Assembly: GCA_944322945.1 (NCBI GenBank)
Contig: CALUQN010000003.1
Coordinates: forward strand, 62,001 to 126,000
Origin: Candidatus Gastranaerophilales bacterium
Lineage (GTDB): Bacteria > Cyanobacteriota > Vampirovibrionia > Gastranaerophilales > Gastranaerophilaceae
Direction of reading: 5' to 3'
Length of the DNA: 64,000 nucleotides
A program made the position numbers and the translations under genes. Position 1 is the first letter of the stretch. Every line of letters begins with the position of its first letter. Shown here piece after piece: positions 1-64,000 of this stretch. The notes below the pieces were generated by a model. It was given only the letters and a program-made list of their open reading frames with translations. It searched no databases and was not told where the DNA came from.

Positions 1-389
1 GGATTAAAACAAACCCTGTACCAGCTTGCGGTAATAGCTATATTAGTGATTCTGAATATTGTTTTCATTTTAGGGAACAGGGTGTTCAAATATATGGCAC
101 AGTTGATTCAAAAAAAACTTACTATATAAGCCAAACTAACAAAAAAGATAAAGCAATTTGGGAACATCCAACAATAAAACCTTTAGATTTTGTAAAAAAT
201 CACATATTCAACTCAACACAGCCCGGTGATTTGGTTTTGGATTGTTTTTCAGGTTCAGGAACTACCGCATTGGCTAGTAGCCAACTGGGTAGAAATTTCA
301 TTGCGATTGAAATTGATGAAAAATATCACAGTTTATCTATACAGAGGTTGGAAGCTGACCAATCTCAACAGAAGTTATTTCAGTTATAA
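1..389 (+). CDS. Site-specific DNA methyltransferase, N4/N6 type, C-terminal part
   Basis: The frame is open from the window edge (codons in phase with position 3) to TAA at 387-389, so only the C-terminal part is present. It carries the SAM-binding motif DCFSGSGTT at about position 80 of the visible part, followed by a strand ending in AIEIDEKY, as in the N6_N4_Mtase family (DNA adenine-N6 or cytosine-N4 methylation). The target-recognition and catalytic (D/N)PPY parts lie to the left, so the base modified cannot be told. The next gene starts 13 bases downstream. In phages such enzymes usually protect DNA from host restriction (family knowledge). Confidence 0.85.
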   Translation, partial: IKTNPVPACGNSYISDSEYCFHFREQGVQIYGTVDSKKTYYISQTNKKDKAIWEHPTIKPLDFVKNHIFNSTQPGDLVLDCFSGSGTTALASSQLGRNFIAIEIDEKYHSLSIQRLEADQSQQKLFQL

Positions 390-402
390 AGGAGATCAAA
401 AA

Positions 403-1635
403 ATGACAAAAGACAAAAAAGCAGCAGGTTACTTTGACAGTGTGCGAAACTGTCCGGTTTATGAAGGTGATGTTTACTATGAAGAAGGGCTTATTTGCCC
501 CTATTTCAGAGTAGTGAAAACCGCTGAAAGGGGGTTTGTTATCCATCATGTGGGTTCAACAGAAACTTTTGACTTCAGCACAGAAGGGCAAAACCTTATT
601 AGAAGGCAGTACATTGGCAACGAATTAGACAATCCAAATATCTATGAAGAATTTGAAGTTGCCAAAAATTCAACTGTTAAGGAAAACTTGACACCTGAAA
701 AAGAAGTTGTTTCAGAAACTGACACAACGGTTGCAGAAAATCTTGATGGCAGTCCTGAAGTTGAAGCTGAAACAACAGCTTGTGCAGAAGAAAAAGAAAA
801 TACTGAAAAGGCAGCAGAAGCAGCAATTCAGACAATGCAAGAAGCAGCAGAAGGACTTGAAGAAGAAAACACTAAAATTGCTGAAAAATTAGAAGCTGTT
901 GAAGCTGCAAATGAAGAACTGAAAGAAAGCAATTCTAAACTAAAAGAAAACATTGAAAAAATGTTTGATGCCCCTTCAGGAGAAAAGGCAGGTGAAAATG
1001 AACAGATATGCAGCATTAATTCTGATGACACAGATGCCGAATTACAGGCAGATACTAATGAAGGCAGCACAAGTGGAAATGGAACAGAAACTGAAGGAGA
1101 TGCAGAACAACCTTCAAACCAACCCCATACAAACACAAAAGAAGAAGGGGCAGTGAGTGCAGAAGCTACAACAGGCAATTCAAATGTAATTGTTGAAACT
1201 GCAAAAAGTGCAGTGCCTGAAGTTATTGCAAACACTGCTGAAGAAAAAAAGGCTTTGCTTAGGATTCAAACAATTAAGCGTTGCATAAGTTCAAATTATG
1301 ACAAAATTGCAGAACTTGAAAACACTGTTGATTATCACAGAGATTTGGCAAGCACACTTGATTATGAACCATTTGTGAAACTCAAAGATATTGTTTCAGA
1401 AGCCCTTCATTCTAATGTTGATGCCGAAAATTTAAAAGGTTTAAAAGATAACACCAAAAATTTTGAAAGTATTATCAATATTCAAAATTTGCTTAAAGAA
1501 CATAGTAAAAAAGCAGATGATGCGGAATATGATATTTCAAAATTAAAAAATGAAATTGATGACCTTGAAAAAGAACAAGCCGAAATTGAAGAAAAGATTG
1601 ATAAATTTGCAAGGCAAACAAGACTATTTGATTAG
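403..1635 (+). CDS. Acidic coiled-coil phage protein, unknown function
   Basis: 410 residues from the ATG at 403, preceded by GGAG at 391-394; the frame is open further upstream, but that part overlaps the methyltransferase and has no ribosome site. Residues 1-90 form a compact, non-repetitive domain with many aromatics. A long Glu/Ala/Lys-rich stretch follows, with predicted coiled coil around residues 130-190 and again near the C-terminus (ISKLKNEIDDLEKEQAEIEE). The low-complexity middle is rich in Thr, Glu and Asn. I recognise no family. A structural or scaffolding role is possible but the sequence does not show it. Confidence 0.7.
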   Translation: MTKDKKAAGYFDSVRNCPVYEGDVYYEEGLICPYFRVVKTAERGFVIHHVGSTETFDFSTEGQNLIRRQYIGNELDNPNIYEEFEVAKNSTVKENLTPEKEVVSETDTTVAENLDGSPEVEAETTACAEEKENTEKAAEAAIQTMQEAAEGLEEENTKIAEKLEAVEAANEELKESNSKLKENIEKMFDAPSGEKAGENEQICSINSDDTDAELQADTNEGSTSGNGTETEGDAEQPSNQPHTNTKEEGAVSAEATTGNSNVIVETAKSAVPEVIANTAEEKKALLRIQTIKRCISSNYDKIAELENTVDYHRDLASTLDYEPFVKLKDIVSEALHSNVDAENLKGLKDNTKNFESIINIQNLLKEHSKKADDAEYDISKLKNEIDDLEKEQAEIEEKIDKFARQTRLFD

Positions 1636-1683
1636 TTGGAAGGGGGCATTTTGCCCCTTACCACCCAATTTGGAGATGTAGAA

Positions 1684-2085
1684 ATGGTAACAAAAAAGAA
1701 CACGACACCAAAAGAGAGTGAAGAACAGATTGCATTTGTCAATTATTGTGAAGCTAACAACATTATTGTTTTAAGCACACAAAATGGGATGTATATTCCT
1801 AAAAAAAACGATGACGGCACAAAAGACTTCAATCACTTTGGTTATATCAGAAGGCAAAAAGCTATGGGGCTGAAAAAAGGCTTTCCTGATTTGATTATTT
1901 TGCACAGCAACAGAAGCAAAACCCATGAAGTTTTCTTTATTGAAATGAAAAGGGTAAAAGGCGGCAAACTTAAACCTGAACAAGAAGAATGGATTCATAG
2001 GCTTGATGATGCAGGTTATATGGTGGGTATTGCACATGGTTGTGATGCTGCAATAAGAGTTTTGAACAGGTATTTGGAGAGTTAA
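1684..2085 (+). CDS. VRR-NUC domain nuclease
   Basis: 133 residues from the ATG at 1684, chosen because GGAGA lies 7 bases upstream; a TTG at 1636 would read through a GC-rich hairpin. The protein fits the VRR-NUC fold (a PD-(D/E)XK nuclease): an N-terminal Glu (KESEEQ), then GFPDL (Asp69), FFIEMK (Glu87 and Lys89) and a Gln at 100. Stand-alone VRR-NUC proteins are common in phage replication/recombination modules and are thought to cut branched or damaged DNA (family knowledge). It sits between a coiled-coil protein and the C5 methyltransferase gene, whose GTG start is 4 bases after its stop. Confidence 0.85.
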   Translation: MVTKKNTTPKESEEQIAFVNYCEANNIIVLSTQNGMYIPKKNDDGTKDFNHFGYIRRQKAMGLKKGFPDLIILHSNRSKTHEVFFIEMKRVKGGKLKPEQEEWIHRLDDAGYMVGIAHGCDAAIRVLNRYLES

Positions 2086-2089
2086 GACA

Positions 2090-2974
2090 GTGCAGGCATT
2101 AACGGTTGTTTCTTTATTTGACGGCATTTCAGTTGGACAGCTTGCACTTCACATGGCAGGCATACCGATTGACAAATACATTGCATTTGAAATAAACAAA
2201 GACAGTATAAAAGTAACACAATATCATTATCCTGCAACAATACAATGCGGTGATGTAAGAAATTTTTATTGGGAAAGTATTGGGCATTGTGATTTGTTGA
2301 TAGGCGGTTCACCTTGTCAAGATTTATCAAGTGCAAACAGAAACCGCTGTGGCTTGGAAGGTAGCAAAAGTTCTTTATTTTGGGAATATGTAAAAGCAAA
2401 AAATGTTTTAAAACCCAAATATTTTTTGTTGGAAAATGTGCAAATGCCTGCACGTGATTTTGAAATAATTTCACAAGCATTGGGCATTTATCCTGTAAAT
2501 ATTAATAGTAGTCTTGTTTCTGCACAGTTAAGAAATCGTTTTTATTGGACAAATATAGGATATAAAAACTATAACATTTTTGGTTTTCCTACTTGTGCGA
2601 TACCTCAACCAAATGACAAAAAGATTTTTTTGCAAGATATCTTAACAAGCGGCTTTGCTGATAGGCAAAAATCAAATTGTCTTTTGAGGAATTTAAGCAG
2701 ACCTTCTTATAAAAAAGATTATATGATGCGGCGGCATCAAAAGAGTTTTCACACTATTGTTTTTGAAGATTTAAAAGACAAATATAATTCTTCAAGATAT
2801 TTCAATCAAACCGAACTTGAAAGACTGCAAACATTACCTGATGGATATACAAAAGTTTTAAGCAGGAACAAAGCAGCAGCTTGCATTGCTGATTCTTGGA
2901 CTGCTGAAGTTATTGCACACATATTTAAGTTTTTAAAACAGGAATTAGAAAAAGGAGAAAAAAACGAATGGTAA
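2090..2974 (+). CDS. dcm: DNA (cytosine-5-)-methyltransferase
   Basis: 294 residues from a GTG at 2090, just after the VRR-NUC stop. Motif I is VVSLFDGIS, motif IV is GGSPCQDLS with catalytic Cys76, motif VI is ENV at 115-117 and motif VIII is QLRNR at 146-150, so all chemistry motifs of the C5 family are present. The target recognition region is short. The enzyme transfers methyl from SAM to C5 of cytosine. No cognate restriction enzyme is adjacent, so an orphan phage enzyme protecting phage DNA is likely (inference). The next gene overlaps it by 7 bases. The symbol is used in the generic family sense. Confidence 0.93.
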   Translation: MQALTVVSLFDGISVGQLALHMAGIPIDKYIAFEINKDSIKVTQYHYPATIQCGDVRNFYWESIGHCDLLIGGSPCQDLSSANRNRCGLEGSKSSLFWEYVKAKNVLKPKYFLLENVQMPARDFEIISQALGIYPVNINSSLVSAQLRNRFYWTNIGYKNYNIFGFPTCAIPQPNDKKIFLQDILTSGFADRQKSNCLLRNLSRPSYKKDYMMRRHQKSFHTIVFEDLKDKYNSSRYFNQTELERLQTLPDGYTKVLSRNKAAACIADSWTAEVIAHIFKFLKQELEKGEKNEW

Positions 2975-3399
2975 AACAATTTGAAGATGGCAAAGTTTAT
3001 GTTCTAAAAGGCAGCAAAAAGCCTTATGAAGAAATTATTGAAGCTGCATTTTATAAAAGCAAAAATGATACCGGGCAGATTGAAGAAAACTTGATGCTTG
3101 ATAGCTATTATTTTGATGATCGTGTTGTGCCTGACACAAAGGGCAGAATTTATGCTTCAGGTGGAAACCTTGAAAGTGCAATAAATCATAACCCAAAAGA
3201 CTATAAAGAACTTGGAAAAACAGAAGATTTATTTGTAATAAGTAGTAGTTATTTATTTGAGAAAAAACCATCTTACACAGCACTTGAAACAGCTTTGAAA
3301 AAAATTGCACGTGCAAGAAATTGTGATTTCAGAAATTGGAAGCAAAGAGGGGATGAAATGCAGAAAATTGCACAAGAAGCATTGAGGGCTGGAAGATGA
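2968..3399 (+). CDS. Hypothetical phage protein
   Basis: 143 residues. The ATG at 2968 lies inside the end of the methyltransferase gene, and AAAGGAG sits just upstream, so translation is probably coupled. The sequence is mixed alpha/beta and basic at the C-terminus (ARNCDFRNWKQRGDEMQKIAQEALRAGR). I see no catalytic motif and recognise no family. It overlaps the next gene by 4 bases (ATGA). Confidence 0.75.
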   Translation: MVKQFEDGKVYVLKGSKKPYEEIIEAAFYKSKNDTGQIEENLMLDSYYFDDRVVPDTKGRIYASGGNLESAINHNPKDYKELGKTEDLFVISSSYLFEKKPSYTALETALKKIARARNCDFRNWKQRGDEMQKIAQEALRAGR

Positions 3400-3929
3400 A
3401 ACAGTCCGATATTATAAAACTTGATTTAATGAAGTTTTTAAGATTTCAAAAGCAATATGATTGTGTTTGCACAGAGTGTGTAAACAATGCTGATATATCT
3501 GCAATTAAAAATCAAAAATTGATTGAAATCGAAATAAAAATCAGCAAATCTGACTTCAAAAATGAATTAAAACATAAGTCTTGGAAGCATGATAAATACA
3601 AAGACACACAAGCCCTGAAAAATACTGATTGGATGCGAATACCAAACAAATTTTTCTTCTGCGTGCCACAGGAAATGGAAGAATGGGCTTTGAAAGAAAT
3701 TGAAAATATCAATTTCAAATATGGGCTTATCGTATGGCAAGAAGGGCTTGTTTATATCCGGCGGCAAGCCTTACATCTTCATAATGATAAGCTAAACAAC
3801 TTTGTACTTATAGAATTTTGCAAAAGAATTACATCTGAATTAATTAATTTAAAAATTCAGACAAATACCGACAAACAAGAACTTGAAGCACTCAAAGAAG
3901 GGGTTATTAAGACAGAAGGCATTGAATAA
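3396..3929 (+). CDS. Possible PD-(D/E)XK-fold nuclease-like protein
   Basis: 177 residues, overlapping the previous gene by 4 bases. An early Asp (NNADISAI, Asp33) is followed by LIEIEIK (Glu46, Lys48), which matches the D...ExK layout of the PD-(D/E)XK fold as seen in MmcB/DUF-type repair proteins. Next comes a basic stretch with several Lys and His (KNELKHKSWKHDKYKD). I infer a DNA-binding or DNA-cleaving role from the motif only. A structure prediction would decide it. Confidence 0.6.
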   Translation: MKQSDIIKLDLMKFLRFQKQYDCVCTECVNNADISAIKNQKLIEIEIKISKSDFKNELKHKSWKHDKYKDTQALKNTDWMRIPNKFFFCVPQEMEEWALKEIENINFKYGLIVWQEGLVYIRRQALHLHNDKLNNFVLIEFCKRITSELINLKIQTNTDKQELEALKEGVIKTEGIE

Positions 3930-3949
3930 AAAGGAAGGAGAAAACACAA

Positions 3950-4429
3950 ATGAAAATCAAAGAACTACTTAAAAAGATTACAGGGCAAGACAAACTTGAC
4001 ATAATCATTGAAAATCAGAACAAAGAAAGCAAAATGAATGCAAGAATTATTCTTCAAACAAAATTTGAAGCAGAAAAAGCAAAAGGTGATGCACTACTTA
4101 TTGAACAGCAATACAAAGAAGAAATAAAACAAGTTGAAAAAAAACTTGAAGCAACTATTGATCAACAATATGCAGAAATTCAAAAATTAAGAACACAGTT
4201 AGAACATGCAACAAATAACAGAGTAGGCAAGTTTTATGTGTTCAATCCACAGCATGGGCAGCCACGCAAAATATATGACAGTTATGAAGCAGCAATGAAA
4301 GATGCTGAAAGTGTTGCCAAAATTTCAAAAGGGCAAAAAGTGTTTGTATTGAAAATAGTTTCAGGTGTTCAAATTTCAGAAAACTATGAAGATTATTCTT
4401 TGATACCTGAAGAAGAAATTCCATTTTAA
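3950..4429 (+). CDS. Coiled-coil hypothetical phage protein
   Basis: 159 residues from the ATG at 3950, with GGAAGGAG 10 bases upstream. Residues 1-90 look helical and heptad-like, rich in Lys, Glu and Gln. The C-terminal 70 residues form a small alpha/beta domain starting VGKFYVFNPQHGQPRK. I recognise no family. It belongs to a run of closely spaced small genes (2968-7331) that is probably one transcript. Confidence 0.7.
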   Translation: MKIKELLKKITGQDKLDIIIENQNKESKMNARIILQTKFEAEKAKGDALLIEQQYKEEIKQVEKKLEATIDQQYAEIQKLRTQLEHATNNRVGKFYVFNPQHGQPRKIYDSYEAAMKDAESVAKISKGQKVFVLKIVSGVQISENYEDYSLIPEEEIPF

Positions 4430-4441
4430 GGGGGTGATTAG

Positions 4442-5092
4442 ATGAGCAATTTTCAATGTGAAAGCTGCGGTGCAGTTTATATTGATAATGGAATAACAGG
4501 CTATGAAACAAAACAGTGCAAAACAACGGCTGATGTTATAAAAGGTTTAAATGAAAAAATTGTTCTTTTACAGAATATGAATAAAAGTTTGAATGAGTTA
4601 TTAAGTATAAAAGATGAAGCCATTACTGATTTAACGGCAGACAAAATTGAACTTAAAGAACAACTTTGTTCAAAAGAAAAAGAACTTTGCAATGCTTACA
4701 TGGAAGTAAATGCAGCAAATACTGCTGCGGCAGGGAATTTGTCATTAAGTCAACTTGCTGAAGATAAACTTCAAGCAGCAGTAAATCAATATAATGCAGT
4801 TGTACAGCAAAACAAAGAATTACAACAAGAATTGATTCAAACAAAAGAAAAAATTAAACCTTTTGCAGATGAATACTTCAGCGGTTTAACTTATTCAGAA
4901 ATTGCAGAACTTGCAAAAAAATCAATCAGACTTACAAAAGAACATTGTTCTGATTTACGCAAAATTGAAATATTTGAAACCGCATTACAAGAAATAAGCA
5001 CAAATTCTGATTGTGTTTGTTCATTAGATGACACATGCCAGCCAATGAGAATTGCGGCAAATGCACTTGCAAAAGGGGGTAAAAATGAGTAA
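4442..5092 (+). CDS. Hypothetical protein with N-terminal CxxC and coiled coil
   Basis: 216 residues from the ATG at 4442, preceded by AAGGGGGTG. The N-terminus has a single CxxC (FQCESCGAVY), which looks like half a zinc ribbon, and a later Cys is spaced by about 16 residues. Residues 30-150 form a predicted coiled coil. The C-terminal part carries a second cysteine group (CVCSLDDTCQ). Its function is unknown. The stop overlaps the start of the ASCH gene by 8 bases. Confidence 0.7.
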   Translation: MSNFQCESCGAVYIDNGITGYETKQCKTTADVIKGLNEKIVLLQNMNKSLNELLSIKDEAITDLTADKIELKEQLCSKEKELCNAYMEVNAANTAAAGNLSLSQLAEDKLQAAVNQYNAVVQQNKELQQELIQTKEKIKPFADEYFSGLTYSEIAELAKKSIRLTKEHCSDLRKIEIFETALQEISTNSDCVCSLDDTCQPMRIAANALAKGGKNE

Positions 5093-5432
5093 AGAAAACA
5101 GGGTTCTTGATCTTGTGTTGAAAAGCGTGTGGTTCGATAAAATCAAAAACGGTGAAAAAAATATTGAATATCGAGAAGTGAAGAAAAGCTGGGCTTCAAG
5201 GATATTTGAAACAAAACCCGGAGAAAAAACAAAACCTGCGGTTGACAAAGTGCTTTTTTCAAAAGGCTATAACAGAAAAGAACAAATGCTTTTTGAAATA
5301 ACAAAAATTGAAGTCTTGCCTTCAGGGCTTGAAACTGATTTGCATATTGACAAACCAGTCTATGCAATACATTTGGGTGAACAGTTGAACATTGTAGAGT
5401 GGAAGAAGCAAGGGGGTAATAATGGCAAGTAA
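5085..5432 (+). CDS. ASCH-domain protein
   Basis: 115 residues from the ATG at 5085, with AGGGGGT 5 bases upstream; a longer frame from 5052 has no ribosome site. The N-terminal pattern, a beta strand (VLDLVLKSVWFDKIKNGEK) followed by IEYREVKKSW, is typical of the ASCH domain, a small PUA-like fold that binds RNA or modified nucleotides (family knowledge). Phages often carry ASCH proteins among their accessory genes, with unclear roles. A charged C-terminal tail follows. The next gene overlaps by 11 bases. Confidence 0.8.
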   Translation: MSKENRVLDLVLKSVWFDKIKNGEKNIEYREVKKSWASRIFETKPGEKTKPAVDKVLFSKGYNRKEQMLFEITKIEVLPSGLETDLHIDKPVYAIHLGEQLNIVEWKKQGGNNGK

Positions 5433-5904
5433 AGCAATTCAAAAATTAAGATATAAATTTTTTAAAGAATTTTGTCCTGAAAGATTATATGTTCGTTATC
5501 AAATAGTAAGCCCATATTATACGCAAGCACCTTCAAAAGAACGATTGATTCAGTGTGTTGAAGAAATTAAAAAACAAGGTAAAAAAGTCAAGATTGGTGA
5601 AGTTTGGTGGAGTATGCCAACGATAACCACAAGTCTTATGTTGCAAATAGAAGAAATTATTGCAATGCTTTTTAGAGGCAATAGTAATGATAAATTTTCA
5701 AATGGGCTTGAATACTTCATTCCTTCTAAAGATAAAACAATTTCAAAAGAAAATGGCTTTTATTACACTAAAAGCGGTAATTTTTGCAAACAACGAGATA
5801 TTACAATAGGTGGGAGAAGTCGAGAAGAAGCACTGTTAAGGCTATGTTTACATGATGACATCAAACCTTTTATAAAAAATGAAATTCAAAAATTATTTAG
5901 TTAA
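5422..5904 (+). CDS. Hypothetical basic phage protein
   Basis: 160 residues. The ATG at 5422 follows AGGGGGT at 5411 and lies inside the end of the ASCH gene, so the two are probably translated together. The N-terminus is strongly basic (KAIQKLRYKFFKEF). The C-terminal third has a GGRSREEALLRLCLHD helix. I recognise no family. Confidence 0.65.
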   Translation: MASKAIQKLRYKFFKEFCPERLYVRYQIVSPYYTQAPSKERLIQCVEEIKKQGKKVKIGEVWWSMPTITTSLMLQIEEIIAMLFRGNSNDKFSNGLEYFIPSKDKTISKENGFYYTKSGNFCKQRDITIGGRSREEALLRLCLHDDIKPFIKNEIQKLFS

Positions 5905-5916
5905 GGTGGTGCAATA

Positions 5917-6144
5917 ATGAATAATTTTGAAAAAATTAAAAATATGAATATTGATGAAATGGCGGAAATGCTTAGTGTTGTAAAGCCTAAAGGATGCGGC
6001 TTCTGTATGGGTGCATATATGGGTTGTTTACGTCAAGTAAACTGCGTTCAATCAATAAAAGAATGGCTAATGAGTACAAAAGCCCCTGCGGATTATGAAA
6101 AGCACAGCAATAAAAAATGGAATGGGGGCGGCAATGGACTTTGA
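5917..6144 (+). CDS. Small cysteine-rich phage protein
   Basis: 75 residues from the ATG at 5917, with AAGGTGG 10 bases upstream. It begins with NFEKIKNMNIDEMAEML and then has a CGFC pair and two more cysteines before IKEWL. This resembles the small phage proteins of the form 'EKIKxMxxxEMA...C..C...C...WL' that are common in phages of gut bacteria. The cysteines may bind zinc (inference). Function unknown. The next gene starts inside its 3' end. Confidence 0.65.
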   Translation: MNNFEKIKNMNIDEMAEMLSVVKPKGCGFCMGAYMGCLRQVNCVQSIKEWLMSTKAPADYEKHSNKKWNGGGNGL

Positions 6145-6379
6145 AACAATACGAAAATTAAAAGATTGTTGTGCAAGAGAAGCTGCACTGCGTGTGAATG
6201 TATATCCAAAGTGGGTAAAAGCAGGCAAAATGACACAAGAAAAGGCGGATGAAGAAATAAGATTGATGCAAATTGCGGCGGCTTGTTTCAATAAAATTCT
6301 TAAAGGCAATGCCCCTGAAGTTCAGCAGCAGCTTTTTGACACAAAACCTTATGAACCGCCCAAATATAACTATTATTAA
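6134..6379 (+). CDS. Hypothetical small phage protein
   Basis: 81 residues from the ATG at 6134, with GGGGGCGG directly upstream; an ATG at 6095 in the same frame has no ribosome site. The protein is mostly helical (RKLKDCCAREAALR, then ADEEIRLMQIAAACF) with a Pro/Tyr-rich tail. No family recognised. Confidence 0.6.
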   Translation: MDFETIRKLKDCCAREAALRVNVYPKWVKAGKMTQEKADEEIRLMQIAAACFNKILKGNAPEVQQQLFDTKPYEPPKYNYY

Positions 6380-6392
6380 AGGAGAAAACACA

Positions 6393-6701
6393 ATGAGCGA
6401 ATGCGGAATATTTGATTATTTAAACAGCCCTGAAGCTGTAAAAGACTTAGACAATATGCAATGGGTGGCTTTTACTGATAAATACAAAGACACAAACCTT
6501 TGCTTCAAAAGTGAGGGTTGGAATGTTGAAGTAAATGGCGGCTTAAAGCCTGCTTATTTCCCAAAAACAGATTGTATTGTGGCATTTTATGACAAATTGG
6601 CTGAACGCATTGCCCTTGCATTAAATCTTGTAAGGGGCAAAACAACAGAAGAACTAAAACAGCAATTAAAAGGGGGCAAAAATGATGAAAATTTTCCATA
6701 A
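6393..6701 (+). CDS. Hypothetical small phage protein
   Basis: 102 residues from the ATG at 6393, preceded by AAAGGAG. Aromatic-rich N-terminal half, helical C-terminus. No motif recognised. Its 3' end overlaps the next gene by 20 bases. Confidence 0.6.
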   Translation: MSECGIFDYLNSPEAVKDLDNMQWVAFTDKYKDTNLCFKSEGWNVEVNGGLKPAYFPKTDCIVAFYDKLAERIALALNLVRGKTTEELKQQLKGGKNDENFP

Positions 6702-6876
6702 ATTATTTTGCATATTAACATTGCCGATAGTTTTGTTGAATTACTTCATTTATATGGTGATTTGTACGGCATTAAAGAAAAATTACTTCATTGATTGGTA
6801 TGAAATACCGGACAATTTAAGAATTTTTATTGACCAGTGGCTAACAGTAGAAATATATGAACACAAAGGAGATTAA
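6682..6876 (+). CDS. Small membrane protein
   Basis: 64 residues. The ATG at 6682 follows AAAAGGGGGC and overlaps the previous gene. Residues 5-32 are strongly hydrophobic (FCILTLPIVLLNYFIYMVIC), giving one membrane segment, followed by a charged 30-residue tail. Function unknown; it is too far from the endolysin to be called a holin. Confidence 0.55.
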   Translation: MMKIFHKLFCILTLPIVLLNYFIYMVICTALKKNYFIDWYEIPDNLRIFIDQWLTVEIYEHKGD

Positions 6877-6877
6877 C

Positions 6878-7123
6878 ATGGCAGAATTAACAGAACAGCA
6901 AATTGAACACTTCAGAAGATTGAATGCACAAGCAATGAAGGAAGTGATGACTGACAAAGGCAACATTGCTTTTTTAAATGCTTCAATTAAAAAATTTATT
7001 GATGATTTGAAGGAACAAAACAAAGAATGTGAGCCGGCAGCATATATGATGAGTGGTGCAATAATGGGTTACACACTTTGTTTGTATAACAAAGGGGGTG
7101 AAGGTGATGACAGCAGCACTTAA
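6878..7123 (+). CDS. Hypothetical small phage protein
   Basis: 81 residues from the ATG at 6878, with AAAGGAG 7 bases upstream. The N-terminal two thirds look helical (TEQQIEHFRRLNAQAMKEV), with a Gly/Met-rich end. No family recognised. The next gene starts within its 3' end. Confidence 0.6.
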   Translation: MAELTEQQIEHFRRLNAQAMKEVMTDKGNIAFLNASIKKFIDDLKEQNKECEPAAYMMSGAIMGYTLCLYNKGGEGDDSST

Positions 7124-7331
7124 TGAAACCCAAAACACGATTCTTGCAATGGTAGTTGAAGGTAAAACAAATGCACAGATTGCGGAAAAATTGCACTATT
7201 CAATCAGAAATATAAAATATCACCTTGAAAAAATATACAAGGTTTACAGAATACCTGACAAAGTGCCGCAAAACCGCCGGGCATTATTGATTAAAGAAGT
7301 AACAAAACAAGAATTGGCAAAGTATATGTGA
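7107..7331 (+). CDS. LuxR/GerE-type helix-turn-helix regulator
   Basis: 74 residues from the ATG at 7107, with AAGGGGGTG 7-8 bases upstream. Residues 4-48 match the LuxR-type HTH: a Leu-Asn-Glu start, VVEGKTNAQIAEKLHYS, then a recognition helix with NIKYHLEKIYKVYRI. The protein is only the DNA-binding domain, with no receiver. It is the last gene of the left-hand transcript, just before a terminator and in front of a palindrome and the terminase genes, so it is a good candidate activator of the late genes (inference from position). Confidence 0.8.
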   Translation: MTAALNETQNTILAMVVEGKTNAQIAEKLHYSIRNIKYHLEKIYKVYRIPDKVPQNRRALLIKEVTKQELAKYM

Positions 7332-7350
7332 AGAATAATAAAAAGAGCAG

Positions 7351-7377
7351 GAAGCCTTGAAAATAGGCTTCTTTTTG
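7351..7377 (+). terminator. Rho-independent terminator after the HTH gene
   Basis: A perfect 7-bp stem, GAAGCCT / AGGCTTC with a 7-base loop, followed by a run of T at 7372-7376. It separates the left-hand module from the terminase/late region. Confidence 0.85.
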
Positions 7378-7379
7378 TT

Positions 7380-7437
7380 AATTGTCAAGCGATTTTTGAA
7401 AGACTGTCCATCTGGACAGTGAAACATGCGTTATAAT
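7380..7437 (+). promoter_or_regulatory. Probable late promoter region with palindromic operator
   Basis: Positions 7403-7420 hold a perfect 8-bp inverted repeat with a 2-base spacer (ACTGTCCA TC TGGACAGT). A perfect -10 box TATAAT lies at 7432-7437. No good -35 sits 17 bases upstream, which fits an activator-dependent promoter whose activator binds the palindrome (inference). The 12-mer AATTGTCAAGCG at 7380-7391 recurs at 14357-14368 in the same place, just after a terminator. Confidence 0.5.
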
Positions 7438-7496
7438 GATAAGTGGCAAGGGGTTTTTCACCTGAAAGATCTACATTGCTAAAATGAGGGTGATTT

Positions 7497-7982
7497 GTGG
7501 CTTTTTTATGTTGTGGAATAAAATATAAGAAAAATGATGTTACAACATATTGGTGTATAGAAACATACACTGTTAAGCCACTTATTAAAAAATTTGTAAA
7601 TGAACAAAGGGTTTTCACTGAAACTGTTGAAAGTTGTATTTGTAAAAAATGCGGTTTGCAGCGTGTACAAATTAAAAGATTTGGAAGAAAAAACGGCAGA
7701 AAATGTTTGCTTGAAGTAGAAGAATTAAAAGGACAGGAAGCAGACATTTTTCTTATTGAAAATCAAGAAAAATTAAAAATTCAACCACAAGTTTGCCCTA
7801 CACCATTAATTGCTTGTGCAACAACCATGCCGGCTGTTTATGGTCAAGCTATTTCACCCGAAAAACAACGTGCAAAATATCTTGCATCATTACCCCAAAA
7901 AGACAGTTGGCGAAACAAATATGTGAATGGTAAGTGGATTCCTGACATTATTCATTCAGAATGCAGAGTGGTAAATAATTAA
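7497..7982 (+). CDS. Hypothetical phage protein with putative zinc-binding cysteines
   Basis: 161 residues from a GTG at 7497, with GAGGGTG 5 bases upstream. A central CICKKCG group and a later Cys after a basic stretch (KRFGRKNGRKC) look like a small zinc site. The C-terminal part ends with a Trp-rich segment (DSWRNKYVNGKWIPD). It is the first gene after the late promoter region. Its stop overlaps the next start by 1 base. No family recognised. Confidence 0.6.
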   Translation: MAFLCCGIKYKKNDVTTYWCIETYTVKPLIKKFVNEQRVFTETVESCICKKCGLQRVQIKRFGRKNGRKCLLEVEELKGQEADIFLIENQEKLKIQPQVCPTPLIACATTMPAVYGQAISPEKQRAKYLASLPQKDSWRNKYVNGKWIPDIIHSECRVVNN

Positions 7983-8287
7983 TGCTTAAAAAGATTGATA
8001 ATTTTTCAAATGTTGTTGATTATAAATCAAGGCAACAACAATTTTTGGAATGGCTGCAAGCTGTTGTTGAAATCAATTTCAAACAGAAAAGACAGATTGA
8101 AAACGCTGTCTTAATTTGGAGTGAAAAAGACAAGCAAGGCAACATAAAAGCAAGGCATTCAAGATTTAATTGCAAACTTGAAGATTTTGAATTTTTTAAT
8201 GATGCAATGAAAGAATTTATTTTGAATAGAAAATTTGACGAATTTTTAAGGGAACATATAAGCGATTATTTAGAATATATAAATTGA
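7982..8287 (+). CDS. Hypothetical phage protein
   Basis: 101 residues, overlapping the previous stop codon by one base. Mixed alpha/beta, Lys- and Phe-rich, with no recognised motif. It sits between the zinc-site protein and the small terminase, so a packaging or host-takeover role is possible but unproven. Confidence 0.6.
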   Translation: MLKKIDNFSNVVDYKSRQQQFLEWLQAVVEINFKQKRQIENAVLIWSEKDKQGNIKARHSRFNCKLEDFEFFNDAMKEFILNRKFDEFLREHISDYLEYIN

Positions 8288-8352
8288 ATTAACGGCTGCA
8301 CATGTTCTGAATTTTGGAAGTCAAGGCGAGATGCAGAAAACGAGATGTTGAA

Positions 8353-8772
8353 ATGACTGAAAAAAAACAAAAAAATTTGCCGATTGATAAAGCAGAATAT
8401 GATGCACTGGTTGAAGAATGTTTAAGGATTATTGCAGAAGCCAATATTCTTTTTATTACAGATTTGATTGCTTTTTTGCCAATTTCAAGGGCAACTTTTT
8501 ATAATTATGGACTAGACAAATTAGACACATTAAAAGATGCAATTAATAAACAGCGTATTATTACAAAGCAAGGTTTAAGGGCAAAGTGGTTTAAAAGTAA
8601 ATCACCGGCACTTCAGATTGCACTTTATAAAATGATTGCAACAAAAGAAGAAAAAGAAGCAATTAGCAATGTAATATTCCCTAAAGAACCCGAAAAACAG
8701 CAAGAAGAATTGCCAATTAAACAAATGTTTGAAAGCCTGAAAAAATCAATGAAGGAACAGAACAATGATTGA
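8353..8772 (+). CDS. terS: Terminase small subunit
   Basis: 139 residues from the ATG at 8353, with GAG 7 bases upstream; a TTG at 8314 is less likely. It has an N-terminal HTH-like region with ISRATFYNYGLDKLDTLKDA, a helical middle and an acidic/basic C-terminal tail that should contact the large subunit. The protein recognises phage DNA and starts packaging (family knowledge). The next gene, the large terminase, overlaps it by 8 bases. Confidence 0.8.
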   Translation: MTEKKQKNLPIDKAEYDALVEECLRIIAEANILFITDLIAFLPISRATFYNYGLDKLDTLKDAINKQRIITKQGLRAKWFKSKSPALQIALYKMIATKEEKEAISNVIFPKEPEKQQEELPIKQMFESLKKSMKEQNND

Positions 8773-10033
8773 TTGGACAAATTCAAAATGGTCAAGAAAA
8801 CACCTTGATTTAATGTTAAGGTGTTACGATGATTTAAAATTTTTTACACTTCTTTCAGGTTCAGTGCGTTCAGGTAAGACTGTAACACAGATTGCTAAAG
8901 CTGCGGCAGAACTAATTCCACAAAGAGCGGATAAAGGCAAGATTTTAATTTCAGGTAAATCAAAAGAAACGATTTACAACAATGTTTTGCTTGATCTAAT
9001 GGAATTATACGGCGGAAAAAAGCATTGTGATTATAATTCAACTGATGGCAGGCTTATTGTTGACAAGACGGTCTTAGGTTCAAAAAATGATGCTTATATA
9101 CGTGTTGCCGGTGCAAATAAAAAAGGCAATGAAGGGGCAATTTGGGGTGATACCTTTAGTTTGTGGCTTGCCGATGAATTGACGTTGCACACAAGGGCAT
9201 TTGTAAATCTTGCCATAACTCGTTTATCAGTAGAAAACAGCAAAATATTTGCAACAACTAACCCGGCAGACATTTTGCACTTCATATATACAGATTGGAT
9301 TGCAAACAAAGCAAAACAAGATGTTTTTGAATACTTGTTTTTTGAACTTACTGACAATCTTAATTTGCCTGAAGAATATATTGAACACGTCAAGGCATCT
9401 TTCACAGGTGTGTATTTTGACCGAATGATTAAGGGCTTATGGGTTATTGCTGAAGGTCTTGTATATCCTGAATTTGACAAAGACAAACATATTATAACCC
9501 CTGAAGAATTCAAACAGAATATTGCCAATGGTCTATATAAAGAATTCATTGGCGGTGTTGACTGGGGGTATTCAGCAGAAATGGCAGCAGGTGCATGGGG
9601 TGTTACAAGAAACAATGATTTTCATCTTGCTTCAGAGTTCTATTATAAAGGCAAACTTACTGCTGATGTAATTAATTGGTTCAAAGCACAACAAAAAGAA
9701 CTTGGAATTGATTTCAATTATATTTTTTGTGATTCAGCAGAACCTGACAGAATTGAAGAAATGCAACTTGCAAAATTAAATGCCTATGCTTCTGAAAAAG
9801 AAATTGCAGCCGGCTGTAATACAGTAAGGACTTGTTTTAAAAATGACAAAATAAGAATTGGCACAAATTGCCCAAATACTCAAAATGAACTTCTTACTTT
9901 ACGTTATCCACAAGAAGATGAACCGGGTTTTGGCAGCGAAACTGTTTTTATAGGAAAAGACCACGCTGCTGATGGGGTTTTGCGTTATCCAATCCACACA
10001 TATAAAAAAGAAATTTTGGGGCTTACATATTGA
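8765..10033 (+). CDS. terL: Terminase large subunit (packaging ATPase/nuclease)
   Basis: 422 residues. The ATPase part has a Walker A-like GSVRSGKT (32-39), a Walker B with Asp137-Glu138 (LWLADELT) and the coupling motif TTNPAD near 164. The RNase H-like nuclease part has Asp266 (GGVDWGYS), Asp323 (FCDSAEPD) and a C-terminal Asp pair in GKDHAADGVLRY. The layout fits the PBSX/Terminase_6 group. It cuts concatemeric DNA and drives it through the portal. It overlaps terS by 8 bases and the next gene by 4. Confidence 0.96.
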   Translation: MIDWTNSKWSRKHLDLMLRCYDDLKFFTLLSGSVRSGKTVTQIAKAAAELIPQRADKGKILISGKSKETIYNNVLLDLMELYGGKKHCDYNSTDGRLIVDKTVLGSKNDAYIRVAGANKKGNEGAIWGDTFSLWLADELTLHTRAFVNLAITRLSVENSKIFATTNPADILHFIYTDWIANKAKQDVFEYLFFELTDNLNLPEEYIEHVKASFTGVYFDRMIKGLWVIAEGLVYPEFDKDKHIITPEEFKQNIANGLYKEFIGGVDWGYSAEMAAGAWGVTRNNDFHLASEFYYKGKLTADVINWFKAQQKELGIDFNYIFCDSAEPDRIEEMQLAKLNAYASEKEIAAGCNTVRTCFKNDKIRIGTNCPNTQNELLTLRYPQEDEPGFGSETVFIGKDHAADGVLRYPIHTYKKEILGLTY

Positions 10034-10401
10034 GAATTGAACCGATAAAAGCACAGCCGTCATTTGGTTATTCAAACATATTAAAAACCGAATGGCAAAA
10101 AGGCAGGTTGAAAAGTGTGAAGTATGGTTTTTATGGTGATTTATTGACAAAAGGAACTGTTTCACTTGAACATTTACAACCAGCCAGCAAGGGCGGCAAA
10201 ACCACACTTTCAAACTTAGTTTTGGCAAGTAAGAACAAAAACCAGCTAAGGGGCAATGCGGATATAAGACTTTTTGCCGATAAAACAACGGTGTTGAATT
10301 ACTTAATGCAGTTTGTGGGTGTAAAAACCAAACATTTCAACGGTAATTTTTATATAAAAAGCATCATAAAAACATTACAAATACTTGGTATTAACTTATA
10401 G
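10030..10401 (+). CDS. HNH-like protein between terminase and portal
   Basis: 123 residues from a TTG start that overlaps the terL stop (TTGA). Residues 45-71 read like an HNH core: SLEHLQPASKGGKTTLSNL with His48 and Asn62, then ASKNKN. The usual zinc-binding CxxC pairs are missing. HNH proteins next to terL help packaging in HK97-like phages (established), which makes that role plausible. The N-terminus (MRIEPIKAQPSFGY) looks like that of several host proteins rather than of phage HNH enzymes. The C-terminal 50 residues are basic. Confidence 0.65.
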   Translation: MRIEPIKAQPSFGYSNILKTEWQKGRLKSVKYGFYGDLLTKGTVSLEHLQPASKGGKTTLSNLVLASKNKNQLRGNADIRLFADKTTVLNYLMQFVGVKTKHFNGNFYIKSIIKTLQILGINL

Positions 10402-10412
10402 GAGAAAAGAAC

Positions 10413-10949
10413 ATGGCAAAAAAAGAAGAAGCTGCTGTTGATACAGCACTAAAAGAAGCTGTGAATGCAGAAAATGAAGCGAAAGTTGAAGCAGTTGTTG
10501 AAAATGCAACACCTGAAGAAGTTGTTACAAATGAAGGCAATCTTGATGCTGTTGAAGTGCCTGAAAATGCTGAAGAAATTTCACAAGATGAAGCATTGAA
10601 AGCTGCTGTTGATGAAGTCAACAGATTAAGAGAAGAAAACACTGCTATAAAACAAGAACTTGATTCAACGAAAGCTGAACTTAAAAAACTTGTTGAACAC
10701 ACAAACACAGAAGCAGGAATTGCAGGCAAACAAATTGTTGACCTTGATGCAAAGGTGAAAGAACTTGAAGAAAAACTTGCTGAAGCACTCAAAGGCGGCA
10801 ACCATAAAGCATATATTGAATTGCTTGAACAATTTGAAGCAAAAATTAATGATTATGCTGGGTTAAGACGTGAACGACTTAGGAAAGAATTTATTACAGA
10901 TTTAAAAGAAGAAATTCAAAGACAAAAGGACTTATTAACAAATGCTTGA
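10413..10949 (+). CDS. Acidic coiled-coil head-region protein
   Basis: 178 residues from the ATG at 10413, with AGGAG 8-10 bases upstream. It is very rich in Glu, Ala and Val, with heptad repeats from about residue 65 (VDEVNRLREENTAIKQEL) and a basic C-terminal helix. It lies just before the portal gene and overlaps it by 8 bases. A scaffold or accessory head role is possible, but a better scaffold candidate sits at 14426. Confidence 0.65.
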   Translation: MAKKEEAAVDTALKEAVNAENEAKVEAVVENATPEEVVTNEGNLDAVEVPENAEEISQDEALKAAVDEVNRLREENTAIKQELDSTKAELKKLVEHTNTEAGIAGKQIVDLDAKVKELEEKLAEALKGGNHKAYIELLEQFEAKINDYAGLRRERLRKEFITDLKEEIQRQKDLLTNA

Positions 10950-12378
10950 TAATTTATCATTTTTACAACCGGGACAAGATTGGCTGCCACAAACAGAAAA
11001 AGACAGAATTGCACTGTATGACTTAAACCATTCTTTATATGTCAATGACCACATGGATGTTTTGGATGTACTTTTAAAAGTTGTATATCCTGATCAAGAA
11101 GTCAATGAAACAGTTAAGAGGGTTTTTGTCAATTTGTACAGGTCTGTTTCAAAATTGTGGGCAGATTTGCTTTTTTCTGAAAAGCCGGCTATTTCAAAGG
11201 CAGACAAAACAACCGATTCTTATTTAGCTGACCTTATAAAAAATAGCCGTTTTTGGAAAACTTCAAAAAAAGTTGCCATTGATGCTTCACGTTATGGCAC
11301 AGGCTTATATAAAATCAGAGCCGTTGAAGGCAAAGCTGTCATTGAAGCTGTTTCACCTCGTTTGTGGTTCCCGGTTGTAAATCCTGATAATATTAACGAT
11401 ATTATTTATCACGTTTTGGCATTTTCTTTTGTTGAAAATAAAGTGCAATATTTGAAAGTTGAAATTCATTCAATCGGTAAAATTGAACACAAGCTGTTTA
11501 TTATTGATAAAAATTCTTGCAAAATAAAACAAGAAGTTGAACTAAAAACACTGGACAGATACAAAGATTTAAAACCAGTTGAAGAAACAAAGGTTGATGA
11601 TTTCTTAATTATTCCGGTTTGCAATGCTTCTGACAGTGAAAATGGACTTGGTGAAGATGATTACACCGACATCAACCCTGTTATATCTCAAATTGAACTT
11701 CACCTGACAAAATACGGCAAAGACTTGGAAGAACAAGGCAATTTGAAATATGGTCCGGCAACTGCCATTGATGAAGATGGACAAATTAAAAAGAATTCAT
11801 ATATTCCAATGTTAGGCGGTGCAAATCAAACAAACCCACCGGGTGTTGTAACTTGGACAGTACAACATGAAGCAATAAAAGAATATATCACACAACTAAT
11901 GTTCTTCTTTTATATGCTTTCATCTGTAAGCCCTGTTTTATTTGATCCGAACCAAACAATCAGCAGCACTGTTTCAGGTGTTGCCCTTAAACGTCTTATG
12001 CAAAGAATGCTTTCAAAAGCCGGTGCATTGGCAGAAGATTTTGATGAAAGTATTAAAAGAGTGTTTGCAGTTGCTGCACAACTTGAAGGAAAAACACTTT
12101 CAGACTATTCAATCACTTGGAAGGATGGGCTTGTTGATGATATTAATGAACGTGCTGAAACGGCTCAAAAAGCAGGTGTTACAACAACAATGAGCCGCAA
12201 AACTGCTGTTGCTTATGTTCAACAAATTGAGGGTGAAGCCCTTGAAACTGAACTTAAAGAAATTACAACAGAAGAAAAAAACAAAAGTGTTCTTAATGTC
12301 AATGACTTATTCCCTAATGATGAAGGCGATTCTGACAATGAAACAGAAGAACCTGACAAAAAGAGAAAAGAAGAATAA
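10942..12378 (+). CDS. Portal protein, SPP1 gp6-like
   Basis: 478 residues. The order of segments (NETVKRVFVNLYRSVSKLWADLLF near residue 50, a Trp/Phe-rich wing region, the central TKYGKDLEEQGNLKYG, then PVLFDPNQTISSTVSG and a C-terminal helical crown) fits the SPP1 gp6-like portal family. Twelve copies form the ring through which DNA enters and to which the tail connects. The C-terminus is highly charged. It is followed 3 bases later by the minor head protein gene, the usual order. Confidence 0.9.
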   Translation: MLDNLSFLQPGQDWLPQTEKDRIALYDLNHSLYVNDHMDVLDVLLKVVYPDQEVNETVKRVFVNLYRSVSKLWADLLFSEKPAISKADKTTDSYLADLIKNSRFWKTSKKVAIDASRYGTGLYKIRAVEGKAVIEAVSPRLWFPVVNPDNINDIIYHVLAFSFVENKVQYLKVEIHSIGKIEHKLFIIDKNSCKIKQEVELKTLDRYKDLKPVEETKVDDFLIIPVCNASDSENGLGEDDYTDINPVISQIELHLTKYGKDLEEQGNLKYGPATAIDEDGQIKKNSYIPMLGGANQTNPPGVVTWTVQHEAIKEYITQLMFFFYMLSSVSPVLFDPNQTISSTVSGVALKRLMQRMLSKAGALAEDFDESIKRVFAVAAQLEGKTLSDYSITWKDGLVDDINERAETAQKAGVTTTMSRKTAVAYVQQIEGEALETELKEITTEEKNKSVLNVNDLFPNDEGDSDNETEEPDKKRKEE

Positions 12379-12381
12379 TAA

Positions 12382-14088
12382 ATGGATAAATTTGGCAGTT
12401 ATATCAATGAAAATGAACTGTTGTTGTTAAGATATTACAATGATAGTTTAACAAAGATAAAAAAACAGCTTCTTGAAGCTGCTATTAAGGGGCATGATAC
12501 AACACACCTGAAGCAGTTGAAAGAAAATGTTGAAAATGAACTGCTAAAACTTGATAAAAAATTTCAATTCTTTTCAAAAGACACAACTTCACGCATATAT
12601 AAAAAGGGGATTGAAGGACAAGAAACAGCTTTTAAACAATTACATATAAGGTTTACACCGGTAAAAGCTGCAACTTATGCACAGTTTGCCGGCATTCATA
12701 AAGAAGCTGTAAAAACACTTGCAATTAATACATATAAGCCTTTAAAACGTGTTGTTGATGTCATCGGTCGTGATTGTATTGAATATTTTGAAAGAACAAA
12801 TTTCAATGATACACAAGCTATTTTGAAAAAACTTCTGAAATTCTTTCCTGATAATGAAGATTTAAGAAGCACAGGGCTTGCTTCAATTCAGGGTGTTGTT
12901 AATGGCAATATAACGTGGCAAAATGCAATAAGGGATTTTCAAGAAACTTTTTTAAAAGATTCTATTTTTAAAGTGCCTTATTACAAAAAAGATGGCACAC
13001 TTCATGCAATGGTCAATATGGCTGATTATGCTGAACTTGTTGCAAGAACAACATCTGCTGAAGCATACAGAAAAGGGGCTGAAAATGCTATTCTTGACAC
13101 TTTTGATGATATGGGCGACTTGGTACAAATTAACGGAAAATCAGAATTCCCAAACAGCCCTTGTTTGCCTTTTGAAGATGCCATATTAAGTTTAACAGGC
13201 AAAACAAAAGGCTATACAACACTTGATGCCGCAAAAGCACAAGGATTGTTTCACCCTAACTGTATTCATCACTTTGGGGTTACTGCTGCGGTTATTGCTG
13301 AATATGAAGCCATTGAAGCTGGTAATAGCAAAGGCACACAACTTCAAGAAATAGACAAACCACCGACAAAACAGCGTAAAAAGACAGAAAAAACTGAAAA
13401 GTGGTCTATGCAAGATGTGCTTGCTACTTATACCGGCAACAATGAAATGGTAAAAACCGCATTGAATAATGCAACAATAGATTCAGAAGTTGCTGACATT
13501 CTTGCAAACATTCATAAATTGCCTGCTGTAAAAATTATTAATGACAGGGGCAAGGGATATTACAACAGAATAAAAAGCGTAATTTCAGCAGATAATGAAA
13601 TGACATTTTTGCACGAAATGGGGCATTCTTTGGATTATGGACTTGTTAAGGCTTCAAGCGATAAGTGGCATAATTACAGCCGGAAACTTGAAAATGTTGT
13701 TGAAAGACACCGAATAAAACGCATTGACAAATTCCCTGAAGTTGTTGCAAATAAATTTAAAGAAATAAAAGAAAAATACAAGTTACCGAACGGAATACCA
13801 AATTTCAAGGCACAAAGAAAAGATGGCTGGTGTGCATTATCTGACATATTTGATGCCCTTACAAACGGCAATATGTTTGATAAAGCAAGCTATGCAATTT
13901 CAGGACATGGGGCAAAGTATTTCAGACAATATGGAACAAAAGAAGCTGAAATTTTTGCACAATACTTTTATTTAAGAACAAATAACTGCACAGAAGCCTT
14001 AAATGTTCTTAAAGAAAATGTGCCTGACCTATTGAAATCACTTGAAAGTTTGTTTACATTGTATGTAAAGGAATTAAAAGAACTATGA
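12382..14088 (+). CDS. Minor head protein fused to a C-terminal HExxH metallopeptidase domain
   Basis: 568 residues. Residues 1 to about 330 look like a phage minor capsid/Mu-F-like head protein: a helical N-terminus, TTSAEAYRKGAENAIL, and the closing GLFHPNCIHHFGVT. A linker rich in Lys and Thr follows (about 330-350). Residues 350-568 form an extra domain with HEMGH at 411-415 (two zinc-ligand His and the catalytic Glu), then EAEIFAQYF at 521-529, whose Glu could be the third ligand, as in gluzincins. Such heads with an extra enzyme may inject it with the DNA or use it in head maturation (inference). It overlaps the next gene by 4 bases. Confidence 0.85.
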   Translation: MDKFGSYINENELLLLRYYNDSLTKIKKQLLEAAIKGHDTTHLKQLKENVENELLKLDKKFQFFSKDTTSRIYKKGIEGQETAFKQLHIRFTPVKAATYAQFAGIHKEAVKTLAINTYKPLKRVVDVIGRDCIEYFERTNFNDTQAILKKLLKFFPDNEDLRSTGLASIQGVVNGNITWQNAIRDFQETFLKDSIFKVPYYKKDGTLHAMVNMADYAELVARTTSAEAYRKGAENAILDTFDDMGDLVQINGKSEFPNSPCLPFEDAILSLTGKTKGYTTLDAAKAQGLFHPNCIHHFGVTAAVIAEYEAIEAGNSKGTQLQEIDKPPTKQRKKTEKTEKWSMQDVLATYTGNNEMVKTALNNATIDSEVADILANIHKLPAVKIINDRGKGYYNRIKSVISADNEMTFLHEMGHSLDYGLVKASSDKWHNYSRKLENVVERHRIKRIDKFPEVVANKFKEIKEKYKLPNGIPNFKAQRKDGWCALSDIFDALTNGNMFDKASYAISGHGAKYFRQYGTKEAEIFAQYFYLRTNNCTEALNVLKENVPDLLKSLESLFTLYVKELKEL

Positions 14089-14279
14089 TAAAACTACCTA
14101 ATGACCTAACCGAATTTAATATGACAAATAAAGAATATATGGCACTTTCAGTTGAAGAAAGAAACTTTCTTAATGAAAAGCTAAAAACAAATATTTGGGA
14201 TTATTACAGTGAAACAAACCCCGATATTAAAAAACCTGAATTACCATGTATTATTGAAGGCATAATTATTGGAGAGTAA
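14085..14279 (+). CDS. Small hypothetical protein
   Basis: 64 residues, starting inside the stop of the minor head gene (ATGATAA). Acidic, with no recognised motif. It is the last gene before the terminator at 14325. Confidence 0.55.
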   Translation: MIKLPNDLTEFNMTNKEYMALSVEERNFLNEKLKTNIWDYYSETNPDIKKPELPCIIEGIIIGE

Positions 14280-14324
14280 TTTTTTTTAATTGATTTATTT
14301 TAATTTGTGATAGTTTGATTTTCA

Positions 14325-14349
14325 AGAAGCCCTTCAGGGGCTTCTTTTC
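14325..14349 (+). terminator. Rho-independent terminator
   Basis: Perfect 8-bp stem AGAAGCCC / GGGCTTCT with a 5-base loop and a short T run, between the terminase/portal block and the capsid block. Confidence 0.85.
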
Positions 14350-14356
14350 TATGCGA

Positions 14357-14399
14357 AATTGTCAAGCGTGTTGAGTGATTCAGCAGGCTTGGTTGTAAT
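14357..14399 (+). promoter_or_regulatory. Probable promoter for the capsid block
   Basis: TTGAGT at 14371-14376, then 17 bases, then TGTAAT at 14394-14399, a fair sigma70-type match. The block begins with AATTGTCAAGCG (14357-14368), the 12-mer also found after the terminator at 7380. The scaffold gene starts 27 bases downstream with its own AAAGGAG. Confidence 0.45.
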
Positions 14400-14425
14400 A
14401 CATAAAAAGTAAAGGAGAAAGCGAG

Positions 14426-15073
14426 ATGCCCGGAACTGGAAACAATGGGGGAGAACCTCAAAACAACACAGAAACCTTCACAAAAGAACAGGTTCAACAA
14501 ATGATTGAAGAAGCTGTTACAAAAGCAAAAGCAGACACAACAGCAGAGTTCAAAGACCACATCAAAAAGTTAAATGAAGAAAATGCTGCAAAAAGAATTG
14601 ATTTGAAAGACACCAAAAAACTGAAAGAAATTCTTGCTGAAGCATTAGGCTTCAAACCTGATGAGGTAAAAGAAACTGATGTTATCAATGCGAAAATCAC
14701 AGAGATTGTGAACGCTAATAAGGAACTAACAGCAAAGTTTGAAGAAGCACAAAAGAAGGCTGCTACCTACGAGAAAAAAGCACAAGTTGCAGAACTTCTT
14801 AAAAAATCAGGCTTAAAAGATAAAGCAATGAACTTGGTTCAGCTAGATGCTGAAAATCTTGAAGAAGCTGTGAAAAAGATTGCTGAAGAATACCCTGAAT
14901 TAAAAGTGAATTTTAATGTGGGTGGCGGTGGCAGCAATCCGGGTGTTTTCAACAATTCTTCTATGCCAAACCCATACAAAAAAGAAACTTTAAACCTGAC
15001 AAAGCAATATTTGCTTGAACAAACTGATCCGAATCTGGCAGCAAAATTCAAAGCTGAAGCAGGTGTGAAGTAA
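14426..15073 (+). CDS. Capsid scaffolding protein
   Basis: 215 residues from the ATG at 14426, with AAAGGAG upstream. It has a Gly/Asn-rich start, a long helical coiled-coil region (about residues 15-140, Glu/Lys/Ala-rich), then a Gly-rich hinge (NVGGGGSNPG) and a C-terminal helix. This layout, and the position directly before the major capsid gene, match phage scaffolding proteins, which guide shell assembly and leave before DNA filling. No protease motif is visible in it. Confidence 0.8.
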   Translation: MPGTGNNGGEPQNNTETFTKEQVQQMIEEAVTKAKADTTAEFKDHIKKLNEENAAKRIDLKDTKKLKEILAEALGFKPDEVKETDVINAKITEIVNANKELTAKFEEAQKKAATYEKKAQVAELLKKSGLKDKAMNLVQLDAENLEEAVKKIAEEYPELKVNFNVGGGGSNPGVFNNSSMPNPYKKETLNLTKQYLLEQTDPNLAAKFKAEAGVK

Positions 15074-15115
15074 AAAAAACAAAAGTAATACATTAAAACA
15101 TAAGGAGAAAAAACA

Positions 15116-16144
15116 ATGGGAACTATTGTAACAATTAGTGGTTTACCGATTGATATTGAAAAAGTTGTTTCTTATGCGTTGGAACAAACCACTTACAATT
15201 CAAACTTGGTACAGTGCGGCATTATGGCAAGAAGTGCTGAATTTGATGCCCTTGCAAATGCAACAGGTACAACCGTTAATATGCCATTTTGGAAAGATTT
15301 GGAAGGCGATTCTGAAGTTTTACCAACAGATGGTTCAACCAAACTTTCAACAACTGACATTGGCACTGGTCTTGATAAAGCTGCAATTAACCACAGAGGT
15401 AAGGCATTTAAGGTGAATGACCTTGTTCAAGAGCTTGCAAAAGTTCAAGCAAATGATCCGAATGCTGACCCTATGGCAGTTATTGCTTCAAGAATTGGGG
15501 CATATTGGGATGGCGAATATCAAAAAATCCTTCTTTCTATTCTAAAAGGGGCATTCGCTGCAACTTCAATGGCTGACCTTGTTCTTGACATTACTGCCGG
15601 AACAAGTGCTGCTGACAGAACTGCAAATGCTGACACCTTAATTGATGCAGAAGGCAAACTTGGTGATAGAGGTTCACAGCTTCAAGCCATTATGATGCAC
15701 TCTGCAACAGAACGTAAGTTAAGAAAAGATGATTTGATTGACTATATCAAACCTTCTGAAGGTGGCAAACCGCTTGCTTACTATGGTGATAAACGTGTAA
15801 TTGTCAATGATGAATTACCAGTTGAAGAAATCACTGAAGGGCAATCACCGAACCAAACAACAAAAACAGTTTACACCACTTACTTATTTGGTGCAGGTGC
15901 TGTTGCACTTGGTGAAGGTACACCTGATTACCCTGCACTTGAAACAGATAGAGAAGCCCTTGCTGGCAATGACATCTTGATTTCAAGAAGAAAGAATTTA
16001 ATCCACCCACGTGGTATTAAATTTAAAGGTTCACCGTCAGGAGTATCACCAACCAATGCAGAATTTGCAACAGGCACAAATTGGGAAAGAGCATACCAGC
16101 CTAAACATATTAAGGTTGTACAGTTCAAACATTTGCTTGCTTAA
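15116..16144 (+). CDS. Major capsid protein
   Basis: 342 residues from the ATG at 15116, with TAAGGAG upstream. It starts with a helical arm (EKVVSYALEQTTYNS), then LVQCGIMARSAEFDALA and a beta-rich MPFWKDLEGDSEVL segment. A domain with KAAINHRGKAFKVNDL and, late, the TYLFGAGAVALGEG and FKGSPSGVSPTNAEF segments follow, as in the HK97-fold coat proteins found with SPP1-like portals. No N-terminal delta domain or protease is present, so scaffolding is by the separate protein at 14426. A strong terminator follows, as expected for a gene needing high expression. Confidence 0.88.
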   Translation: MGTIVTISGLPIDIEKVVSYALEQTTYNSNLVQCGIMARSAEFDALANATGTTVNMPFWKDLEGDSEVLPTDGSTKLSTTDIGTGLDKAAINHRGKAFKVNDLVQELAKVQANDPNADPMAVIASRIGAYWDGEYQKILLSILKGAFAATSMADLVLDITAGTSAADRTANADTLIDAEGKLGDRGSQLQAIMMHSATERKLRKDDLIDYIKPSEGGKPLAYYGDKRVIVNDELPVEEITEGQSPNQTTKTVYTTYLFGAGAVALGEGTPDYPALETDREALAGNDILISRRKNLIHPRGIKFKGSPSGVSPTNAEFATGTNWERAYQPKHIKVVQFKHLLA

Positions 16145-16162
16145 CTTTTGTTGTTATATCTC

Positions 16163-16196
16163 AAAACAAGGGCTGCAATATGCCCTTGTTTTTCTC
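16163..16196 (+). terminator. Terminator/attenuator after the major capsid gene
   Basis: An 11-bp perfect stem (AAAACAAGGGC / GCCCTTGTTTT) with an 8-base loop, ending in a T run. The next gene follows after 20 bases with no clear promoter, so partial read-through that lowers connector expression relative to capsid is likely (inference). Confidence 0.85.
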
Positions 16197-16215
16197 AATT
16201 ATAGGATTTTTAAAA

Positions 16216-16755
16216 ATGACTAAAACAGTAAAAATAAATGATATTGAATATCCTGTTTATTGCACAGTAGAAGAAGCAGAACAATATTTTGCAACAAAAC
16301 TTGATGATTCACAGTGGAAAACATTAAATGAAGAAGATAAAGCAAAAGTTCTTGTGGAAGCAACACGAAAATTAAACACATTAAAATATGAAGGTTTTCC
16401 TGTTTCACTTGATCAACCGCTTGCATTCCCTCGATATTTTAAACCAAATTTTCTTTCAAAAAGAACCTACACTTCAGAAGCCAATGCTATTGAAGTAAAT
16501 GGCAAAAGTCTTATTTTGATAGAAATGCCAAAAGAAATGATTTGTGCTTGTTGTGAACAGGCATTTTTTGTTGCTGAATATGCAGGACTTTCAGGCAAAT
16601 CTGTTCACATTAAAAATCAAAAACTAGGTATAAGCAGCATTAATATTGGCGGTGGCAATGTTTCTTATAACGGCAATTATTTATTGCTTGAAGTATGCCC
16701 TGAAGCAACACAATTTATTGATAAATACTTAATAAAATCAGCAAGGGTGGTTTAA
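16216..16755 (+). CDS. Head-tail adaptor (gp6/DnaT-like connector family)
   Basis: 179 residues from the ATG at 16216; the frame is open back to 16180, but that part covers the terminator. The start has a beta strand and then VEEAEQYFATKLDDSQW, helices with KVLVEATRKLNTLKYEGF and QPLAFPRY, and later CACCEQAFFVAEYAG. This is the signature of the phage proteins annotated as 'DnaT-like' that form the first connector ring below the portal. Position, right after the major capsid gene, agrees. Confidence 0.78.
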   Translation: MTKTVKINDIEYPVYCTVEEAEQYFATKLDDSQWKTLNEEDKAKVLVEATRKLNTLKYEGFPVSLDQPLAFPRYFKPNFLSKRTYTSEANAIEVNGKSLILIEMPKEMICACCEQAFFVAEYAGLSGKSVHIKNQKLGISSINIGGGNVSYNGNYLLLEVCPEATQFIDKYLIKSARVV

Positions 16756-17058
16756 ATGTTTTATTCTCATTTGTACACACAGAAATTCAATTTAAAAAGG
16801 ACAGATGGCACTGATGAATATTCTATGCCTAAAGTAATTGAAGAAGAAAAAAACATTCCTTGCCGTATAACATACAAAAATAAATTAATTGTTGCAAGTA
16901 ATGGTGAACAAAAAACTTCAGAAGGCAATATTATTACTGACAAAGAAGTAAAAGTGAATGATTTAATTCACTTAAATGGTACTGATTACAAAGTAATTTC
17001 AGCCAATCCTTTATATGATTTTGATAATAATTTGCAAGGTTATCAAGCATACTTTTAA
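16756..17058 (+). CDS. Head-tail stopper-like protein
   Basis: 100 residues from the ATG directly after the adaptor stop. Beta-rich, with IPCRITYKNKL and VKVNDLIHLNGTDYKVISANP, the pattern of SPP1 gp16/lambda FII-type stoppers that close the connector after packaging. The call rests mainly on position between adaptor and HK97 gp10-like genes. Confidence 0.6.
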   Translation: MFYSHLYTQKFNLKRTDGTDEYSMPKVIEEEKNIPCRITYKNKLIVASNGEQKTSEGNIITDKEVKVNDLIHLNGTDYKVISANPLYDFDNNLQGYQAYF

Positions 17059-17069
17059 CAGGGGGTAAA

Positions 17070-17486
17070 ATGAAAACGGAATTTGACATTGATGTCAAGT
17101 GGTTTGGAAAAACTGCTTCTGACAAAGTAATTGCTGCGGCAATGAAGGGTTTAAAACAAGGCGGTGAAGTTGCTGGCGGTGAAGCAATGAAAATTGCCCC
17201 TGTATTATCAGGTACATTAAAGCGGTCAATTTGTGTTACAGAAGGCGGCACACCAAACCTTGATGAAGTATTTGAAGAAGCAAAAACTTCATCCGATAAA
17301 AACCAGCCAAATGTAATGGCAACCAAACAGGGTGATGAACTATCTGTTTATGTTACTGCAAACACCCCTTATGCTTACAAACAACATGAACAAAATAAAA
17401 ACCATAGCAAATTTCTTGAAAGAGGTTTGCAAAATGCACAAGATGTTATTCCAAAACTTGTTGAAAGGCAACTGAAAAGGCTATGA
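17070..17486 (+). CDS. HK97 gp10-like tail-completion protein
   Basis: 138 residues from the ATG at 17070 with GGGGG upstream. It carries the family pattern: helix with EVAGGEAMKIAPVLSGTLKRSI, a beta part, then NTPYAYKQHEQNK and a C-terminal helix with FLERGLQNAQ. These proteins join the tail to the head. Overlaps the next gene by 4 bases. Confidence 0.82.
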   Translation: MKTEFDIDVKWFGKTASDKVIAAAMKGLKQGGEVAGGEAMKIAPVLSGTLKRSICVTEGGTPNLDEVFEEAKTSSDKNQPNVMATKQGDELSVYVTANTPYAYKQHEQNKNHSKFLERGLQNAQDVIPKLVERQLKRL

Positions 17487-17851
17487 CAGACATTTTAAAA
17501 GAAATAAGAACACATTTGATTAATTCAAAAGTCATTACTGATTCAGAATGTAAGTTTAATATTACAACTTCTGATGATGAAATTGTATGCCTTTGGATTT
17601 ATGGCGGTTATCGTGAAGTGCTTGGAGATTCACCAACAATTCAGATAAAAGTTCTTTCAAAAGATGCAAGGCAAGCAGAAAACAAGATAAATGCAATATT
17701 TAAAGCACTTGTTACTAACAAGCCAATTAGAATTTCAACAATAAACAATAAAAAAATGCGAATTGTTGAAGCACAACAACCGTTTTTTGTTGAGAAAGAC
17801 ACACAACAAAGATTTGTATGGGTATTTAATATTACAGTTACAGCTTTTTAG
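17483..17851 (+). CDS. Tail terminator-like protein
   Basis: 122 residues, starting inside the stop of the gp10-like gene. Alpha helix first (DILKEIRTHLINSK), then several beta strands, ending with VEKDTQQRFVWVFNITVTAF. Size, fold pattern and place just before the major tail protein fit the ring that ends tail-tube growth (lambda gpU role). Confidence 0.68.
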   Translation: MTDILKEIRTHLINSKVITDSECKFNITTSDDEIVCLWIYGGYREVLGDSPTIQIKVLSKDARQAENKINAIFKALVTNKPIRISTINNKKMRIVEAQQPFFVEKDTQQRFVWVFNITVTAF

Positions 17852-17877
17852 CACAAAGGCAGAAAGGAGAAAAGAAA

Positions 17878-18453
17878 ATGCCGTTATCAAAACAACAAAA
17901 TGTTCTTGGTATTTCTAATGCAAAAATTGCAGAAGTTACAGCAAACACAACTGAAACTTATACAATAGGCACAAGAATGGATTTACCGGAACTTAGTTCA
18001 ATGGAAGTTACAGTTAGCAGTGAAACAAAAGAAGCTGTTGCTGGGCTTACAACAGTAGATTCAATGACTTTCAAAAAGGCTTATGATGTAAAATTTGAAT
18101 CAGTCAATATTCCTTTGGATGTTATTGCAAAAATTAATGGTGCAACACTTACTGAAAGCGGAACAACACCAAACCAAATTGTTACTGTAACAGATAAGGC
18201 TTCAGATGTGCCTGTTTTGTTCAATCTTGAATTTGACACCGATTTCATTAATGGTGAAGCAGCAGACCTTCACATGGAATTATTCTGTGTTAAAGGTTTT
18301 CTTGATGTTGTTTCAAAAGCTGATGATTATTGGACTTGTTCTTTTGAAGGTCAAGGGGTTGTGAGAAAGAAAGATAAGGCTTTCAGAACAATAACTATTA
18401 ATGAAACTAGAACAGCAATCGGGGCAAATGACAGCCCTTCTGATGATTTATAA
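17878..18453 (+). CDS. Major tail (tube) protein
   Basis: 191 residues from the ATG at 17878 with AAAGGAG upstream. Beta-rich with acidic loops (LPELSSMEVTVSSETKEAVAG near residue 40) and VPVLFNLEFDTDFINGE in the middle. Position between terminator ring and chaperone genes marks it as the tube subunit. A strong terminator follows. Confidence 0.78.
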   Translation: MPLSKQQNVLGISNAKIAEVTANTTETYTIGTRMDLPELSSMEVTVSSETKEAVAGLTTVDSMTFKKAYDVKFESVNIPLDVIAKINGATLTESGTTPNQIVTVTDKASDVPVLFNLEFDTDFINGEAADLHMELFCVKGFLDVVSKADDYWTCSFEGQGVVRKKDKAFRTITINETRTAIGANDSPSDDL

Positions 18454-18478
18454 TAATAAAAAGTAATTAATTTATTAA

Positions 18479-18513
18479 AAAAGAACTCGGCTTAAAACAC
18501 CGGGTTCTTTTTT
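18479..18513 (+). terminator. Terminator/attenuator after the major tail gene
   Basis: A 12-bp stem (AAAAGAACTCGG / CCGGGTTCTTTT, with one wobble pair) and a 9-base loop, ending in a T run. Same arrangement as after the major capsid gene: the two most abundant proteins are each followed by a strong hairpin. Confidence 0.85.
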
Positions 18514-18536
18514 GTGTAAAAACAGGAGAAATAAAG

Positions 18537-18965
18537 ATGACACTTGACAAAATAGTTGTGCCAAAGTTAGAAATGGAACTTTTTGGCGAAAAATGGAATT
18601 GTGAATTTAAACTGCGTAATTTTGCAGTATTAAGAAATACTTTCAACATTTCAGAACATCAACTGCTTACAGGTTTAATGGACAAAAAACTTGAATTTAT
18701 TGCTTATGGCATTTGGGCTTCAACAATAGTTTTTGCCCCCTTTGATGCAGCTGATCCATTAAAAGTTGAAAGAACAATGGATTTAGAAAAAATTCTTGAA
18801 TTATCACTGGCGGAATTACAAGCTGCAACAGATCAGGTTGTAAAAGCGATGGAAGCATACCTGCCAAAACCAAAGCCACAAGATATTGCAAAGGCTGAAG
18901 CCAAAAAAAAGCCGGTAGAAGCAGCAACAAAGAAGGCTGCAAAAAAGAAAAAATCTATGAAATAG
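18537..18965 (+). CDS. Tail assembly chaperone, unshifted form (G-type)
   Basis: 142 residues from the ATG at 18537 with CAGGAG upstream. The first 100 residues form a mixed domain (KLEMELFGEKWNCEFKLRNFAV). The tail is Ala/Lys-rich and ends in a Lys run encoded by the slippery stretch. It lies between tube and tape measure genes, the fixed place of the chaperone pair in long-tailed phages. It coats the tape measure and helps load tube subunits (family knowledge). A -1 frameshift gives the longer form described in the next entries. Confidence 0.85.
   Translation: MTLDKIVVPKLEMELFGEKWNCEFKLRNFAVLRNTFNISEHQLLTGLMDKKLEFIAYGIWASTIVFAPFDAADPLKVERTMDLEKILELSLAELQAATDQVVKAMEAYLPKPKPQDIAKAEAKKKPVEAATKKAAKKKKSMK
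18941..18947 (+). promoter_or_regulatory. Programmed -1 ribosomal frameshift site A AAA AAG
   Basis: Reading in the chaperone frame, the codons are GCA AAA AAG AAA AAA, so the heptamer A AAA AAG lies in exactly the phase needed for a -1 slip. It is the same heptamer as in E. coli dnaX. The -1 frame is then open for 71 codons, while the zero frame ends 18 bases later at TAG. Confidence 0.88.
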
Positions 18966-19162
18966 ATTATGCGTATTTATATTATGCCGTAACCACGCAT
19001 TTAAGATTGCCTGAAGTGGTTTTTTGGACTGCTACGCATAGAAAAATTGTTGAACTTCTTGACATAGACAAAGAAGTCAACAGCATAAACACGAATAACA
19101 AAACAAAGAAAAATTCAGGCAGTAAAAAAATGTCATTACAAGAAGCAATGAAAATTTTGTAA
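18947..19162 (+). CDS. Frameshift extension of the tail chaperone (T-type part of a G-T fusion)
   Basis: After a -1 slip at 18941-18947, translation continues in the -1 frame to TAA at 19160-19162, adding 71 residues (about 208 in total). The extension contains EIDYAYLYYAVTTHLRLPEV, then VFWTATHRKIVELL, the 'FW..T.+...LL' pattern seen in chaperone T parts of other phages, and a Lys/Asn-rich end. It has no start codon or ribosome site of its own at the 5' end. It stops 9 bases before the tape measure ATG. Confidence 0.85.
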   Translation, partial: EKIYEIDYAYLYYAVTTHLRLPEVVFWTATHRKIVELLDIDKEVNSINTNNKTKKNSGSKKMSLQEAMKIL

Positions 19163-19171
19163 GGAGAAGCC

Positions 19172-22100
19172 ATGAGTGTAACAGCAGGACAAGTTGCAGT
19201 AAAACTTAATTTGGACAAAACCCAATTTGAACAAGGTATGCAGCAAGCAAGAAAAAGTGTTGATTTGCTTTCAACCGCCTTCAGTTCTATTGCTGCATTG
19301 GGTGTTGGTGCAACTTTGTTAAATATCGGACAAAATGCACTAAAGGCTTCTTCAGACTTTGAACAAGCACAAGTTGCATTTGGTGTAATGCTGGGTGATG
19401 CAGAAAAAGCAAGCAGATTGGTCAATCAATTACAAGATATGGCAAATGTTACACCTTTTGAAACACAAGATCTGTTGGATGCTTCAAGGGTATTATTAAA
19501 CTTTGGGATTCAATTAGAAGATTTATTGCCCGATTTGCAAATGCTTGGTGATATTTCAGGCGGAAACAGAGAAAAAATGCGTTCAATGACATTGGCATTT
19601 GCACAAATGTCATCTGCTGGCAGATTGATGGGGCAAGATATGCTTCAAATGGTCAATGCCGGCTTCAACCCTTTGCAACAGATTTCTGAAGAAACTGGCA
19701 AATCAATGGCAGTTTTGAAAAAAGAAATGGAAGAAGGCAAAATTTCTGTTGATATGGTGCAACAGGCTTTCAAAAATGCAACCGCTGAAGGTGGCAGATT
19801 TCATGGAATGATGGAACAACAAAGCCAAACATTGGAAGGTGTAACTTCAACAATGTCTGATGCTTACACGCTGATGACACGTTCAATTTCAGATATGGCT
19901 TTGCCTGCAATTAAAGAACAAATTGTTGAAACTACAAAATTAATTGAAAAAATTACTGAAAATATCAATGCCTTTAAAGAATGGGCTTCTGTTAATCAAT
20001 CCACTGTTTATGGACTTAAAAACGCAAGTATTGCGATTGCAGCACTTGCTGTTGCAATTCCTTTGACCAGTAAAGCTGTAACAGGGCTTATTCTTGCATA
20101 TAGAAATTTGGGAGTTGTAACAGCTTCAACAACTGCTTACCAATTAGCATTTGCAAATTTATTAAAAGGCAATGCAGCACTGGCATTAATTCAATATAGA
20201 GCAGCCATCACTGCAACAATAGCACAGGTAAGAGCATTAACAGTTGCGATGCTGGCAAACCCTATTACATGGGTAACTGTAGTATTAGGGGCTGGGGCTG
20301 CTGCGTGGTGGAAATATCAACAATCTATTCACGAAACGGCAAATGCGATTGAAGAACTCAATGCAAAGCAAGATGAAAATGTCAACAAAACAACTGAAGC
20401 AATCAGAACGATTCAAGAACTTCAGGGGGCAAAAAATCTTGACTATGAGCAAACCAAAAGACTTGATCAGGCTATTGAATATTTAACAGAAAAATACCCT
20501 AATTATATCAATAAACTGAAAGAAGAATTGAGGTTAAAAGGGCAAATTTCAAAAGCTACTGCTGAACAAATTGCCAATGAAATGACACTTGCCAAAGTGA
20601 AAGATTTATCTGAAAGAAAAGCCAAAATTGACAAAAAAGTTGAAAGAGGTATTGCCGCATATAATCAACAACAACTTATGGCGGCAGCACGATTTGGCAC
20701 ACCTATTCAGGAAAATCCGGGCAGGCTTGGTGTAAGCAAATCTTTACAGCGTGATCAGGATGCAATTAATAAGGAACTTGAAAAAGTAAAAAAAGAACGT
20801 GAAGCCATAGTTAATGAATTGACTTCACTGCAAGCTGAAGAACCAGTTGCAAGAAGGTCAACCAGCACTGCAACAGGTGAAACCAAAACTGCAAAACAAC
20901 TTGCAGCAGAAGAAAAGGCAAGACAAAAAGAAGCACTTGACTATAAAATTGCAATGCTTGAAGTTGAAAAATATGAAACACAAAAAACAGAAGATGAAAT
21001 TTATCAAATTAATTTACAACAGGCAAATGCAAGAATAAATGCTGCAAAAGCAGGCACTTCTGAATATGCACAGGCATTGGCACAGAAATTGCAACTTGAA
21101 AGAGAATATGAGCAAAAACAAAAAGCCTTAAAATCTCAACAGGTTGTTGATGACCTTACCAATGCTAAACAGGGCATTGATAACCAAATGGCAATGCTTG
21201 AATTGGAATATGACAGAAGAAGAATTTCAAAAGCACAACTTTTGCAACTTGAAATTAATTTCATAAATCAAAAGAAAAAACTTGAAGAAGCTGCTTTGCA
21301 AGAACAATTAAAACTTGTTCAAGGCAATGCTGCTGAAGAAGTAAAAATTAAACGTGCAAGCCAGCAAGTAATGGAAAATTACAATTTGCAGGCAAATAGA
21401 AAAGCACTTGAATTATGGAATTATCAACATCAAGAAATAAAAGGTTTTGCTGATGACTTTGCTTCTGAATGGGGCAACACACTTTCAGGGCTTATAAGCG
21501 GAGAAATGACTTTTGCCGATGCCGCCAATTCCTTGTTCAATAACATTTTGGGTTCATTTGGCGATATGTGCGGCGAAATGGTAACACGTTGGATTAAAGA
21601 CAATATGTCATTAATTACAACAACAAGAGCATTCACCACTGTAAAACTTTGGTGTGATAGATTGTTGCATTTAAGCAATACAAAAACTATTGCAAGTAAT
21701 ACACTTGTGGCACAATCAGCAGCAACTTCTGCTGGTGTTACATCTGCATCAGCAACAGCCACAGCAGGTGCAATGACTGGTTTGGGTTCTGCTGTTACAT
21801 TTGTTGTTAATCCAATAATGAAATTGGCAGGGGCAATGGCTACATTAGCAGCTTCAAGCGGTGCTGTTGCACTTTCAATGCCTATTATAGCATTATCTAC
21901 AGCAGTAACTGCGGCTTCTGCTGCATTGGCGGCATTAAGCATGGGTATTTTAAATACTGCATTGATGATGACTTCACCACTTGCAATGATGTTTGCCCCT
22001 GTATCGGTAATGTTAGCGGCAGAAATGGCGGTTGTAGGTGCAGCAGCCACGACAGCGGCAGTGGCAGTTGGAAAACTTGCCGTTGCATTGGCGGCAGCTT

Positions 22101-22492
22101 CAGCAGCAGCTATTCCTTTTGTTGGTTGGATGCTTGCCCCTGCGGCTGCAATGGCAACAGGTGCAGGAATTGCGGCAGGGCAAATGCTTGCAGCTTCGGC
22201 TGTTCAATTCAGAGAAAAGGGCGGTGAAGTTAAAAAGGGGCAAGCCTACATTGTAGGTGAAAAAAGACCTGAATTATTTATTCCTGACAGAAACGGAAGA
22301 ATTGAACCAAACTTAAATTCTCTGAATGGAAACGGTGAAAGCACAACACAAAACAGCTATTCAACAACAGTTGTTATTCAAGCCATTGACACAAAAGACT
22401 TCAAACAGCGTGTTGGTGATTTAACTGAATTCATACATGGCAACATTCAAAAAGGTGTTAAGAAAAGACAGCTTGCACCGTTAGGGGGCTAA
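19172..22492 (+). CDS. Tail tape measure protein
   Basis: 1,106 residues, which predicts a tail of roughly 150-170 nm at the usual 0.15 nm per residue. Residues 30-230 match the tape-measure N-terminal domain (FSSIAALGVGATLL, MLGDAEKASRLVNQLQDMANVTPFETQDLL, SAGRLMGQDMLQMVNAGFNPL). Two hydrophobic stretches follow (about 280-310 and 360-380), then coiled coil (390-750) and a second strongly hydrophobic Ala/Met-rich zone (850-1010). The end has GQAYIVGEKRPELFIPDRNG, the usual tape-measure closing motif. Preceded by AAGGAG. Confidence 0.95.
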   Translation: MSVTAGQVAVKLNLDKTQFEQGMQQARKSVDLLSTAFSSIAALGVGATLLNIGQNALKASSDFEQAQVAFGVMLGDAEKASRLVNQLQDMANVTPFETQDLLDASRVLLNFGIQLEDLLPDLQMLGDISGGNREKMRSMTLAFAQMSSAGRLMGQDMLQMVNAGFNPLQQISEETGKSMAVLKKEMEEGKISVDMVQQAFKNATAEGGRFHGMMEQQSQTLEGVTSTMSDAYTLMTRSISDMALPAIKEQIVETTKLIEKITENINAFKEWASVNQSTVYGLKNASIAIAALAVAIPLTSKAVTGLILAYRNLGVVTASTTAYQLAFANLLKGNAALALIQYRAAITATIAQVRALTVAMLANPITWVTVVLGAGAAAWWKYQQSIHETANAIEELNAKQDENVNKTTEAIRTIQELQGAKNLDYEQTKRLDQAIEYLTEKYPNYINKLKEELRLKGQISKATAEQIANEMTLAKVKDLSERKAKIDKKVERGIAAYNQQQLMAAARFGTPIQENPGRLGVSKSLQRDQDAINKELEKVKKEREAIVNELTSLQAEEPVARRSTSTATGETKTAKQLAAEEKARQKEALDYKIAMLEVEKYETQKTEDEIYQINLQQANARINAAKAGTSEYAQALAQKLQLEREYEQKQKALKSQQVVDDLTNAKQGIDNQMAMLELEYDRRRISKAQLLQLEINFINQKKKLEEAALQEQLKLVQGNAAEEVKIKRASQQVMENYNLQANRKALELWNYQHQEIKGFADDFASEWGNTLSGLISGEMTFADAANSLFNNILGSFGDMCGEMVTRWIKDNMSLITTTRAFTTVKLWCDRLLHLSNTKTIASNTLVAQSAATSAGVTSASATATAGAMTGLGSAVTFVVNPIMKLAGAMATLAASSGAVALSMPIIALSTAVTAASAALAALSMGILNTALMMTSPLAMMFAPVSVMLAAEMAVVGAAATTAAVAVGKLAVALAAASAAAIPFVGWMLAPAAAMATGAGIAAGQMLAASAVQFREKGGEVKKGQAYIVGEKRPELFIPDRNGRIEPNLNSLNGNGESTTQNSYSTTVVIQAIDTKDFKQRVGDLTEFIHGNIQKGVKKRQLAPLGG

Positions 22493-22495
22493 TTT

Positions 22496-23101
22496 ATGAG
22501 CAATTATGTATTTCCTTCTTTTCAGGGGTGGTCGTGGGAGAAAACGATCACCCCTGTTTGGAATACTCAAACATACGAAAGTGAAAGTGGACGTGAAACC
22601 CGAATTCAAAAATGGAAATATCCACGTTATAAAATTTCACTTACATATAATTTTCTTACAGATAACACTTCAAAGTGGCAGCTTGACAAAGGCGATATTG
22701 AACGCTTACAGGGCTTTTTTAATGCGGTGGGCGGTTCTTTCGATGATTTCTTATACTTTGATGACACAGAAAACAGTGTTGAAAATCAGACATTTGGGCT
22801 TGGTAATGGGCAACAAACTGTTTTTCAGCTTGTAAGAAATCACCCTTATTGGGCTGAACCAGTCAACGGAATTGTTGAAATTCCGCAAATTTTTATTGAT
22901 GGAGTATTAACAACAGAAGTTTCTGTTGATCCTTACGGTGTTGTAACTTTTGACAGTCCACCGCCGGCAGATAGTGTTTTGACGTGGACAGGAAACTATT
23001 ATTTCAGGGTACGTTTTGACAATGATGAAATTGAACTTACAAGAACGTGGGATGGACTTTGGGAAAGCATAGAAATTTCTATGAAAACGGTGAAAGCATG
23101 A
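22496..23101 (+). CDS. Distal tail protein, DUF2460 family (GTA-like)
   Basis: 201 residues from the ATG at 22496. It starts FPSFQGWSWEKTITPVWNTQ and goes on with ISLTYNFLTDN, GFFNAVGGSFDDFLYFDD and a C-terminal LTWTGNYYFRVRFDNDEIEL, all hallmarks of DUF2460 (TIGR02217), the distal tail protein of gene transfer agents and related phages. It forms the ring between tube and tail tip. Overlaps the next gene by 4 bases (ATGA). Confidence 0.9.
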   Translation: MSNYVFPSFQGWSWEKTITPVWNTQTYESESGRETRIQKWKYPRYKISLTYNFLTDNTSKWQLDKGDIERLQGFFNAVGGSFDDFLYFDDTENSVENQTFGLGNGQQTVFQLVRNHPYWAEPVNGIVEIPQIFIDGVLTTEVSVDPYGVVTFDSPPPADSVLTWTGNYYFRVRFDNDEIELTRTWDGLWESIEISMKTVKA

Positions 23102-23967
23102 AACAAGCTAGTGATGAATTAATTAATTTTTTAGCAACGCTTGAAAGCGATAAATTAAGACTTGCAGACCTTTATACATTCAAATTAACAAATGGCACTG
23201 TATTGAGGTTCACAAGTGCGGATTTTGACATTACCATTAATGGCAATACTTTCAGCCATAAAAATGCAGGTATTTCACGTTCTTCAATGGCTTGGGCAAC
23301 TGGTCTTTCCGTTGATGATGTTACTTTAGAATTTAACCCATCTGAAGAAGATAAACTTGAAGAAATAACACTTGTTGAAGCATTTAGAAATGGTTCTTTT
23401 GACGGTGCTGAAGTTCAAATTGATATTGCATTTTATGCTGATGGCTGGGATAATGAACCCCTTGTTCTTCAAAAGCTGTTTGTGGGCAATATTGACGTTG
23501 ATGAAATTGGCGGTTCTTATGTAAAAGCAAGCATTAAAAGTTACACAGAATTATTGAATGCAGCATTCCCTTCACAGGTTTATCAGGCATCTTGTTGCTA
23601 TGCACTTTATGGGGCAGGTTGTGGGGTAAACAGGGCAAATTTTTCTGAAGATGCTTATGTTTTATCAAATAGCACTAAAAAACAGATTAATTGCCAGCTT
23701 AGACAAGCCGCCGGATATTATCAAAATGGTGTTGTAACTTTTTTAACCGGTAAAAATATAAATATTAAAAAATCCGTTAAAGTGCATCAATCGGGTTTTT
23801 TAACATTATCAACCCCTTTGCCTTATGCCCCTGCAATAGGTGATAAGTTTTCGGTTTCAGCAGGCTGTAATAAAACTATTTCAATGTGTGAAAGTAAATT
23901 TCACAACAAAGCAAATTATTCAGGCACACCATTTGTGCCTAAAGCAGATAGCACTGTTAAATTTTAA
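23098..23967 (+). CDS. Tail hub protein, DUF2163/BR0599 family (GTA-like)
   Basis: 289 residues. The ATG at 23098 overlaps the previous stop; an upstream start at 23047 in this frame has no ribosome site. The N-terminal part (LADLYTFKLTNGTVLRFTSADFDI, FSHKNAGISR) is the DUF2163 domain. The C-terminal part has YALYGAGCGVNR and ends with C..K.. FHN..NYSGTPFVP, the BR0599 signature with paired Cys (KTISMCESKF). This protein forms the hub in GTA particles. The next gene starts 13 bases after its stop. Confidence 0.9.
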   Translation: MKQASDELINFLATLESDKLRLADLYTFKLTNGTVLRFTSADFDITINGNTFSHKNAGISRSSMAWATGLSVDDVTLEFNPSEEDKLEEITLVEAFRNGSFDGAEVQIDIAFYADGWDNEPLVLQKLFVGNIDVDEIGGSYVKASIKSYTELLNAAFPSQVYQASCCYALYGAGCGVNRANFSEDAYVLSNSTKKQINCQLRQAAGYYQNGVVTFLTGKNINIKKSVKVHQSGFLTLSTPLPYAPAIGDKFSVSAGCNKTISMCESKFHNKANYSGTPFVPKADSTVKF

Positions 23968-23980
23968 AGGTAAATACAGA

Positions 23981-24469
23981 ATGAATGAAGATTTAATTAG
24001 AATAAGTAAACTTGAACCTTATTCAAAAGAATACATAAAAGAACATGAAGAAGAATTGCGGCAAAATGTTGTTGAAATTGCAAAAAAATATATTGGTGCA
24101 AAATATCATATTAATGGAATGTTGCCATATAAAGCAACAGATTGCCACACTATTTTGATTATGGTATTTGCTGAAGCAAGAATTATTAAACTGTTTCAGC
24201 CTGAATTTTACCGCCCTGATTTTAGTTTTCACAGTTGCAAAGAAACATATCTTGAAGGCTTAAAAAAGTTTGCTTCAGAAACGAAAGAAAAAAAGCCCGG
24301 TGATGTGATTCTTTACCGATATGCAAAATTAATTGACCATGCAGGCATTGTGCTTGATACAGAAGGCACAATGATTGATAACTGCATCACACGTGGCTGC
24401 ACATTACAGAACTACAATCAAAACATAAACAAAAGCAGAGAAGTTTGCACATATAGTTTTTGGAGTTAA
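23981..24469 (+). CDS. NlpC/P60-type tail peptidase (GTA-like)
   Basis: 162 residues from the ATG at 23981; a longer frame back to 23840 overlaps the hub gene and has no ribosome site. Cys55 sits in ATDCHTILI and His120 in IDHAGIVL, the Cys-His pair of NlpC/P60 cysteine peptidases, with EKKPGDVILYRY before the His as usual. In GTAs the enzyme is mounted on the tail tip and cuts host peptidoglycan during entry (established for the family). It is followed 4 bases later by the megatron-like gene. Confidence 0.85.
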   Translation: MNEDLIRISKLEPYSKEYIKEHEEELRQNVVEIAKKYIGAKYHINGMLPYKATDCHTILIMVFAEARIIKLFQPEFYRPDFSFHSCKETYLEGLKKFASETKEKKPGDVILYRYAKLIDHAGIVLDTEGTMIDNCITRGCTLQNYNQNINKSREVCTYSFWS

Positions 24470-24473
24470 AAAG

Positions 24474-27413
24474 ATGGGTTTCACTGGTAGCAAAAAAAAT
24501 ACTTTAGCACAACAAGAAAACAGAATAAATGCACTGCAATATGAACAATCAACTTATGGTGCAACAAAACAAGTTGTATATGGCACAAATATGATTTGTG
24601 GCAATTTAATTGATAATACTGACTTTACAGCGATTGAACATAAATCAACTGTAAAAATGGGCAAGGGTGGTGCTTCACAAACTTCTGTAAGCTATACCTA
24701 TAAATCAAGGGTAATTATTGCTTTGTGTTTTGGCACGATCAACAGTATAAAGCAAGTTTTATTTGATGATGGTGTTTATAATTTAAACCAATTAAACCTG
24801 ACCTTTTTCAATGGTTCAGCCAATCAAAATGTTTGGGGTGAAATGCAGTCATTACACCCGGATCATGCATTAAGTTACAGAAATCTTGCTTATGTTGCTG
24901 GTTATATTGATTTAACTACTTCAGCAGGTGTGCCACAGTATAATTTTGAAGTTGCTGGTAAATGTATTGCAAACGGTTTGGATGCAAACCCTAAAGACGT
25001 TATTGTTGATATTTTAAGCAATTCAATTTATGGGGCAGGTTTTTCTTCAGATTATATTGACAATAACACATTTAACGAATTTTCAAAATATTGTATTGCG
25101 AATAATTTATTTCTTAGTCCTGTATATAATGCACAAGAAGAAGCACAAAGTGCATTAACAGACCTTGCTGAAATATGCAATTCAACTTTTGTTTGGACAC
25201 AGGGCAAGTTGAAAATTTTGCCGCTTGCTGATGAAGCTGTTACCGGTAACAATCAAACTTGGACACCTGATCTTACACCAATCTATGACCTTACTGAAGA
25301 TGATTTTCTTGACGATGATGAACCTGTAAAATGCACAAGAAGTGATCAGGCGGACATTTACAATTCAGTAAAAATTGAATACAAAAACAGGGCAAATGAA
25401 TATAATATTGAAGTAGTTGAAGCACAAGACCTTGCCAATATTGAGTTATACGGATTAAGGGCAGCCGATACAACAAAAGCCCATCAAATTTGTACAACAG
25501 ACATTGCACAGCGTACAGCACAGCTTGCATTGGAACGTGGCATTGCTGTGCGTAATACTTACACTTTCAAATTACCCCTGAAGTATATTCTTTTAGATCC
25601 AATGGATATTGTAACATTGACATATAAAAGAATGGGGCTTGATCGTGAACCTGTACGGATTATAAAAATAGAAGAAAATGACAACCAGCTTGAAATTGAA
25701 GCTGAAGAAATGGTTATTGGTTCAGCTTCACCAGCAAAAATTGAAACACAAGAAGCTGTTTCAATGTCTATTAATGCAAATCAGCAGGTTGGTAATGTCA
25801 ACCCTATTGTAATATTTGAACCACCTATGGAATTAACACAAAACACACTTGAAGTGTGGGTTGGTGTTTCTTCACCTCAAAACCTTTTTGGCGGTTGTGA
25901 AGTTTGGGTTTCTGATGATGATTCTACTTACAAATTGTTTGGAAGAATTGACACACAGATCAGGCAGGGCATATTAAAAAATGATTTGCTTGAAAGTTCA
26001 GAAAATCCTGACATGACACAAACAATTACTGTTGATATGAACATGAGTAATTCAGAATTGTTGAGCGGCACAAAAGAAGATGCTGACAGGCTGAACACGC
26101 TTTGTTATGTCGATGGTGAATTAATGGCATATCAAAATGCAGAACTTACTGACATTGGTATTTACAAGCTATCATATTTGAACAGGGGGGCATATTCTTC
26201 AGAAATCAAAGCACACTATAAAGATTCACAATTTGCAAGAATTGATGAAGATGTCTTTTTGAAAATTCCATTCTGTAAAGAAGATATTGGCAAAAAACTT
26301 GCAATTAAATGCCCCACATTTAATTCATTTGGGGCAGGTTTGCAGTCCATTGGCGATGTGTTGCCTTATTATTATACAATTCAAGGCACTGCATTGAAAC
26401 AAGCCCCTGAAAATGTAACCGGTTTAACAAGTTATTACAGTGATGGTTTCAATATCCTTACTTGGCAGCCTGTTGATGATACACGTTCAGTTGTTTATGA
26501 AATCAGAAAAGGTTCTTCATGGGGTAAAGGTCAATGTTTAGGTAGGATTGCCGGCAATACTTTCACAGCAAGAGGAAACGGAACGTATTTCATAAAAGCA
26601 TTTGTGCCTGATTATAATGTTTATTCTGCTGAAGCAACATCACTTGAAATTACAGGTGCAAGACTTGTTCAAAATGTTATTGAAATAATTGATGAACATG
26701 AGCTTGGTTATCCGGGTGAAAAAACAAAAAGCCTTTTCATTAACGAATATGGCATTTTGAGTTTATCAGGGCAAGGGCTTGTTTCTGAAATTCCAGTTGT
26801 TTCAGAAATTGAAAGTTTGCTGTTTTATGGCGGAATAATGCAAGAAGGCACATACACTTGTGAACAAACTGTTGACATTGGTGCTGCTGCAAAATGCTAT
26901 GTTTATATTGATTACAATTTTTTGGGTGAAAATCCTTTTGCAACAATAAGCAAAATTCCAAAAATTTCAGAAGTTGAACGGTTTATTGAAGATTTTGGGG
27001 CTTTCATTACTAATTCAAGAATTCAAATTTCTATTGCCGGAGATGATGAAGTTTTTGGAGAATGGCGGGATTTTGTAGCTGGTCAATACTATGGAAGAAA
27101 GTTCAAGTTCAGGGCAATTCTTTCAAGTTCTTCACCTAATGTTGTTACAAAACTTGAAAACTTCACTATTAATATTGATGTGCCGGATATTGTTGAAACT
27201 GGCAATTCTATATTAATACCGACAGAAGGCAAGCGTGTAGATTTTGAAAAGCATTTTCACGATACACCAAATTTGCAAGTTACAATTCTGAACAAAGCAC
27301 AAGGAGATGATGAATTTATCACCAATCTTGATGCAACAGGGTTTAACATTTGCCTTAAAAATGTCGATCAGCCAATTACAAAAACAATCAACTTTGTTGC
27401 ACAAGGGTATTAA
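24474..27413 (+). CDS. Tail tip host-specificity protein (megatron/J-like)
   Basis: 979 residues. The N-terminal part (NALQYEQSTYGATKQVVYGTN) and the central segment DADIYNSVKIEYKN-like region, with RTAQLALERGIAVRNTYTF and LLDPMDIVTLTYKRMGLD, match the phage tail_3/GTA gp15 family. Later parts are beta-rich modules, including FN3-like repeats around 700-790 (ENVTGLTSYYSDGFNILTW) and a C-terminal sandwich. It forms the central fibre or baseplate cone and carries the variable receptor-binding protein encoded next (inference from order). Confidence 0.88.
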   Translation: MGFTGSKKNTLAQQENRINALQYEQSTYGATKQVVYGTNMICGNLIDNTDFTAIEHKSTVKMGKGGASQTSVSYTYKSRVIIALCFGTINSIKQVLFDDGVYNLNQLNLTFFNGSANQNVWGEMQSLHPDHALSYRNLAYVAGYIDLTTSAGVPQYNFEVAGKCIANGLDANPKDVIVDILSNSIYGAGFSSDYIDNNTFNEFSKYCIANNLFLSPVYNAQEEAQSALTDLAEICNSTFVWTQGKLKILPLADEAVTGNNQTWTPDLTPIYDLTEDDFLDDDEPVKCTRSDQADIYNSVKIEYKNRANEYNIEVVEAQDLANIELYGLRAADTTKAHQICTTDIAQRTAQLALERGIAVRNTYTFKLPLKYILLDPMDIVTLTYKRMGLDREPVRIIKIEENDNQLEIEAEEMVIGSASPAKIETQEAVSMSINANQQVGNVNPIVIFEPPMELTQNTLEVWVGVSSPQNLFGGCEVWVSDDDSTYKLFGRIDTQIRQGILKNDLLESSENPDMTQTITVDMNMSNSELLSGTKEDADRLNTLCYVDGELMAYQNAELTDIGIYKLSYLNRGAYSSEIKAHYKDSQFARIDEDVFLKIPFCKEDIGKKLAIKCPTFNSFGAGLQSIGDVLPYYYTIQGTALKQAPENVTGLTSYYSDGFNILTWQPVDDTRSVVYEIRKGSSWGKGQCLGRIAGNTFTARGNGTYFIKAFVPDYNVYSAEATSLEITGARLVQNVIEIIDEHELGYPGEKTKSLFINEYGILSLSGQGLVSEIPVVSEIESLLFYGGIMQEGTYTCEQTVDIGAAAKCYVYIDYNFLGENPFATISKIPKISEVERFIEDFGAFITNSRIQISIAGDDEVFGEWRDFVAGQYYGRKFKFRAILSSSSPNVVTKLENFTINIDVPDIVETGNSILIPTEGKRVDFEKHFHDTPNLQVTILNKAQGDDEFITNLDATGFNICLKNVDQPITKTINFVAQGY

Positions 27414-27430
27414 GAAAGGAGAAAACAGGA

Positions 27431-28798
27431 ATGCAAAAAAGTATAAGCATTGCAGATGGCACTGGTGCTGAACTTCTTGAACAGCTAAACGGTGCATTTG
27501 AAACACTTGCAACTAATTTCACAGGTGGCACAGAACCACAGTTGACTTATGCCGGTATGGATTGGATGGATACCAGCGGCACAAATACAGTATGGAAAAG
27601 AAGAAGTGCAGACAATACAAGTTGGATTACAATGGGAACTTATGATGAAGATGGTTTTCACCCTTCAAACACTGTTTCTTCTGATGATTCTACTGTAACC
27701 AAAAAAGGCAATGTTTTTAATGGTGCAAATCAGCTTGTATTATTAAATTCTGAAGGTAAATTGCCCACACTGAATGGCAGTTTATTGACAAATTTGACAA
27801 TACCAACGAAAGCTGCAACAACACATTATTTGGAAGCAGGTTCTGACCATTCAAAAATATTAATAAAAGGCGGCACTTCTATTGAAGTAAGCACTTCTGA
27901 AGGCACAAAACTATTTCAAAATGTATCTGATACAGAATATAGTTTTACACAGCTTCTTGATGCTGGCACACCATTGCCGGGCAAAGATTATTCAATGTTT
28001 TTAGTTCTTGAAGATTCAGGAGATTTGGGGGTTAAGTTTTCATTAAACACAACAGCCCCTGAAGGTTATTCAATAAGCGATGTTTTAAGAATTGGCGGTT
28101 TCCACACAATGTGCTTGTCCATAACTTCAAGCAATGCCCCTTCTTCAACACATCCGGCAGTTGGATATAATTCAGGTGAAATAATTCCAAACAGTATTTG
28201 GGATAATTTACACCGTCCGAAATGTTCACCAAATGGAATGGCTTATTGTGATTTGCTTGATCTGTGGTGTGATATATACCCTCAAAGTGGTAAAGATGGG
28301 GCTGATACATCGGTCTATGGTGGCACAGCAGTTCATTCACGAGTTTGGGAAGATCATGCAAATGATATGCGGCTTGTTGGTAAAAGATTAATTTGGGATC
28401 ATGAATATTCAGTTCTTGCAGATGGTTCACCTGAAAAAGTTGCTGTAAAAGGGGCGGCACAACCAAACCCGGACACAACAGGCGGACACATGGCAACAAA
28501 TAATAAATATATGATAAGCAAATATTTTTTGTGGGAGATGGCTGGTTTAAGATGGTGCTGGCTTAACAATGTTTCAGCTAATGGCGGCAGTAATTGGAGT
28601 AACGCACAAGGGCTTTCAGGTGCTAAAGGGCAACTTTATGGGGCTTCTTATGCCTTGCTTGCTGGTGGTGGTTGGGCTAATTCCTCGTATTGCGGCTCTC
28701 GTTCTCGTCATGGTAATGTTTCTCGTGGTACGGTCGGTGCGCCTGACGGCGGTCGGGGCGTGTGTGAGCCGTTGAATGCTCGTGTAATCGTTGCTTGA
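27431..28798 (+). CDS. DGR target: tail fibre/receptor-binding protein with variable C-type-lectin-like end
   Basis: 455 residues from the ATG at 27431 with AAAGGAG upstream. Residues 1-60 are an attachment region with a DGTGAELLEQLNGAF start. The C-terminal 200 residues look like the C-type-lectin/FGE-like fold of DGR targets (GKRLIWDHEYSVLADG, FLWEMAGLRWCWLNN, LAGGGWANSSYCGSRSR, RGVC). The variable repeat covers codons of residues 408-446. Compared with the template, eight residues differ: seven template Asn codons now read Gly414, Ala416, His427, Val430, Gly436, Pro438, Asp439, and Ser441 now reads Gly. The framework Cys, Trp and Arg codons have no A at coding positions and are unchanged. 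Confidence 0.93.
   Translation: MQKSISIADGTGAELLEQLNGAFETLATNFTGGTEPQLTYAGMDWMDTSGTNTVWKRRSADNTSWITMGTYDEDGFHPSNTVSSDDSTVTKKGNVFNGANQLVLLNSEGKLPTLNGSLLTNLTIPTKAATTHYLEAGSDHSKILIKGGTSIEVSTSEGTKLFQNVSDTEYSFTQLLDAGTPLPGKDYSMFLVLEDSGDLGVKFSLNTTAPEGYSISDVLRIGGFHTMCLSITSSNAPSSTHPAVGYNSGEIIPNSIWDNLHRPKCSPNGMAYCDLLDLWCDIYPQSGKDGADTSVYGGTAVHSRVWEDHANDMRLVGKRLIWDHEYSVLADGSPEKVAVKGAAQPNPDTTGGHMATNNKYMISKYFLWEMAGLRWCWLNNVSANGGSNWSNAQGLSGAKGQLYGASYALLAGGGWANSSYCGSRSRHGNVSRGTVGAPDGGRGVCEPLNARVIVA
28651..28767 (+). repeat. DGR variable repeat (VR)
   Basis: 117 bases at the 3' end of the tail protein gene, matching the template at 28835-28951 without gaps. There are 14 differences and all fall where the template has A; 14 of the 23 template adenines are changed (8 to G, 5 to C, 1 to T) and none of the 94 other positions is. 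The GC-rich end CGGGGCGTGTGTGA is identical in both, as expected for the initiation-of-mutagenic-homology end. Confidence 0.95.
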
Positions 28799-28834
28799 TA
28801 AATCGGTCGCAAAATTTTTGGGTGGCTGGTCTAT

Positions 28835-28951
28835 TGCCTTGCTTGCTGGTGGTAATTGGAATAATTCATCGTATTGCGGCTCTCGTTCTCGTAATGGTAA
28901 TAATTCTCGTGGTACGGTCAATGCGAATAACGGCAGTCGGGGCGTGTGTGA
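28835..28951 (+). repeat. DGR template repeat (TR)
   Basis: Begins 36 bases after the stop of the target gene, same strand, offset 184 bases from VR. It is rich in AAT/AAC triplets in the target frame, which by A-to-N changes can give 15 or more amino acids and never a stop. It lies in a non-coding region; the open frame across it is a by-product of similarity to VR. It is transcribed as RNA and copied with errors at A by the reverse transcriptase encoded downstream (DGR mechanism, established). Confidence 0.95.
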
Positions 28952-29108
28952 TATAGGAAAAGTTTTTTGTGAGAAACTCCCTAGCTGGATCGGTTCACCT
29001 TGTCAATATCTCGTAAGAGTGCGGCAAAACACACAACGGAGTAAAAGCCTTTGTTAGTAGCGTAAGCGAAAGCAAGGGCTTTTTTCAGTACAAAAAAGAA
29101 ATGAAGAT
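28952..29108 (+). ncRNA. TR-to-RT spacer, probable structured part of the DGR RNA
   Basis: 157 bases without a gene. In the Bordetella phage DGR a spacer of about 140 bases between TR and RT is needed for cDNA priming (established). Here the spacer ends with a hairpin: 29043-29053 pairs with 29073-29083 over 11 bp with one wobble, its loop contains GC-GTAA-GC (a GNRA-like tetraloop), and a T run follows at 29080-29085. It could be a terminator, a structural part of the DGR RNA, or both. Confidence 0.6.
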
Positions 29109-30146
29109 ATGGTTAAGAAGTATAAGAATTTATGGCAGCAAATTGTTGATGATAACAATATTGCGTGGGCTTATCAAAAAGCCAAAAAGGGTAAAAGCAA
29201 ATATAATGCAGTGCGTTATATAGAAGATCACAAAGAAGAATGTTTGAAAGAGGTGAAAAGACTTCTTGTTGAACAAAAATTCACAACAGGTGCTTACAAA
29301 GAAAAAACGATAAAAGAACCCAAAGAACGGTTGATTTATGTATTGCCTTTTTATCCTGACAGAATAGTACAACATGCAATAATTAATGTTTTAGAACCCA
29401 TTTTTGTGAAGATGTTTATTAAAGACACCTATGCTTGCATCGAAAACAGGGGCATTCATAAGGGTTCTTTACGAATAATGGAATTTGTCCGAAAAAACAA
29501 ATATTGCTTAAAAATGGACATACGGAAGTTTTACCCTTCAATAAATCACAATATATTAATGCGAATTATTGAAAGAAAAATTGGTGATAAGCAACTTTTA
29601 AGAGTTTTAGAAGATATAGTGCGGTCAATACCGGGTGAAAAGAATGTGCCTATTGGTAACTTAACATCACAATGGTTTGGCAATTTGTATATGAATGAAC
29701 TGGATAAATTCATAAAGCACGAATTAAAAGTGAAATGTTATTTACGTTATTGTGATGATTTTGCACTATTTTCAAACGATAAAAAGCAGCTTAATGAAGC
29801 AAAACACCAAATAATAAAATTTCTTGATGAAGAATTAAAACTGACATTAAGCAAATGTGATTTATTTCAGACATCACAGGGTGTTGATTTCTTAGGGTAC
29901 AGACATTTTAAACATTACATTCTTATAAGAAAAAGCACTGTTAAAAGAGTTAAAAAACGACTTGTAAAAGTGAAAAAGGCTTATTTGGCAGGAAAGATGC
30001 CGCATGATAGATTCAGGTCTGTCATTGCATCAACTATTGGTTGGTTTAAGTGGGCAAATTCTCATAATTTAAGCCTTAGTTTGCAACTTGAAGAATTAAA
30101 GGAGATGGCAAAAGATGACAAACGCAACAACAAACAAGCCGCATAG
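29109..30146 (+). CDS. DGR reverse transcriptase
   Basis: 345 residues from the ATG at 29109. RT motifs in order: RLIYVLPFYPDRIVQHAI (75-91), motif A CLKMDIRKFYPS with Asp137, motif B IGNLTSQWF (182-190), the I/L-GxxxSQ form that marks DGR enzymes rather than group II introns (QG) or retrons, motif C YCDD at 214-217, and GVDFLGY at 258-264. There is no maturase, endonuclease or protease domain. It copies the template RNA with random bases opposite A, and the cDNA replaces the variable repeat. The ribosome site is weak. It overlaps the next gene by 32 bases. Confidence 0.95.
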   Translation: MVKKYKNLWQQIVDDNNIAWAYQKAKKGKSKYNAVRYIEDHKEECLKEVKRLLVEQKFTTGAYKEKTIKEPKERLIYVLPFYPDRIVQHAIINVLEPIFVKMFIKDTYACIENRGIHKGSLRIMEFVRKNKYCLKMDIRKFYPSINHNILMRIIERKIGDKQLLRVLEDIVRSIPGEKNVPIGNLTSQWFGNLYMNELDKFIKHELKVKCYLRYCDDFALFSNDKKQLNEAKHQIIKFLDEELKLTLSKCDLFQTSQGVDFLGYRHFKHYILIRKSTVKRVKKRLVKVKKAYLAGKMPHDRFRSVIASTIGWFKWANSHNLSLSLQLEELKEMAKDDKRNNKQAA

Positions 30147-30435
30147 ATTTTCAGAATTTGCGGTTATCAGAACAAAACTTGAAGGTGAAAGAGTTCAAAA
30201 CATTTCAGAAATTTTGAACAAAGAATTGATTTTTACAGGCTTCACTGTAAACAAAAGCAAAGTAAAAAATTGTGATAGGTATATCACAATTCAATTCAGA
30301 GAAGATGAAAACAGTCCATTAAGGGTGGCATTTACAGCTTCAACGGTCTTGATAGATCAATTTATTGCTTATGAAAACCAGTTGCCTTTTATTGCAACGA
30401 TTAAAAAAGTAAACAGATATATGACATTGACATAA
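30115..30435 (+). CDS. Small protein overlapping the DGR RT; possible accessory
   Basis: 106 residues. The ATG at 30115 follows AAAGGAG at about 30099 and lies 32 bases inside the RT gene, so translation is probably coupled. It is basic at the N-terminus and beta-rich (YITIQFRED, LRVAFTASTVLI, FIATIKKVNRYMTLT). The known DGR accessory protein Avd is an all-helical bundle, so this is not an obvious Avd; it looks more like a small beta-barrel, such as a nucleic-acid-binding protein (inference from pattern only). Confidence 0.6.
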   Translation: MTNATTNKPHRFSEFAVIRTKLEGERVQNISEILNKELIFTGFTVNKSKVKNCDRYITIQFREDENSPLRVAFTASTVLIDQFIAYENQLPFIATIKKVNRYMTLT

Positions 30436-30454
30436 AAAGGAAGGAGAAAACACA

Positions 30455-30736
30455 ATGGCATTAAGTTTAAACACAAAGCAGGATTATCTTAATTATTTAA
30501 CAGTTAATCCTGAAGAAACAAAAAAAGCCCTTCAACTGCTTCTTGATACAAGATTTATTTGGCAAACAACAGCCATATTGGCAGCCAATGCAACAGGTGT
30601 TAATGATAGCACACATAGGGTTATTGGTGAAGAACCTGAAAGAATGCAGCAAGAATGGGTTGAAGATCCAAATGCAAAAATTTTCAGGTTAGGTTTTACA
30701 GTTACAGAAGTAGAGGGGTTAATAGAAAATGCTTAA
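30455..30736 (+). CDS. Hypothetical tail-region protein
   Basis: 93 residues from the ATG at 30455 with GGAAGGAG upstream. Mostly helical at the start (TKQDYLNYLTVNPEETKKALQLLLD), beta at the end. No family recognised. Its stop overlaps the next gene by 8 bases, and together with that gene it may encode tail-fibre accessory or chaperone proteins (position only). Confidence 0.6.
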   Translation: MALSLNTKQDYLNYLTVNPEETKKALQLLLDTRFIWQTTAILAANATGVNDSTHRVIGEEPERMQQEWVEDPNAKIFRLGFTVTEVEGLIENA

Positions 30737-31229
30737 ATTAAGATATGATGCTGAAACAGGTGAAGTTGGTGCTGCATATCCTTCAACATTTGAAGTGCCT
30801 GAACCTTACATTGAAATTACTGAAGAAGAACACAGCACAATTAAAAATGATACTGAAAATGTTTATTTTGTTACTGAAGAAGGTGAATTTGAAACAAAAA
30901 ACCGCTTGGTGGTTGAAGCTGAAAAGGCTTTCAAAACAGATTTCTTTGAAACTTCGGTTGGATATATAAGATATTATCCTACATTTAAAGATGGCAGCAA
31001 AAAAGATTTTGTGGGCAACTGTTTGCCAAATTATGCAGTACAAGTTCAATTAATGGGTAAATTACCGGCAAATAGCTTCTTGTATTATGATGAACCTGAT
31101 TTTTCACAGCCAATTACTGAAGAATATTTGCTTTCATTGCAGCATGGCAACCCTGAAATGTCTGCTGCTGAATTTATGACATTCTTTACTGAATGCGGTG
31201 AAGCCTACAAAAAAGCCTTCACTGGCTAA
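30729..31229 (+). CDS. Hypothetical tail-fibre accessory-like protein
   Basis: 166 residues, overlapping the previous gene. Acidic; starts LKLRYDAETGEVGAAYPSTF, with a central YIRYYPTFKDGSKKDF and a helical C-terminus. The DAETGEV start and location behind a tail fibre gene recall fibre assembly or cap proteins, but I cannot assign a family. Confidence 0.6.
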   Translation: MLKLRYDAETGEVGAAYPSTFEVPEPYIEITEEEHSTIKNDTENVYFVTEEGEFETKNRLVVEAEKAFKTDFFETSVGYIRYYPTFKDGSKKDFVGNCLPNYAVQVQLMGKLPANSFLYYDEPDFSQPITEEYLLSLQHGNPEMSAAEFMTFFTECGEAYKKAFTG

Positions 31230-31232
31230 ATG

Positions 31233-31246
31233 TTTACACGTGTAAA
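31233..31246. promoter_or_regulatory. Perfect palindrome TTTACACGTGTAAA, possible operator
   Basis: A 14-bp perfect palindrome directly before the AAGGAG of a small exported-protein gene and just after the stop of the tail accessory gene. It is of the size and symmetry bound by dimeric repressors. No clear -35/-10 pair is visible around it. Confidence 0.45.
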
Positions 31247-31266
31247 AATTATAAGGAGAATTTAAA

Positions 31267-31512
31267 ATGAAAAAATTAGCAATTTTATTGGCATTATTAT
31301 TGTTTTGTGGTGAAAGTGTTTTTGCTGCTGAAACTGCTTCAATTACACCTGAACAAATATCTAATGACAATAGGGCAGTTGTTTCAATTCAAAAACAACC
31401 TGCAACAGAAAACACACAAAAACAAGAAATAAAGAAAAACTGGTTTTGTATCATTATTCAGGTCAATGGAAAAATTAACGATTTTAATACTACCGTATCA
31501 AACAAGCAGTAA
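31267..31512 (+). CDS. Small exported protein, possible moron
   Basis: 81 residues from the ATG at 31267 with AAGGAG upstream. It has a clear signal peptide: KK, a Leu/Ala core, and a likely cut after VFA (residue 20). The mature part of about 60 residues is polar and ends with NWFCIIIQVNGKIN, a short hydrophobic stretch. With its own palindrome in front and a strong terminator behind, it looks like an independent unit carried by the prophage, possibly expressed in the lysogen (inference). A spanin-like lysis role is an alternative. Confidence 0.65.
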   Translation: MKKLAILLALLLFCGESVFAAETASITPEQISNDNRAVVSIQKQPATENTQKQEIKKNWFCIIIQVNGKINDFNTTVSNKQ

Positions 31513-31545
31513 AGGCATTGTTTTTTACATAAGATTTAGAATTTA

Positions 31546-31576
31546 AACCGGGCAATTTAATTTGCCCGGTTGTATT
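31546..31576 (+). terminator. Rho-independent terminator
   Basis: A perfect 10-bp stem (AACCGGGCAA / TTGCCCGGTT) with a 6-base loop, followed by TGTATTTT. Separates the exported-protein gene from the DUF1353/lysis genes. Confidence 0.85.
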
Positions 31577-31603
31577 TTACACAACAAAAAAGAGGGTTAA
31601 ACA

Positions 31604-32134
31604 ATGAAATTTTGGTGGCAAAAAGAAAAAATTCTTGGTGTTAAGTGGCTGATTGAACCCGATATTGACACAAGACAAATTCAAGACGGTGATGAAAATA
31701 CCGTTATTACAGATAAAACAGGCAAAAGAACAACATTATTAAAAGATAAAATAAAATATCCTTTTATTTCAAAAATTCCTTGTTCTTTGTTGATTCAAAC
31801 AACCGTTAAAGACATTCAAATTGATATTGAAGAAAACTATGTTTACAACGGTTCTGACATACCAGCCGGACTTGAATTTTTTGTTGGTTCAAAAGAGGAT
31901 ATTAGATTTTTAAAAGGTGCATTGCCGCATGATTATGTTCTTGAACACAAAGAAAAATTCAAGCCTATATTTGGAGAAAATATTTCTAATGCTGAATACA
32001 GAAGGCTAACTTCATTAATGTATCGTGAATCTATCAAAGACACTGGAACAGGAACAATAAAAGCCAATATAATGAGTTGGTTTGTAGATGTCTTTCAGGC
32101 AACAGTAAACAGAAAGGCATGGTGTATGAAATGA
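31604..32134 (+). CDS. DUF1353 family phage protein
   Basis: 176 residues from the ATG at 31604. The family signature is visible: ENYVYNGSDIPAGLEFFVG, then KGALPHDYVLEHKE and YRRLTSLMYRESIKDTG. DUF1353 proteins are common in phage tail-end/lysis regions and have no proven activity. The stop overlaps the next start (ATGA). Confidence 0.8.
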   Translation: MKFWWQKEKILGVKWLIEPDIDTRQIQDGDENTVITDKTGKRTTLLKDKIKYPFISKIPCSLLIQTTVKDIQIDIEENYVYNGSDIPAGLEFFVGSKEDIRFLKGALPHDYVLEHKEKFKPIFGENISNAEYRRLTSLMYRESIKDTGTGTIKANIMSWFVDVFQATVNRKAWCMK

Positions 32135-32439
32135 GTATATTAGGCACTGTATTTGGATTTATAACCGGCGGCGGCATTGGTTGGTTTACAGTAAAAACTG
32201 CAATTAAAGCAGCTATCAAAGAAGCAATAAAAGAAGATTTAACCAAAATAGAAACTTCTATTGAAGAATTAAAAAAGGCTTCAGAAGCAGAGGATGCAAA
32301 ACTACACCATAGAATTGATGAAGTAAGAAGTGAATATGTTACTTGTGATTACTGCAAAACTCAAAATGACAATACAAACAGACTGCTTTCATCAATAGAT
32401 CATAAACTTGATATGCTGCTTGACCACAACATGAAGTAA
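32131..32439 (+). CDS. Candidate holin or lysis membrane protein
   Basis: 102 residues from the ATG at 32131; longer starts at 32077 and 32119 overlap the DUF1353 gene. Residues 2-22 (SILGTVFGFITGGGIGWFTV) form one membrane segment with small residues. A charged coiled-coil part follows, ending with a CxxC (TCDYCKTQND). One segment, small size and the endolysin gene 14 bases downstream fit a class III-like holin or a phage 'hemolysin XhlA'-type protein (inference). Confidence 0.6.
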   Translation: MSILGTVFGFITGGGIGWFTVKTAIKAAIKEAIKEDLTKIETSIEELKKASEAEDAKLHHRIDEVRSEYVTCDYCKTQNDNTNRLLSSIDHKLDMLLDHNMK

Positions 32440-32453
32440 TAAGGAAAGAAAAA

Positions 32454-33008
32454 ATGGGTAAATTATCAGAACATTTTACAGAAGAAGAATTGACATATTC
32501 AGAAACAGCCATAAAATATGGGGCTTCAAATAAACCTTCTGCAATACACTTGAAAACTTTGAAGCATACTTGTCAATATGGGCTTGAAGTATTAAGGTCT
32601 TTGCTTAATGGAGAATATGTGGGCAAAGTTGTATATGGTAAAATTGTAAAATCTGTAATTATTAGGATTACAAGCGGTTACAGAAGCAACACAGTAAACA
32701 GTTTGCTTGAAAAAGAAGGTTACCACCCTTCTAAAACAAGCCAGCATTGTACAGGTGAAGCAGTTGACTTTGAAGTTGTATTGATTTTTACAGATGGCAC
32801 AAGGCTTGGCTTACCTTATCAAACAACTTACAATCATATAAAAATGTGGGTTAAGGCTGGTAAACTTAGCGTTGATCAGTGCTTGCAAGAAAAACAAGGC
32901 AATATGTTTTGGGTGCATTTCAGTTATAAAGCTGCTGGGGCTTCTGTAAATCGTGAAGAATTTAAAAAAACAACAGATGGCATTCATTTTGTAGTTGATA
33001 AATTATAA
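32454..33008 (+). CDS. Endolysin, M15-family peptidase
   Basis: 184 residues from the ATG at 32454 with AAGGAA upstream. The peptidase M15 zinc site is present: SGYRS (74-78), SQH with His98, AVDF with Asp105 and WVHFSY with His155. It has no signal peptide or separate wall-binding domain. Such enzymes cut peptide cross-links in peptidoglycan at lysis. It is the last gene of the phage block. Confidence 0.88.
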   Translation: MGKLSEHFTEEELTYSETAIKYGASNKPSAIHLKTLKHTCQYGLEVLRSLLNGEYVGKVVYGKIVKSVIIRITSGYRSNTVNSLLEKEGYHPSKTSQHCTGEAVDFEVVLIFTDGTRLGLPYQTTYNHIKMWVKAGKLSVDQCLQEKQGNMFWVHFSYKAAGASVNREEFKKTTDGIHFVVDKL

Positions 33009-33263
33009 TTTTGCTCGAGCGGAATATTTTATTGGAATATTTTCCACTAAAAAATTAAGTGTTTTTTATTCCATAGGTTCTTATGCCGCTTGTAAATAGA
33101 TTTTTGCAGCTTCAAAGAAAATTATATTTTCAGGTTTTCTTACAACCTCGATTAATTTATTGACAAAAAGTGTGATGTTTGTTACACTAAAGTCCAGTTA
33201 CTTTTTCTTTATTAAAAAGCAAAAGTAACCAAAAAGAAAACCAAACAAAGCGGGCTGCTGAAT
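33009..33263. other. Phage-host junction region without genes
   Basis: 255 bases. Visible items: a direct repeat GGAATATTTT at about 33020 and 33035 (possible integrase arm sites), a weak hairpin with T run near 33051-33078, a good sigma70 promoter at 33160-33188 with no + strand gene behind it for 1.4 kb, and a 9-bp inverted repeat at 33197-33229. The prophage attachment site must lie here or nearby. No tRNA is present. Confidence 0.5.
33160..33188 (+). promoter_or_regulatory. Orphan sigma70-type promoter
   Basis: TTGACA, 17 bases, TACACT. It reads toward a hairpin (GTTACTTTT / AAAAGTAAC, 33197-33229) and then into the 3' end of the ferredoxin gene on the other strand. It might drive a short RNA, or be what remains of a gene split by phage integration. 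Confidence 0.45.
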
Positions 33264-33449
33264 TTAGTACTCATCAATTTGTATCGCATTTACCGGGCAG
33301 GTAATCGCAGCATCAATACAATTATCTTCATGCCAGTGAACCCGATTTTGATTCACAGTTGCTTTTCTGTTATGTATTTCAAAAATTTCCGGACTTATAA
33401 CCGCACACGCACCGCATCCGACACAATTATCTCTAACACTTACCCACAT
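33264..33449 (-). CDS. Single-cluster [4Fe-4S] ferredoxin
   Basis: 61 residues, start chosen by GGAGG upstream of the ATG on the minus strand. Cys9, Cys12, Cys15 and Cys51 (CVGCGAC and the late CPV) are the four expected ligands of a Thermotoga-type one-cluster ferredoxin. The Cys that normally follows CxxCxxC before Pro is Ser19 here, while its usual disulfide partner is kept as Cys44 and would be free. It carries electrons between soluble redox enzymes. Its gene stands alone beside the phage junction. Confidence 0.9.
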   Translation of the reverse strand: MWVSVRDNCVGCGACAVISPEIFEIHNRKATVNQNRVHWHEDNCIDAAITCPVNAIQIDEY

Positions 33450-33530
33450 ATTATATTCCTCCTTTGCTTTACATACAGTATCGCAGGAGTACTAATGAAT
33501 TTTATTACACAAATTCACAATATTATTAGG

Positions 33531-34478
33531 TTATTCAACGTGCGGCAAAATTTGAGCACCGTTCTTTTCAACAGGCAGTGTCAAAATTTCGGCTTTCAAG
33601 TTTAAATCGTGCCACGTTTCTTTTACCATTGTACGTATTCGTTCAAGATCATTTTTTAAAGATATAATCAAGATTGAAGGCCCTGCACCGCTTAATACAC
33701 AGCCGAGAACATTTTCTTCGTGTTTCAAGTTCTGGATAATTTTTTCTAACCCAGGAACTAGTTTCATTCTGTATGGTTGATGCAATTTATCCTTCAACGC
33801 AAGTTTCATAAGTTCAGTATCTTTAGTATGAATTGCCTCTACAAACATTGCCATTCTCTGTGCATTGTATACGGCATCTTTCATTGGTACCTCTTCAGGC
33901 AAAACGGAACGTGAAATGTCTGTAGCAAGCTCATATTCAGGGATACAAACGGTTATAACCCACTCATCAGGCCATTCCAACTTTCTGTAAACAATACTGC
34001 CGTCGTCTTCTTTAGCAGAAATAACCAGCCCTCCGACAATAGCCGGCGTAACGTTATCAGGATGTCCTTCAACCTCGGTAGCAATAGACAGAAGAGCTGC
34101 TTCATCAGCGGGTCTTCCTAAAAGTTCATTCGCAGCTATCAAGCCGCCAACGATTACTGAAGCACTGCTGCCCAATCCGCGTGCAATCGGTATTTGAGAA
34201 TGAATATTAATTTTTAACTCGCTTGGCGACTGCCCGATTGAATTGTATAAAAGCTCAACAGCTTTGTATATTATGCTGTTTTCGTCCATTGGAATATGCT
34301 CAATTGAAAAATCTTCACCGACGGATTCGTCAGCCAGAACGTTGATTTCAACCCCTGTCCCCGGAAGTACAGTCTCCTCTATTGTTACTGTATTATATAT
34401 AGGAAGTGCCATTCCTAAACAATCAAATCCCGGTCCCAAATTTGCCGTTGTTGCCGGCACTTTTACACTTACTTTCAT
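33531..34478 (-). CDS. thrB: Homoserine kinase
   Basis: 315 residues, normal length. GHMP kinase motifs: VPATTANLGPGFDCLG at the start, the ATP loop PIARGLGSSAS (97-107), GHPDNVTPAIVGG in the middle and a late GCVLSGAGPS. It phosphorylates homoserine in threonine synthesis, in the cytoplasm. AAAGGGAAA precedes the ATG, and TATAAT on the minus strand (34,504-34,509) gives a normal leader. It is divergent from the MnmC-like gene. Other thr genes are not in the window. Confidence 0.95.
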   Translation of the reverse strand: MKVSVKVPATTANLGPGFDCLGMALPIYNTVTIEETVLPGTGVEINVLADESVGEDFSIEHIPMDENSIIYKAVELLYNSIGQSPSELKINIHSQIPIARGLGSSASVIVGGLIAANELLGRPADEAALLSIATEVEGHPDNVTPAIVGGLVISAKEDDGSIVYRKLEWPDEWVITVCIPEYELATDISRSVLPEEVPMKDAVYNAQRMAMFVEAIHTKDTELMKLALKDKLHQPYRMKLVPGLEKIIQNLKHEENVLGCVLSGAGPSILIISLKNDLERIRTMVKETWHDLNLKAEILTLPVEKNGAQILPHVE

Positions 34479-34553
34479 ATTTCCCTTTCATTCTCTTAAT
34501 TACATTATACCAGAAACATAAAAAATAACTATTTATAAGTTATTTAAAGAATT

Positions 34554-34581
34554 TTGCTCAGCGCTGCGCGCTTGGTATAAT
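34554..34581 (+). promoter_or_regulatory. Promoter of a predicted leaderless mRNA (MnmC-like gene)
   Basis: TTGCTC, 16 bases, then TGG plus TATAAT at 34576-34581 (an extended -10). The ATG follows after exactly 6 bases and there is no ribosome binding site, so transcription should begin at or next to the A of the ATG. Confidence 0.65.
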
Positions 34582-34587
34582 TATCTT

Positions 34588-35910
34588 ATGTACGAATTGC
34601 ACCCATACTTCACAAACGACGGTTCTGTCGGGCTGTTCAGCCCTGCTGACGACGATATTTACCATTCTACATACGGGGCTTTAACGGAAGCCCTTGAAAA
34701 ATTTGTTTTGCCTGCTGAACCAGAAAAATATTTTTCTGCAAATCGCAATATAAAAATTTTAGACATTTGTTTTGGGATTGGTTATAACTCAAAAACTTTT
34801 TTTGATTTTTTCCTGAAAAATATTTTATACAAAAATAATACTATCGTGCCGATACATACTGATAATATTTCGACTGATATAAACAATAAAAATGTGCCGA
34901 AATATAATATTTATATCAGAGCGGTAGATACTGATAAAACTTTATCATTTTTAGCTCCATTTATGGTCACAGGTAATACTAAAAAATTGAAAAATAAAAA
35001 ATTAAATTTTTCTGACGAGAGGATAGAAAAATTTTTATGTGCTGATGAAAACAATCCTAAAAAGAAAAGGGAGAATAAAAATATTACTCGGCAGAGTTTG
35101 CGGACAAACTGTTCAAATTATATTTCAGGTTTCTTCATAAAAAATAATAATCCGAAACTCTCTTCAGAAACGAATATAATATTTCTGCAGGAGATAATTA
35201 AAAATGCACAGGAAGTTTTAACAGACCCAACAATTAATCATCTGTTATCAGAAAAAACTTACAAAGAATTTTTTGACCGCACGATTGTCGATTTATTCAA
35301 TTTTGAACGAAATAAGAGGTACAAATACACCCCTCTAAGACGATTAGATACATTCTTACATAATATATATTATAACCATCTATCTAATAGTTATAAAAAG
35401 GCACTAAAAGTCCTTAAATTATGCGATTTTAATTTAGACCTAAAAATAGAGGATGCGAGGTCTGCAGTTCAAAACGACAATAACTTATATAATTTTATAT
35501 TTTTAGACGCTTTTACACCGGCAAAATGTCCATGTTTATGGACCCTTGATTTTTTTAGGCTTCTATATCATCATCTTGATGATAACGGGTTGATTTTAAC
35601 TTATTCAAATTCAGCTGCGGTAAGACACGCTTTTTTGCAAGCCGGATTTAATGTAGGAAAAATTTATAATACTTCAGCAGGAAAATTTATGGGAACAGTT
35701 GCAACAAAAAACAGCACGCTTATAAAAAACAATCTCACTGAATACGATTTAGGACTTACTAAAACAAAAGCAGGTATCGTTTACAGAGATAAATATTTAA
35801 ACGCAACAAATGAAGCGATTATAAACGCACATAGGATTTCCGTTGAAAACAGTGATTTGGAAAGTAGTTCAAGTTATATAAAACGCGCAAGGAGAAAAAA
35901 TAATGTATGA
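34588..35910 (+). CDS. MnmC-like SAM-dependent methyltransferase (DUF752/Methyltransf_30)
   Basis: 440 residues. Start: HPYFTNDGSVGLFSPADDDIYHSTYGALTE, the typical beginning of the MnmC methyltransferase domain; SAM motif ILDICFGIGYNSK at 57-69; late motif FLDAFTPAKCPCLW near residue 308, with GLILTYSNSAAVR behind it. In E. coli this domain makes mnm5U at wobble position 34 of tRNAs. The protein is about 200 residues longer than the bare domain because of a charged insertion between about residues 90 and 290. The FAD oxidoreductase gene overlaps its end by 8 bases, recalling the two halves of MnmC. Predicted leaderless. Confidence 0.8.
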   Translation: MYELHPYFTNDGSVGLFSPADDDIYHSTYGALTEALEKFVLPAEPEKYFSANRNIKILDICFGIGYNSKTFFDFFLKNILYKNNTIVPIHTDNISTDINNKNVPKYNIYIRAVDTDKTLSFLAPFMVTGNTKKLKNKKLNFSDERIEKFLCADENNPKKKRENKNITRQSLRTNCSNYISGFFIKNNNPKLSSETNIIFLQEIIKNAQEVLTDPTINHLLSEKTYKEFFDRTIVDLFNFERNKRYKYTPLRRLDTFLHNIYYNHLSNSYKKALKVLKLCDFNLDLKIEDARSAVQNDNNLYNFIFLDAFTPAKCPCLWTLDFFRLLYHHLDDNGLILTYSNSAAVRHAFLQAGFNVGKIYNTSAGKFMGTVATKNSTLIKNNLTEYDLGLTKTKAGIVYRDKYLNATNEAIINAHRISVENSDLESSSSYIKRARRKNNV

Positions 35911-37216
35911 CATAATAGTAGCCGGCGGCGGAACATCCGGCTGTGCTGCCGCTTATATTGCAGGCAAAGCAGGTTTAAAAGTTCTACTGATAGAAAAAAA
36001 CATCCATCTTGGCGGCTCAATAACCTCCGGGCTTGTCGTTCCGGTTATGAAATCAGGCGAAAATCAAATAAATACAGAATTTTACAATGCTTTAATATCT
36101 GAATTGTCCGCTATTGGCGGTCAAGTTACTTACCAGGAGAACAACGGCTGGTTTAATCCTGAACTTACAAAGATTGCCCTTGACAGATTAATGGAAAAGG
36201 CTTCAGTAGATGTCATTCTTGGTGCTTCAGTTTTTTCAGTGCAAAAAGCTGGTCGTGACATAATATCTATTTCCATAAATTCAAAAATATTATCAGAATA
36301 TAGCGAACAGATAGATACCAATAATAATTATGTTTATTCTCACAAGATATTATCAGAACCTATCGGCGCGAGGTACTTTGTTGATGCAACAGGAAATTGC
36401 GAAATTGGAAAACTTTCTGACTGTGAATTTCTGGATGAAAAAGATGAAAATCAGCCGGTAAGTTTACGTTTTGTGATGAGCGGAGTTGACTTGGAAGTAT
36501 TCGGCAAGTGGCTGTTAGAGATTGACAAGGACAGAGAGGTTACAAGTGTTGAGGTGATTAATGGGGAGACGCATCTTTCAACCGCTTATACCTGGGATAA
36601 TGATAGAGACTGGGCTCTTGCGCCGTTTTTTGACGATGCGGTGAATAAAAATATAATAAAAGATTACGACCGAAACTATTTTCAGGTGTTTACAATAGCC
36701 GGAATGCCCGGTGCTGTTGCGTTTAACTGTCCACGACTCGTCGATACAATAAATCCTCTCAATATTTTAGATACATCAATGGCGGTAAAATACGCTCGTT
36801 CAAGCATATTAAGACTTTCAAAATTTTGCAAAACATACTTTCCCGGATTTGAAAAAGCCTACATATCAAATATTGCAGATATGCTTGGAGTACGGGTTTC
36901 ACGGCGCATTAAGGGCAAATACATTTACACTGAAGATGATATAATTTCTCACAAAACATTTGAACATCCAGTTTTGATATCAAACTACCCGATAGATGTG
37001 CATTCCGCAGAAAAGGACGCTTCAATTTTAAACAAAACCTCAGACTACCAGGTGCCAATAGAGTCGCTTATGTCCGCAGATATAGATAATTTGTTTGTTG
37101 TAGGACGCTGTATATCGGCTGACTTTAGGGCACAGGCGGCACTTAGAGTGCAGGCAAGCTGTTTTTCTATGGGCGAAGGTGCGGCAAAATACATAGCAAA
37201 CCTTATGAGTTATTAG
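35903..37216 (+). CDS. FAD-dependent oxidoreductase (FAD_oxidored-like)
   Basis: 437 residues. N-terminal FAD site YDIIVAGGGTSGCAAAY with IEKN at the end of the second strand, then HLGGSITSGLVVPVM, and a C-terminal second FAD contact with NLFVVGRCISADFRAQAALRVQ. This is the FAD-dependent oxidoreductase group related to succinate dehydrogenase/fumarate reductase flavoproteins, found in many anaerobes with unclear substrates. The ATG lies inside the end of the methyltransferase gene, with AAGGAG upstream, so the two are co-translated. Working with that enzyme in tRNA modification is possible but unproven. Confidence 0.85.
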   Translation: MYDIIVAGGGTSGCAAAYIAGKAGLKVLLIEKNIHLGGSITSGLVVPVMKSGENQINTEFYNALISELSAIGGQVTYQENNGWFNPELTKIALDRLMEKASVDVILGASVFSVQKAGRDIISISINSKILSEYSEQIDTNNNYVYSHKILSEPIGARYFVDATGNCEIGKLSDCEFLDEKDENQPVSLRFVMSGVDLEVFGKWLLEIDKDREVTSVEVINGETHLSTAYTWDNDRDWALAPFFDDAVNKNIIKDYDRNYFQVFTIAGMPGAVAFNCPRLVDTINPLNILDTSMAVKYARSSILRLSKFCKTYFPGFEKAYISNIADMLGVRVSRRIKGKYIYTEDDIISHKTFEHPVLISNYPIDVHSAEKDASILNKTSDYQVPIESLMSADIDNLFVVGRCISADFRAQAALRVQASCFSMGEGAAKYIANLMSY

Positions 37217-37263
37217 ACTGTTAAGGTAACTTATACCGCAAATTAAATAAATACTATAAAAAG

Positions 37264-37279
37264 CCTGTCATTCTGAGGG
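37264..37279. repeat. Partial copy of a dispersed repeat
   Basis: The 16 bases CCTGTCATTCTGAGGG are identical to 61811-61826. In the second copy they start a hairpin-forming element; here only the left end is recognisable. It lies between two converging genes. Confidence 0.55.
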
Positions 37280-37297
37280 GAATCTCAGTGGAATTTA

Positions 37298-38665
37298 TTA
37301 TATATCCCCTTTTAAGAGCCTTGTTTTCAGTATTTGAGCCGCATTCAGCAGCGGATCTATCGCTGTAGAGAACGGAGGAGCATAGGTTAAATCATTGTTA
37401 ACAAATTCAGATACACTTAACTTTCCGATGAGAGCACTTGTAAGAGTATTAATTCTCTTGTCAGCGTCTCCGCTCCCGACAGCCTGTCCGCCCAGCAGCT
37501 GACCGGTTTCGCTGTCCGCAACAAGTTTCAAAGTAATATTATTGACATCAGGCATATATCCGACCTTATCATTTTTTGTTACTGTGACAGAAATTGGTGT
37601 AAAACCGTTTTTTGCAGCTTTCGTCTCTGTAAAACCTGTCATAGACATCGTAAATCCGAGACATCTTGTTACTGCAGAGCCTAATATTCCGTCAAAATAC
37701 TCCTCGCCTCCGCAAATATTAATTGCAGCAGCTCTGCCTTCTTTGTTAGCGGTTGACCCGAGCGGCACCCATATTTTTGACCCGTCAATCAGTGAAGTTT
37801 TTTCAGCGCAGTCACCACAGGCAAATATTTCCGGGTTTGAAGTCCGCATATCTTTGCCTACCCATATTGCACCGGTTTGACCTATGGTTAGGCCGGCATC
37901 AACGGCAAGTTCTGTATTAGGGACTACGCCGGCGCTTATCAAAACTAAATCTGTGTCTATTTCTTCACCGTCAGCAAGTCTCACCGCTTTAACACCTGTT
38001 TCATCGCCCGTGAACTCCGTTACAACTGTATTCGTTAATACACGGAAACGTCCGCTGCTCACGGAATTAAGCTGTTCAAGAATTAACTCTGACATATCAG
38101 CATCAAATGCCGGCATAAAATACGGCGCCTGTTCAATCAGAGTAACATTCAAGTGCTGTTTTACAAACGCTTCAAGCATCTCAATACCGATATAACCGCT
38201 GCCTATAATCACTGCTCGCTTTGATGTTAAAACTTTTTCTTTTATTGCAATGCCGTCTTCAATAGTGCGCAGTGTGAAAATATTTTTTAGTGTCGAATTT
38301 TTTATATCAGGAATTCTCGGTCTTGCACCTGTCGCTATAACAAGTTTGTCGTAATCAGCCAGAAACGCGTCTTTTGAAGCAATATTTATAACAAGAATTT
38401 TTTTGCAATCCGGTAAAATTTTTAAAACCTTGTGTTCAAGGTGCACAAAGATATTATCTTTTGCAAATTCTTCAGGAGAACGCACAAGAAGCTTTCTGTA
38501 GTCTTCAAAATTTCCTTCAATATAGTATGGCAAACCGCAAGCAGAATACGATACATGAGTATCCTGAGTGTAAAGATTGATTTCAGCATCCGGGCACATA
38601 CGCCTTGCTTTTGCTGCGCATTTTGCCCCCGCTGCTACACCACCGATTATTATAATCTTTGTCAT
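37298..38665 (-). CDS. CoA-disulfide reductase-like FAD/NAD(P) oxidoreductase
   Basis: 455 residues from the ATG at 38665; an in-frame TTG at 38707 would add 14 residues without family support. FAD motif KIIIIGGVAAGAKCAAKARR, redox cysteine Cys43 in YSACGLPYY, NAD(P) motif AVIIGSGYIGIEMLEAF, and IFACGDCAE for the second FAD contact. The single Cys43, without CxxxxC, marks the CoA-disulfide reductase/NADH oxidase/persulfide reductase group. It may keep thiols reduced or handle oxygen and sulfur stress. The C-terminal dimer domain is complete. No strong ribosome site: a possible further leaderless case. Confidence 0.88.
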   Translation of the reverse strand: MTKIIIIGGVAAGAKCAAKARRMCPDAEINLYTQDTHVSYSACGLPYYIEGNFEDYRKLLVRSPEEFAKDNIFVHLEHKVLKILPDCKKILVINIASKDAFLADYDKLVIATGARPRIPDIKNSTLKNIFTLRTIEDGIAIKEKVLTSKRAVIIGSGYIGIEMLEAFVKQHLNVTLIEQAPYFMPAFDADMSELILEQLNSVSSGRFRVLTNTVVTEFTGDETGVKAVRLADGEEIDTDLVLISAGVVPNTELAVDAGLTIGQTGAIWVGKDMRTSNPEIFACGDCAEKTSLIDGSKIWVPLGSTANKEGRAAAINICGGEEYFDGILGSAVTRCLGFTMSMTGFTETKAAKNGFTPISVTVTKNDKVGYMPDVNNITLKLVADSETGQLLGGQAVGSGDADKRINTLTSALIGKLSVSEFVNNDLTYAPPFSTAIDPLLNAAQILKTRLLKGDI

Positions 38666-38711
38666 ACTTAAAGTATCTGACGCACAAAAGATTTTTACAT
38701 TGCTCAATCGG

Positions 38712-38867
38712 TTAATTCAAACCGGATGTGGACATTATCACGTCTTTCATAAATGCGCAGTATGCATCCAAGTCCTCATCATAGTATATTTCATCGTCGT
38801 GTTCGGCACTTTCAATCAAAAGTCTTAATTCGACTATAATTTTGTCATTTTTCAAATCTTCATACAT
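38712..38867 (-). CDS. Small acidic hypothetical protein
   Basis: 51 residues from the ATG at 38867, chosen because GGAG lies 8 bases upstream. Starts with YEDLKNDKIIVELRLLIE and has a very acidic middle (DDEIYYDEDLDAY). Ends 47 bases before the oxidoreductase start on the same strand, so the two could share a transcript. No family recognised. Confidence 0.5.
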   Translation of the reverse strand: MYEDLKNDKIIVELRLLIESAEHDDEIYYDEDLDAYCAFMKDVIMSTSGLN

Positions 38868-39017
38868 AAAGCACACTCCGTTAAATTCTAAATACATGTA
38901 ATATGACGGCTGTCATGCACGAAAACTTTAGAATTTTTATGAGATTTGTAACAAAAATTTTACAATAGGCAAAAATATATTTTACACGTTTTATATGAGG
39001 AGAAAGGTATCTAATCT

Positions 39018-39407
39018 ATGCAAATAAACCACGAAAGCAGCCAAGCATTTACGGCAAAATTTTTATACAGCGACTCGCTTAAACAAGTTGCAGACTATGC
39101 TATACAACACGGCAAATTTAATAAACTTAATGAAGCAAGAAAAAATATTGACGCATCATATTTATCAACACGAATAAAACTAGATATTACAAGGTCTGAA
39201 AAAGGGTATCCAACCGTTACTTTTACGACATATCGCCCAAAATCCAGCGTAATTGTTCCCAAAACAATGGATGATATGCGTGAAATCCGCACTGTTTCGA
39301 TTACAAATAAAGTTTCTATGAATCCAATAAAATTTGCTTTTGAAAAAATAATTAAGATGGGGAATAGTGCACCTAAAAATAACCTATACAAAAAAATAAT
39401 AGGGTAA
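39018..39407 (+). CDS. Lineage-type hypothetical protein with M-x-I...FTAK start
   Basis: 129 residues from the ATG at 39018, with GAGGAGAAAGG about 10 bases upstream. The N-terminus QINHESSQAFTAKFLYSDS resembles, from memory, a paralogous family in Gastranaerophilales genomes. The rest is beta-rich and basic (LDITRSEKGYPTVTFTTYRPK). No catalytic motif and no signal peptide. It ends 2 bases before the converging ABC permease gene. Confidence 0.7.
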   Translation: MQINHESSQAFTAKFLYSDSLKQVADYAIQHGKFNKLNEARKNIDASYLSTRIKLDITRSEKGYPTVTFTTYRPKSSVIVPKTMDDMREIRTVSITNKVSMNPIKFAFEKIIKMGNSAPKNNLYKKIIG

Positions 39408-39409
39408 TT

Positions 39410-40294
39410 TTAGTCATTCTCGCAGGAAACCAGTTTTTTACGCAAATTCCACTGTACCAGCGTTAATACCAGAATAATTACAAACAGTACATAAGCCATG
39501 GCAGATGCTTTGCCGACATTAAAATATTCAAAGGCGTTTTTGTAGATTGAATATACCAAAACATTTGTACTGTCTAAAGGTCCACCTTGTGTCATAAGAT
39601 AAATTAAGTCGAAAACCTGAAAGGAACTCATTGCGGTTATTATAACCACGAAAAATATAGTGGGTGAAAGCATAGGAATAGTAATATTAAAAAAGGTTTG
39701 GACAGGATTAGCTCCGTCAATTTTTGCGGCTTCATAAAGATTATCAGGTATAGAGGCAAACCCGGAGAGAAATATTACCATATTATAGCCGATAAGCTTC
39801 CACACCGTAACAATTATCAATGCAGGGAGTGCAAAATTTGTGTCATAAAGCCACTGTATATGCATGTGTAACACTCTGTTTAAAATGCCTATGTTAGGGT
39901 CAAAAATCCACTGCCAGACAATACCGATAACAATCATAGGTGTTATAAACGGTAAAAAATAAGCTGTTTTAAAAAACGCACTTCCACGCAGCTTTGAATT
40001 TAATATTGCAGCAAGCACTAGCGGAATAATTACACCGAACACTGAGGTAGCAAGCGCAAATACAATTGTGTTCAGCAGTATTTTGAAAAAAAGTTGTTCG
40101 GTAAATATTAATTTATAATTCTCCAATCCGACAAACTTTATAGGATTTAGCAAATCCCAGCTTGTGAAACTAAGCCCGAATGAGGCTATCACCGGCAGCA
40201 CTATAAAAATTACAGTCCCCAAAAGTGCAGGCAAAATAAAAATCAAACCGGCAAAGCTATGGCTGTTAAGAACTTTCCAGAGAATTTTTTTCAT
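39410..40294 (-). CDS. Sugar ABC transporter permease (MalF/UgpA-like)
   Basis: 294 residues with six predicted membrane segments. The EAA loop, YEAAKIDGANPVQTFFNITIPML (about residues 185-207), is the docking site for the ATPase and identifies the carbohydrate uptake type 1 group. A normal system also needs a second permease, a binding protein and an ATPase; none of these is nearby. It stands alone between converging and diverging genes, so partners must be elsewhere. Start at the ATG on the minus strand at 40294. Confidence 0.9.
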   Translation of the reverse strand: MKKILWKVLNSHSFAGLIFILPALLGTVIFIVLPVIASFGLSFTSWDLLNPIKFVGLENYKLIFTEQLFFKILLNTIVFALATSVFGVIIPLVLAAILNSKLRGSAFFKTAYFLPFITPMIVIGIVWQWIFDPNIGILNRVLHMHIQWLYDTNFALPALIIVTVWKLIGYNMVIFLSGFASIPDNLYEAAKIDGANPVQTFFNITIPMLSPTIFFVVIITAMSSFQVFDLIYLMTQGGPLDSTNVLVYSIYKNAFEYFNVGKASAMAYVLFVIILVLTLVQWNLRKKLVSCEND

Positions 40295-40335
40295 GGTAAT
40301 ATTATTATAGAATAAATTAACCGGGGAGTCTTATT

Positions 40336-41796
40336 ATGAAAAAATATGAACACGCGTTCGGCAAAAACGATATCAGAGGAATTTACGGAAACGACATTAC
40401 GGAAGAACTTTACTACAATGTAGGGTTAAGCTTTGTAAAATGGCTTGAAGAAAAATCGTCCAAAACACCGTCAGATATGTGGATTACAGTGACGCGTGAT
40501 GCGAGACTTCACTCGCCGTCACTTGCACAGGCACTTGAACGAGGTTTAACTGATGCAGGAGTCAATGTTGTTGACTTAGGACTTGCGCCGACGCCTATCG
40601 GCTACTATTCGGAAGCCGCAGGTCTGCCGGAAAATGTTACTAAAGGCAATAACGTTACGGCGGCTATGATTATAACAGCAAGCCACAACCCCTCAGAGTA
40701 CAACGGTTTAAAAATGACATTTGAACGACAGACTCTTAATGAAAAACAAATCAGAGAAGTGCGTGATATAACCTTTGCAAACTGGACAGAAGCACCTTCA
40801 AACTACTCCGCTGATGTTATTAATTACGATATAATCCCTGATTATCAAGCTGATATGCTTGAACGCTTCGCAGGTATAGGCAAAGGTATAAAGGTTGTTG
40901 TAGACAGTGCAAACGCAACCGGAGGAGTTGTAGCACCTAATTTATACAAAAAACTTGGCTGTGAAGTTGTTGAATTATTTTCAGAGCCTGACGGCAGATT
41001 TCCTAACCATCACCCGAATCCTAGCGACGAAAAAACGCTTGATGCTATAAAGAAGGCCGTTATTGAAAACAAAGCTGACTTAGGAATTGCCTTTGACGGA
41101 GACAGTGACAGAATAGGTGTAATTGACAGCCTTGGACACTCCATGACCGGTGACAAACTTCTTTTGATTTATGCACTTGATTTGATTGATACATGCAAAA
41201 AATCAGGTGACAAACTGCCGACTGTAGTCTCAGAAGTAAAATGCTCACAGGTTCTTTATGACACGATAAATTCCACAGGCGCGCATGCAGTTATGTGCAA
41301 AACTGGACACGGTTATATCAAAGAAAAAATGAAAGAAACAGGCGCAATTCTTGCAGGCGAAATGAGCGGACATACCTTCTTTAAAGACAGATATTACGGT
41401 TTTGATGACGCTGTCTATGCAGGCTGCAGAATTATTGAAATTATTTCAAAACACAAAAAAGCGAATTCAGAGTTCCAAATTCAGGATATGCTGAAGCCGT
41501 TTGATGCAGTGTATTCTTCAAGTGAAGTTCGTTTTCCTTGTCCTAATGACAAGAAAAAAATTACTCTGGAAGCCTTTAAATCTGCCGTAGAACATAACAA
41601 GAACCTTTTTGGCGCCGACATCAAGGATATTGTGACTATTGACGGCATGCGGATAATATTTGACGGAGGCTTTGCACTGATACGCCAAAGCAATACAGAG
41701 CCAGTGTTTACGCTGCGTTTCGAAGCAAAAAATAAAACCCAGTGCGAACAATTTGAAAACGCTATGATTAATGAACTCGAAGTGTGCTTAAAATAG
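40336..41796 (+). CDS. Phosphomannomutase/phosphoglucomutase
   Basis: 486 residues from the ATG at 40336 with GGGGAG upstream. Start FGKNDIRGIYG; catalytic serine Ser116 in TASHNPSEYNG; metal loop DGDSDR at 254-259; sugar loop GEMSGHTFF; phosphate loop RQSNTEPVFTLRFEA at the end. All four family motifs of the alpha-D-phosphohexomutases are intact. It interconverts hexose-6- and hexose-1-phosphates for sugar nucleotides used in the cell envelope. Which sugar it prefers cannot be told. Confidence 0.93.
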   Translation: MKKYEHAFGKNDIRGIYGNDITEELYYNVGLSFVKWLEEKSSKTPSDMWITVTRDARLHSPSLAQALERGLTDAGVNVVDLGLAPTPIGYYSEAAGLPENVTKGNNVTAAMIITASHNPSEYNGLKMTFERQTLNEKQIREVRDITFANWTEAPSNYSADVINYDIIPDYQADMLERFAGIGKGIKVVVDSANATGGVVAPNLYKKLGCEVVELFSEPDGRFPNHHPNPSDEKTLDAIKKAVIENKADLGIAFDGDSDRIGVIDSLGHSMTGDKLLLIYALDLIDTCKKSGDKLPTVVSEVKCSQVLYDTINSTGAHAVMCKTGHGYIKEKMKETGAILAGEMSGHTFFKDRYYGFDDAVYAGCRIIEIISKHKKANSEFQIQDMLKPFDAVYSSSEVRFPCPNDKKKITLEAFKSAVEHNKNLFGADIKDIVTIDGMRIIFDGGFALIRQSNTEPVFTLRFEAKNKTQCEQFENAMINELEVCLK

Positions 41797-41851
41797 CAAA
41801 AAAAATTTTTTCCGGTTTTAATTATACCTGAATAAAGGAGAAATTATAAAA

Positions 41852-42403
41852 ATGAAAATAACGTCTACCCCGCAGAAACAGCAATTCAACGGCTGTTATG
41901 TAATGAAAGATACAGCAAATGCTTACAAGAGATTTATAAGCGAAGCAGCACCGGGTTTGCGATTAATTGCGCCGCATCATCCGATTTTAGCAGTAAAAGA
42001 AGATTTAATTTTTAATGCAGTGCTATCAGAGAGACTTGCCGCAATTGCCGGCAAGACGGGCTACGGAAAAGACTGGCTTATTGGTAATGCTGCACAACAC
42101 GGAGTGCATATAAACCTTGAACCTTCAAATGATGTGTATGTTTTTTCCGGCAAAGATTGTGGTGAAGTAATTAAATTCAACAAATCAAAAAATTCTTTGC
42201 GTGAAAAATTTGCACAATTTTGTCATGATGTCAAAATATTCAGACAATCACGTGAGCTGCCGCCGCACTTGAGAGAGGTTGACTACGTAAACAGAAAAAT
42301 AAATCTGGCAAGAGATGACTTCCACAACTTTGCACAAAGTAAAAACTGTAAAAAGGTTAACGGACTGTCTGAACTCATGGTAGAGCTCATTAATGAACTT
42401 TAA
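41852..42403 (+). CDS. Lineage-type hypothetical protein with M-K-I...FNG start
   Basis: 183 residues from the ATG at 41852 with AAAGGAG 12 bases upstream. The N-terminus KITSTPQKQQFNGCYVMKD shares the short 'I...F-x-G' start of other proteins in this window. The middle has IAGKTGYGKDWLIGN, which is not a P-loop. C-terminal half is helical and basic. Function unknown. It precedes the ribosomal cluster but is separated from it by 228 bases. Confidence 0.7.
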   Translation: MKITSTPQKQQFNGCYVMKDTANAYKRFISEAAPGLRLIAPHHPILAVKEDLIFNAVLSERLAAIAGKTGYGKDWLIGNAAQHGVHINLEPSNDVYVFSGKDCGEVIKFNKSKNSLREKFAQFCHDVKIFRQSRELPPHLREVDYVNRKINLARDDFHNFAQSKNCKKVNGLSELMVELINEL

Positions 42404-42631
42404 CAGGGCAAATACGCAAAGAATGACGTGCTTTTTAATATTTGCTGAATTTAATGTATAAATCCTTTCAGCAGGTGCTTGCAATAAAAATTTATTCATG
42501 CTACGCTTATTCTTGTCAGAAAAGTTACTCACGAATATTTTTACCAATAGCTCTAAACAGCTTTATTTGGTGTATTCGTAAAAATAAATAAAATTTAGAT
42601 TGTATTTGTAAAAATGAAAGGTAAAACTACA

Positions 42632-43297
42632 ATGGATTTAGAAAACAAAGACGAATTAACAGTCGAAACTTCAGAAGCTTCAGAAGCTGCAGAAGAAGTT
42701 ACTGCCGTTGAAACAGAAGTTGCCGCAGAAGAAGCAGCACCGGCAGAAGAAACACAAAGACCGGCAAGACGCGGCCGCGGTAAAAAACAAAAAATTGAAA
42801 CACACGAAGAAAAACCACAGAGCGAATGGACAGAACGTGTTGTTCAAATCCGCCGTGTAACAAAAGTTGTAAAAGGCGGTAAGAAATTAAGCTTCCGCGC
42901 TATCGTTATCGTCGGCAACCAAAAAGGGCAGGTAGGTATCGGATGTGCGAAAGCTTCTGAAGTTATCATTGCTATCCAAAAAGCAATTGCAGACGGCAGA
43001 AAAAATCTTATCACTGTTCCGGTATTCAAAACAACAATTCCGCACCCGATTACAGGACGTTCAGGTGCTGGCGCTGTTATGCTGAAACCGGCTTCACAAG
43101 GTACAGGTATTATCGCCGGCGGTGCTGTACGTTTGGTACTTGAACTTGCAGGTATTGAAAATATCCTTTCAAAATCTTTAGGTTCAAAATCTCCGCTCAA
43201 CGCTGCTAATGCAACTATTGACGCACTGAAAAAACTCACTCCGTTCTCTGAAGTTGCTAAAAAACGCGGCTTGACTATGGCTGAATTGTTGAATTAG
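42632..43297 (+). CDS. rpsE: 30S ribosomal protein S5
   Basis: 221 residues from the ATG at 42632 (AAAGG upstream); an ATG at 42614 would add 6 residues. Residues from about 72 ([20 protein letters not shown]) are standard S5, including [23 protein letters not shown] and [12 protein letters not shown]. Before it stands a Glu/Ala-rich extension of about 70 residues with a basic end ([10 protein letters not shown]), longer than in E. coli S5. Usually rplR (L18) precedes rpsE; here the preceding gene is unrelated, so the spc operon is broken at this point. Confidence 0.96.
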
Positions 43298-43329
43298 TTT
43301 GATGAATTAAATTATAAGGAATAATAAAA

Positions 43330-43521
43330 ATGGCTAAAAACGATCAAAAACAAATCAAAATTAAACTCGTGAGAAGTTTAATCGGTTCATCAGAACCGCA
43401 AAGAAGAGTTGTTAAAGCTCTCGGTCTGACTAAAAAAGATCAGGTTGTAGAACACTACAACAGCCCTGTAATTATGGGTATGATTAATAAAGTTTCCCAC
43501 TTGCTGGAAGTAGTTGAGTAG
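43330..43521 (+). CDS. rpmD: 50S ribosomal protein L30
   Basis: 63 residues, typical size, from the ATG at 43330. Pattern QIKIKLVRSLIGSSEPQRRVVKALGL and then VVEHYNSPVIMGMINKVSHL is standard bacterial L30. Follows rpsE by 32 bases in conserved spc order. Cyanobacteria with chlorophyll lack L30, so its presence agrees with a non-photosynthetic relative or other phylum (family knowledge, not decisive). Confidence 0.95.
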   Translation: MAKNDQKQIKIKLVRSLIGSSEPQRRVVKALGLTKKDQVVEHYNSPVIMGMINKVSHLLEVVE

Positions 43522-43602
43522 GAAGCTGATTGCGTGTGCTGCAAATAATTTGCAGAGATAGTTAATAGCGAGCAATCGCATACAAGAAAGAGGAAAAATA
43601 AA

Positions 43603-44055
43603 ATGACAGATAAAATTACATTAGATTCATTAAGCCCGGCAGAAGGGGCAACACATAAAACCAAAAGAGTCGGCAGAGGCCGTTCATCAGGCAGAGGTAA
43701 AACTTCTTGCCGCGGTCATAACGGTGAAGGACAACGTTCAGGCAGCGCTTCTAAAAGAGGTTTTGAAGGCGGTCAGATGCCGTCTTACAGAAGACTTCCG
43801 AAATTGAAGGGCTTCCAAATTATCAACAAAATCAATTACGCTGCTGTAAATGTAGGCAGACTGGCTAATTTCGGTTTGACTGATATTAGCTTAGAATCTT
43901 TAATTGAAGCTCGCAGAATTCATCCGTCAAGCCAAGGCTTGAGAATTCTCGGTAACGGTGAAGTTAAAACAGCTTTGAACATCAAAGCAAATTACGTTAC
44001 ACCATCAGCTAAAGAAAAAATTGAAGCAGCAGGCGGAAAGGTTGAGTTAGTATAA
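43603..44055 (+). CDS. rplO: 50S ribosomal protein L15
   Basis: 150 residues from the ATG at 43603 with AAGAGG upstream. Starts ITLDSLSPAEGATHKTKRVGRG, with the glycine- and arginine-rich SSGRGKTSCRGHNGEGQRSG loop and a C-terminal SAKEKIEAAGGKVEL, all standard L15. The stop overlaps the secY start by one base, showing tight coupling. Confidence 0.97.
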   Translation: MTDKITLDSLSPAEGATHKTKRVGRGRSSGRGKTSCRGHNGEGQRSGSASKRGFEGGQMPSYRRLPKLKGFQIINKINYAAVNVGRLANFGLTDISLESLIEARRIHPSSQGLRILGNGEVKTALNIKANYVTPSAKEKIEAAGGKVELV

Positions 44056-45392
44056 TGGCACAAGGAATGAGAATGCCTACTACAGAAGACTTGATGTCAA
44101 TGTGGAACGCATCCGGCTTAAAACAAAAAATAATATTTACATTTCTTATGATTGCAGCGTTCAGATTCGGGGTACAATTACCGCTGTTCGGTATAAACAA
44201 CTCCGTATTCAGCACGATTGCAGGCGGAAATAATATTATCGGATTTTTAGACCTGTTTTCAGGCGGGGCACTCGGTAAGGTTTCAATATTTGCACTCGGC
44301 ATAGGGCCTTACATCACGGCATCAATCATTATGCAATTGATTTCTGTTGTTGTTCCGTCACTGGAAAAACTCCAGAAAGAAGAAGGCGAAGCCGGCAGAA
44401 GGAAACTTTCGCAGTACACAAGAGTATTTACAGTTGTACTTGCAATGTTTCAGTCTGTCGTATTTATGTTGTATTTGCACCACCTGCCAGGTGCCATTGT
44501 TCCCGGAATTAACCCCGGTTTATTCTTTATAAGTTCGGTTGCTGTATTAACAGCTGGTTCTGTGCTTGTTATGTGGATTTCTGAACTTATTACAGAAAAA
44601 GGCATTGGTAACGGCGGTTCTTTGATAATCTTTGTCGGCATACTCTCCGGTATTCCGATTTATGCGTCAAGAACCTTCCAGATGGTTGCAAATAACGGTT
44701 CATTACAGCTTGCTCTGGGAGTATTGCTTGCAATATTCTTTGCTGCAATGATTTTCATTGTAATAATGCAGGAAGCTGTTAGAAAAGTAATAATTGTTAA
44801 CCCGAAAAGACAGGTCGGCAACAAAGTTTATGGCGGAATGAACTCATATATTCCGTTCAAACTCAACCCCGGCGGGGTTATGCCTATCATCTTTGCGATT
44901 GCGATTTTGCTTTTCCCGTCTACAATTTTGAGCCTCGTAGGTCAGGCTAACTTTGCAGAAGGTCCTGCAAAAGACATGGTTATGAGATTAACCCATATTT
45001 TGAGTCCGGACGGTATTGTGTATTATCTTATGTACTTCGGTTTGATTGTGCTTTTGACATTCTTCTATGCGTCAATTATGCCGAACATGCAGCCAAAAGA
45101 TATTGCAACTAACCTCAAAAAATACGGTTCGTCTATTCCTGGTATTAAACCTGGGAAACCAACAGCAGAGGCTCTTGATAAAATATTGAGCAAAACAACA
45201 TTTATCGGAGCTATGGGACTCGGTATTATAGCATTGATACCGTCACTTGCAACGTATATCACTCACATTACGACTTTGCAAGGTATTGGGGCTACATCTC
45301 TTATCATCATGGTTGGTGTTGCTCTCGACTTGATTAATCAGGTAAGAACGCACCTGTTGGCAAGAAATTACGAATCTTTCCTGAAAGAATAA
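44055..45392 (+). CDS. secY: Protein translocase subunit SecY
   Basis: 445 residues with ten predicted membrane segments. Markers: FTFLMIAAFRFGVQLPLFGI in segment 1, FSGGALGKVSIFALGIGPYI in the plug region, QKEEGEAGRRKLSQYTR in a cytoplasmic loop and the late loop MQPKDIATNLKKYGSSIPGI-type region. It forms the protein channel in the inner membrane with SecE/SecG. Normally followed by adk and map; here a terminator and unrelated genes follow. Confidence 0.97.
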   Translation: MAQGMRMPTTEDLMSMWNASGLKQKIIFTFLMIAAFRFGVQLPLFGINNSVFSTIAGGNNIIGFLDLFSGGALGKVSIFALGIGPYITASIIMQLISVVVPSLEKLQKEEGEAGRRKLSQYTRVFTVVLAMFQSVVFMLYLHHLPGAIVPGINPGLFFISSVAVLTAGSVLVMWISELITEKGIGNGGSLIIFVGILSGIPIYASRTFQMVANNGSLQLALGVLLAIFFAAMIFIVIMQEAVRKVIIVNPKRQVGNKVYGGMNSYIPFKLNPGGVMPIIFAIAILLFPSTILSLVGQANFAEGPAKDMVMRLTHILSPDGIVYYLMYFGLIVLLTFFYASIMPNMQPKDIATNLKKYGSSIPGIKPGKPTAEALDKILSKTTFIGAMGLGIIALIPSLATYITHITTLQGIGATSLIIMVGVALDLINQVRTHLLARNYESFLKE

Positions 45393-45412
45393 TAATTTCT
45401 CATAATATAAAA

Positions 45413-45444
45413 AATGGCTCCTAGTAAATAGGGGCTATTTTTTT
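45413..45444 (+). terminator. Terminator of the rpsE-secY operon
   Basis: An 11-bp stem (AATGGCTCCTA / TAGGGGCTATT, two wobble pairs), 5-base loop and a run of seven or more T. Confidence 0.85.
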
Positions 45445-45562
45445 ACGTATTTTTAACTATTTAGTCCAATGTATAAGGTGCATCGAGATAGTAATATGTA
45501 TATGTAAATCCTCAACTCTTCTGATTGCTCAGTTTTTGCCCCTCAAGATAAGAGGGGCTTTT
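45445..45562 (+). other. Intergenic stretch with a second terminator; possible small RNA
   Basis: Between the operon terminator and the PilZ gene lies TATAAG at about 45472 and then a perfect 7-bp hairpin GCCCCTC / GAGGGGC (45538-45558) with a T run. A start near 45480 would give a transcript of roughly 80 bases. No reading frame fits. Could also be a second, back-up terminator. Confidence 0.35.
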
Positions 45563-45644
45563 CTTAACTTTCTTTAAACAATAGACACAACTTGTAAAAT
45601 AATATATAATTGTAGCATGATGTAGTATTTTGAAAGGATTAGAG

Positions 45645-46235
45645 ATGAGAGAATTACTGGAAAAAGGTCAAAGAGTTGTAATGGTTCCGCATGACTTTAA
45701 AAACGCAAACAAAGGTATAATAACTGAGGTTATGCCGGACGGGTTTACATTGCAGCTTGACTATGAACCTATAGGAATTCTAAGAAGCAACTATTGCGAA
45801 TTTTATACACAGACTCCGCACGGTATGCTCTTCTTCACCTCGTATATGAAAGAAATGAATGACAAAACTCTAAAAATCTCCAGTCCTGCCAAACATAAAT
45901 TCTTACAAAGACGTCAGTATACACGTATCAAATTCGTTGAAGATACTGAAATTTCAGCTGATTTTATCTCCCATAAAATCAAAACCCTTGATATATCTGC
46001 AGGCGGTATGAAATTTGTTACATCAGAAAACCTTGATATAGAAAAGACTTACTACATCACACTTAACCTTTCAAAACAACAAAGTATAGAGTGCATGTAC
46101 TCTTCAATCCGTGTAGAAAAGAACGATGACAAAACATACACCCACTCCGGCAGATTTGAGTTTAAATCAAACATAGACAAGATGATTTTAATCCAATACT
46201 GTACAAAACGAGCAATTGAAATAAGAAACAAGTAG
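45645..46235 (+). CDS. PilZ-domain (c-di-GMP-binding) protein
   Basis: 196 residues from the ATG at 45645 with AAAGGA upstream; an in-frame TTG at 45630 is less likely. Residues 1-85 resemble the YcgR-N-type beta domain. The PilZ domain follows with RRQYTRIKF (RxxxR) and LDISAGGMKF (DxSxxG), both c-di-GMP contacts intact. Such proteins pass c-di-GMP levels to motility or envelope machinery. The PLP-enzyme gene starts 8 bases downstream and may be co-transcribed. Confidence 0.9.
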   Translation: MRELLEKGQRVVMVPHDFKNANKGIITEVMPDGFTLQLDYEPIGILRSNYCEFYTQTPHGMLFFTSYMKEMNDKTLKISSPAKHKFLQRRQYTRIKFVEDTEISADFISHKIKTLDISAGGMKFVTSENLDIEKTYYITLNLSKQQSIECMYSSIRVEKNDDKTYTHSGRFEFKSNIDKMILIQYCTKRAIEIRNK

Positions 46236-46243
46236 GTTTTAAG

Positions 46244-47290
46244 GTGAGTTTAATTAATCTTTTCAGAAAAAGAAACCGTACAAAATTATTTACAACCCCA
46301 TCACACTCACAGAAATTTTTTATATATCACAAATTCAGACAATTCTACAGGTTTGATATATCTGAGACTGATGCGCATAATCCACAGGCTGCACTTCACT
46401 CAGCACAAGAAAGAGCCGCGAAAATATACGGAACTAAGGCGACTTATTTTTTGACAAATGGCTCAACCTCAGGCATCCACGCTGCAGTTTTAAGCTGCGT
46501 CAGCCCCGGAGACAAAGTCCTTATCTGGCAAAATGCACATAAGTCACACCTTAATGCGGTTAAGCTTGCCGGTGCAGAGCCTGTTTTTTATGAACAAATG
46601 ATTGATGATAATTTTGGGGTTCCGGTTGGCATTGATGCTGATACAATAAAGAAAGAGTTATCCGGCGAAAAAATTAAAGCAGTCATAGTAACATCGCCGA
46701 CCTATGAAGGTTTTGTGTCTGACGTGCGGGCTATAAAATCTGTCTGTGAACATTTCGGCGCGTACCTGATTGCTGATGAAGCGCATGGCGCGTTGTACCC
46801 CTTTTCGGATGAATTACCGGAGAGTTCCGTAAATATAGCAGATTTTACAATCCAATCCCTGCATAAGACAGCAGGCGGGCTAAATCCGACAGCCCTTTTG
46901 CACGTGAATTGTGATATAGATGCAAAGCCTGCACTTGATATGATAACAACAACATCGCCATCTTACCCGCTTTTAGCAACGATAGAGGCAAATATAAAAT
47001 ACCTGAACAGTGCAAAGGGAAGAAAAAAAATTGCTGACCTTATTGACGGTTTAAAACAACTGCGGCAATCCTGCAAAAATTGCGAATTTGGCGGAAACGA
47101 TATAACAAAAATTCTGGTAAAACTTCCAAAATACAGCGGATTTGACCTTTCAGAAAAATTATTTAGCAAGTACCACATTGAAGATGAAATTACCAACGAA
47201 AAATCAACGATGCTTTTATGCGGTATAGGGACTGATGCTAAAAAAATCTCCGCATTAAAAAACGCACTGCAAAATTTATCACAATTGTAA
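46244..47290 (+). CDS. Orn/Lys/Arg decarboxylase-family PLP enzyme, short form
   Basis: 348 residues from a GTG at 46244. Contains the fold-type I core: HSAQERAAKIYGTKATYFLTNGSTSG, TSPTYEGFV, DEAHGA with the PLP-nitrogen Asp, and SLHKTAGG with the PLP-binding Lys. This is the Orn/Lys/Arg decarboxylase major domain, but the family is normally 450-490 residues or more: the N-terminus starts late and the C-terminal domain is reduced to about 90 residues. The reaction is therefore uncertain (decarboxylase, or another amino-acid PLP reaction). Confidence 0.8.
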   Translation: MSLINLFRKRNRTKLFTTPSHSQKFFIYHKFRQFYRFDISETDAHNPQAALHSAQERAAKIYGTKATYFLTNGSTSGIHAAVLSCVSPGDKVLIWQNAHKSHLNAVKLAGAEPVFYEQMIDDNFGVPVGIDADTIKKELSGEKIKAVIVTSPTYEGFVSDVRAIKSVCEHFGAYLIADEAHGALYPFSDELPESSVNIADFTIQSLHKTAGGLNPTALLHVNCDIDAKPALDMITTTSPSYPLLATIEANIKYLNSAKGRKKIADLIDGLKQLRQSCKNCEFGGNDITKILVKLPKYSGFDLSEKLFSKYHIEDEITNEKSTMLLCGIGTDAKKISALKNALQNLSQL

Positions 47291-47400
47291 ATATTTGTTA
47301 ACAATTACCCTAATATATTAAAGAATTAAAGCAAAAAAGCCGATAACCATAGTAAGGACAAAAAAGTTACTAAGGAACCTGAAAGGACAAAACGTCAACT

Positions 47401-49380
47401 ATGGGAATGGCGGCATCACAAGCTAGATTACTATCAATCACATCTCGTATGTCAGACAACGAGTTGAGATCTCAGCTTATTAACAACCAAAAGATCCGTC
47501 TCGCTACAGAAAGTGCAAAAGCCAGCGAGCGGTATGTTGCTGCCCTGAATAATACAAAAATGATGTATTCTGCATACGACGTAAAAGGTAATCCTTTAAA
47601 CAAAGAATTAACATTCGCAAACTTGACAGCATACAGTTCATACAACAACCAGTACGGTTTGAGAAACCTCGCAGGTCAGCTGCTTGTATCCGAAGAAACC
47701 GCTCATAACTATGAACAGGCATACAAAACGGCTGAAGGTAACCCTGATACCACTGCCTTAGAAGAATTTTTGAAATTATACAACCTTGAAAAGAGTACAA
47801 CCTTCTTTGACGGGGTAGACACTGACATAATTGATGCATGCCTAGGCATGGACGTAGATAACGGTGATACATCAGGATTAACCGGTGCTGATTTGAAAGC
47901 AATGTTCCTTGGTGGTACAGACACTAAAGGTGTTGAGCATGAAGGCTATGACGCAATACTCTCAGGAACTGAGTATAACAGCAAATTCGAACCTTTATTC
48001 ACTGAGTATTCTGATTGTTATGAAAAATATGTTGAAGCTATGACAAAATATATCAAAACAGATAGCTTCCAAAATGCTTTTGACTTGTCCAACTTGAAGA
48101 CAAAAATTGACAGTGTAAGTTCACTGCAAAATGCAAAAGACATCGTTGATTATTGGGAAGATATGCTTACAACCGGCAAGCTCAGTCAGCTGAAAGTGAA
48201 CGGTGACACCTATTTCGGTAGTTTCATTGATGAAACACGCACTGCAGTTAATAACCTTGATATTGCAACATCAGAAGTATCAGGTAACACAATGACAGTT
48301 GACGGAGTCTTCACCATTACCTCAACAGGTATTGTTACACCTCTTGCTCAAACAGATGGTTCAAGTGTAATTATTGACAGTTCTACAAGTTTTAACTCTA
48401 CGGATAATACATCAACAGCAACAGTAAAATTGCACTACAATGACGGTGACGGCAATTATGTATCCGGTTCAGAGGAAGAATATATCATTCCTAACCCGAG
48501 CACCTGGTCAAGCGGCGGAGTTGTTCACTCGCCTACAAAATTTGATAAGGATACAGCCAAGAGTGTATTAAATTCATTCTACAACTCATTTATTGATGCG
48601 TTAGCAAGCCATATTGATATCCAAAAAGTTACCTTTGATACCAGTACAACAGAAGGTCAAAATGCACAGGCAGCAAAGGATCGCTTTATAGTAGCAGCAC
48701 AAGCACTAAGTATATATATGTTCGGTCAGGACAGACCAAATGATTATATGCAGTTAAACGACCTCGCCTTTATCTTTGAAGAAAAAGAAGCAGGCAATAT
48801 TACTGACGGTCAGAACAGCACCAACAATTTTGCAAGTGTACTTGATGTTTTAATTTTGGATGCTGTATTCAATCAATTGGGTGATCCTATTGTAACCTGG
48901 ATTGATACGACAAATCCGAACGAAGATGCTACGGCTAAAGCTCAATGGTATACAAACCTCTTTAACAGAATGCAAATCGTCGAAGAGAAAGAAAATGATG
49001 ATGGCACAATGGGCAAATCCGAAATTAAAACAAATTATCAGGTTATAGAAAACGGGCTTGCAACAAGCGCACAATGGCTGCAATTTGCCTTAGAAAGCGG
49101 TCTTGTATCAATGGAACAGGTTGACAAAGATAACAACTGGTGCTCAACTCTCTATTCTAACTGCAGCGATATCACAGAAACTACTGACCCGAATGAAGCA
49201 ACAGTTGCAGAAGCCGAATACAATGCAACAATGGCTAAAATTGAAGCTAAAGATAAACAGTTTGACATTCAGCTCAAAAATATTGATACCGAACATAATT
49301 CTCTTCAAACAGAATATGACTCTATAAAATCTGTACTTGATAAAAATATTGAACGAAACTTCAAGATGTATTCTGCATAA
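47401..49380 (+). CDS. Large lineage-type protein with MGMAASQARLLS start
   Basis: 659 residues from the ATG at 47401 with AAAGGA upstream. The first 60 residues (MAASQARLLSITSRMSDNELRSQ, then a helical Lys/Ser stretch with KASERYVAALNN) resemble, from memory, a large paralogous family in this lineage. The start recalls flagellin/hook-type helices but there is no other flagellar sign. The middle is Thr/Ser/Asp-rich and beta-like (320-400), the C-terminus a coiled coil. No signal peptide. Probably abundant and structural (inference from long leader and strong terminator). Confidence 0.7.
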   Translation: MGMAASQARLLSITSRMSDNELRSQLINNQKIRLATESAKASERYVAALNNTKMMYSAYDVKGNPLNKELTFANLTAYSSYNNQYGLRNLAGQLLVSEETAHNYEQAYKTAEGNPDTTALEEFLKLYNLEKSTTFFDGVDTDIIDACLGMDVDNGDTSGLTGADLKAMFLGGTDTKGVEHEGYDAILSGTEYNSKFEPLFTEYSDCYEKYVEAMTKYIKTDSFQNAFDLSNLKTKIDSVSSLQNAKDIVDYWEDMLTTGKLSQLKVNGDTYFGSFIDETRTAVNNLDIATSEVSGNTMTVDGVFTITSTGIVTPLAQTDGSSVIIDSSTSFNSTDNTSTATVKLHYNDGDGNYVSGSEEEYIIPNPSTWSSGGVVHSPTKFDKDTAKSVLNSFYNSFIDALASHIDIQKVTFDTSTTEGQNAQAAKDRFIVAAQALSIYMFGQDRPNDYMQLNDLAFIFEEKEAGNITDGQNSTNNFASVLDVLILDAVFNQLGDPIVTWIDTTNPNEDATAKAQWYTNLFNRMQIVEEKENDDGTMGKSEIKTNYQVIENGLATSAQWLQFALESGLVSMEQVDKDNNWCSTLYSNCSDITETTDPNEATVAEAEYNATMAKIEAKDKQFDIQLKNIDTEHNSLQTEYDSIKSVLDKNIERNFKMYSA

Positions 49381-49402
49381 TAAATATATAATCCACTCAA
49401 CC

Positions 49403-49436
49403 AAAAGACCTCTGAATAAACCGGAGGTCTTTTAAT
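49403..49436 (+). terminator. Rho-independent terminator
   Basis: A 9-10 bp stem (AAAAGACCTC / GAGGTCTTTT) about 20 bases after the stop of the large protein gene. Confidence 0.85.
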
Positions 49437-49547
49437 ATTTCTTAATACTATCTTTATACGATATAAAGATTATGTAAGGAAATCAAACTTGAGTGTTCTT
49501 TTGAATTATAATAATAACATAGAGAAAAGAAAACCATGGAGTAGATT

Positions 49548-49832
49548 ATGGAATCAGTAAATGAAATTTTAACTAAATTGGAAAATGCAGACAACGCAAC
49601 TAAAAATGAATTAGAAAACAAACTGGTTGATATAGGGACAAAAGTTCTTCCGCAATTGGTTGATGAATTACAGGTTGTAAGAGGTATCAAACGCGGTGTT
49701 GTTGCTATGACTCTTATCAGAATCGGTGATGCTTCTGTTGAATATCTTCAAAAAGCTGCCGAACATAACAAAGATTTTGAATGGGTTGCTGAATACTTGA
49801 TTAGAGAAATCAAGGGTTCAATTGCAGCTTAA
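49548..49832 (+). CDS. Small HEAT-repeat-like protein
   Basis: 94 residues from the ATG at 49548. Helical throughout, with two HEAT-like units (LENKLVDIGTKVLPQLVDEL and GIKRGVVAMTLIRIGDASVEYLQKAA). Such repeats bind other proteins. A terminator follows, so it is probably a single-gene transcript. Partner unknown. Confidence 0.7.
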   Translation: MESVNEILTKLENADNATKNELENKLVDIGTKVLPQLVDELQVVRGIKRGVVAMTLIRIGDASVEYLQKAAEHNKDFEWVAEYLIREIKGSIAA

Positions 49833-49863
49833 TTTTTCATTAAAAGCCTATAAATATTTAATC

Positions 49864-49898
49864 AGGAGGTCACTTCAATATAAGACCTCCTCTTTTTT
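49864..49898 (+). terminator. Rho-independent terminator
   Basis: Perfect 8-bp stem AGGAGGTC / GACCTCCT with a 12-base loop and a run of six T. Confidence 0.88.
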
Positions 49899-49907
49899 GC
49901 GTATTCA

Positions 49908-49916
49908 TGATAAAAT
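49908..49916 (+). promoter_or_regulatory. Extended -10 of a predicted leaderless mRNA
   Basis: TG-A-TAAAAT (49908-49916), then exactly 6 bases, then the ATG at 49923. No ribosome binding site. The -35 is weak, as allowed for an extended -10. Confidence 0.6.
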
Positions 49917-49922
49917 CATCTT

Positions 49923-51440
49923 ATGAATATGGGGATAAAGAGAAAGCTTTTATTTTATTTTACGCTTGTTATTTTTATATTTGCAGTTAGTATGCTGGTT
50001 AGTAACTATGACTTTGATTTGTGGGCAAGGCTGATTGCCGGCATGGGCGTTATTGAGGGACATCAGGTTTTAAAAACTGATTTTCTTTCATACACTCCTA
50101 CTCACACCTGGTGGGATCATGAATGGGGCTCAGGCGTTATTTTTTATCTGGTGCTGAAGTTTTTGGGACCATATAGTCTGATTATACTACAGGCTATTTT
50201 TACGACTTGCATTTTTGTGCTGGTTTCTAAAATCGTTAAAATGAAATACAATGTTATGCCTTACTGCATATTTATATACGTATTTGCAATAATGGCACTG
50301 AATCAGAATTTCAGCTCGCCTGTCAGATGCCACATGTTTTCATTCTTATTATTTACGATATTTATATATATACTGGAACTCGCACGCCGCGGCAAGCCAA
50401 AACTACTTATACTTATTCCGTTTTTAACAATACTTTGGAATAATGTGCATGGCGGTGTTGTTTCCGGACTCGGACTCATCGGGATGTTTGCCCTGGGTGA
50501 ATTTCTTAACCAAAAGCCCTGGAAGCAATATATATATACACTCATTCCATCTTGCCTGTTTCTTGCCATAAATCCATACGGTTTTGAATATATAAAGTTT
50601 CTTTTAATGGCAACAACTATGGAACGCCCTGAAATCTCCGAATGGTGGGGAATTTTCTCAAAACATCAAATGAGCAGGCAGATAATGTTCAAACTGTTCA
50701 TGTTTTCAATCATCGGAGTTGAAATTACTTCAGTAATAAAAAATATAAAAACTTCAACACTAAAAAAATGGTATGATGAGCAGGATAAAGTTAAATGGAT
50801 TATTCTTATTGTGACATTGTATCTTGCAATTAGTCATGTCAAGCTTATACCTTTCTTTGTAATCTCAGCGTGCTGCTATGCGTATGATGACATATACAAA
50901 TTCGGCAAACTCCTTAATATACCGGCGTTTACAGAAAAAATCATCTACGTAATGATTATTATAATGTCATTATTTTCATTTGCAGCAAAAGATTATTCTA
51001 TCCCGCTGAATTATGCTGCTTATCCGGTACGGGAAGTTGAATTTATCCGCATAAACAATATTAAAGGTGATATCCTCACAAACTTCGGACTCGGAAGCTA
51101 TGTTTCATACAAATTACATCCCAACAATCTTATATATATGGACGGACGCTATGAAGAAGTGTATTATGACGAGATGGTGCCGCTGTTGAAAAAATTTTTC
51201 CTGGTTAATCCAGGCTGGGACGAAGTACTAAAAAAATACCCGCCGGAAATTATGATTCTTGAAAAATACTATCCCGTCTACGATGCACTAAAAAATTCCG
51301 ATGACTGGAAGCTTGTTTTTGAAGGTGAGGTTTTTGGAGTATTTGTTCTTGCCAAAAACGCAAAAGCTCAATACAATTTTCCGACTAACGATATCAACTA
51401 TTACAAAGATACTCTGTTTGATACAGATATAAAATTTTGA
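49923..51440 (+). CDS. Multi-membrane-span protein, GT-C glycosyltransferase-like
   Basis: 505 residues with about ten membrane segments (first at 8-28). The first loop has YDFDLWARLIAGMGV and then KTDFLSYTPTHTWWDHEWGSG, like the Asp-bearing first outer loop of GT-C glycosyltransferases that use polyprenyl-phosphate sugars. The last 150 residues form a soluble outer domain (NLIYMDGRYEEVYYDE). It may add sugars to envelope glycans or proteins (inference). The patatin gene follows 18 bases later with its own promoter. Confidence 0.75.
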   Translation: MNMGIKRKLLFYFTLVIFIFAVSMLVSNYDFDLWARLIAGMGVIEGHQVLKTDFLSYTPTHTWWDHEWGSGVIFYLVLKFLGPYSLIILQAIFTTCIFVLVSKIVKMKYNVMPYCIFIYVFAIMALNQNFSSPVRCHMFSFLLFTIFIYILELARRGKPKLLILIPFLTILWNNVHGGVVSGLGLIGMFALGEFLNQKPWKQYIYTLIPSCLFLAINPYGFEYIKFLLMATTMERPEISEWWGIFSKHQMSRQIMFKLFMFSIIGVEITSVIKNIKTSTLKKWYDEQDKVKWIILIVTLYLAISHVKLIPFFVISACCYAYDDIYKFGKLLNIPAFTEKIIYVMIIIMSLFSFAAKDYSIPLNYAAYPVREVEFIRINNIKGDILTNFGLGSYVSYKLHPNNLIYMDGRYEEVYYDEMVPLLKKFFLVNPGWDEVLKKYPPEIMILEKYYPVYDALKNSDDWKLVFEGEVFGVFVLAKNAKAQYNFPTNDINYYKDTLFDTDIKF

Positions 51441-51446
51441 GGGGTG

Positions 51447-51452
51447 TATAAT
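51447..51452 (+). promoter_or_regulatory. -10 box of a predicted leaderless mRNA (patatin gene)
   Basis: A perfect TATAAT directly after GGTG, then exactly 6 bases to the ATG at 51459. No ribosome site between. No good -35, so the call rests on the -10 box and its spacing. Confidence 0.55.
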
Positions 51453-51458
51453 TAATAT

Positions 51459-52661
51459 ATGATAAAAAATCCGCTCAAATATACATGTTTATTCGGGGGC
51501 GGCGCAATAAGAGGAATTGCGCACGTAGGGGCTCTTAGAGCTATGGAAAGACTTGGCATTGAAACTGATACCTTTGCCGGCTCCTCTGTTGGCTCAATTG
51601 TCGCGGCACTAGTTGGTGTCGGTTATAATGCCGACGAAATTGAAGATATATTTTTAAAAGTTAATTTTAACCTCTTTAAAGACATTCAATTCGGGATTAA
51701 GCAGCAATTTGCAATCAGTAAGGGCGAAGTCTTTCTTGACTGGATGAGAGAGCTTTTAGAATCCAAATTCTACGGCAGTAAGTACGAAAAAGGTGAAAAT
51801 CCTCCGGTCACTTTCAAGGATTTGAAAAAAAATGTTGTGATAATTACTACAGACCTATCAAATTTCTCCTGCAAAGAGTTTTCAAAATTTGAGACACCTG
51901 ACTATGAAATAGCAAAGGCGGTAAGGATTTCCTCTAGTATGCCCGGACTCATGTGTCCTATTGAATACGAAAATGCAATGCTGGTCGACGGCGACCTGCA
52001 AAAAAGCTGGCCGATGTGGAAACTCTCGAAAAACCTTTGCCCGCAGGATGAACGTATTCTGGAACTTAGATTAGAAGGAGATTTTGAAGGTACTGACTTC
52101 AATCCGATTGAATACTTAAATGCAGTCTACAGCTGCATGACTGCAATGGGGACATCTTTTATCACAGAAATTTACGGTGACTGTGACAAATACGATTACC
52201 TCACAATAAATACCGGCGACGTTAACATTATTGACTTTAACCAGTCGCCGGATAAAAGGCATCACCTCGCTCAGCTCGGTTATGAGCAGACTATGCACTA
52301 TTTTAAAGAGATTTTGCCGCAAAAAAAGACCAAAATTTTCGGCTGTTATAATAATATTTATACAAAATTATTAAAAATCCGTACTTTTTTAGCAAAAGAC
52401 CGAATTTTGAACGCTAAATGCGAATCCGCTGAAATTTTCGTTGACCTTTGCGACTGCATGCGGATAATTGATGCCGACGATTACGCGGAAATTAAAAATT
52501 TTCGCTATGACCTTTCCAAAAATATCGTTTATCCGGCTCTTTTCGGGAAAATTAAACTCAATAATAAAAAAGAGCTTACAGACAGACTCAACAAGCTTAT
52601 CGTAAATATATCAGAAAAAATGAATGAGCTTAAATCTTACATAGCTCTTATCAACAAATAA
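51459..52661 (+). CDS. Patatin-like phospholipase
   Basis: 400 residues. Oxyanion loop FGGGAIRGIAHVGAL (12-26), nucleophile Ser43 in GSSVG, and the dyad Asp177 in VDGDLQKSWP (DG). No signal peptide. The C-terminal 130 residues are helical and lineage-specific. Enzymes of this group release fatty acids from phospholipids in the cytoplasm or at the membrane; bacterial ones serve lipid turnover or virulence. Convergent with the tRNA-Leu gene. Confidence 0.92.
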   Translation: MIKNPLKYTCLFGGGAIRGIAHVGALRAMERLGIETDTFAGSSVGSIVAALVGVGYNADEIEDIFLKVNFNLFKDIQFGIKQQFAISKGEVFLDWMRELLESKFYGSKYEKGENPPVTFKDLKKNVVIITTDLSNFSCKEFSKFETPDYEIAKAVRISSSMPGLMCPIEYENAMLVDGDLQKSWPMWKLSKNLCPQDERILELRLEGDFEGTDFNPIEYLNAVYSCMTAMGTSFITEIYGDCDKYDYLTINTGDVNIIDFNQSPDKRHHLAQLGYEQTMHYFKEILPQKKTKIFGCYNNIYTKLLKIRTFLAKDRILNAKCESAEIFVDLCDCMRIIDADDYAEIKNFRYDLSKNIVYPALFGKIKLNNKKELTDRLNKLIVNISEKMNELKSYIALINK

Positions 52662-52667
52662 TTACAA

Positions 52668-52693
52668 ATAAAAAGAGAGGCTGTTAGCCTCTC
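52668..52693 (-). terminator. Terminator of tRNA-Leu (minus strand)
   Basis: Perfect 8-bp stem GAGAGGCT / AGCCTCTC with a 3-base loop. On the minus strand it is followed by TTTTTATT, on the plus strand by ATAAAATT, so it works mainly leftward for the tRNA. Confidence 0.8.
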
Positions 52694-52705
52694 ATAAAAT
52701 TAAAA

Positions 52706-52792
52706 TGCCCTTGACCAGACTTGAACTGGTACTGAGTTATACACCCAATTGGATTTTAAGTCCAACGCGTCTACCGATTCCGCCACAAGGGC
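52706..52792 (-). tRNA. tRNA-Leu (anticodon UAA)
   Basis: 87 bases on the minus strand. Acceptor stem GCCCTTG / CAAGGGC with discriminator A, D-arm GGCGGAATCGGTAGACGC, anticodon arm TTGGA CT TAA AA TCCAA, long class II variable arm, T-arm ACCAG TTCAAGT CTGGT. All stems pair. CCA is not encoded. It reads UUA (and UUG) leucine codons. On the minus strand TATAAT lies 4 bases before the mature 5' end. Confidence 0.97.
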
Positions 52793-53138
52793 GCGGATTA
52801 TATATCTATTCTATTTTCAACTTCTGCCGAAGCTTAGCGGTGGATGGCGTCTACCTCACCTCTCCTCGAACGATACTCAATCGTTCTCGTCGGCAGAGTG
52901 CCACAAGGGCACGGATTATATATCTATTCTATTTTCAACTTCTGCCGAAGCTTTACGGTAGATGGCGTCTACCCCACCTCTCCTCGAACGATACTCAATC
53001 GTTCTCGTCGGCAGAGTGCCACAAGGGCGCGGATTATATATCTATTCTATTTTCAACTTCTGCCGAAGCTTAGCTGTGGATGGCGTCTACCTCACCTCTC
53101 CTCGAACGATACTTAATCGTTCTCGTCGGCAGAGTGCC
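52785..53138. repeat. Three 118-bp tandem direct repeats at the tRNA-Leu 5' end
   Basis: Units at 52785-52902, 52903-53020 and 53021-53138, nearly identical (a few substitutions). The first overlaps the 5' eight bases of the tRNA gene. Read on the minus strand, each unit contains GCCCTTGTGGC (the first 11 bases of the tRNA), then unrelated sequence, then GGTAGACGC (also in the tRNA D-arm), and ends with TATATAAT. Inside each unit are an inverted repeat AACGAT/ATCGTT and a wider one CTGCCGA/TCGGCAG. The unit length is not a multiple of three and the overlapping short frames here are not genes. Confidence 0.9.
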
Positions 53139-53191
53139 TCTTGGGCTTGCTACCAGAATATATTACCCGAAAAGTAATACTCTGTCAAACA

Positions 53192-54211
53192 TTATTTGTT
53201 AAAAATTTTGCTGATTCCACTCCAGTCAAAAGCCTTGCTGTTTGCCTTCAAACGCAATTCTGCCGAAGATTCATAACGCATACTGCTAAAAATTTTCTCA
53301 ATATCGTTCTCTCCGGTCATGGAAATTTTAGGTAATTCAAACTCGTCAGCAAGTTTTTCAACCTTTATATCGTAATTGATTGCTGCCGATTTTATACCGA
53401 ATTTAACAGCTAACAAAAGTGAATGAAAACGCATGCCTATTAAATAATCCAGAGTTGAAAGTTTTGAAACCAGTGACTTGCCGGTGAGCCCTGATACAAC
53501 CGAAATATCAGCATCGTGATTTATATCTCTGACAAACTGCGCAAACCTGTTACAAACATCTAAATCAATTGAATCCTGAAACGACAGAACTTCAATTTTC
53601 ATGTCTGGAAAATCTTTCAAAATCTGAAATGCAATACTTTTAAGCAAATCATCATTCATAGTTTTAAAATCTCTGAGCTGAACCCCGATTGAGCGAGCAT
53701 TTGCTCCGCTTACAAGCGGGAATGAATATATAGGATCACAAACAAGTTGAGCGTCGACCCCCCATTTTTTCAGGAGATTAAGGCTGTTTTCATCTCTTAC
53801 GCTGACATAACTACATCTCTTCAACAATTGTCTTGTCAAAATGGCAGCTGCAGTATTGTTGACAGGACCAATACCCTGAGCAAAAATTACAACTTCTTTT
53901 TTATACTTTATCCCCAGCCAAATTACCCACAGATAATACAAAAGGCTTTTTAGACTTGTAACATCTTGCAAAAGGCTGCCTCCACCTGAAATCAAAACGT
54001 CCGACTGTCGAATTGCAGATGCTACTTGGGAAAACGAAAAATTTTTGACAGCTTTTACATAATAGTTAACAGTAGTGAAACGCGGATTACCTGAAATAAC
54101 TGTAATATCAGCATCAAACTCTTTCAATTTTTGTATAAGCGTGTACAAAATTGCCTCGTCCCCAAAGTTTCCGTAACCGTAATAGCCTGATATAACAACT
54201 TTCTTAGTCAT
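53192..54211 (-). CDS. csaB: Polysaccharide pyruvyl transferase, CsaB type
   Basis: 339 residues. Start KKVVISGYYGYGNFGDEAILYTLI, then LISGGGSLLQDVTSLKSLLYYL, VVIFAQGIGPVNN, SVRDENSLNLL and a late IGMRFHSLLLAVKFG: the whole set of CsaB/WcaK motifs. It adds pyruvate ketals from PEP to a wall-linked sugar polymer, which in several bacteria, including cyanobacteria, anchors S-layer-homology proteins (established). Overlaps the sugar kinase gene upstream by 4 bases, so it is in one operon with it. Confidence 0.9.
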   Translation of the reverse strand: MTKKVVISGYYGYGNFGDEAILYTLIQKLKEFDADITVISGNPRFTTVNYYVKAVKNFSFSQVASAIRQSDVLISGGGSLLQDVTSLKSLLYYLWVIWLGIKYKKEVVIFAQGIGPVNNTAAAILTRQLLKRCSYVSVRDENSLNLLKKWGVDAQLVCDPIYSFPLVSGANARSIGVQLRDFKTMNDDLLKSIAFQILKDFPDMKIEVLSFQDSIDLDVCNRFAQFVRDINHDADISVVSGLTGKSLVSKLSTLDYLIGMRFHSLLLAVKFGIKSAAINYDIKVEKLADEFELPKISMTGENDIEKIFSSMRYESSAELRLKANSKAFDWSGISKIFNK

Positions 54212-55158
54212 GACTGATTTGCACCGCCGCGAAATAAATTATATACTTCATCCTTATAAGGAATTGACTTGATAGCTCCAATACCTTGTGACTGCAAACC
54301 TGCGACAATTGACGCCAATTTTGCAGCTTCAAACGGAGTAAAGCCTTTAACTAAAGCATGCAAAAAACCACCGTTAAAAACATCACCGGCACATGTGGTG
54401 TCAATTACATCGCGTGTATAAAATTCATTAAAGACAATATTTCCGTTGTATCCTGTATAATATCCGCCATCCTGACCTGATTTAATAACAACAATGCTGA
54501 CACCAGTATCCCACATTGATTTCATAATGTTTTCTACTGAACTAATTTCAAGAATATTCACGGTATCATGTTTTGCGCTCATGAATAATACATCAACATT
54601 ACCGATAATTTCATTAAAATACTCTCTAGCAGTTTCAGGAGTAGTAATGAGAGAGGAGAAATTCGGGTCATAAGCAGTCATAACCGAATTTTCCTTAGCA
54701 GTTTGAAATGCAAAGTTAACAGCTTCCTTGGACGATAAAGAAAGTGATTGCGTAATTCCTGACGCATAAATAGCTCTGGCTGAAGTTATATAATCTTTTG
54801 AAATATCTTCTATAGACAGCTTGGCAGGGGCAATTTTACGTCTGTAATATGCAAACTCTTTTTCTGATGCACTTTCGTGAGCAGTGAAATAAAATCCGTT
54901 CGGGTCAGTGGATAGCTTAACCTGTGAAATATCCAATCCTTCAGCCTGCCAGCTGTCCAGCAGATATTCTTTGAAAGCATCATTGCCAACACGTGTTATG
55001 AAACCGACTTTAGAGCCTAAACGCAATGCAGCTACTGCTGCGGCAAGTGCATCTCCGCCGTAATATTTATATAAACATTCAGCAGCACTTAATCTTGTAT
55101 TACTGGATAATTCAATCAGACATTCACCAATTGTAACAATATCAAGATTATGCTCCAT
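54208..55158 (-). CDS. PfkB-family sugar kinase, probably 2-keto-3-deoxygluconate kinase
   Basis: 316 residues. Start LDIVTIGECLIELS, KYYGGDALAAAVAALRLG, and the PfkB signature 2 with DTTCAGDVFNGGFLHALVKG near residue 255, containing the catalytic Asp (family form GAGD, here CAGD). The KDPG aldolase gene lies just upstream (5-base gap), which points to 2-keto-3-deoxygluconate as substrate: the pair would turn KDG into pyruvate and glyceraldehyde-3-phosphate. Substrate is inferred from context; fructose or ribose are alternatives. Confidence 0.85.
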   Translation of the reverse strand: MEHNLDIVTIGECLIELSSNTRLSAAECLYKYYGGDALAAAVAALRLGSKVGFITRVGNDAFKEYLLDSWQAEGLDISQVKLSTDPNGFYFTAHESASEKEFAYYRRKIAPAKLSIEDISKDYITSARAIYASGITQSLSLSSKEAVNFAFQTAKENSVMTAYDPNFSSLITTPETAREYFNEIIGNVDVLFMSAKHDTVNILEISSVENIMKSMWDTGVSIVVIKSGQDGGYYTGYNGNIVFNEFYTRDVIDTTCAGDVFNGGFLHALVKGFTPFEAAKLASIVAGLQSQGIGAIKSIPYKDEVYNLFRGGANQS

Positions 55159-55163
55159 TTCAA

Positions 55164-55772
55164 TTACCCCCGGATATCTGTTAAAACGCGCTTAGCACGC
55201 TTTGTAATTTCATTATAGTTAAAACCGTCATAAAAATCTCTGCCAACACCAACTGCGCAGGCTCCGGCCTTTATATAATCATTTACTTCATTAAGCTTAA
55301 CATTTCCGAGCGGCAAAACATTCAAAAACGGCATCGGTCTTAACAAATCTTCAATATACTGAACACCGCCCATAGCAGTAATCGGGTAAATTTTAATTAC
55401 CGGAATACGTGCTTTCCAAGCTGAATATGCCTCGTTCGCTGTAGAGGTGCCTGCTATATACGGAATTTTTTCATTTTTAGAAATCTTTACAAGATTCATC
55501 TGAAAAATTGGAGATGAAATACTTTTGGCACCAGCTGAAATTGCAGCTTTTGCCTGCATTGCAGTAATAATTCCGCCAGCACATACAAAAGCATGCTTTG
55601 AAACTTCTTCAATAGCTCTATAAATACCTGAATTTTGAACATTTATTTCCAAAACATTGATACCGCCTTCAATAAGGGCATTTGCAGTGCCTATAACAAC
55701 ATCGGGGTCATTTCCTCTTATGATGGGTAATATTTTTTCCTGTGATAATACATTAATTAAATTTTCTTGCAT
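55164..55772 (-). CDS. eda: 2-keto-3-deoxy-6-phosphogluconate (KDPG) aldolase
   Basis: 202 residues, standard length, with AAAGGATAG before the ATG on the minus strand. VLEINVQNSG holds the catalytic Glu, VCAGGIITAMQAKAAISAGAKSISSP follows, and the Schiff-base Lys is in VIKIYPITAMGG (family: VKFFPA). It splits KDPG into pyruvate and glyceraldehyde-3-phosphate. First gene of the three-gene operon with the sugar kinase and csaB. Confidence 0.9.
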   Translation of the reverse strand: MQENLINVLSQEKILPIIRGNDPDVVIGTANALIEGGINVLEINVQNSGIYRAIEEVSKHAFVCAGGIITAMQAKAAISAGAKSISSPIFQMNLVKISKNEKIPYIAGTSTANEAYSAWKARIPVIKIYPITAMGGVQYIEDLLRPMPFLNVLPLGNVKLNEVNDYIKAGACAVGVGRDFYDGFNYNEITKRAKRVLTDIRG

Positions 55773-55830
55773 AAACTATCCTTTTTTCAAAATTTATTAT
55801 ATCATAAAATAGAAAACGGGATAGAGTGTA

Positions 55831-57777
55831 ATGAAAAGACTTAAATCTAAACTATTTTATATATACGCATTTTTGATACATATATTGCTTTCTGTAGTCA
55901 TAATATTTGCATCATGGGAATTCCTTGAATACAAAGCCTACAATTTTATGATGAAAAACGTAACGGCAAAACCGACTGTCTCGAAAGATATTGTAATAAT
56001 ATCAATAGATAACCAGTCTGTATCACGCTACAGATGGCCCTGGAAGCGTGAGTTGTATTCATATATTTTTGAATACTTAAACACATACTCTAATACCAAA
56101 GCCATTGGATACGACGCGATTTTGAGTGTATTGGATGCAGAAAATCCTGAGTCTGACGCAAAATTTTTCGAACAATTAAAAAAGACACAAAATGCCGTTG
56201 TAGGCTTCATACCAATGAGAGAAAACATCTCTATGGAAGAAACAGACCCGCAGTTTTTAAAAGATTTTTACGAAAAATTCGGAATAACTATCCATGACAT
56301 GCGTAAAAAGAAAATACCCGGGCGCTACAACTCTATAATTCGTTTTCCGGCGCCGTACTTTGACGCAGTTAAAAATGCAGCCTCTGTAAAGGCTTCAACT
56401 GCTCTATACGGATACTTGCAGTCTGCTGACAGCATAGTGAGCGTAAATGACAAAATGTATCCCGTTCTTGCGCTTAGAATTTACATGCTGATTAACGGTG
56501 CTAAAGAACTTATCCTGACGGATAAAGAAATTATTATCCCGAACACCGGAAAAAAAATACCTGTAATGAACTCTATGATTGGTTCACAAACCCTCATCAC
56601 ATACAAAAAAAAGATGAAAAACAGCGATTACTCGCATATAAAATATTCTGCCTCTGATATTATTGATTCACTAATGCTGCTTAAACAGGGTAAAAAACCG
56701 ATAATAGACCCGCACGAATTTGACGGGAAAATTGTATTTGTAGGAGGAAATGCACAGGCTGCAGCTATAGGTCCGGTCGATGCTATCCCGACGCCCATGA
56801 TGGAAAATCATCCGGGAGTTGATATTCAAGCCACTATACTTGACAATATTATCAACTCGGAATTCACGAGACAATCCTCTATACTGTTTGATTTGGCTCT
56901 CCTTGCCATACTCACTGCCGGCACAATTTATTTGATATTAAAACTTTCATTCTTCAAATCCCTGATTTCTGTAATCCTTCTTGGGATAATTTACACGATA
57001 TTTTCTGTTTATTGCTTCAAATTCAATATCGCTGTAAACGTGATAACACCGCTTCTGGTTCAATTAAGCACGCTCATATTCGGGTATTCTTACAGATTTA
57101 TACTTGAGGGCAGAAATAAAGAAAAAATCAAGCAGGCAATGGGCAAGTATATTTCGCAAGACGTAATGAAAAACGTTGTGCAAAACATTGATGACATTCG
57201 TCTTGGCGGCAAAAAGGCAGTTGTCACTGTTTTATTTGCAGATATTCGCGGCTTCACCAGCATGAGCGAAAAAATGACAGCCGAAGATGTCTCCAAAATT
57301 TTAAACGAATATTTCACGGAAATTGAGCCGATAATATCAAAATATAACGGCGTAATCAATAAATTTATCGGAGACGCTGTAATGGCCGTATTCGGAGACC
57401 CGATAGAGGACTTAAACCACCCTGTAAATGCTGTAAGATGTGCTAATGAGATGCTGAAAAAAGTTGACCAGCTTCAGGATAAATGGCTTTTTGAAGGCAA
57501 GCCTAAAATTGAAATCGGCATAGGAATCAACACAGGGGAAGCATTTGTAGGGAACATAGGTTCTGAAAAACGGCTTGAATATACAGTAATAGGCGACACC
57601 GTAAACCTCGCAAGCAGAATTGAAAGTTACAATAAAGTTTATAAAACAAATCTTTTGATAAGCAGCTCAACATACTCTTACGTTAGCGGAATTGCAGACG
57701 TAATCAAAATCAGCGAGGTTACAATCCGCGGTAAATCTAAAAAAATGGACATCTATGAAGTTTTGAGGCTTTCGTAA
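55831..57777 (+). CDS. CHASE2-domain adenylate/guanylate cyclase
   Basis: 648 residues. One N-terminal membrane segment (8-30), an outer CHASE2 sensor (about 45-340; IVIISIDNQSVSRYRWPWKRELY), three membrane segments (about 350-425), then a class III cyclase domain. VLFADIRGFTSMSEKM and FIGDAVMAVFGDP supply the two metal Asp, and YTVIGDTVNLASRIE the transition-state region. It makes cAMP (or cGMP) in response to an outside signal. Very common in Cyanobacteria and relatives. recG follows 2 bases after the stop. Confidence 0.92.
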   Translation: MKRLKSKLFYIYAFLIHILLSVVIIFASWEFLEYKAYNFMMKNVTAKPTVSKDIVIISIDNQSVSRYRWPWKRELYSYIFEYLNTYSNTKAIGYDAILSVLDAENPESDAKFFEQLKKTQNAVVGFIPMRENISMEETDPQFLKDFYEKFGITIHDMRKKKIPGRYNSIIRFPAPYFDAVKNAASVKASTALYGYLQSADSIVSVNDKMYPVLALRIYMLINGAKELILTDKEIIIPNTGKKIPVMNSMIGSQTLITYKKKMKNSDYSHIKYSASDIIDSLMLLKQGKKPIIDPHEFDGKIVFVGGNAQAAAIGPVDAIPTPMMENHPGVDIQATILDNIINSEFTRQSSILFDLALLAILTAGTIYLILKLSFFKSLISVILLGIIYTIFSVYCFKFNIAVNVITPLLVQLSTLIFGYSYRFILEGRNKEKIKQAMGKYISQDVMKNVVQNIDDIRLGGKKAVVTVLFADIRGFTSMSEKMTAEDVSKILNEYFTEIEPIISKYNGVINKFIGDAVMAVFGDPIEDLNHPVNAVRCANEMLKKVDQLQDKWLFEGKPKIEIGIGINTGEAFVGNIGSEKRLEYTVIGDTVNLASRIESYNKVYKTNLLISSSTYSYVSGIADVIKISEVTIRGKSKKMDIYEVLRLS

Positions 57778-57779
57778 CC

Positions 57780-60173
57780 GTGGAAAATCTTGAGCAAATC
57801 AGAACTGCAATAGAACTTGAGGTTAAGCACAGATACATTGATATCCGAGGCAAAAAACAAACCTTTTCTTCATTTATAAAGAACGAAGCGCTCAAGATGT
57901 ACAAACTAACTAACAAATCACCCCGCTGGGAGATTATTGCAGAAATCTTTGCCCACTATCCATGTGATAGCGTACAAGGACGCCGCCGCGCCATAGAAAG
58001 GCTCATTAAAGTCATACAATCCGAAATTAAAACAAAAAATTCACCTGAAAAAAAAGAGGAAAATCCAAAATCAAAACCTTTTTCAACCGACCCGGCAGAA
58101 ATCGAGGTTATGTATGTAAAAGGCGTCGGTCCAAAACTGGCTTATAAATTAAATAAAATCGGAATTTTTACAGCGCAGGATTTGATAATGTATTTTCCAA
58201 AGCGCCATATTGATTACTCTGCAAGAACACTCATCAGAGACTTAAAAGAAGGCGAAAATACAACAATTTTCGGATATATCAAATCTGTTTCAGCATTTAA
58301 CTCAAAAAATAATCTGTCTGTCGTAAAAGTTGTCATATCTGATGAAACAGGCACACTTGAACTCGGATTTTTTCAAGCAAAATCAAACAGATTTATACTG
58401 GAAAGGATTAAAGCCCAATTTCCGCTGCACGCCGGTATAATGGTTTCCGGCAAAGTCAAGCTCAACAACTACAACAAAAAACTCACAATTGACAAGCCAT
58501 CATACTCGATTATGACCGGTGAATTTCTTGAAGACAGTTCAAAGAATCTTAATATAGCAAGAATTGTGCCGATTTATACTGTTACGGAAGATTTGAGCAT
58601 TAAAACGCTAAGACGAGCAATTTTTAATGCAATAGAACTCTACAAAGACAAAATTCCAAACATTCTGCCGCCTGATATGATGCAAAAGCACGGAATTTTG
58701 GACAAAAATATTGCAATCCGGCAAATACACTTTCCGGAAACTCAGGAAATGCTGGAGCGTGCCCGTTTCAGCCTGATTTTTGAAGAACTGTTTCTTGTTC
58801 AATTAAAACTCGTCAGACTCCGCGAAAACGCGCGACACAACAACTCTTCACTTGCGCTGCACGTTCAGCAGAACGGACTTGTAAAACAATTCATAAACAA
58901 CCTGCCGTTTGAGCTAACAAGCGGACAGAAAAAAGCAGTAAACGAAATCTTGGCAGATATGACATCTGAAGAACCGATGCAAAGACTTCTTCAAGGTGAC
59001 GTCGGGAGCGGAAAAACTGTTGTTGCAACCATTATGCTTCTTGCGGCTGTAGAGAACGGCTACCAAGGCGCAATTATGGCACCTACGGAAATTCTTGCAC
59101 AGCAGCACTACAATAATCTTGTCCAATGGCTCACTCCAATGGGTTTGAGCGTCGGGCTCTTCTTAGGTTCACAAGGCAAAAAAGTCCGTAATGAAATGCT
59201 CACAAACCTCAAAAACGGCCAAATGCACATCGCAGTCGGAACTCACGCACTTATACAAGATACAGTTGACTTTGCAAACCTTGGTGCAATTGTGGTTGAT
59301 GAACAGCACAGATTCGGGGTTAAACAGCGTAATATTTTGAGGAAAAAATCACATAATCCGCAAATGCTCACAATGACAGCAACACCTATTCCCAGAACAT
59401 TGGCACTGACCGTACACGGCGATTTAGACCTGACTATTATTGATGAACTGCCAAAAGGTCGTCTGCCTATCAAAACAAGCCTTACAAGCTCGCACAGAGG
59501 GGTCTATGAGCTTATAAAAACAGAAGTCAATTCAGGAAGACAAGCCTACATTGTGTACCCGCTTATTGATGAAAGTGAAACGCTTTCTGCAAAAGCAGCT
59601 ACCATTGAAGCAGAGAAACTCCAAACCGAAATTTTTCCGCAACTCAAAATCGGACTTCTGCACGGTAAACTTAAAAACGATGAAAAAGAACAGGTTATGG
59701 CAGACTTCAAAAATAAAAAATACGATATACTGGTCTCGACAACAGTAGTAGAAGTCGGCGTCGACGTTCCTAATGCAACGGTTATGGTTATAGAAAACGC
59801 AGAACGCTTTGGGCTTTCGCAGCTCCACCAGCTCAGAGGACGTGTCGGCAGAAGCGCTCTGCAATCCTATTGCGTGCTTGTTTCAGCGTCTAAATCACAA
59901 GAAACCAAGGAGCGGCTCAACATAATGACGCAGACAAACGACGGTTTTGTTATTGCAGAAAAAGACTTGCAGCTTCGCGGGCCCGGAGAATTTCTCGGAA
60001 CGCGCCAGAGCGGACTGCCTGATTTGATAATTTCCGACATAGTGCGGGACGCAAAAATCCTTGAGCTTGCTCGCAATGAGGCTATTGATTTCATAAAAAC
60101 CCGTGATATGACAGCTTATCCGGCATTGAATTCAGCCACATCCCTACAGTTATTCAGCGGTTTAGACGTTTGA
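57780..60173 (+). CDS. recG: ATP-dependent DNA helicase RecG
   Basis: 797 residues from a GTG at 57780. About 100 N-terminal residues are extra compared with E. coli RecG (693), then the wedge/OB domain begins (KGVGPKLAYKLNKIGIFTAQDLIMYFPKRHIDY). Helicase motifs: GDVGSGKT near 407, APTEILAQQHY, DEQHRFG near 508, TATPIPRTL, and QLRGRVGRS. It reverses stalled forks and processes recombination branches. An N-terminal extension is also typical of cyanobacterial RecG. Directly behind the cyclase gene, likely co-transcribed. Confidence 0.96.
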   Translation: MENLEQIRTAIELEVKHRYIDIRGKKQTFSSFIKNEALKMYKLTNKSPRWEIIAEIFAHYPCDSVQGRRRAIERLIKVIQSEIKTKNSPEKKEENPKSKPFSTDPAEIEVMYVKGVGPKLAYKLNKIGIFTAQDLIMYFPKRHIDYSARTLIRDLKEGENTTIFGYIKSVSAFNSKNNLSVVKVVISDETGTLELGFFQAKSNRFILERIKAQFPLHAGIMVSGKVKLNNYNKKLTIDKPSYSIMTGEFLEDSSKNLNIARIVPIYTVTEDLSIKTLRRAIFNAIELYKDKIPNILPPDMMQKHGILDKNIAIRQIHFPETQEMLERARFSLIFEELFLVQLKLVRLRENARHNNSSLALHVQQNGLVKQFINNLPFELTSGQKKAVNEILADMTSEEPMQRLLQGDVGSGKTVVATIMLLAAVENGYQGAIMAPTEILAQQHYNNLVQWLTPMGLSVGLFLGSQGKKVRNEMLTNLKNGQMHIAVGTHALIQDTVDFANLGAIVVDEQHRFGVKQRNILRKKSHNPQMLTMTATPIPRTLALTVHGDLDLTIIDELPKGRLPIKTSLTSSHRGVYELIKTEVNSGRQAYIVYPLIDESETLSAKAATIEAEKLQTEIFPQLKIGLLHGKLKNDEKEQVMADFKNKKYDILVSTTVVEVGVDVPNATVMVIENAERFGLSQLHQLRGRVGRSALQSYCVLVSASKSQETKERLNIMTQTNDGFVIAEKDLQLRGPGEFLGTRQSGLPDLIISDIVRDAKILELARNEAIDFIKTRDMTAYPALNSATSLQLFSGLDV

Positions 60174-60394
60174 TATGTAATGTTTTGTAACAATTTACTC
60201 TAAAAATATACCATATTTTTAGAAAAAATGTTATAATATATATATAAGGGATATAAACCAGATTACACTAGAACAATAATCAACTCACAAATGCTATTGT
60301 AAAGAATTGTAACGAAATTGAACATTTCGCGCAATTATGCAAAGCGTATATACTTTATATATATAAAGCACGAATAAACCAAGGAGATGAGTTT
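60174..60394 (+). promoter_or_regulatory. Intergenic region between recG and the Gly-rich gene
   Basis: Contains a perfect 9-bp inverted repeat CTAAAAATA / TATTTTTAG (60201-60223), possibly a weak recG terminator, a TTATAATATATATAT tract at about 60230-60246 that may hold a -10 box, and a second AT-rich tract (ATACTTTATATATATAAAG) near 60350. AAGGAGATG precedes the next start. The long leader suggests regulated expression of the Gly-rich protein. Confidence 0.35.
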
Positions 60395-61738
60395 ATGGCA
60401 TTCATTCAAGCAGTAAGACCAGGCGGCTGGGGCAAGTTTAGCACACCGGCAGTAATTAACAAAACGAATATCGTCGGCAGCTTCAACAATTATGGCGGAG
60501 GCTTTGGTGTCGGTATGCCTATGTATGGCGGCGGTATGATGATGGGCGGTTGTACGATGGATTACGGATGCTATGGCGGCGGCGGAATGAAACCGTTCTG
60601 GGGTGGATTTTTAGGCGGCTTCCTTGGCGGCATACTTAACTTCTTTGGCGGAGGCGGCGGCAGTCGAGTAAGCGACGCCTCATCTGTCTACGCCTACCAG
60701 CAAGGTCCTGGAGGAGGTGGCAATGACGTTGACGGACTCCAGAAACTTCTTGGCAAGGACTATAATGTATCATTCTTGAATGGAGAATATGCTGTCAAAG
60801 ATAAAGATGGTAATATTCTGACAGGTAAAACACCTCAAGATATTATTGATCAGATTAATGGCGGCGGTACAACTACAGGTGCGGCAACACGTGTTGGAGG
60901 TTCCGGAACTGGCACTACACCTACAGGCAAAGACCAACTTGCAGAGGAATGCGCAAAATTTAATGAAAAATATACAGGTCAAGGTGCAAATCTTGAAGTA
61001 ATTACAGACCCGAATGATCCTAACAAAAATGAGTATAAATTGACATATACAACTACAGATAAGGATGGCAAACCAAAACAAGAAACAGCAACAGTAAAAA
61101 CAGTCATAGAAGCTGAAAATCTATTAAGCTCAAAGGGCATTAAACCGAGTGGCGGAACAGGAGCCGCAGGCGGAACCGGTAACCAAGGTGGTACAGGAGC
61201 TGCTGGAGGCACAGGCGGTGCTGGCGGAGCCGGTAACAAAGGCGGCGGAACAGGCACAGTATCACCGGAAGCAGACTTTGAAAAATTGCTGAATAAGTCT
61301 AAGTTCCCAGATTGGTCTTACGACCCGCAAAAAGGTCTGACTATCAATGGTAAAACTTACAAAACACCTGAAGATGCATACAAAGATCTAAAAGGATTTG
61401 ATACAGTCGGCAGCAACGGGTTTGATCTGAACGCACTGAATAATCAGGCAGTTGATGTAATTGACCACGACGATAAAGTCGGTGACATAATAGGAAAAAC
61501 TGCAACTGTATCAGGAAGCACAATGACAATTAACGGTCACACCTACGAAGTTGTATCAGGCGGCGGTGATGCAAATCACATCTACTTAAAAGATACAAAT
61601 CCAACTAAAACTGGCGCAGGTAATCAAGTATACATCCTTGAAAAAGGAGCTGACGGCAAATACAGATTAAGCCAATATGAAGATACAACAAATACAGAAG
61701 GCTATGGTATAGCAGCACACCCTGGATTTAACGCATAA
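60395..61738 (+). CDS. Glycine-rich, lineage-type protein
   Basis: 447 residues from the ATG at 60395 with AAGGAG upstream. The first 110 residues are Gly/Met/Tyr-rich (YGGGFGVGMPMYGGGMMMGG), with a small hydrophobic patch (GGFLGGFLGGILNFF). Then Thr/Lys/Asp-rich modules (NEYKLTYTTTDKDGKPK and TINGKTYKTPEDAYKDLKG) are split by a Gly-Ala-Thr linker. No signal peptide. The modules look like repeated small beta units. I know of no function. A terminator follows. Confidence 0.75.
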   Translation: MAFIQAVRPGGWGKFSTPAVINKTNIVGSFNNYGGGFGVGMPMYGGGMMMGGCTMDYGCYGGGGMKPFWGGFLGGFLGGILNFFGGGGGSRVSDASSVYAYQQGPGGGGNDVDGLQKLLGKDYNVSFLNGEYAVKDKDGNILTGKTPQDIIDQINGGGTTTGAATRVGGSGTGTTPTGKDQLAEECAKFNEKYTGQGANLEVITDPNDPNKNEYKLTYTTTDKDGKPKQETATVKTVIEAENLLSSKGIKPSGGTGAAGGTGNQGGTGAAGGTGGAGGAGNKGGGTGTVSPEADFEKLLNKSKFPDWSYDPQKGLTINGKTYKTPEDAYKDLKGFDTVGSNGFDLNALNNQAVDVIDHDDKVGDIIGKTATVSGSTMTINGHTYEVVSGGGDANHIYLKDTNPTKTGAGNQVYILEKGADGKYRLSQYEDTTNTEGYGIAAHPGFNA

Positions 61739-61756
61739 ATTTAAAAATAAACATAC

Positions 61757-61790
61757 AAAGGCGGGACTTGAAAAGGTTCCGCCTTTTTGG
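61757..61790 (+). terminator. Terminator after the Gly-rich gene
   Basis: 8-bp stem AAAGGCGG / CCGCCTTT with a 14-base loop and a T run. Confidence 0.85.
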
Positions 61791-61810
61791 TCTTATAGAA
61801 CAAAATAAAA

Positions 61811-61881
61811 CCTGTCATTCTGAGGGCTTTAGCCCGAAGAATCTCTTTTATTTAGATACTTCGCTAACGCTCAGGATGACG
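61811..61881. repeat. Dispersed hairpin repeat (MITE/REP-like)
   Basis: Starts CCTGTCATTCTGAGGG and ends CTCAGGATGACG, so its ends are inverted (GTCATTCTGAG / CTCAGGATGAC, one mismatch), with AAGAATCTC and ACTTCGCTAACG inside. The start is shared exactly with 37264-37279. No coding capacity. Confidence 0.65.
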
Positions 61882-61998
61882 CAATTTTGAAAATTTTGGG
61901 CGTGATTTGCTATGTAAAGCCCCGCATCTTTTATATTTACAAAATCCTGAAAAAATCGTATAATTGATTACACACATAAAGAAAGGAGTGTTTATTAT

Positions 61999-62436
61999 AT
62001 GGAAGATTTAAGAGTAGCAATAGGCTCAGACCACGGTGGATTTTTTTATAAACAAAAAATCATAGAATACCTGAAATCAAGAAACATCCCGTTTACGGAT
62101 GTAGGAACATACACACGTGAGGCATGCGACTACCCTAAAATTGCGCACGATGTAGCAGAACTCGTCATTTCAGGTCAGGCAAACCGCGGCATTCTCATCT
62201 GCGGAACCGGTATAGGTATGTCAATTGCTGCAAACAAAGTTCACGGTATAAGAGCTGCTCTGTGCGGAGATACATATTCTGCAAGAGTATCAAGAGCACA
62301 CAACAATGCAAATGTTTTGTGTCTTGGTGAACGTGTTATCGGTGAACACCTTGCACTTGATATCGTTGATATCTGGCTGAAATCAGCGTTTGAAGACGGC
62401 ACAAGACACGCACGCAGAGTAGGCATGATTGAGTAG
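61999..62436 (+). CDS. rpiB: Ribose-5-phosphate isomerase B
   Basis: 145 residues from the ATG at 61999 with AAAGGAG upstream. Start RVAIGSDHGGFFYKQ, central ILICGTGIGMSIAANK with the catalytic Cys, and SRAHNNANVLCLGERVIG: all RpiB motifs. It interconverts ribose-5- and ribulose-5-phosphate in the pentose phosphate pathway. rsfS follows within 20 bases, probably one transcript. Confidence 0.96.
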   Translation: MEDLRVAIGSDHGGFFYKQKIIEYLKSRNIPFTDVGTYTREACDYPKIAHDVAELVISGQANRGILICGTGIGMSIAANKVHGIRAALCGDTYSARVSRAHNNANVLCLGERVIGEHLALDIVDIWLKSAFEDGTRHARRVGMIE

Positions 62437-62454
62437 TGGCGAGGCTTGAGACAA

Positions 62455-62847
62455 GTGGAAGAATTAACCTCACATAAACTCGCTTGTATTGTTGCAAGAG
62501 TTCTTGATGACAAACTGGCAAAAGACATTACGATATTGAATATCAGTAACGTCTCGTCACTGGCAGACTTTTTTGTAATAGCCACAGCTGATTCCACTCC
62601 GCATGTAAAAGCACTGATGGAGGAAGTCAAAGACCGGATTAAGTCACTGTTTTCCAGGCTGCCTGTCAGAATGGAAAATGACGCAAAAAACCGCTGGAAT
62701 TTACTGGATTACGGCGATGTTGTTGTCCACATTCTGCACAAGGATGAGCGGGAAACCTATGCGATTGAAAAATTCTGGAGCAACGCTTTCAGCATCTCGG
62801 AAGATGAGTGGAAAGAAGCTTCCAAGGATTATTCACAATACAAATAA
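62455..62847 (+). CDS. rsfS: Ribosomal silencing factor RsfS
   Basis: 130 residues from a GTG at 62455, 10 bases after GAGG; a TTG at 62446 in the same frame lies too close to that site. Motifs ILNISNVSSLADFFVIATADSTPHVKA and RWNLLDYGDVVVHILHKDERETYAIEKFW are those of the RsfS/Iojap family. It binds L14 and blocks subunit joining when nutrients run out (established). Same transcript as rpiB, ended by the terminator at 62854. Confidence 0.93.
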   Translation: MEELTSHKLACIVARVLDDKLAKDITILNISNVSSLADFFVIATADSTPHVKALMEEVKDRIKSLFSRLPVRMENDAKNRWNLLDYGDVVVHILHKDERETYAIEKFWSNAFSISEDEWKEASKDYSQYK

Positions 62848-62853
62848 CATTTT

Positions 62854-62890
62854 AACAAGCCCTGGATTAACAGGGCTTGTTACATTTCTA
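62854..62890 (+). terminator. Terminator after rsfS
   Basis: Perfect 11-bp stem AACAAGCCCTG / CAGGGCTTGTT with a 6-base loop, followed by ACATTTCT. Confidence 0.85.
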
Positions 62891-62896
62891 AACGAT

Positions 62897-62925
62897 TTTA
62901 CAAACTTTAAAATATAGGCTAAAAT
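62897..62925 (+). promoter_or_regulatory. Promoter of a predicted leaderless mRNA (TPR gene)
   Basis: TTTACA, 17 bases, TAAAAT at 62920-62925, then exactly 6 bases to the ATG at 62932. No ribosome binding site. The best -35/-10 pair of the four leaderless cases. Confidence 0.65.
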
Positions 62926-62931
62926 ATAAGC

Positions 62932-64000
62932 ATGGAAAATACAAATAAAGATTTAGGACAAAGAATTAACGACGCCATCATGGCTATGGCAAAAGATCCG
63001 CAAAATGCGGAACACTATCACACCCTTTCAGAGCTTTATCTTGAGCAGCAGGACTATGACAAGGTTATGTCTGTTCTTGAAAGTTTGCTGACAATCCACC
63101 CGAAAGATGTTCAGGCACTTGTCGGCATGGGCACAATGTGGTTTTACGAAAAAGATTTCAGAAAATCTCTTTCCTACTACAACAAGGCGCTTGAAATTAA
63201 TCCGAAAAACTATCTGATTTATTACAATATAGGTAATGTTTTTGCGGAATGGAAAAACTTTGACAAAGCTCTGTTCTATTACAACAGAGCAATTGACCTT
63301 AATTCAACGAACCCTGAAATCTACAATGCTATTGCGCTTTTGTATTATGATGTCAACAATTACATCGAATCTAAAGCCTATTATGAAAAAGCGCTTTCCT
63401 TAGATCCTGAAAACATCACAGCGCTTGTCGATATGGGTAATGTGTGCTTCAAACTTTTTGATTACGCCACAGCTCTTGAACTTTATAAGAAAGTTTTTGT
63501 ACTGAACCCTGACAACAAAATAGTTGCAATTTGTATTGGTAATACACTTACGCTTATGAAGGAAAGAGAGCAGGCTTACAACTATTTTGAAAAAGCTCTC
63601 ACTATGGAAGGTGACAATTACAAAGCCTACATCTGTTATGCAATGGCGCTTTCTGAATTTCACGAATATGATATTGCTGTTGAGATGTACAAAAGAGCTA
63701 TCAAAACACAACCTAAGGAAATCAACGCAATTATCCTTCTGGCAAATCTTTATACAAACTTCAATCAGCTTGATATGGCAATGGATTTGTACAAAGATGC
63801 ACTTAAAATTAAACCGACAGATGCTGAAACTTATATGCTTCTTGGTAACGCCCACTATCTGAAAGGCGAAATTGAACAGGCTATCGCATCCTACAGAGCT
63901 TCAATGAAAATTGAACCTGAAAACGATGAATTTAAACTCATTTACCTGCAAATTGTTGACGAATACATAGACAAAAAACGTGCAGGAGAACTGGAGGTAC
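62932..64000 (+). CDS. Tetratricopeptide-repeat protein, 3' end outside window
   Basis: The frame is open from the ATG at 62932 to the window edge (356 codons). It holds about nine TPR units in a row, such as DYDKVMSVLESLLTIHPKDV, NFDKALFYYNRAIDLNSTNP and DYATALELYKKVFVLNPDN. The first 30 residues are a short helical cap. No signal peptide or membrane segment is visible. TPR arrays bind partner proteins; the partner is unknown. Confidence 0.9.
   Translation, partial: MENTNKDLGQRINDAIMAMAKDPQNAEHYHTLSELYLEQQDYDKVMSVLESLLTIHPKDVQALVGMGTMWFYEKDFRKSLSYYNKALEINPKNYLIYYNIGNVFAEWKNFDKALFYYNRAIDLNSTNPEIYNAIALLYYDVNNYIESKAYYEKALSLDPENITALVDMGNVCFKLFDYATALELYKKVFVLNPDNKIVAICIGNTLTLMKEREQAYNYFEKALTMEGDNYKAYICYAMALSEFHEYDIAVEMYKRAIKTQPKEINAIILLANLYTNFNQLDMAMDLYKDALKIKPTDAETYMLLGNAHYLKGEIEQAIASYRASMKIEPENDEFKLIYLQIVDEYIDKKRAGELEV

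Follow-up and report, generated by a model that had tools for sequence, protein, structure and literature searches.

The prophage locus studied here raises the question of how an open reading frame lying just ahead of a tape measure gene is continued in a second frame, and at which bases the change of frame takes place. The window, that is, the whole stretch of 64,000 nucleotides analysed, comes from a genome of 2.1 Mb in 35 contigs assigned to a Candidatus Gastranaerophilales bacterium. At about 8.7-28.8 kb it carries a tailed prophage module with terminase, SPP1-type portal, major capsid protein, tail terminator, major tail protein and tape measure genes, of which the following frame the locus:

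17878-18453, + strand: major tail protein gene, upstream of the chaperone gene (phrog_4971, E 8.3e-14)
18537-18965, + strand: 0-frame ORF of 142 aa, putative short (gpG-like) form of the tail assembly chaperone (ORF call, AlphaFold model match, gene order)
19172-22492, + strand: tape measure protein gene (PF20155, E 3.5e-26; phrog_9959, E 2.9e-58)

The 142-codon ORF thus sits between the tail terminator and major tail protein genes on one side and the tape measure gene on the other, the order typical of lambda G/GT loci. It is overlapped by a -1 frame open from 18899 to the TAA at 19160-19162, which contains no ATG, GTG or TTG before 19007 and therefore has the form of a G/GT-type overlap without a usable early start. 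No -1-frame ORF is reported there in a list with a minimum of 60 aa, in line with the prediction of the initial annotation that standard gene callers would miss the extension. The same annotation had described 71 open codons, a gap of 9 bases between the end of the extension and the tape measure start, and an FW-T-type chaperone domain; both figures are exact (71 codons from 18947 to the TAA, 9 bases before the ATG at 19172), and the domain was recovered as a conserved FW-motif domain within 18899-19162.

The window also contains a diversity-generating retroelement, in which a variable repeat lies at the end of an Mtd-like gene (27431-28798, PF21916), with a template repeat of 122 nt and then a reverse transcriptase gene (PF00078) further on; 15 of the 16 differences between the repeats fall at template adenines. 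Its parts are:

28646-28767: variable repeat
28830-28951: template repeat
29109-30146: reverse transcriptase

Several observations suggest that the -1 frame is coding. Beyond the 0-frame stop, third-position changes between the window and locus L012 amount to 21/45 in the -1 frame against 8 and 6 in the other frames, and across the four closest sequences the third positions of the -1 frame are likewise the most variable. The extension domain is covered by phrog_10988, which matches the window's row with E 1.8e-5 and all nine rows of our alignment A3; this family is annotated as of unknown function, and we propose that it represents the -1-frame C-domain of the tail chaperone. A profile of the extension found it in 36 of 383 genomes of the order and a broader profile in 39 of 383 genomes of the family, the window's own genome being included in both counts and the two draws overlapping.

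We analysed the arrangement at 90 loci (the window plus sets of 12, 24 and 53 others, near-copies included). Relative to the upstream ORF, the extension lies in the -1 frame in 75 loci, in the same frame in 8 and in the +1 frame in 5 (L057, L146, L152, L154 and L198), while 2 (L140 and L159) have no overlapping upstream ORF. In four of the +1 loci (L057, L146, L152, L154) the frame may equally be read as -2, and the overlaps of L152 and L154 both contain ACA CCC AG, where a +1 shift might occur; the fifth, L198, lacks one A in its run compared with the closely similar L062, through either mutation or an error of assembly. The eight one-frame loci (L048, L139, L141, L206, L207, L208, L209, L211) encode chaperones that need no shift, and all five loci fetched from genus code g19 (L206-L209 and L211) are of this type. 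All eight match the N profile and then the extension profile in that order, with E values of 9e-16 to 2e-9 and 8e-21 to 3e-10, respectively, where shuffled decoys gave 1.5 or worse (L048 is itself a member of the extension profile used). Because these relatives carry the two domains fused in one frame, we consider that both form one protein. The extension, the conserved 0-frame stop, the in-phase A-rich heptamer and the in-frame fused relatives agree, so a -1 frameshift that adds a chaperone C-domain immediately ahead of the tape measure gene appears well supported by these comparisons.

The position of the shift has to be revised. The overlap contains two in-phase A AAA AAG heptamers, ending 51 and 15 nt before the stop, and these are the only in-phase copies among the module's eight structural genes (three other structural genes have one A AAA AAA each). 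The elements concerned are:

18902-18909, + strand: run of 8 A containing most of the proposed slip site
18905-18911, + strand: proposed slip site A AAA AAG (0-frame codons AAA AAG at 18906-18911), conserved in phase in relatives
18911-19162, + strand: -1 extension from the upstream site, 83 codons plus TAA, with a gpT-like domain and FW motif (phrog_10988, third-position excess)
18921-18940, + strand: predicted hairpin GCAGC...GCTGC, arms 18921-18925 and 18936-18940 (fold, shuffle z, paired columns in L012-L014)
18941-18947, + strand: second A AAA AAG, in phase, private to the window's phage and adjoining the 3' arm of the hairpin

The initial annotation had placed the shift at the downstream heptamer and overlooked the upstream one, from which the -1 frame is open for 83 codons. 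The downstream heptamer does exist in the phase described (GCA AAA AAG), and the TAG at 18963-18965 lies 15 nt past it, the distance of 18 nt given earlier being counted from the first base of its last codon. Its loss in relatives had been named beforehand as the observation that would speak against it, and it is lost in 12 of 12 N-domain relatives (L012, L013, L014, L016, L019, L020, L021, L022 and L029-L032, of which L031 and L032 are near-copies; L018 was left out as the same locus as L014, and L010, L015, L017 and L023-L028 as repeats). The frameshift with its C-domain is well supported, and it is the placement that fails. In the three alignable relatives, L012, L013 and L014, the corresponding columns read GCC AAA AAG, i.e. 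C AAA AAG, and in none of the 12 relatives does another, separate A AAA AAG follow downstream. The upstream A AAA AAG, on the other hand, is in phase with an open -1 frame in 11 of the 12, and the twelfth (L030) has A AAA AAA, together with A AAA AAT, in its slip region. A MAFFT alignment of the slip region of nine loci misaligned the A-rich tail of the distant loci and was excluded from the counts. We conclude that the slip site probably lies 36 letters upstream of its earlier placement, at 18905-18911, and the junction to be sought by mass spectrometry is corrected accordingly from a 71-codon to an 83-codon extension.

In a wider set, the overlap contains at least one A AAA AAA/G in phase in 33 of 35 loci, where codon shuffles would give 2.9 if drawn over the whole ORF and 8.5 if confined to the Lys-rich tail (last 35 codons); A AAA AAC takes its place in the remaining two. 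Kinship among loci inflates such counts. For the window alone, the local-shuffle chance of an in-phase heptamer is 0.54, and the weight therefore rests on conservation only. The 0-frame stop is also conserved, all four closest sequences reading ATG AAA TAG there, which makes an assembly slip very unlikely; the same tail codons occur in L018, carried by a genome of the window genome's family (G158). As the related locus L014 belongs to a Candidatus Melainabacteria assembly, a host of that group is very likely.

The hairpin, separated from the upstream heptamer by a spacer of 9 nt, favours 18905-18911 over 18941-18947 as the candidate site. Downstream folding gives a codon-shuffle z of -3.67 for the upstream site against -0.08 for the other, and a dinucleotide-shuffle z of -2.21 for the hairpin. 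Its core pairs are kept (4/4) in the window and L012-L014, with one compensatory swap from U-A to A-U, and slid controls pair far less, in a comparison of only four sequences. Conservation exceeded the shuffle control only moderately (25/500 for cells paired), and the test is one among several features tried. No strong Shine-Dalgarno-like stimulator was found upstream of the slip site in the window (-3.2 kcal/mol); such an element is strong in L019 only (-12.3 kcal/mol). This last locus (minus strand, ORF 1504-1887) has GAGGAGG about 10 nt before A AAA AAG and a strong downstream hairpin, in the manner of the E. coli dnaX cassette.

Taken as a whole, we put at roughly three in four the probability that the locus encodes a tail chaperone of the lambda G/GT kind, in a long-tailed prophage of a Melainabacteria-type host, with a minority -1 slip at 18905-18911 helped by the hairpin at 18921-18940. 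Most ribosomes would translate 18537-18965 and stop at the TAG, giving the short form of 142 aa. A minority would slip back by one base on A AAA AAG, assisted by the hairpin, and then follow the -1 frame as far as the TAA at 19160-19162, so that a long form of 208 aa gains the C-domain with its FW motif. If the roles parallel those of lambda gpG/gpGT, the tape measure protein would be coated by the short form, and tail tube subunits would be recruited by the C-domain. What the sequences themselves display is the gene order, the coding character of both frames, a heptamer conserved together with its phase, a hairpin with one apparent compensatory change and one-frame fusions elsewhere; that the slip is ribosomal, how often it happens and what the two forms do are what we infer.

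Other readings of the same overlap were weighed against this one. Slipping at 18941-18947, alone or together with the upstream site, seems improbable: the phase is correct, the -1 frame is open and the stop follows at 15 nt, and slip sites near the stop are common in some relatives (L040, L041, L044, L051), but the loss of this heptamer from every N-domain relative and a downstream region with no structure beyond chance argue against it. Low-level slipping there may occur in the window's phage alone. That the extension is a separate gene with its own start is very improbable; L053 does have AGGAG and an ATG just before the domain, and the window has TTG 19007 and GTG 19016, yet these two codons fall inside the conserved domain, no early start is common to the relatives and one-frame fusions are known. 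We give still less credit to a homopolymer error in sequencing or assembly that would hide a gene in one frame. The run of 8 A and the single-A difference between L198 and L062 would be compatible with such an error, but across numerous genomes and viral contigs the same two domains recur in -1 overlap, at 75 of the 90 loci.

The remaining rival, a little less probable than a slip at 18941-18947, is that RNA polymerase slips on the A8 run at 18902-18909, leaving some mRNAs one A short. Two features of the window and its host lend themselves to this reading and count against a ribosomal slip. One is the host tRNA set: among 42 tRNA genes found, all typed with ARAGORN, tRNA-Lys is present with both UUU (L069) and CUU (L068) anticodons, and the CUU tRNA should lower, not abolish, slipping at AAG. 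A Lys CUU tRNA was confirmed in 23 of 36 genomes searched with the CUU gene, the other 13 not being shown to lack one. In Thermus, the presence of two Lys tRNAs has been connected with reliance on RNA polymerase slippage in place of ribosomal slipping, and a low slipping level, about 30 to 1, is described as sufficient in lambda (PMC5009743). The other feature is the run itself, since A8 is near the length reported for transcriptional slippage, An with n>7, in a second source, which also gives 6 and 7% frameshifting for two tail chaperone cassettes and a frameshift level rising with A-run length (PMC3711429). A stretch of 9 A or T is described as a highly efficient site of RNA polymerase slippage (PMC5009743), and the window's run of 8 falls short of the length of about 9 or more looked for here. 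Moreover, the window's three closest relatives have only A7, phase-locked and with the hairpin present, and relatives with A6, for which transcriptional slippage is unlikely, have the phase-locked heptamer nonetheless.

Counts among the relatives also speak for polymerase slippage. After removal of near-copies, the 75 -1 loci leave 65, in which the longest A-run of the overlap is 6 in 13 loci, 7 in 10, 8 in 2, 9 in 32, 10 in 3 and 5 or fewer in 5. Runs of A9-A10 therefore occur in 35 of 65 loci, mostly without a hairpin, where 1.2 (whole-ORF shuffle) to 3.5 (local shuffle) are expected. In 25 of 25 cases, the window's included, runs of A6-A8 have their last A at the second codon position, which is what A_AAA_AAN requires; those of A9-A10 do so in 21 of 35 (Fisher p 1.4e-4). 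In none of the 65 loci is the longest run one of 7 or 8 that offers A_AAA_AAA alone, although ribosomal use would permit it. Folding of the 45 nt downstream follows the same division, with a median dinucleotide-shuffle z of -1.85 for short runs (n=25) against 0.32 for long ones (n=35; one-sided p 6e-7 over the 60 loci with an in-phase A-run). For loci gathered after the idea had been formed, the difference gives p 1.1e-3 (n=14 and 14), in a set partly confounded with higher-GC A AAA AAC phages. The tree has seven changes of run class, five of them forced by starred branches. The five independent pairs give on average 2.6 for and 0.1 against a link between run length and hairpin (median p 0.5) and are too few, so that this link is unproven beyond shared ancestry. 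Some loci run counter to the division. Despite an A9 run, z lies at -2.1 to -2.8 in L060, L061 and L187, and the fold of L050 reaches -11.5 kcal/mol; conversely, L145 and L210, both with A6, show no hairpin beyond what chance would give.

These data suggest two classes of signal: in one, A6-A8 runs are phase-locked and usually accompanied by a hairpin; in the other, A9-A10 runs mostly lack one. The window, with its phase-locked A8 and hairpin, appears to fall in the ribosomal class. The A9-A10 class may use RNA polymerase slippage, a testable reading in view of the literature on polymerase slippage at A9 and on A-run length. Tentatively, and with the odds somewhat against it, we suggest that one chaperone family, in phages of gut Melainabacteria and of other hosts, uses two exchangeable routes, a ribosomal one at a phase-locked A6-A8 heptamer with a hairpin and a polymerase one on A9 (rarely A10) without, with run class changing at least five times on the tree and further lineages that fused the two parts in one frame and dropped the shift. 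Such a large natural set of one gene opens the trade-off between slip-run length and RNA structure to test, and the two run classes allow ribosomal and polymerase slippage to be distinguished by cDNA within one homologous gene.

The AlphaFold model of the short form (pLDDT 77.9) was compared with 391 solved chains, of which only two reach Z 2, both weakly: 3klu YqbN (Z 4.0, 84 aligned, rmsd 4.4) and 2ob9, the HK97 tail assembly chaperone (Z 3.6, 87 aligned, rmsd 5.5). In a viral structure library, chaperones are among the weak matches, the best being an uncharacterized protein (E 3.9e-5). At such low Z values the two matches may point to a chaperone fold for the modelled short form, short of proof. 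Their weakness counts against the assignment, as does the outcome for the window's protein, which matched no chaperone model in Pfam or PHROG and no record in the phage collection. Sequence profiles against solved structures returned nothing relevant (best E 0.28). The model of the extension (pLDDT 78.5) is mostly helical, and no convincing fold match was found for it. A literature search by title and start of abstract found no paper on this gene in Melainabacteria phages and none on transcriptional slippage as a tail-chaperone route.

Among known systems, the nearest is lambda, whose slip site is GGGAAAG; that of the window would be A AAA AAG, and the two have no sequence match. Counterparts of gpG/gpGT exist in HK97 and many other long-tailed phages, and the likeness to the HK97 protein is one of weak fold similarity only. 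According to PMC5009743, lambda has the same order of major tail protein, G with the GT overlap and tape measure, a shift near the end of G and a C-domain on only a fraction of the product. The E. coli dnaX gene likewise uses A AAA AAG with a downstream hairpin (PMC3711429, PMC5009743), but its shift ends the protein early whereas that of the window would lengthen it; in addition, the window lacks the strong upstream Shine-Dalgarno element, which L019 has, and its host, unlike E. coli, has a second Lys tRNA. In Thermus thermophilus, transcriptional slippage in dnaX is described at a run of 9 with two Lys tRNAs, as in the A9-class relatives, in contrast to the window with its A8, phase lock and hairpin. 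The window's gene is thus a new addition to the known lambda G/GT kind, most likely slipping at 18905-18911, and the novelty is in the comparative picture, not in the single case.

Follow-up and report, generated by a model that had tools for sequence, protein, structure and literature searches.

Organisation of the locus

The stretch of DNA analysed here (the window, 64,000 nucleotides) holds in its left 33 kb a siphovirus prophage with terminase, portal, head, tape-measure, tail and endolysin genes, followed by chromosomal genes, one of which we take, from our reading of the sequence, to be homoserine kinase-like. The close relatives of the host genome (2.1 Mb, 98.6% complete) in the named genome collection are uncultured Candidatus Melainabacteria MAGs. 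The prophage match and these related genomes suggest that the diversity-generating retroelement (DGR) described below belongs to a siphovirus prophage whose host is an uncultured gut bacterium of the Melainabacteria; no close DNA relatives were found among annotated phages. The cassette is ordered as a tail gene with the variable repeat (VR), 37 bp, the template repeat (TR), a 157 bp RNA-like spacer, the reverse transcriptase (RT) gene, gene A and gene B, and its features are as follows:

27431..28798, + strand: DGR target, an Mtd-like phage tail / receptor-binding protein of 455 aa (Pfam mtd_2nd, 2.7e-13; PHROG tail protein, 2.5e-42; PDB Mtd 1yu3)
28651..28767, + strand: VR of 117 bp in the 3' end of the target gene, covering approximately residues 408-446 (all 14 differences from the TR lie at its adenines)
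28751..28772, + strand: IMH-like 3' end of the VR, ...GGTCGGGGCGTGTGTGA then GCC (putative boundaries)
28835..28951, + strand: TR, starting 37 bp past the target stop codon
28935..28957, + strand: IMH*-like 3' end of the TR, ...CAGTCGGGGCGTGTGTGATATAGG (putative boundaries)
28952..29108, + strand: structured spacer RNA between TR and RT (27-sequence alignment, covariation)
29109..30146, + strand: DGR reverse transcriptase, 345 aa, intact (RVT_1, 2.1e-21; PHROG_1423 RT, 5.1e-115; BPP-1 bRT 8ub7, 7.6e-50)
30115..30435, + strand: candidate accessory protein A, 106 aa, unannotated (32-bp overlap with the RT stop; predicted OB fold, pI 9.4)
30455..30736, + strand: family B, 93 aa, second gene after the RT (after the RT in many relatives, upstream of the target in some)

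Template and variable repeats

The initial annotation had described the VR and TR as 117-bp repeats that align without gaps and differ at 14 positions, every one of them an A in the TR (8 to G, 5 to C and 1 to T), and our realignment confirmed this. The TR contains 23 A and 94 non-A positions, none of the latter differs in the VR, and by the hypergeometric distribution chance alone would confine all 14 differences to the 23 adenines of the 117 bp with a probability of 1.8e-12. The codon changes that had been read from the alignment were likewise borne out, with AAY codons changed at residues 414, 416, 427, 430, 436, 438 and 439, an AGT codon at residue 441 and a silent change from TCA to TCC at residue 418. 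Identity between the repeats breaks off sharply at both ends; we found no further copies of either in the 2.1-Mb host genome, where a second target or second TR was also looked for and not found. As adjacent direct repeats, the TR and VR might be a tandem duplication that diverged through ordinary mutation and selection. This is exceedingly improbable given the confinement of all differences to adenines, and it is contradicted by near-identical pairs of related loci (see below), in which the VR changes and the flanks are almost unchanged.

In most relatives, the VR continues as GAGCC and the TR as GATAC or GATCC; the corresponding sequences in the window are GAGCC for the VR versus GATATAGG for the TR, a divergence of the IMH/IMH* type of BPP-1. 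A scan for perfect stems recovered the hairpin of BPP-1 but gave no perfect stem of at least 6 bp in the 77 bp 3' of the window VR. Covariation shows that the spacer between TR and RT has a conserved RNA fold. An alignment of 27 sequences supports three helices, with pairing in 90% of cells versus 67% in shuffles, 126 compensatory cells versus 44 in shuffles, and covariation of 0.70 versus 0.26; none of 500 shuffles reaches this score and every slid control falls far lower. By eye we also saw a fourth helix, pairing the end of the TR with the spacer, but dropped it because of its conflict with helix 1 in the alignment. In Rfam, the spacer gives only a sub-threshold match to the RT-14 RNA (26.6 bits, cut-off 48.1).

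Target protein and reverse transcriptase

The target protein matches Mtd (1yu3) over residues 133-448 (E 1.9e-17), and the alignment runs without gaps across the VR (Mtd residues 348-378), the numbering being shifted by 70. We defined a mutable residue as one whose codon has a TR adenine at position 1 or 2, and computed those of BPP-1 Mtd likewise from its own TR. Eleven of the 13 mutable residues of the target (414, 416, 417, 420, 427, 429, 430, 434, 436, 438, 439, 441 and 446) coincide after this shift with mutable residues of BPP-1 Mtd, and the variable surface would therefore be the same as that of Mtd. By homology, the target appears to carry the C-type-lectin fold usual for DGR targets, and the VR lies within its gene. 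The related locus L076 has at 3894-5696 a single 600-aa ORF, in which an ATPase-like N-terminus is in frame with the C-terminal half of an Mtd-like target; this reflects either extensive loss of DNA from within a prophage or a chimeric assembly.

The intact RT carries the motifs YCDD and IGNLTSQ, the latter conforming to the DGR-type (L/I/V)GxxxSQ, and among solved structures the BPP-1 DGR RT is its best relative (8ub7, E 7.6e-50). In our RT tree, it falls together with BPP-1 bRT, apart from the outgroups of group II type. A PADLOC reading of the protein as a 'defence RT' was rejected, as it reflects generic RT similarity that is equally strong for BPP-1 bRT. With an RT of this type and an Mtd-like target whose mutable codons coincide with those of Mtd, the earlier interpretation of the locus holds: the element is almost certainly a real DGR of a known kind.

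Activity in relatives and in this copy

A search with the RT gave 55 viral loci and nine genome loci, most with a recognisable TR/VR pair. The initial annotation had proposed A-restricted variation in related loci as a check, and such variation was found: 1865 of the 1904 TR/VR differences in the 109 loci with gene A fall on TR adenines. VR changes at non-A positions, which had been named as evidence against a DGR, do occur in relatives, where they make up about 2% of TR/VR differences, but they do not refute this assignment. The most direct evidence comes from 16 independent near-identical pairs (flank divergence < 2%, BPP-1-lineage pairs included), in which we counted 227 differences in 1,828 bp of VR, 211 of them at TR adenines, no differences in the TR and 43 in 28,237 bp of flanking DNA. 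A constant TR beside a variable VR, as in a DGR, is thus seen in these relatives; L077 and L227, both outside the set, are exceptions. L076 and L077, contigs of two Melainabacteria MAGs, differ at 19 positions in a shared 4,521 bp, all of them in the VR (15, of which 14 are at TR adenines) or the TR (4). The TR of the window and that of L076 are separated by six non-A differences and all six are mirrored exactly in the respective VRs, so the VR would be copied from the TR as a unit.

The earlier argument that the element must have been active because most of its adenines are already changed is weak when taken alone; activity in the lineage stands on the VR-only variation of relatives. We found no second isolate or copy of this exact element, so that we observe activity in the lineage and infer it for this copy. 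Judged from sequence, the machinery is genuine and recently active in the lineage, and presumably also in the window. The single copy seen would also fit a fossil cassette, whose VR diversified once long ago and is now static. We consider this unlikely, since the intact RT still has its active-site motif, every non-A change relative to L076 is common to the TR and VR of the window, and relatives at 81-86% RT identity, such as L076 and L077, are diversifying now. Copying is not always of the ungapped, A-only kind: the VR of L003 (ending at 5647) is one codon longer than its TR and has in addition a T to C change.

Changes in the template

The TR itself is described as remaining unaltered (PMC10907252). 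The TR of L077 (5732-5848) has GCTGCT where L076, L003 and the window have AATAAT, and its VR likewise has GCTGCT. These four TR adenine changes relative to L076 are accompanied by no other change outside the VR in the shared 4.5-kb stretch, and four ordinary TR mutations are therefore unlikely (about 2e-6 at a generous rate). L227, from the BPP-1/Avd lineage, is a weaker second case, in which TR positions 32-33 have changed from AA to GG relative to the near-identical L178-L181, with the same in the VR, plus one T to G. In both loci the cause may be cDNA integrating into the TR, VR-to-TR conversion or an assembly error. These cases raise the possibility that the constancy of templates is not strict.

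Absence of Avd and a candidate accessory protein

Avd is essential in BPP-1 (PMC12875486). A bAvd model (PF22296) that was positive on the BPP-1 control had no match in the whole host genome (98.6% complete) or in 35 viral records of the family, and Avd was found in none of 80 RT relatives (an RT-based sample). The cassette is not, then, of the BPP-1 type; the initial annotation had noted neither the lack of Avd nor the accessory gene linked to the RT. Among 66 loci found with the BPP-1 RT, 60 have Avd and none has gene A. Loci with A have a median of 74 bp between VR and TR, the site of avd in BPP-1, and loci with Avd a median of 424 bp. In the RT tree, the 36 tips with Avd form a single clade (0.935); its sister is the A-bearing lineage (0.986), within which A has been lost here and there. 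A host four-helix-bundle protein could in principle provide Avd in trans, and the host genome does encode one PF05635 protein, from a family that resembles Avd (PMC10053308). However, its gene is flanked by rimP- and nusA-like genes at a distant site from the DGR, and the protein scores below the cut-off against bAvd (E 0.0058); on location and score we rejected this protein, and we regard supply in trans as very unlikely.

Gene A belongs to a family of proteins of ~100 aa and ~12 kDa, encoded at the same place after the RT in most relatives. A adjoins the RT in 74 of 80 relatives from a separate RT-based sample. A profile scan of viral contigs with A itself gave 79 usable loci, 77 of which have a DGR RT on the same strand, the remaining two being truncated contigs; in these loci A usually starts no more than about 40 bp from where the RT match ends. 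Six loci have A before the TR and RT, which is the place of Avd, and in L081 it lies directly before the RT. The 50,697 annotated phage records contain A in two only, vir525 and ANMV-1, each time beside a DGR RT, and 99 related genomes contain it only in the two that carry this RT. An insertion of about 2.5 kb divides gene A of L029 into two parts (6989-7117 and 9686-9895).

Family A is not represented by any model in Pfam or NCBIfam; 12 of 32 members match PHROG_19665 weakly (function unassigned in PHROG). The ORFs near the RT have no HRDC or MutS-like Pfam match, and the element is thus not of the HRDC/MSL type. Structural models of two members (pLDDT 85.7 and 89.9) have strands 1-3, a helix and strands 4-5 (b-b-b-a-b-b). 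Their neighbours among solved folds are the OB domains of RuvBL2 DII, SSB, Rim1, PriB, RPA, Teb1 and HIN-200 (Z 4-7), OB being a common arrangement, and Foldseek gave no significant solved match (E > 0.05). A thus has a predicted OB fold and probably binds nucleic acid, with the proviso that the OB arrangement is no proof of binding. Its pI in the window (9.4) can be set beside that of Avd (9.6), within a family range of 5.8 to 10.1. When A was compared with viral fold models, three of the top six matches carried annotations as reverse transcriptase or intron proteins, which hints at RT-A fusions elsewhere; there were none among the loci fetched.

Of the 132 loci that have a TR/VR pair, 23 possess neither A nor Avd, so that roughly one in six of the lineage lacks both. 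Loci of this RT lineage without both include L034-L037, L055, L011, L022, L025, L030, L033, L038 and L043, some of which still have VR-only variation. Since L034-L037 vary in this way without A, A is not universally required. Family B (about 95 aa) comes after A in many loci and directly after the RT where A is missing; it was rejected as an accessory because its position is not tied to the RT.

It is possible, though we doubt it, that A is simply one of the conserved late genes of the phage, moving together with the tail module and unconnected with retrohoming, in an element whose RT needs no accessory. A does sit in a late operon by family B and other tail-type genes, and the variation at the VR in lineages without A fits this explanation. 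It accounts poorly, however, for the presence of an adjoining RT in all but the two truncated contigs when loci were found by A alone, and for the contact with the RT that is kept when A moves before the TR or directly before the RT. Family B has no such exclusivity, and the RT- and intron-annotated fold matches, with their hint of RT fusions, also argue for a tie between A and the RT. We therefore favour the view that A does the job of Avd in this lineage, which its linkage, its mutual exclusion with Avd and its predicted fold make probable. The mutual exclusion does not count as a series of independent events, since shared descent ties the accessory gene to the RT lineage.

Discussion

Our analysis suggests that the window very likely contains a functional-looking DGR of a temperate siphovirus, from an Avd-less lineage in which A probably replaces Avd. 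In the mechanism we propose, the TR and downstream RNA would be transcribed, and the spacer takes up the conserved fold that its covariation shows. The RT would then copy the TR RNA and misincorporate at adenines, a step whose footprint is visible in the repeats and whose biochemistry is known from BPP-1. The mutated cDNA would replace the VR at the 3' end of the Mtd-like tail gene, with the VR end (GGGGCGTGTGTGA-GCC) being recognised and the TR end (...GA-TATAGG) not. By homology, the changed residues would form the variable receptor-binding surface of Mtd, so that the phage could switch the host receptor that it binds. In the absence of Avd throughout the lineage, the OB-fold-like A would probably be its substitute, as a partner of the RT, the RNA or the cDNA, as linkage, exclusion and predicted fold suggest. 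More tentatively, since we hold it to be a little less likely than the alternative, this viral DGR lineage, sister to that of BPP-1, may combine Avd-less retrohoming, with a ~12-kDa OB-fold partner, with occasional adenine rewriting of the template, which would amount to a slow self-editing of its repertoire.

BPP-1 is, to our knowledge, the only DGR that has been studied in depth, and it is in the accessory protein that this lineage differs from that model. A large, natural and evidently active lineage without Avd makes the role and replaceability of Avd directly testable through one small gene. The cassette is also compact, with about 75 bp between VR and TR, and the phages of Melainabacteria gain a tail protein in which receptor change can be followed.

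Alternatives to Avd have been described before, namely HRDC in Treponema denticola (PMC4891356) and the MutS-like MSL. Like A, these are encoded by an RT-adjacent and often overlapping gene in place of avd; family A differs in having no match among the models of Pfam or NCBIfam. Wu et al. (2018), as related in PMC10053308, suggested a further, unnamed DGR-linked protein with no Pfam or CDD entry, and family A may be this protein. Paul et al. (2015, PMC4372165) name an 'Avd' ORF in the figure legend for ANMV-1, and in the nanoarchaeal DGRs of that paper the label rests on size and pI; family A members have no match to Avd models. The linkage of an A-type gene to DGRs may thus have been noticed already, in ANMV-1 and, as far as the account in PMC10053308 goes, by Wu et al. 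(2018). In the DGR literature searched, which covers Wu et al. (2018) through PMC10053308 only, we found no mention of the predicted OB fold, of the sharp separation from Avd or of activity without it, and a search by title or abstract gave nothing relevant on Melainabacteria DGRs or OB-fold DGR proteins.

The DGRs of the archaeal virus ANMV-1 and of virus vir525 resemble the window element in having related RTs, a family-A gene directly downstream and an Mtd-like target, and the RT of vir525 falls inside the A lineage in our tree; they differ in that their hosts are archaea. Compared with the BPP-1 DGR (mtd-avd-TR-brt), the window lineage has no avd between VR and TR and an A-family gene after the RT, the window shows no perfect target-side hairpin of the kind important in BPP-1, and its RT, about 33% identical, lies on the other side of a well-supported split. 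The two systems nevertheless share a target of the Mtd family with a C-type-lectin fold, a VR at its 3' end and nearly the same mutable residues, together with a TR upstream of the RT, A-specific mutagenesis, homologous RTs and a structured spacer.
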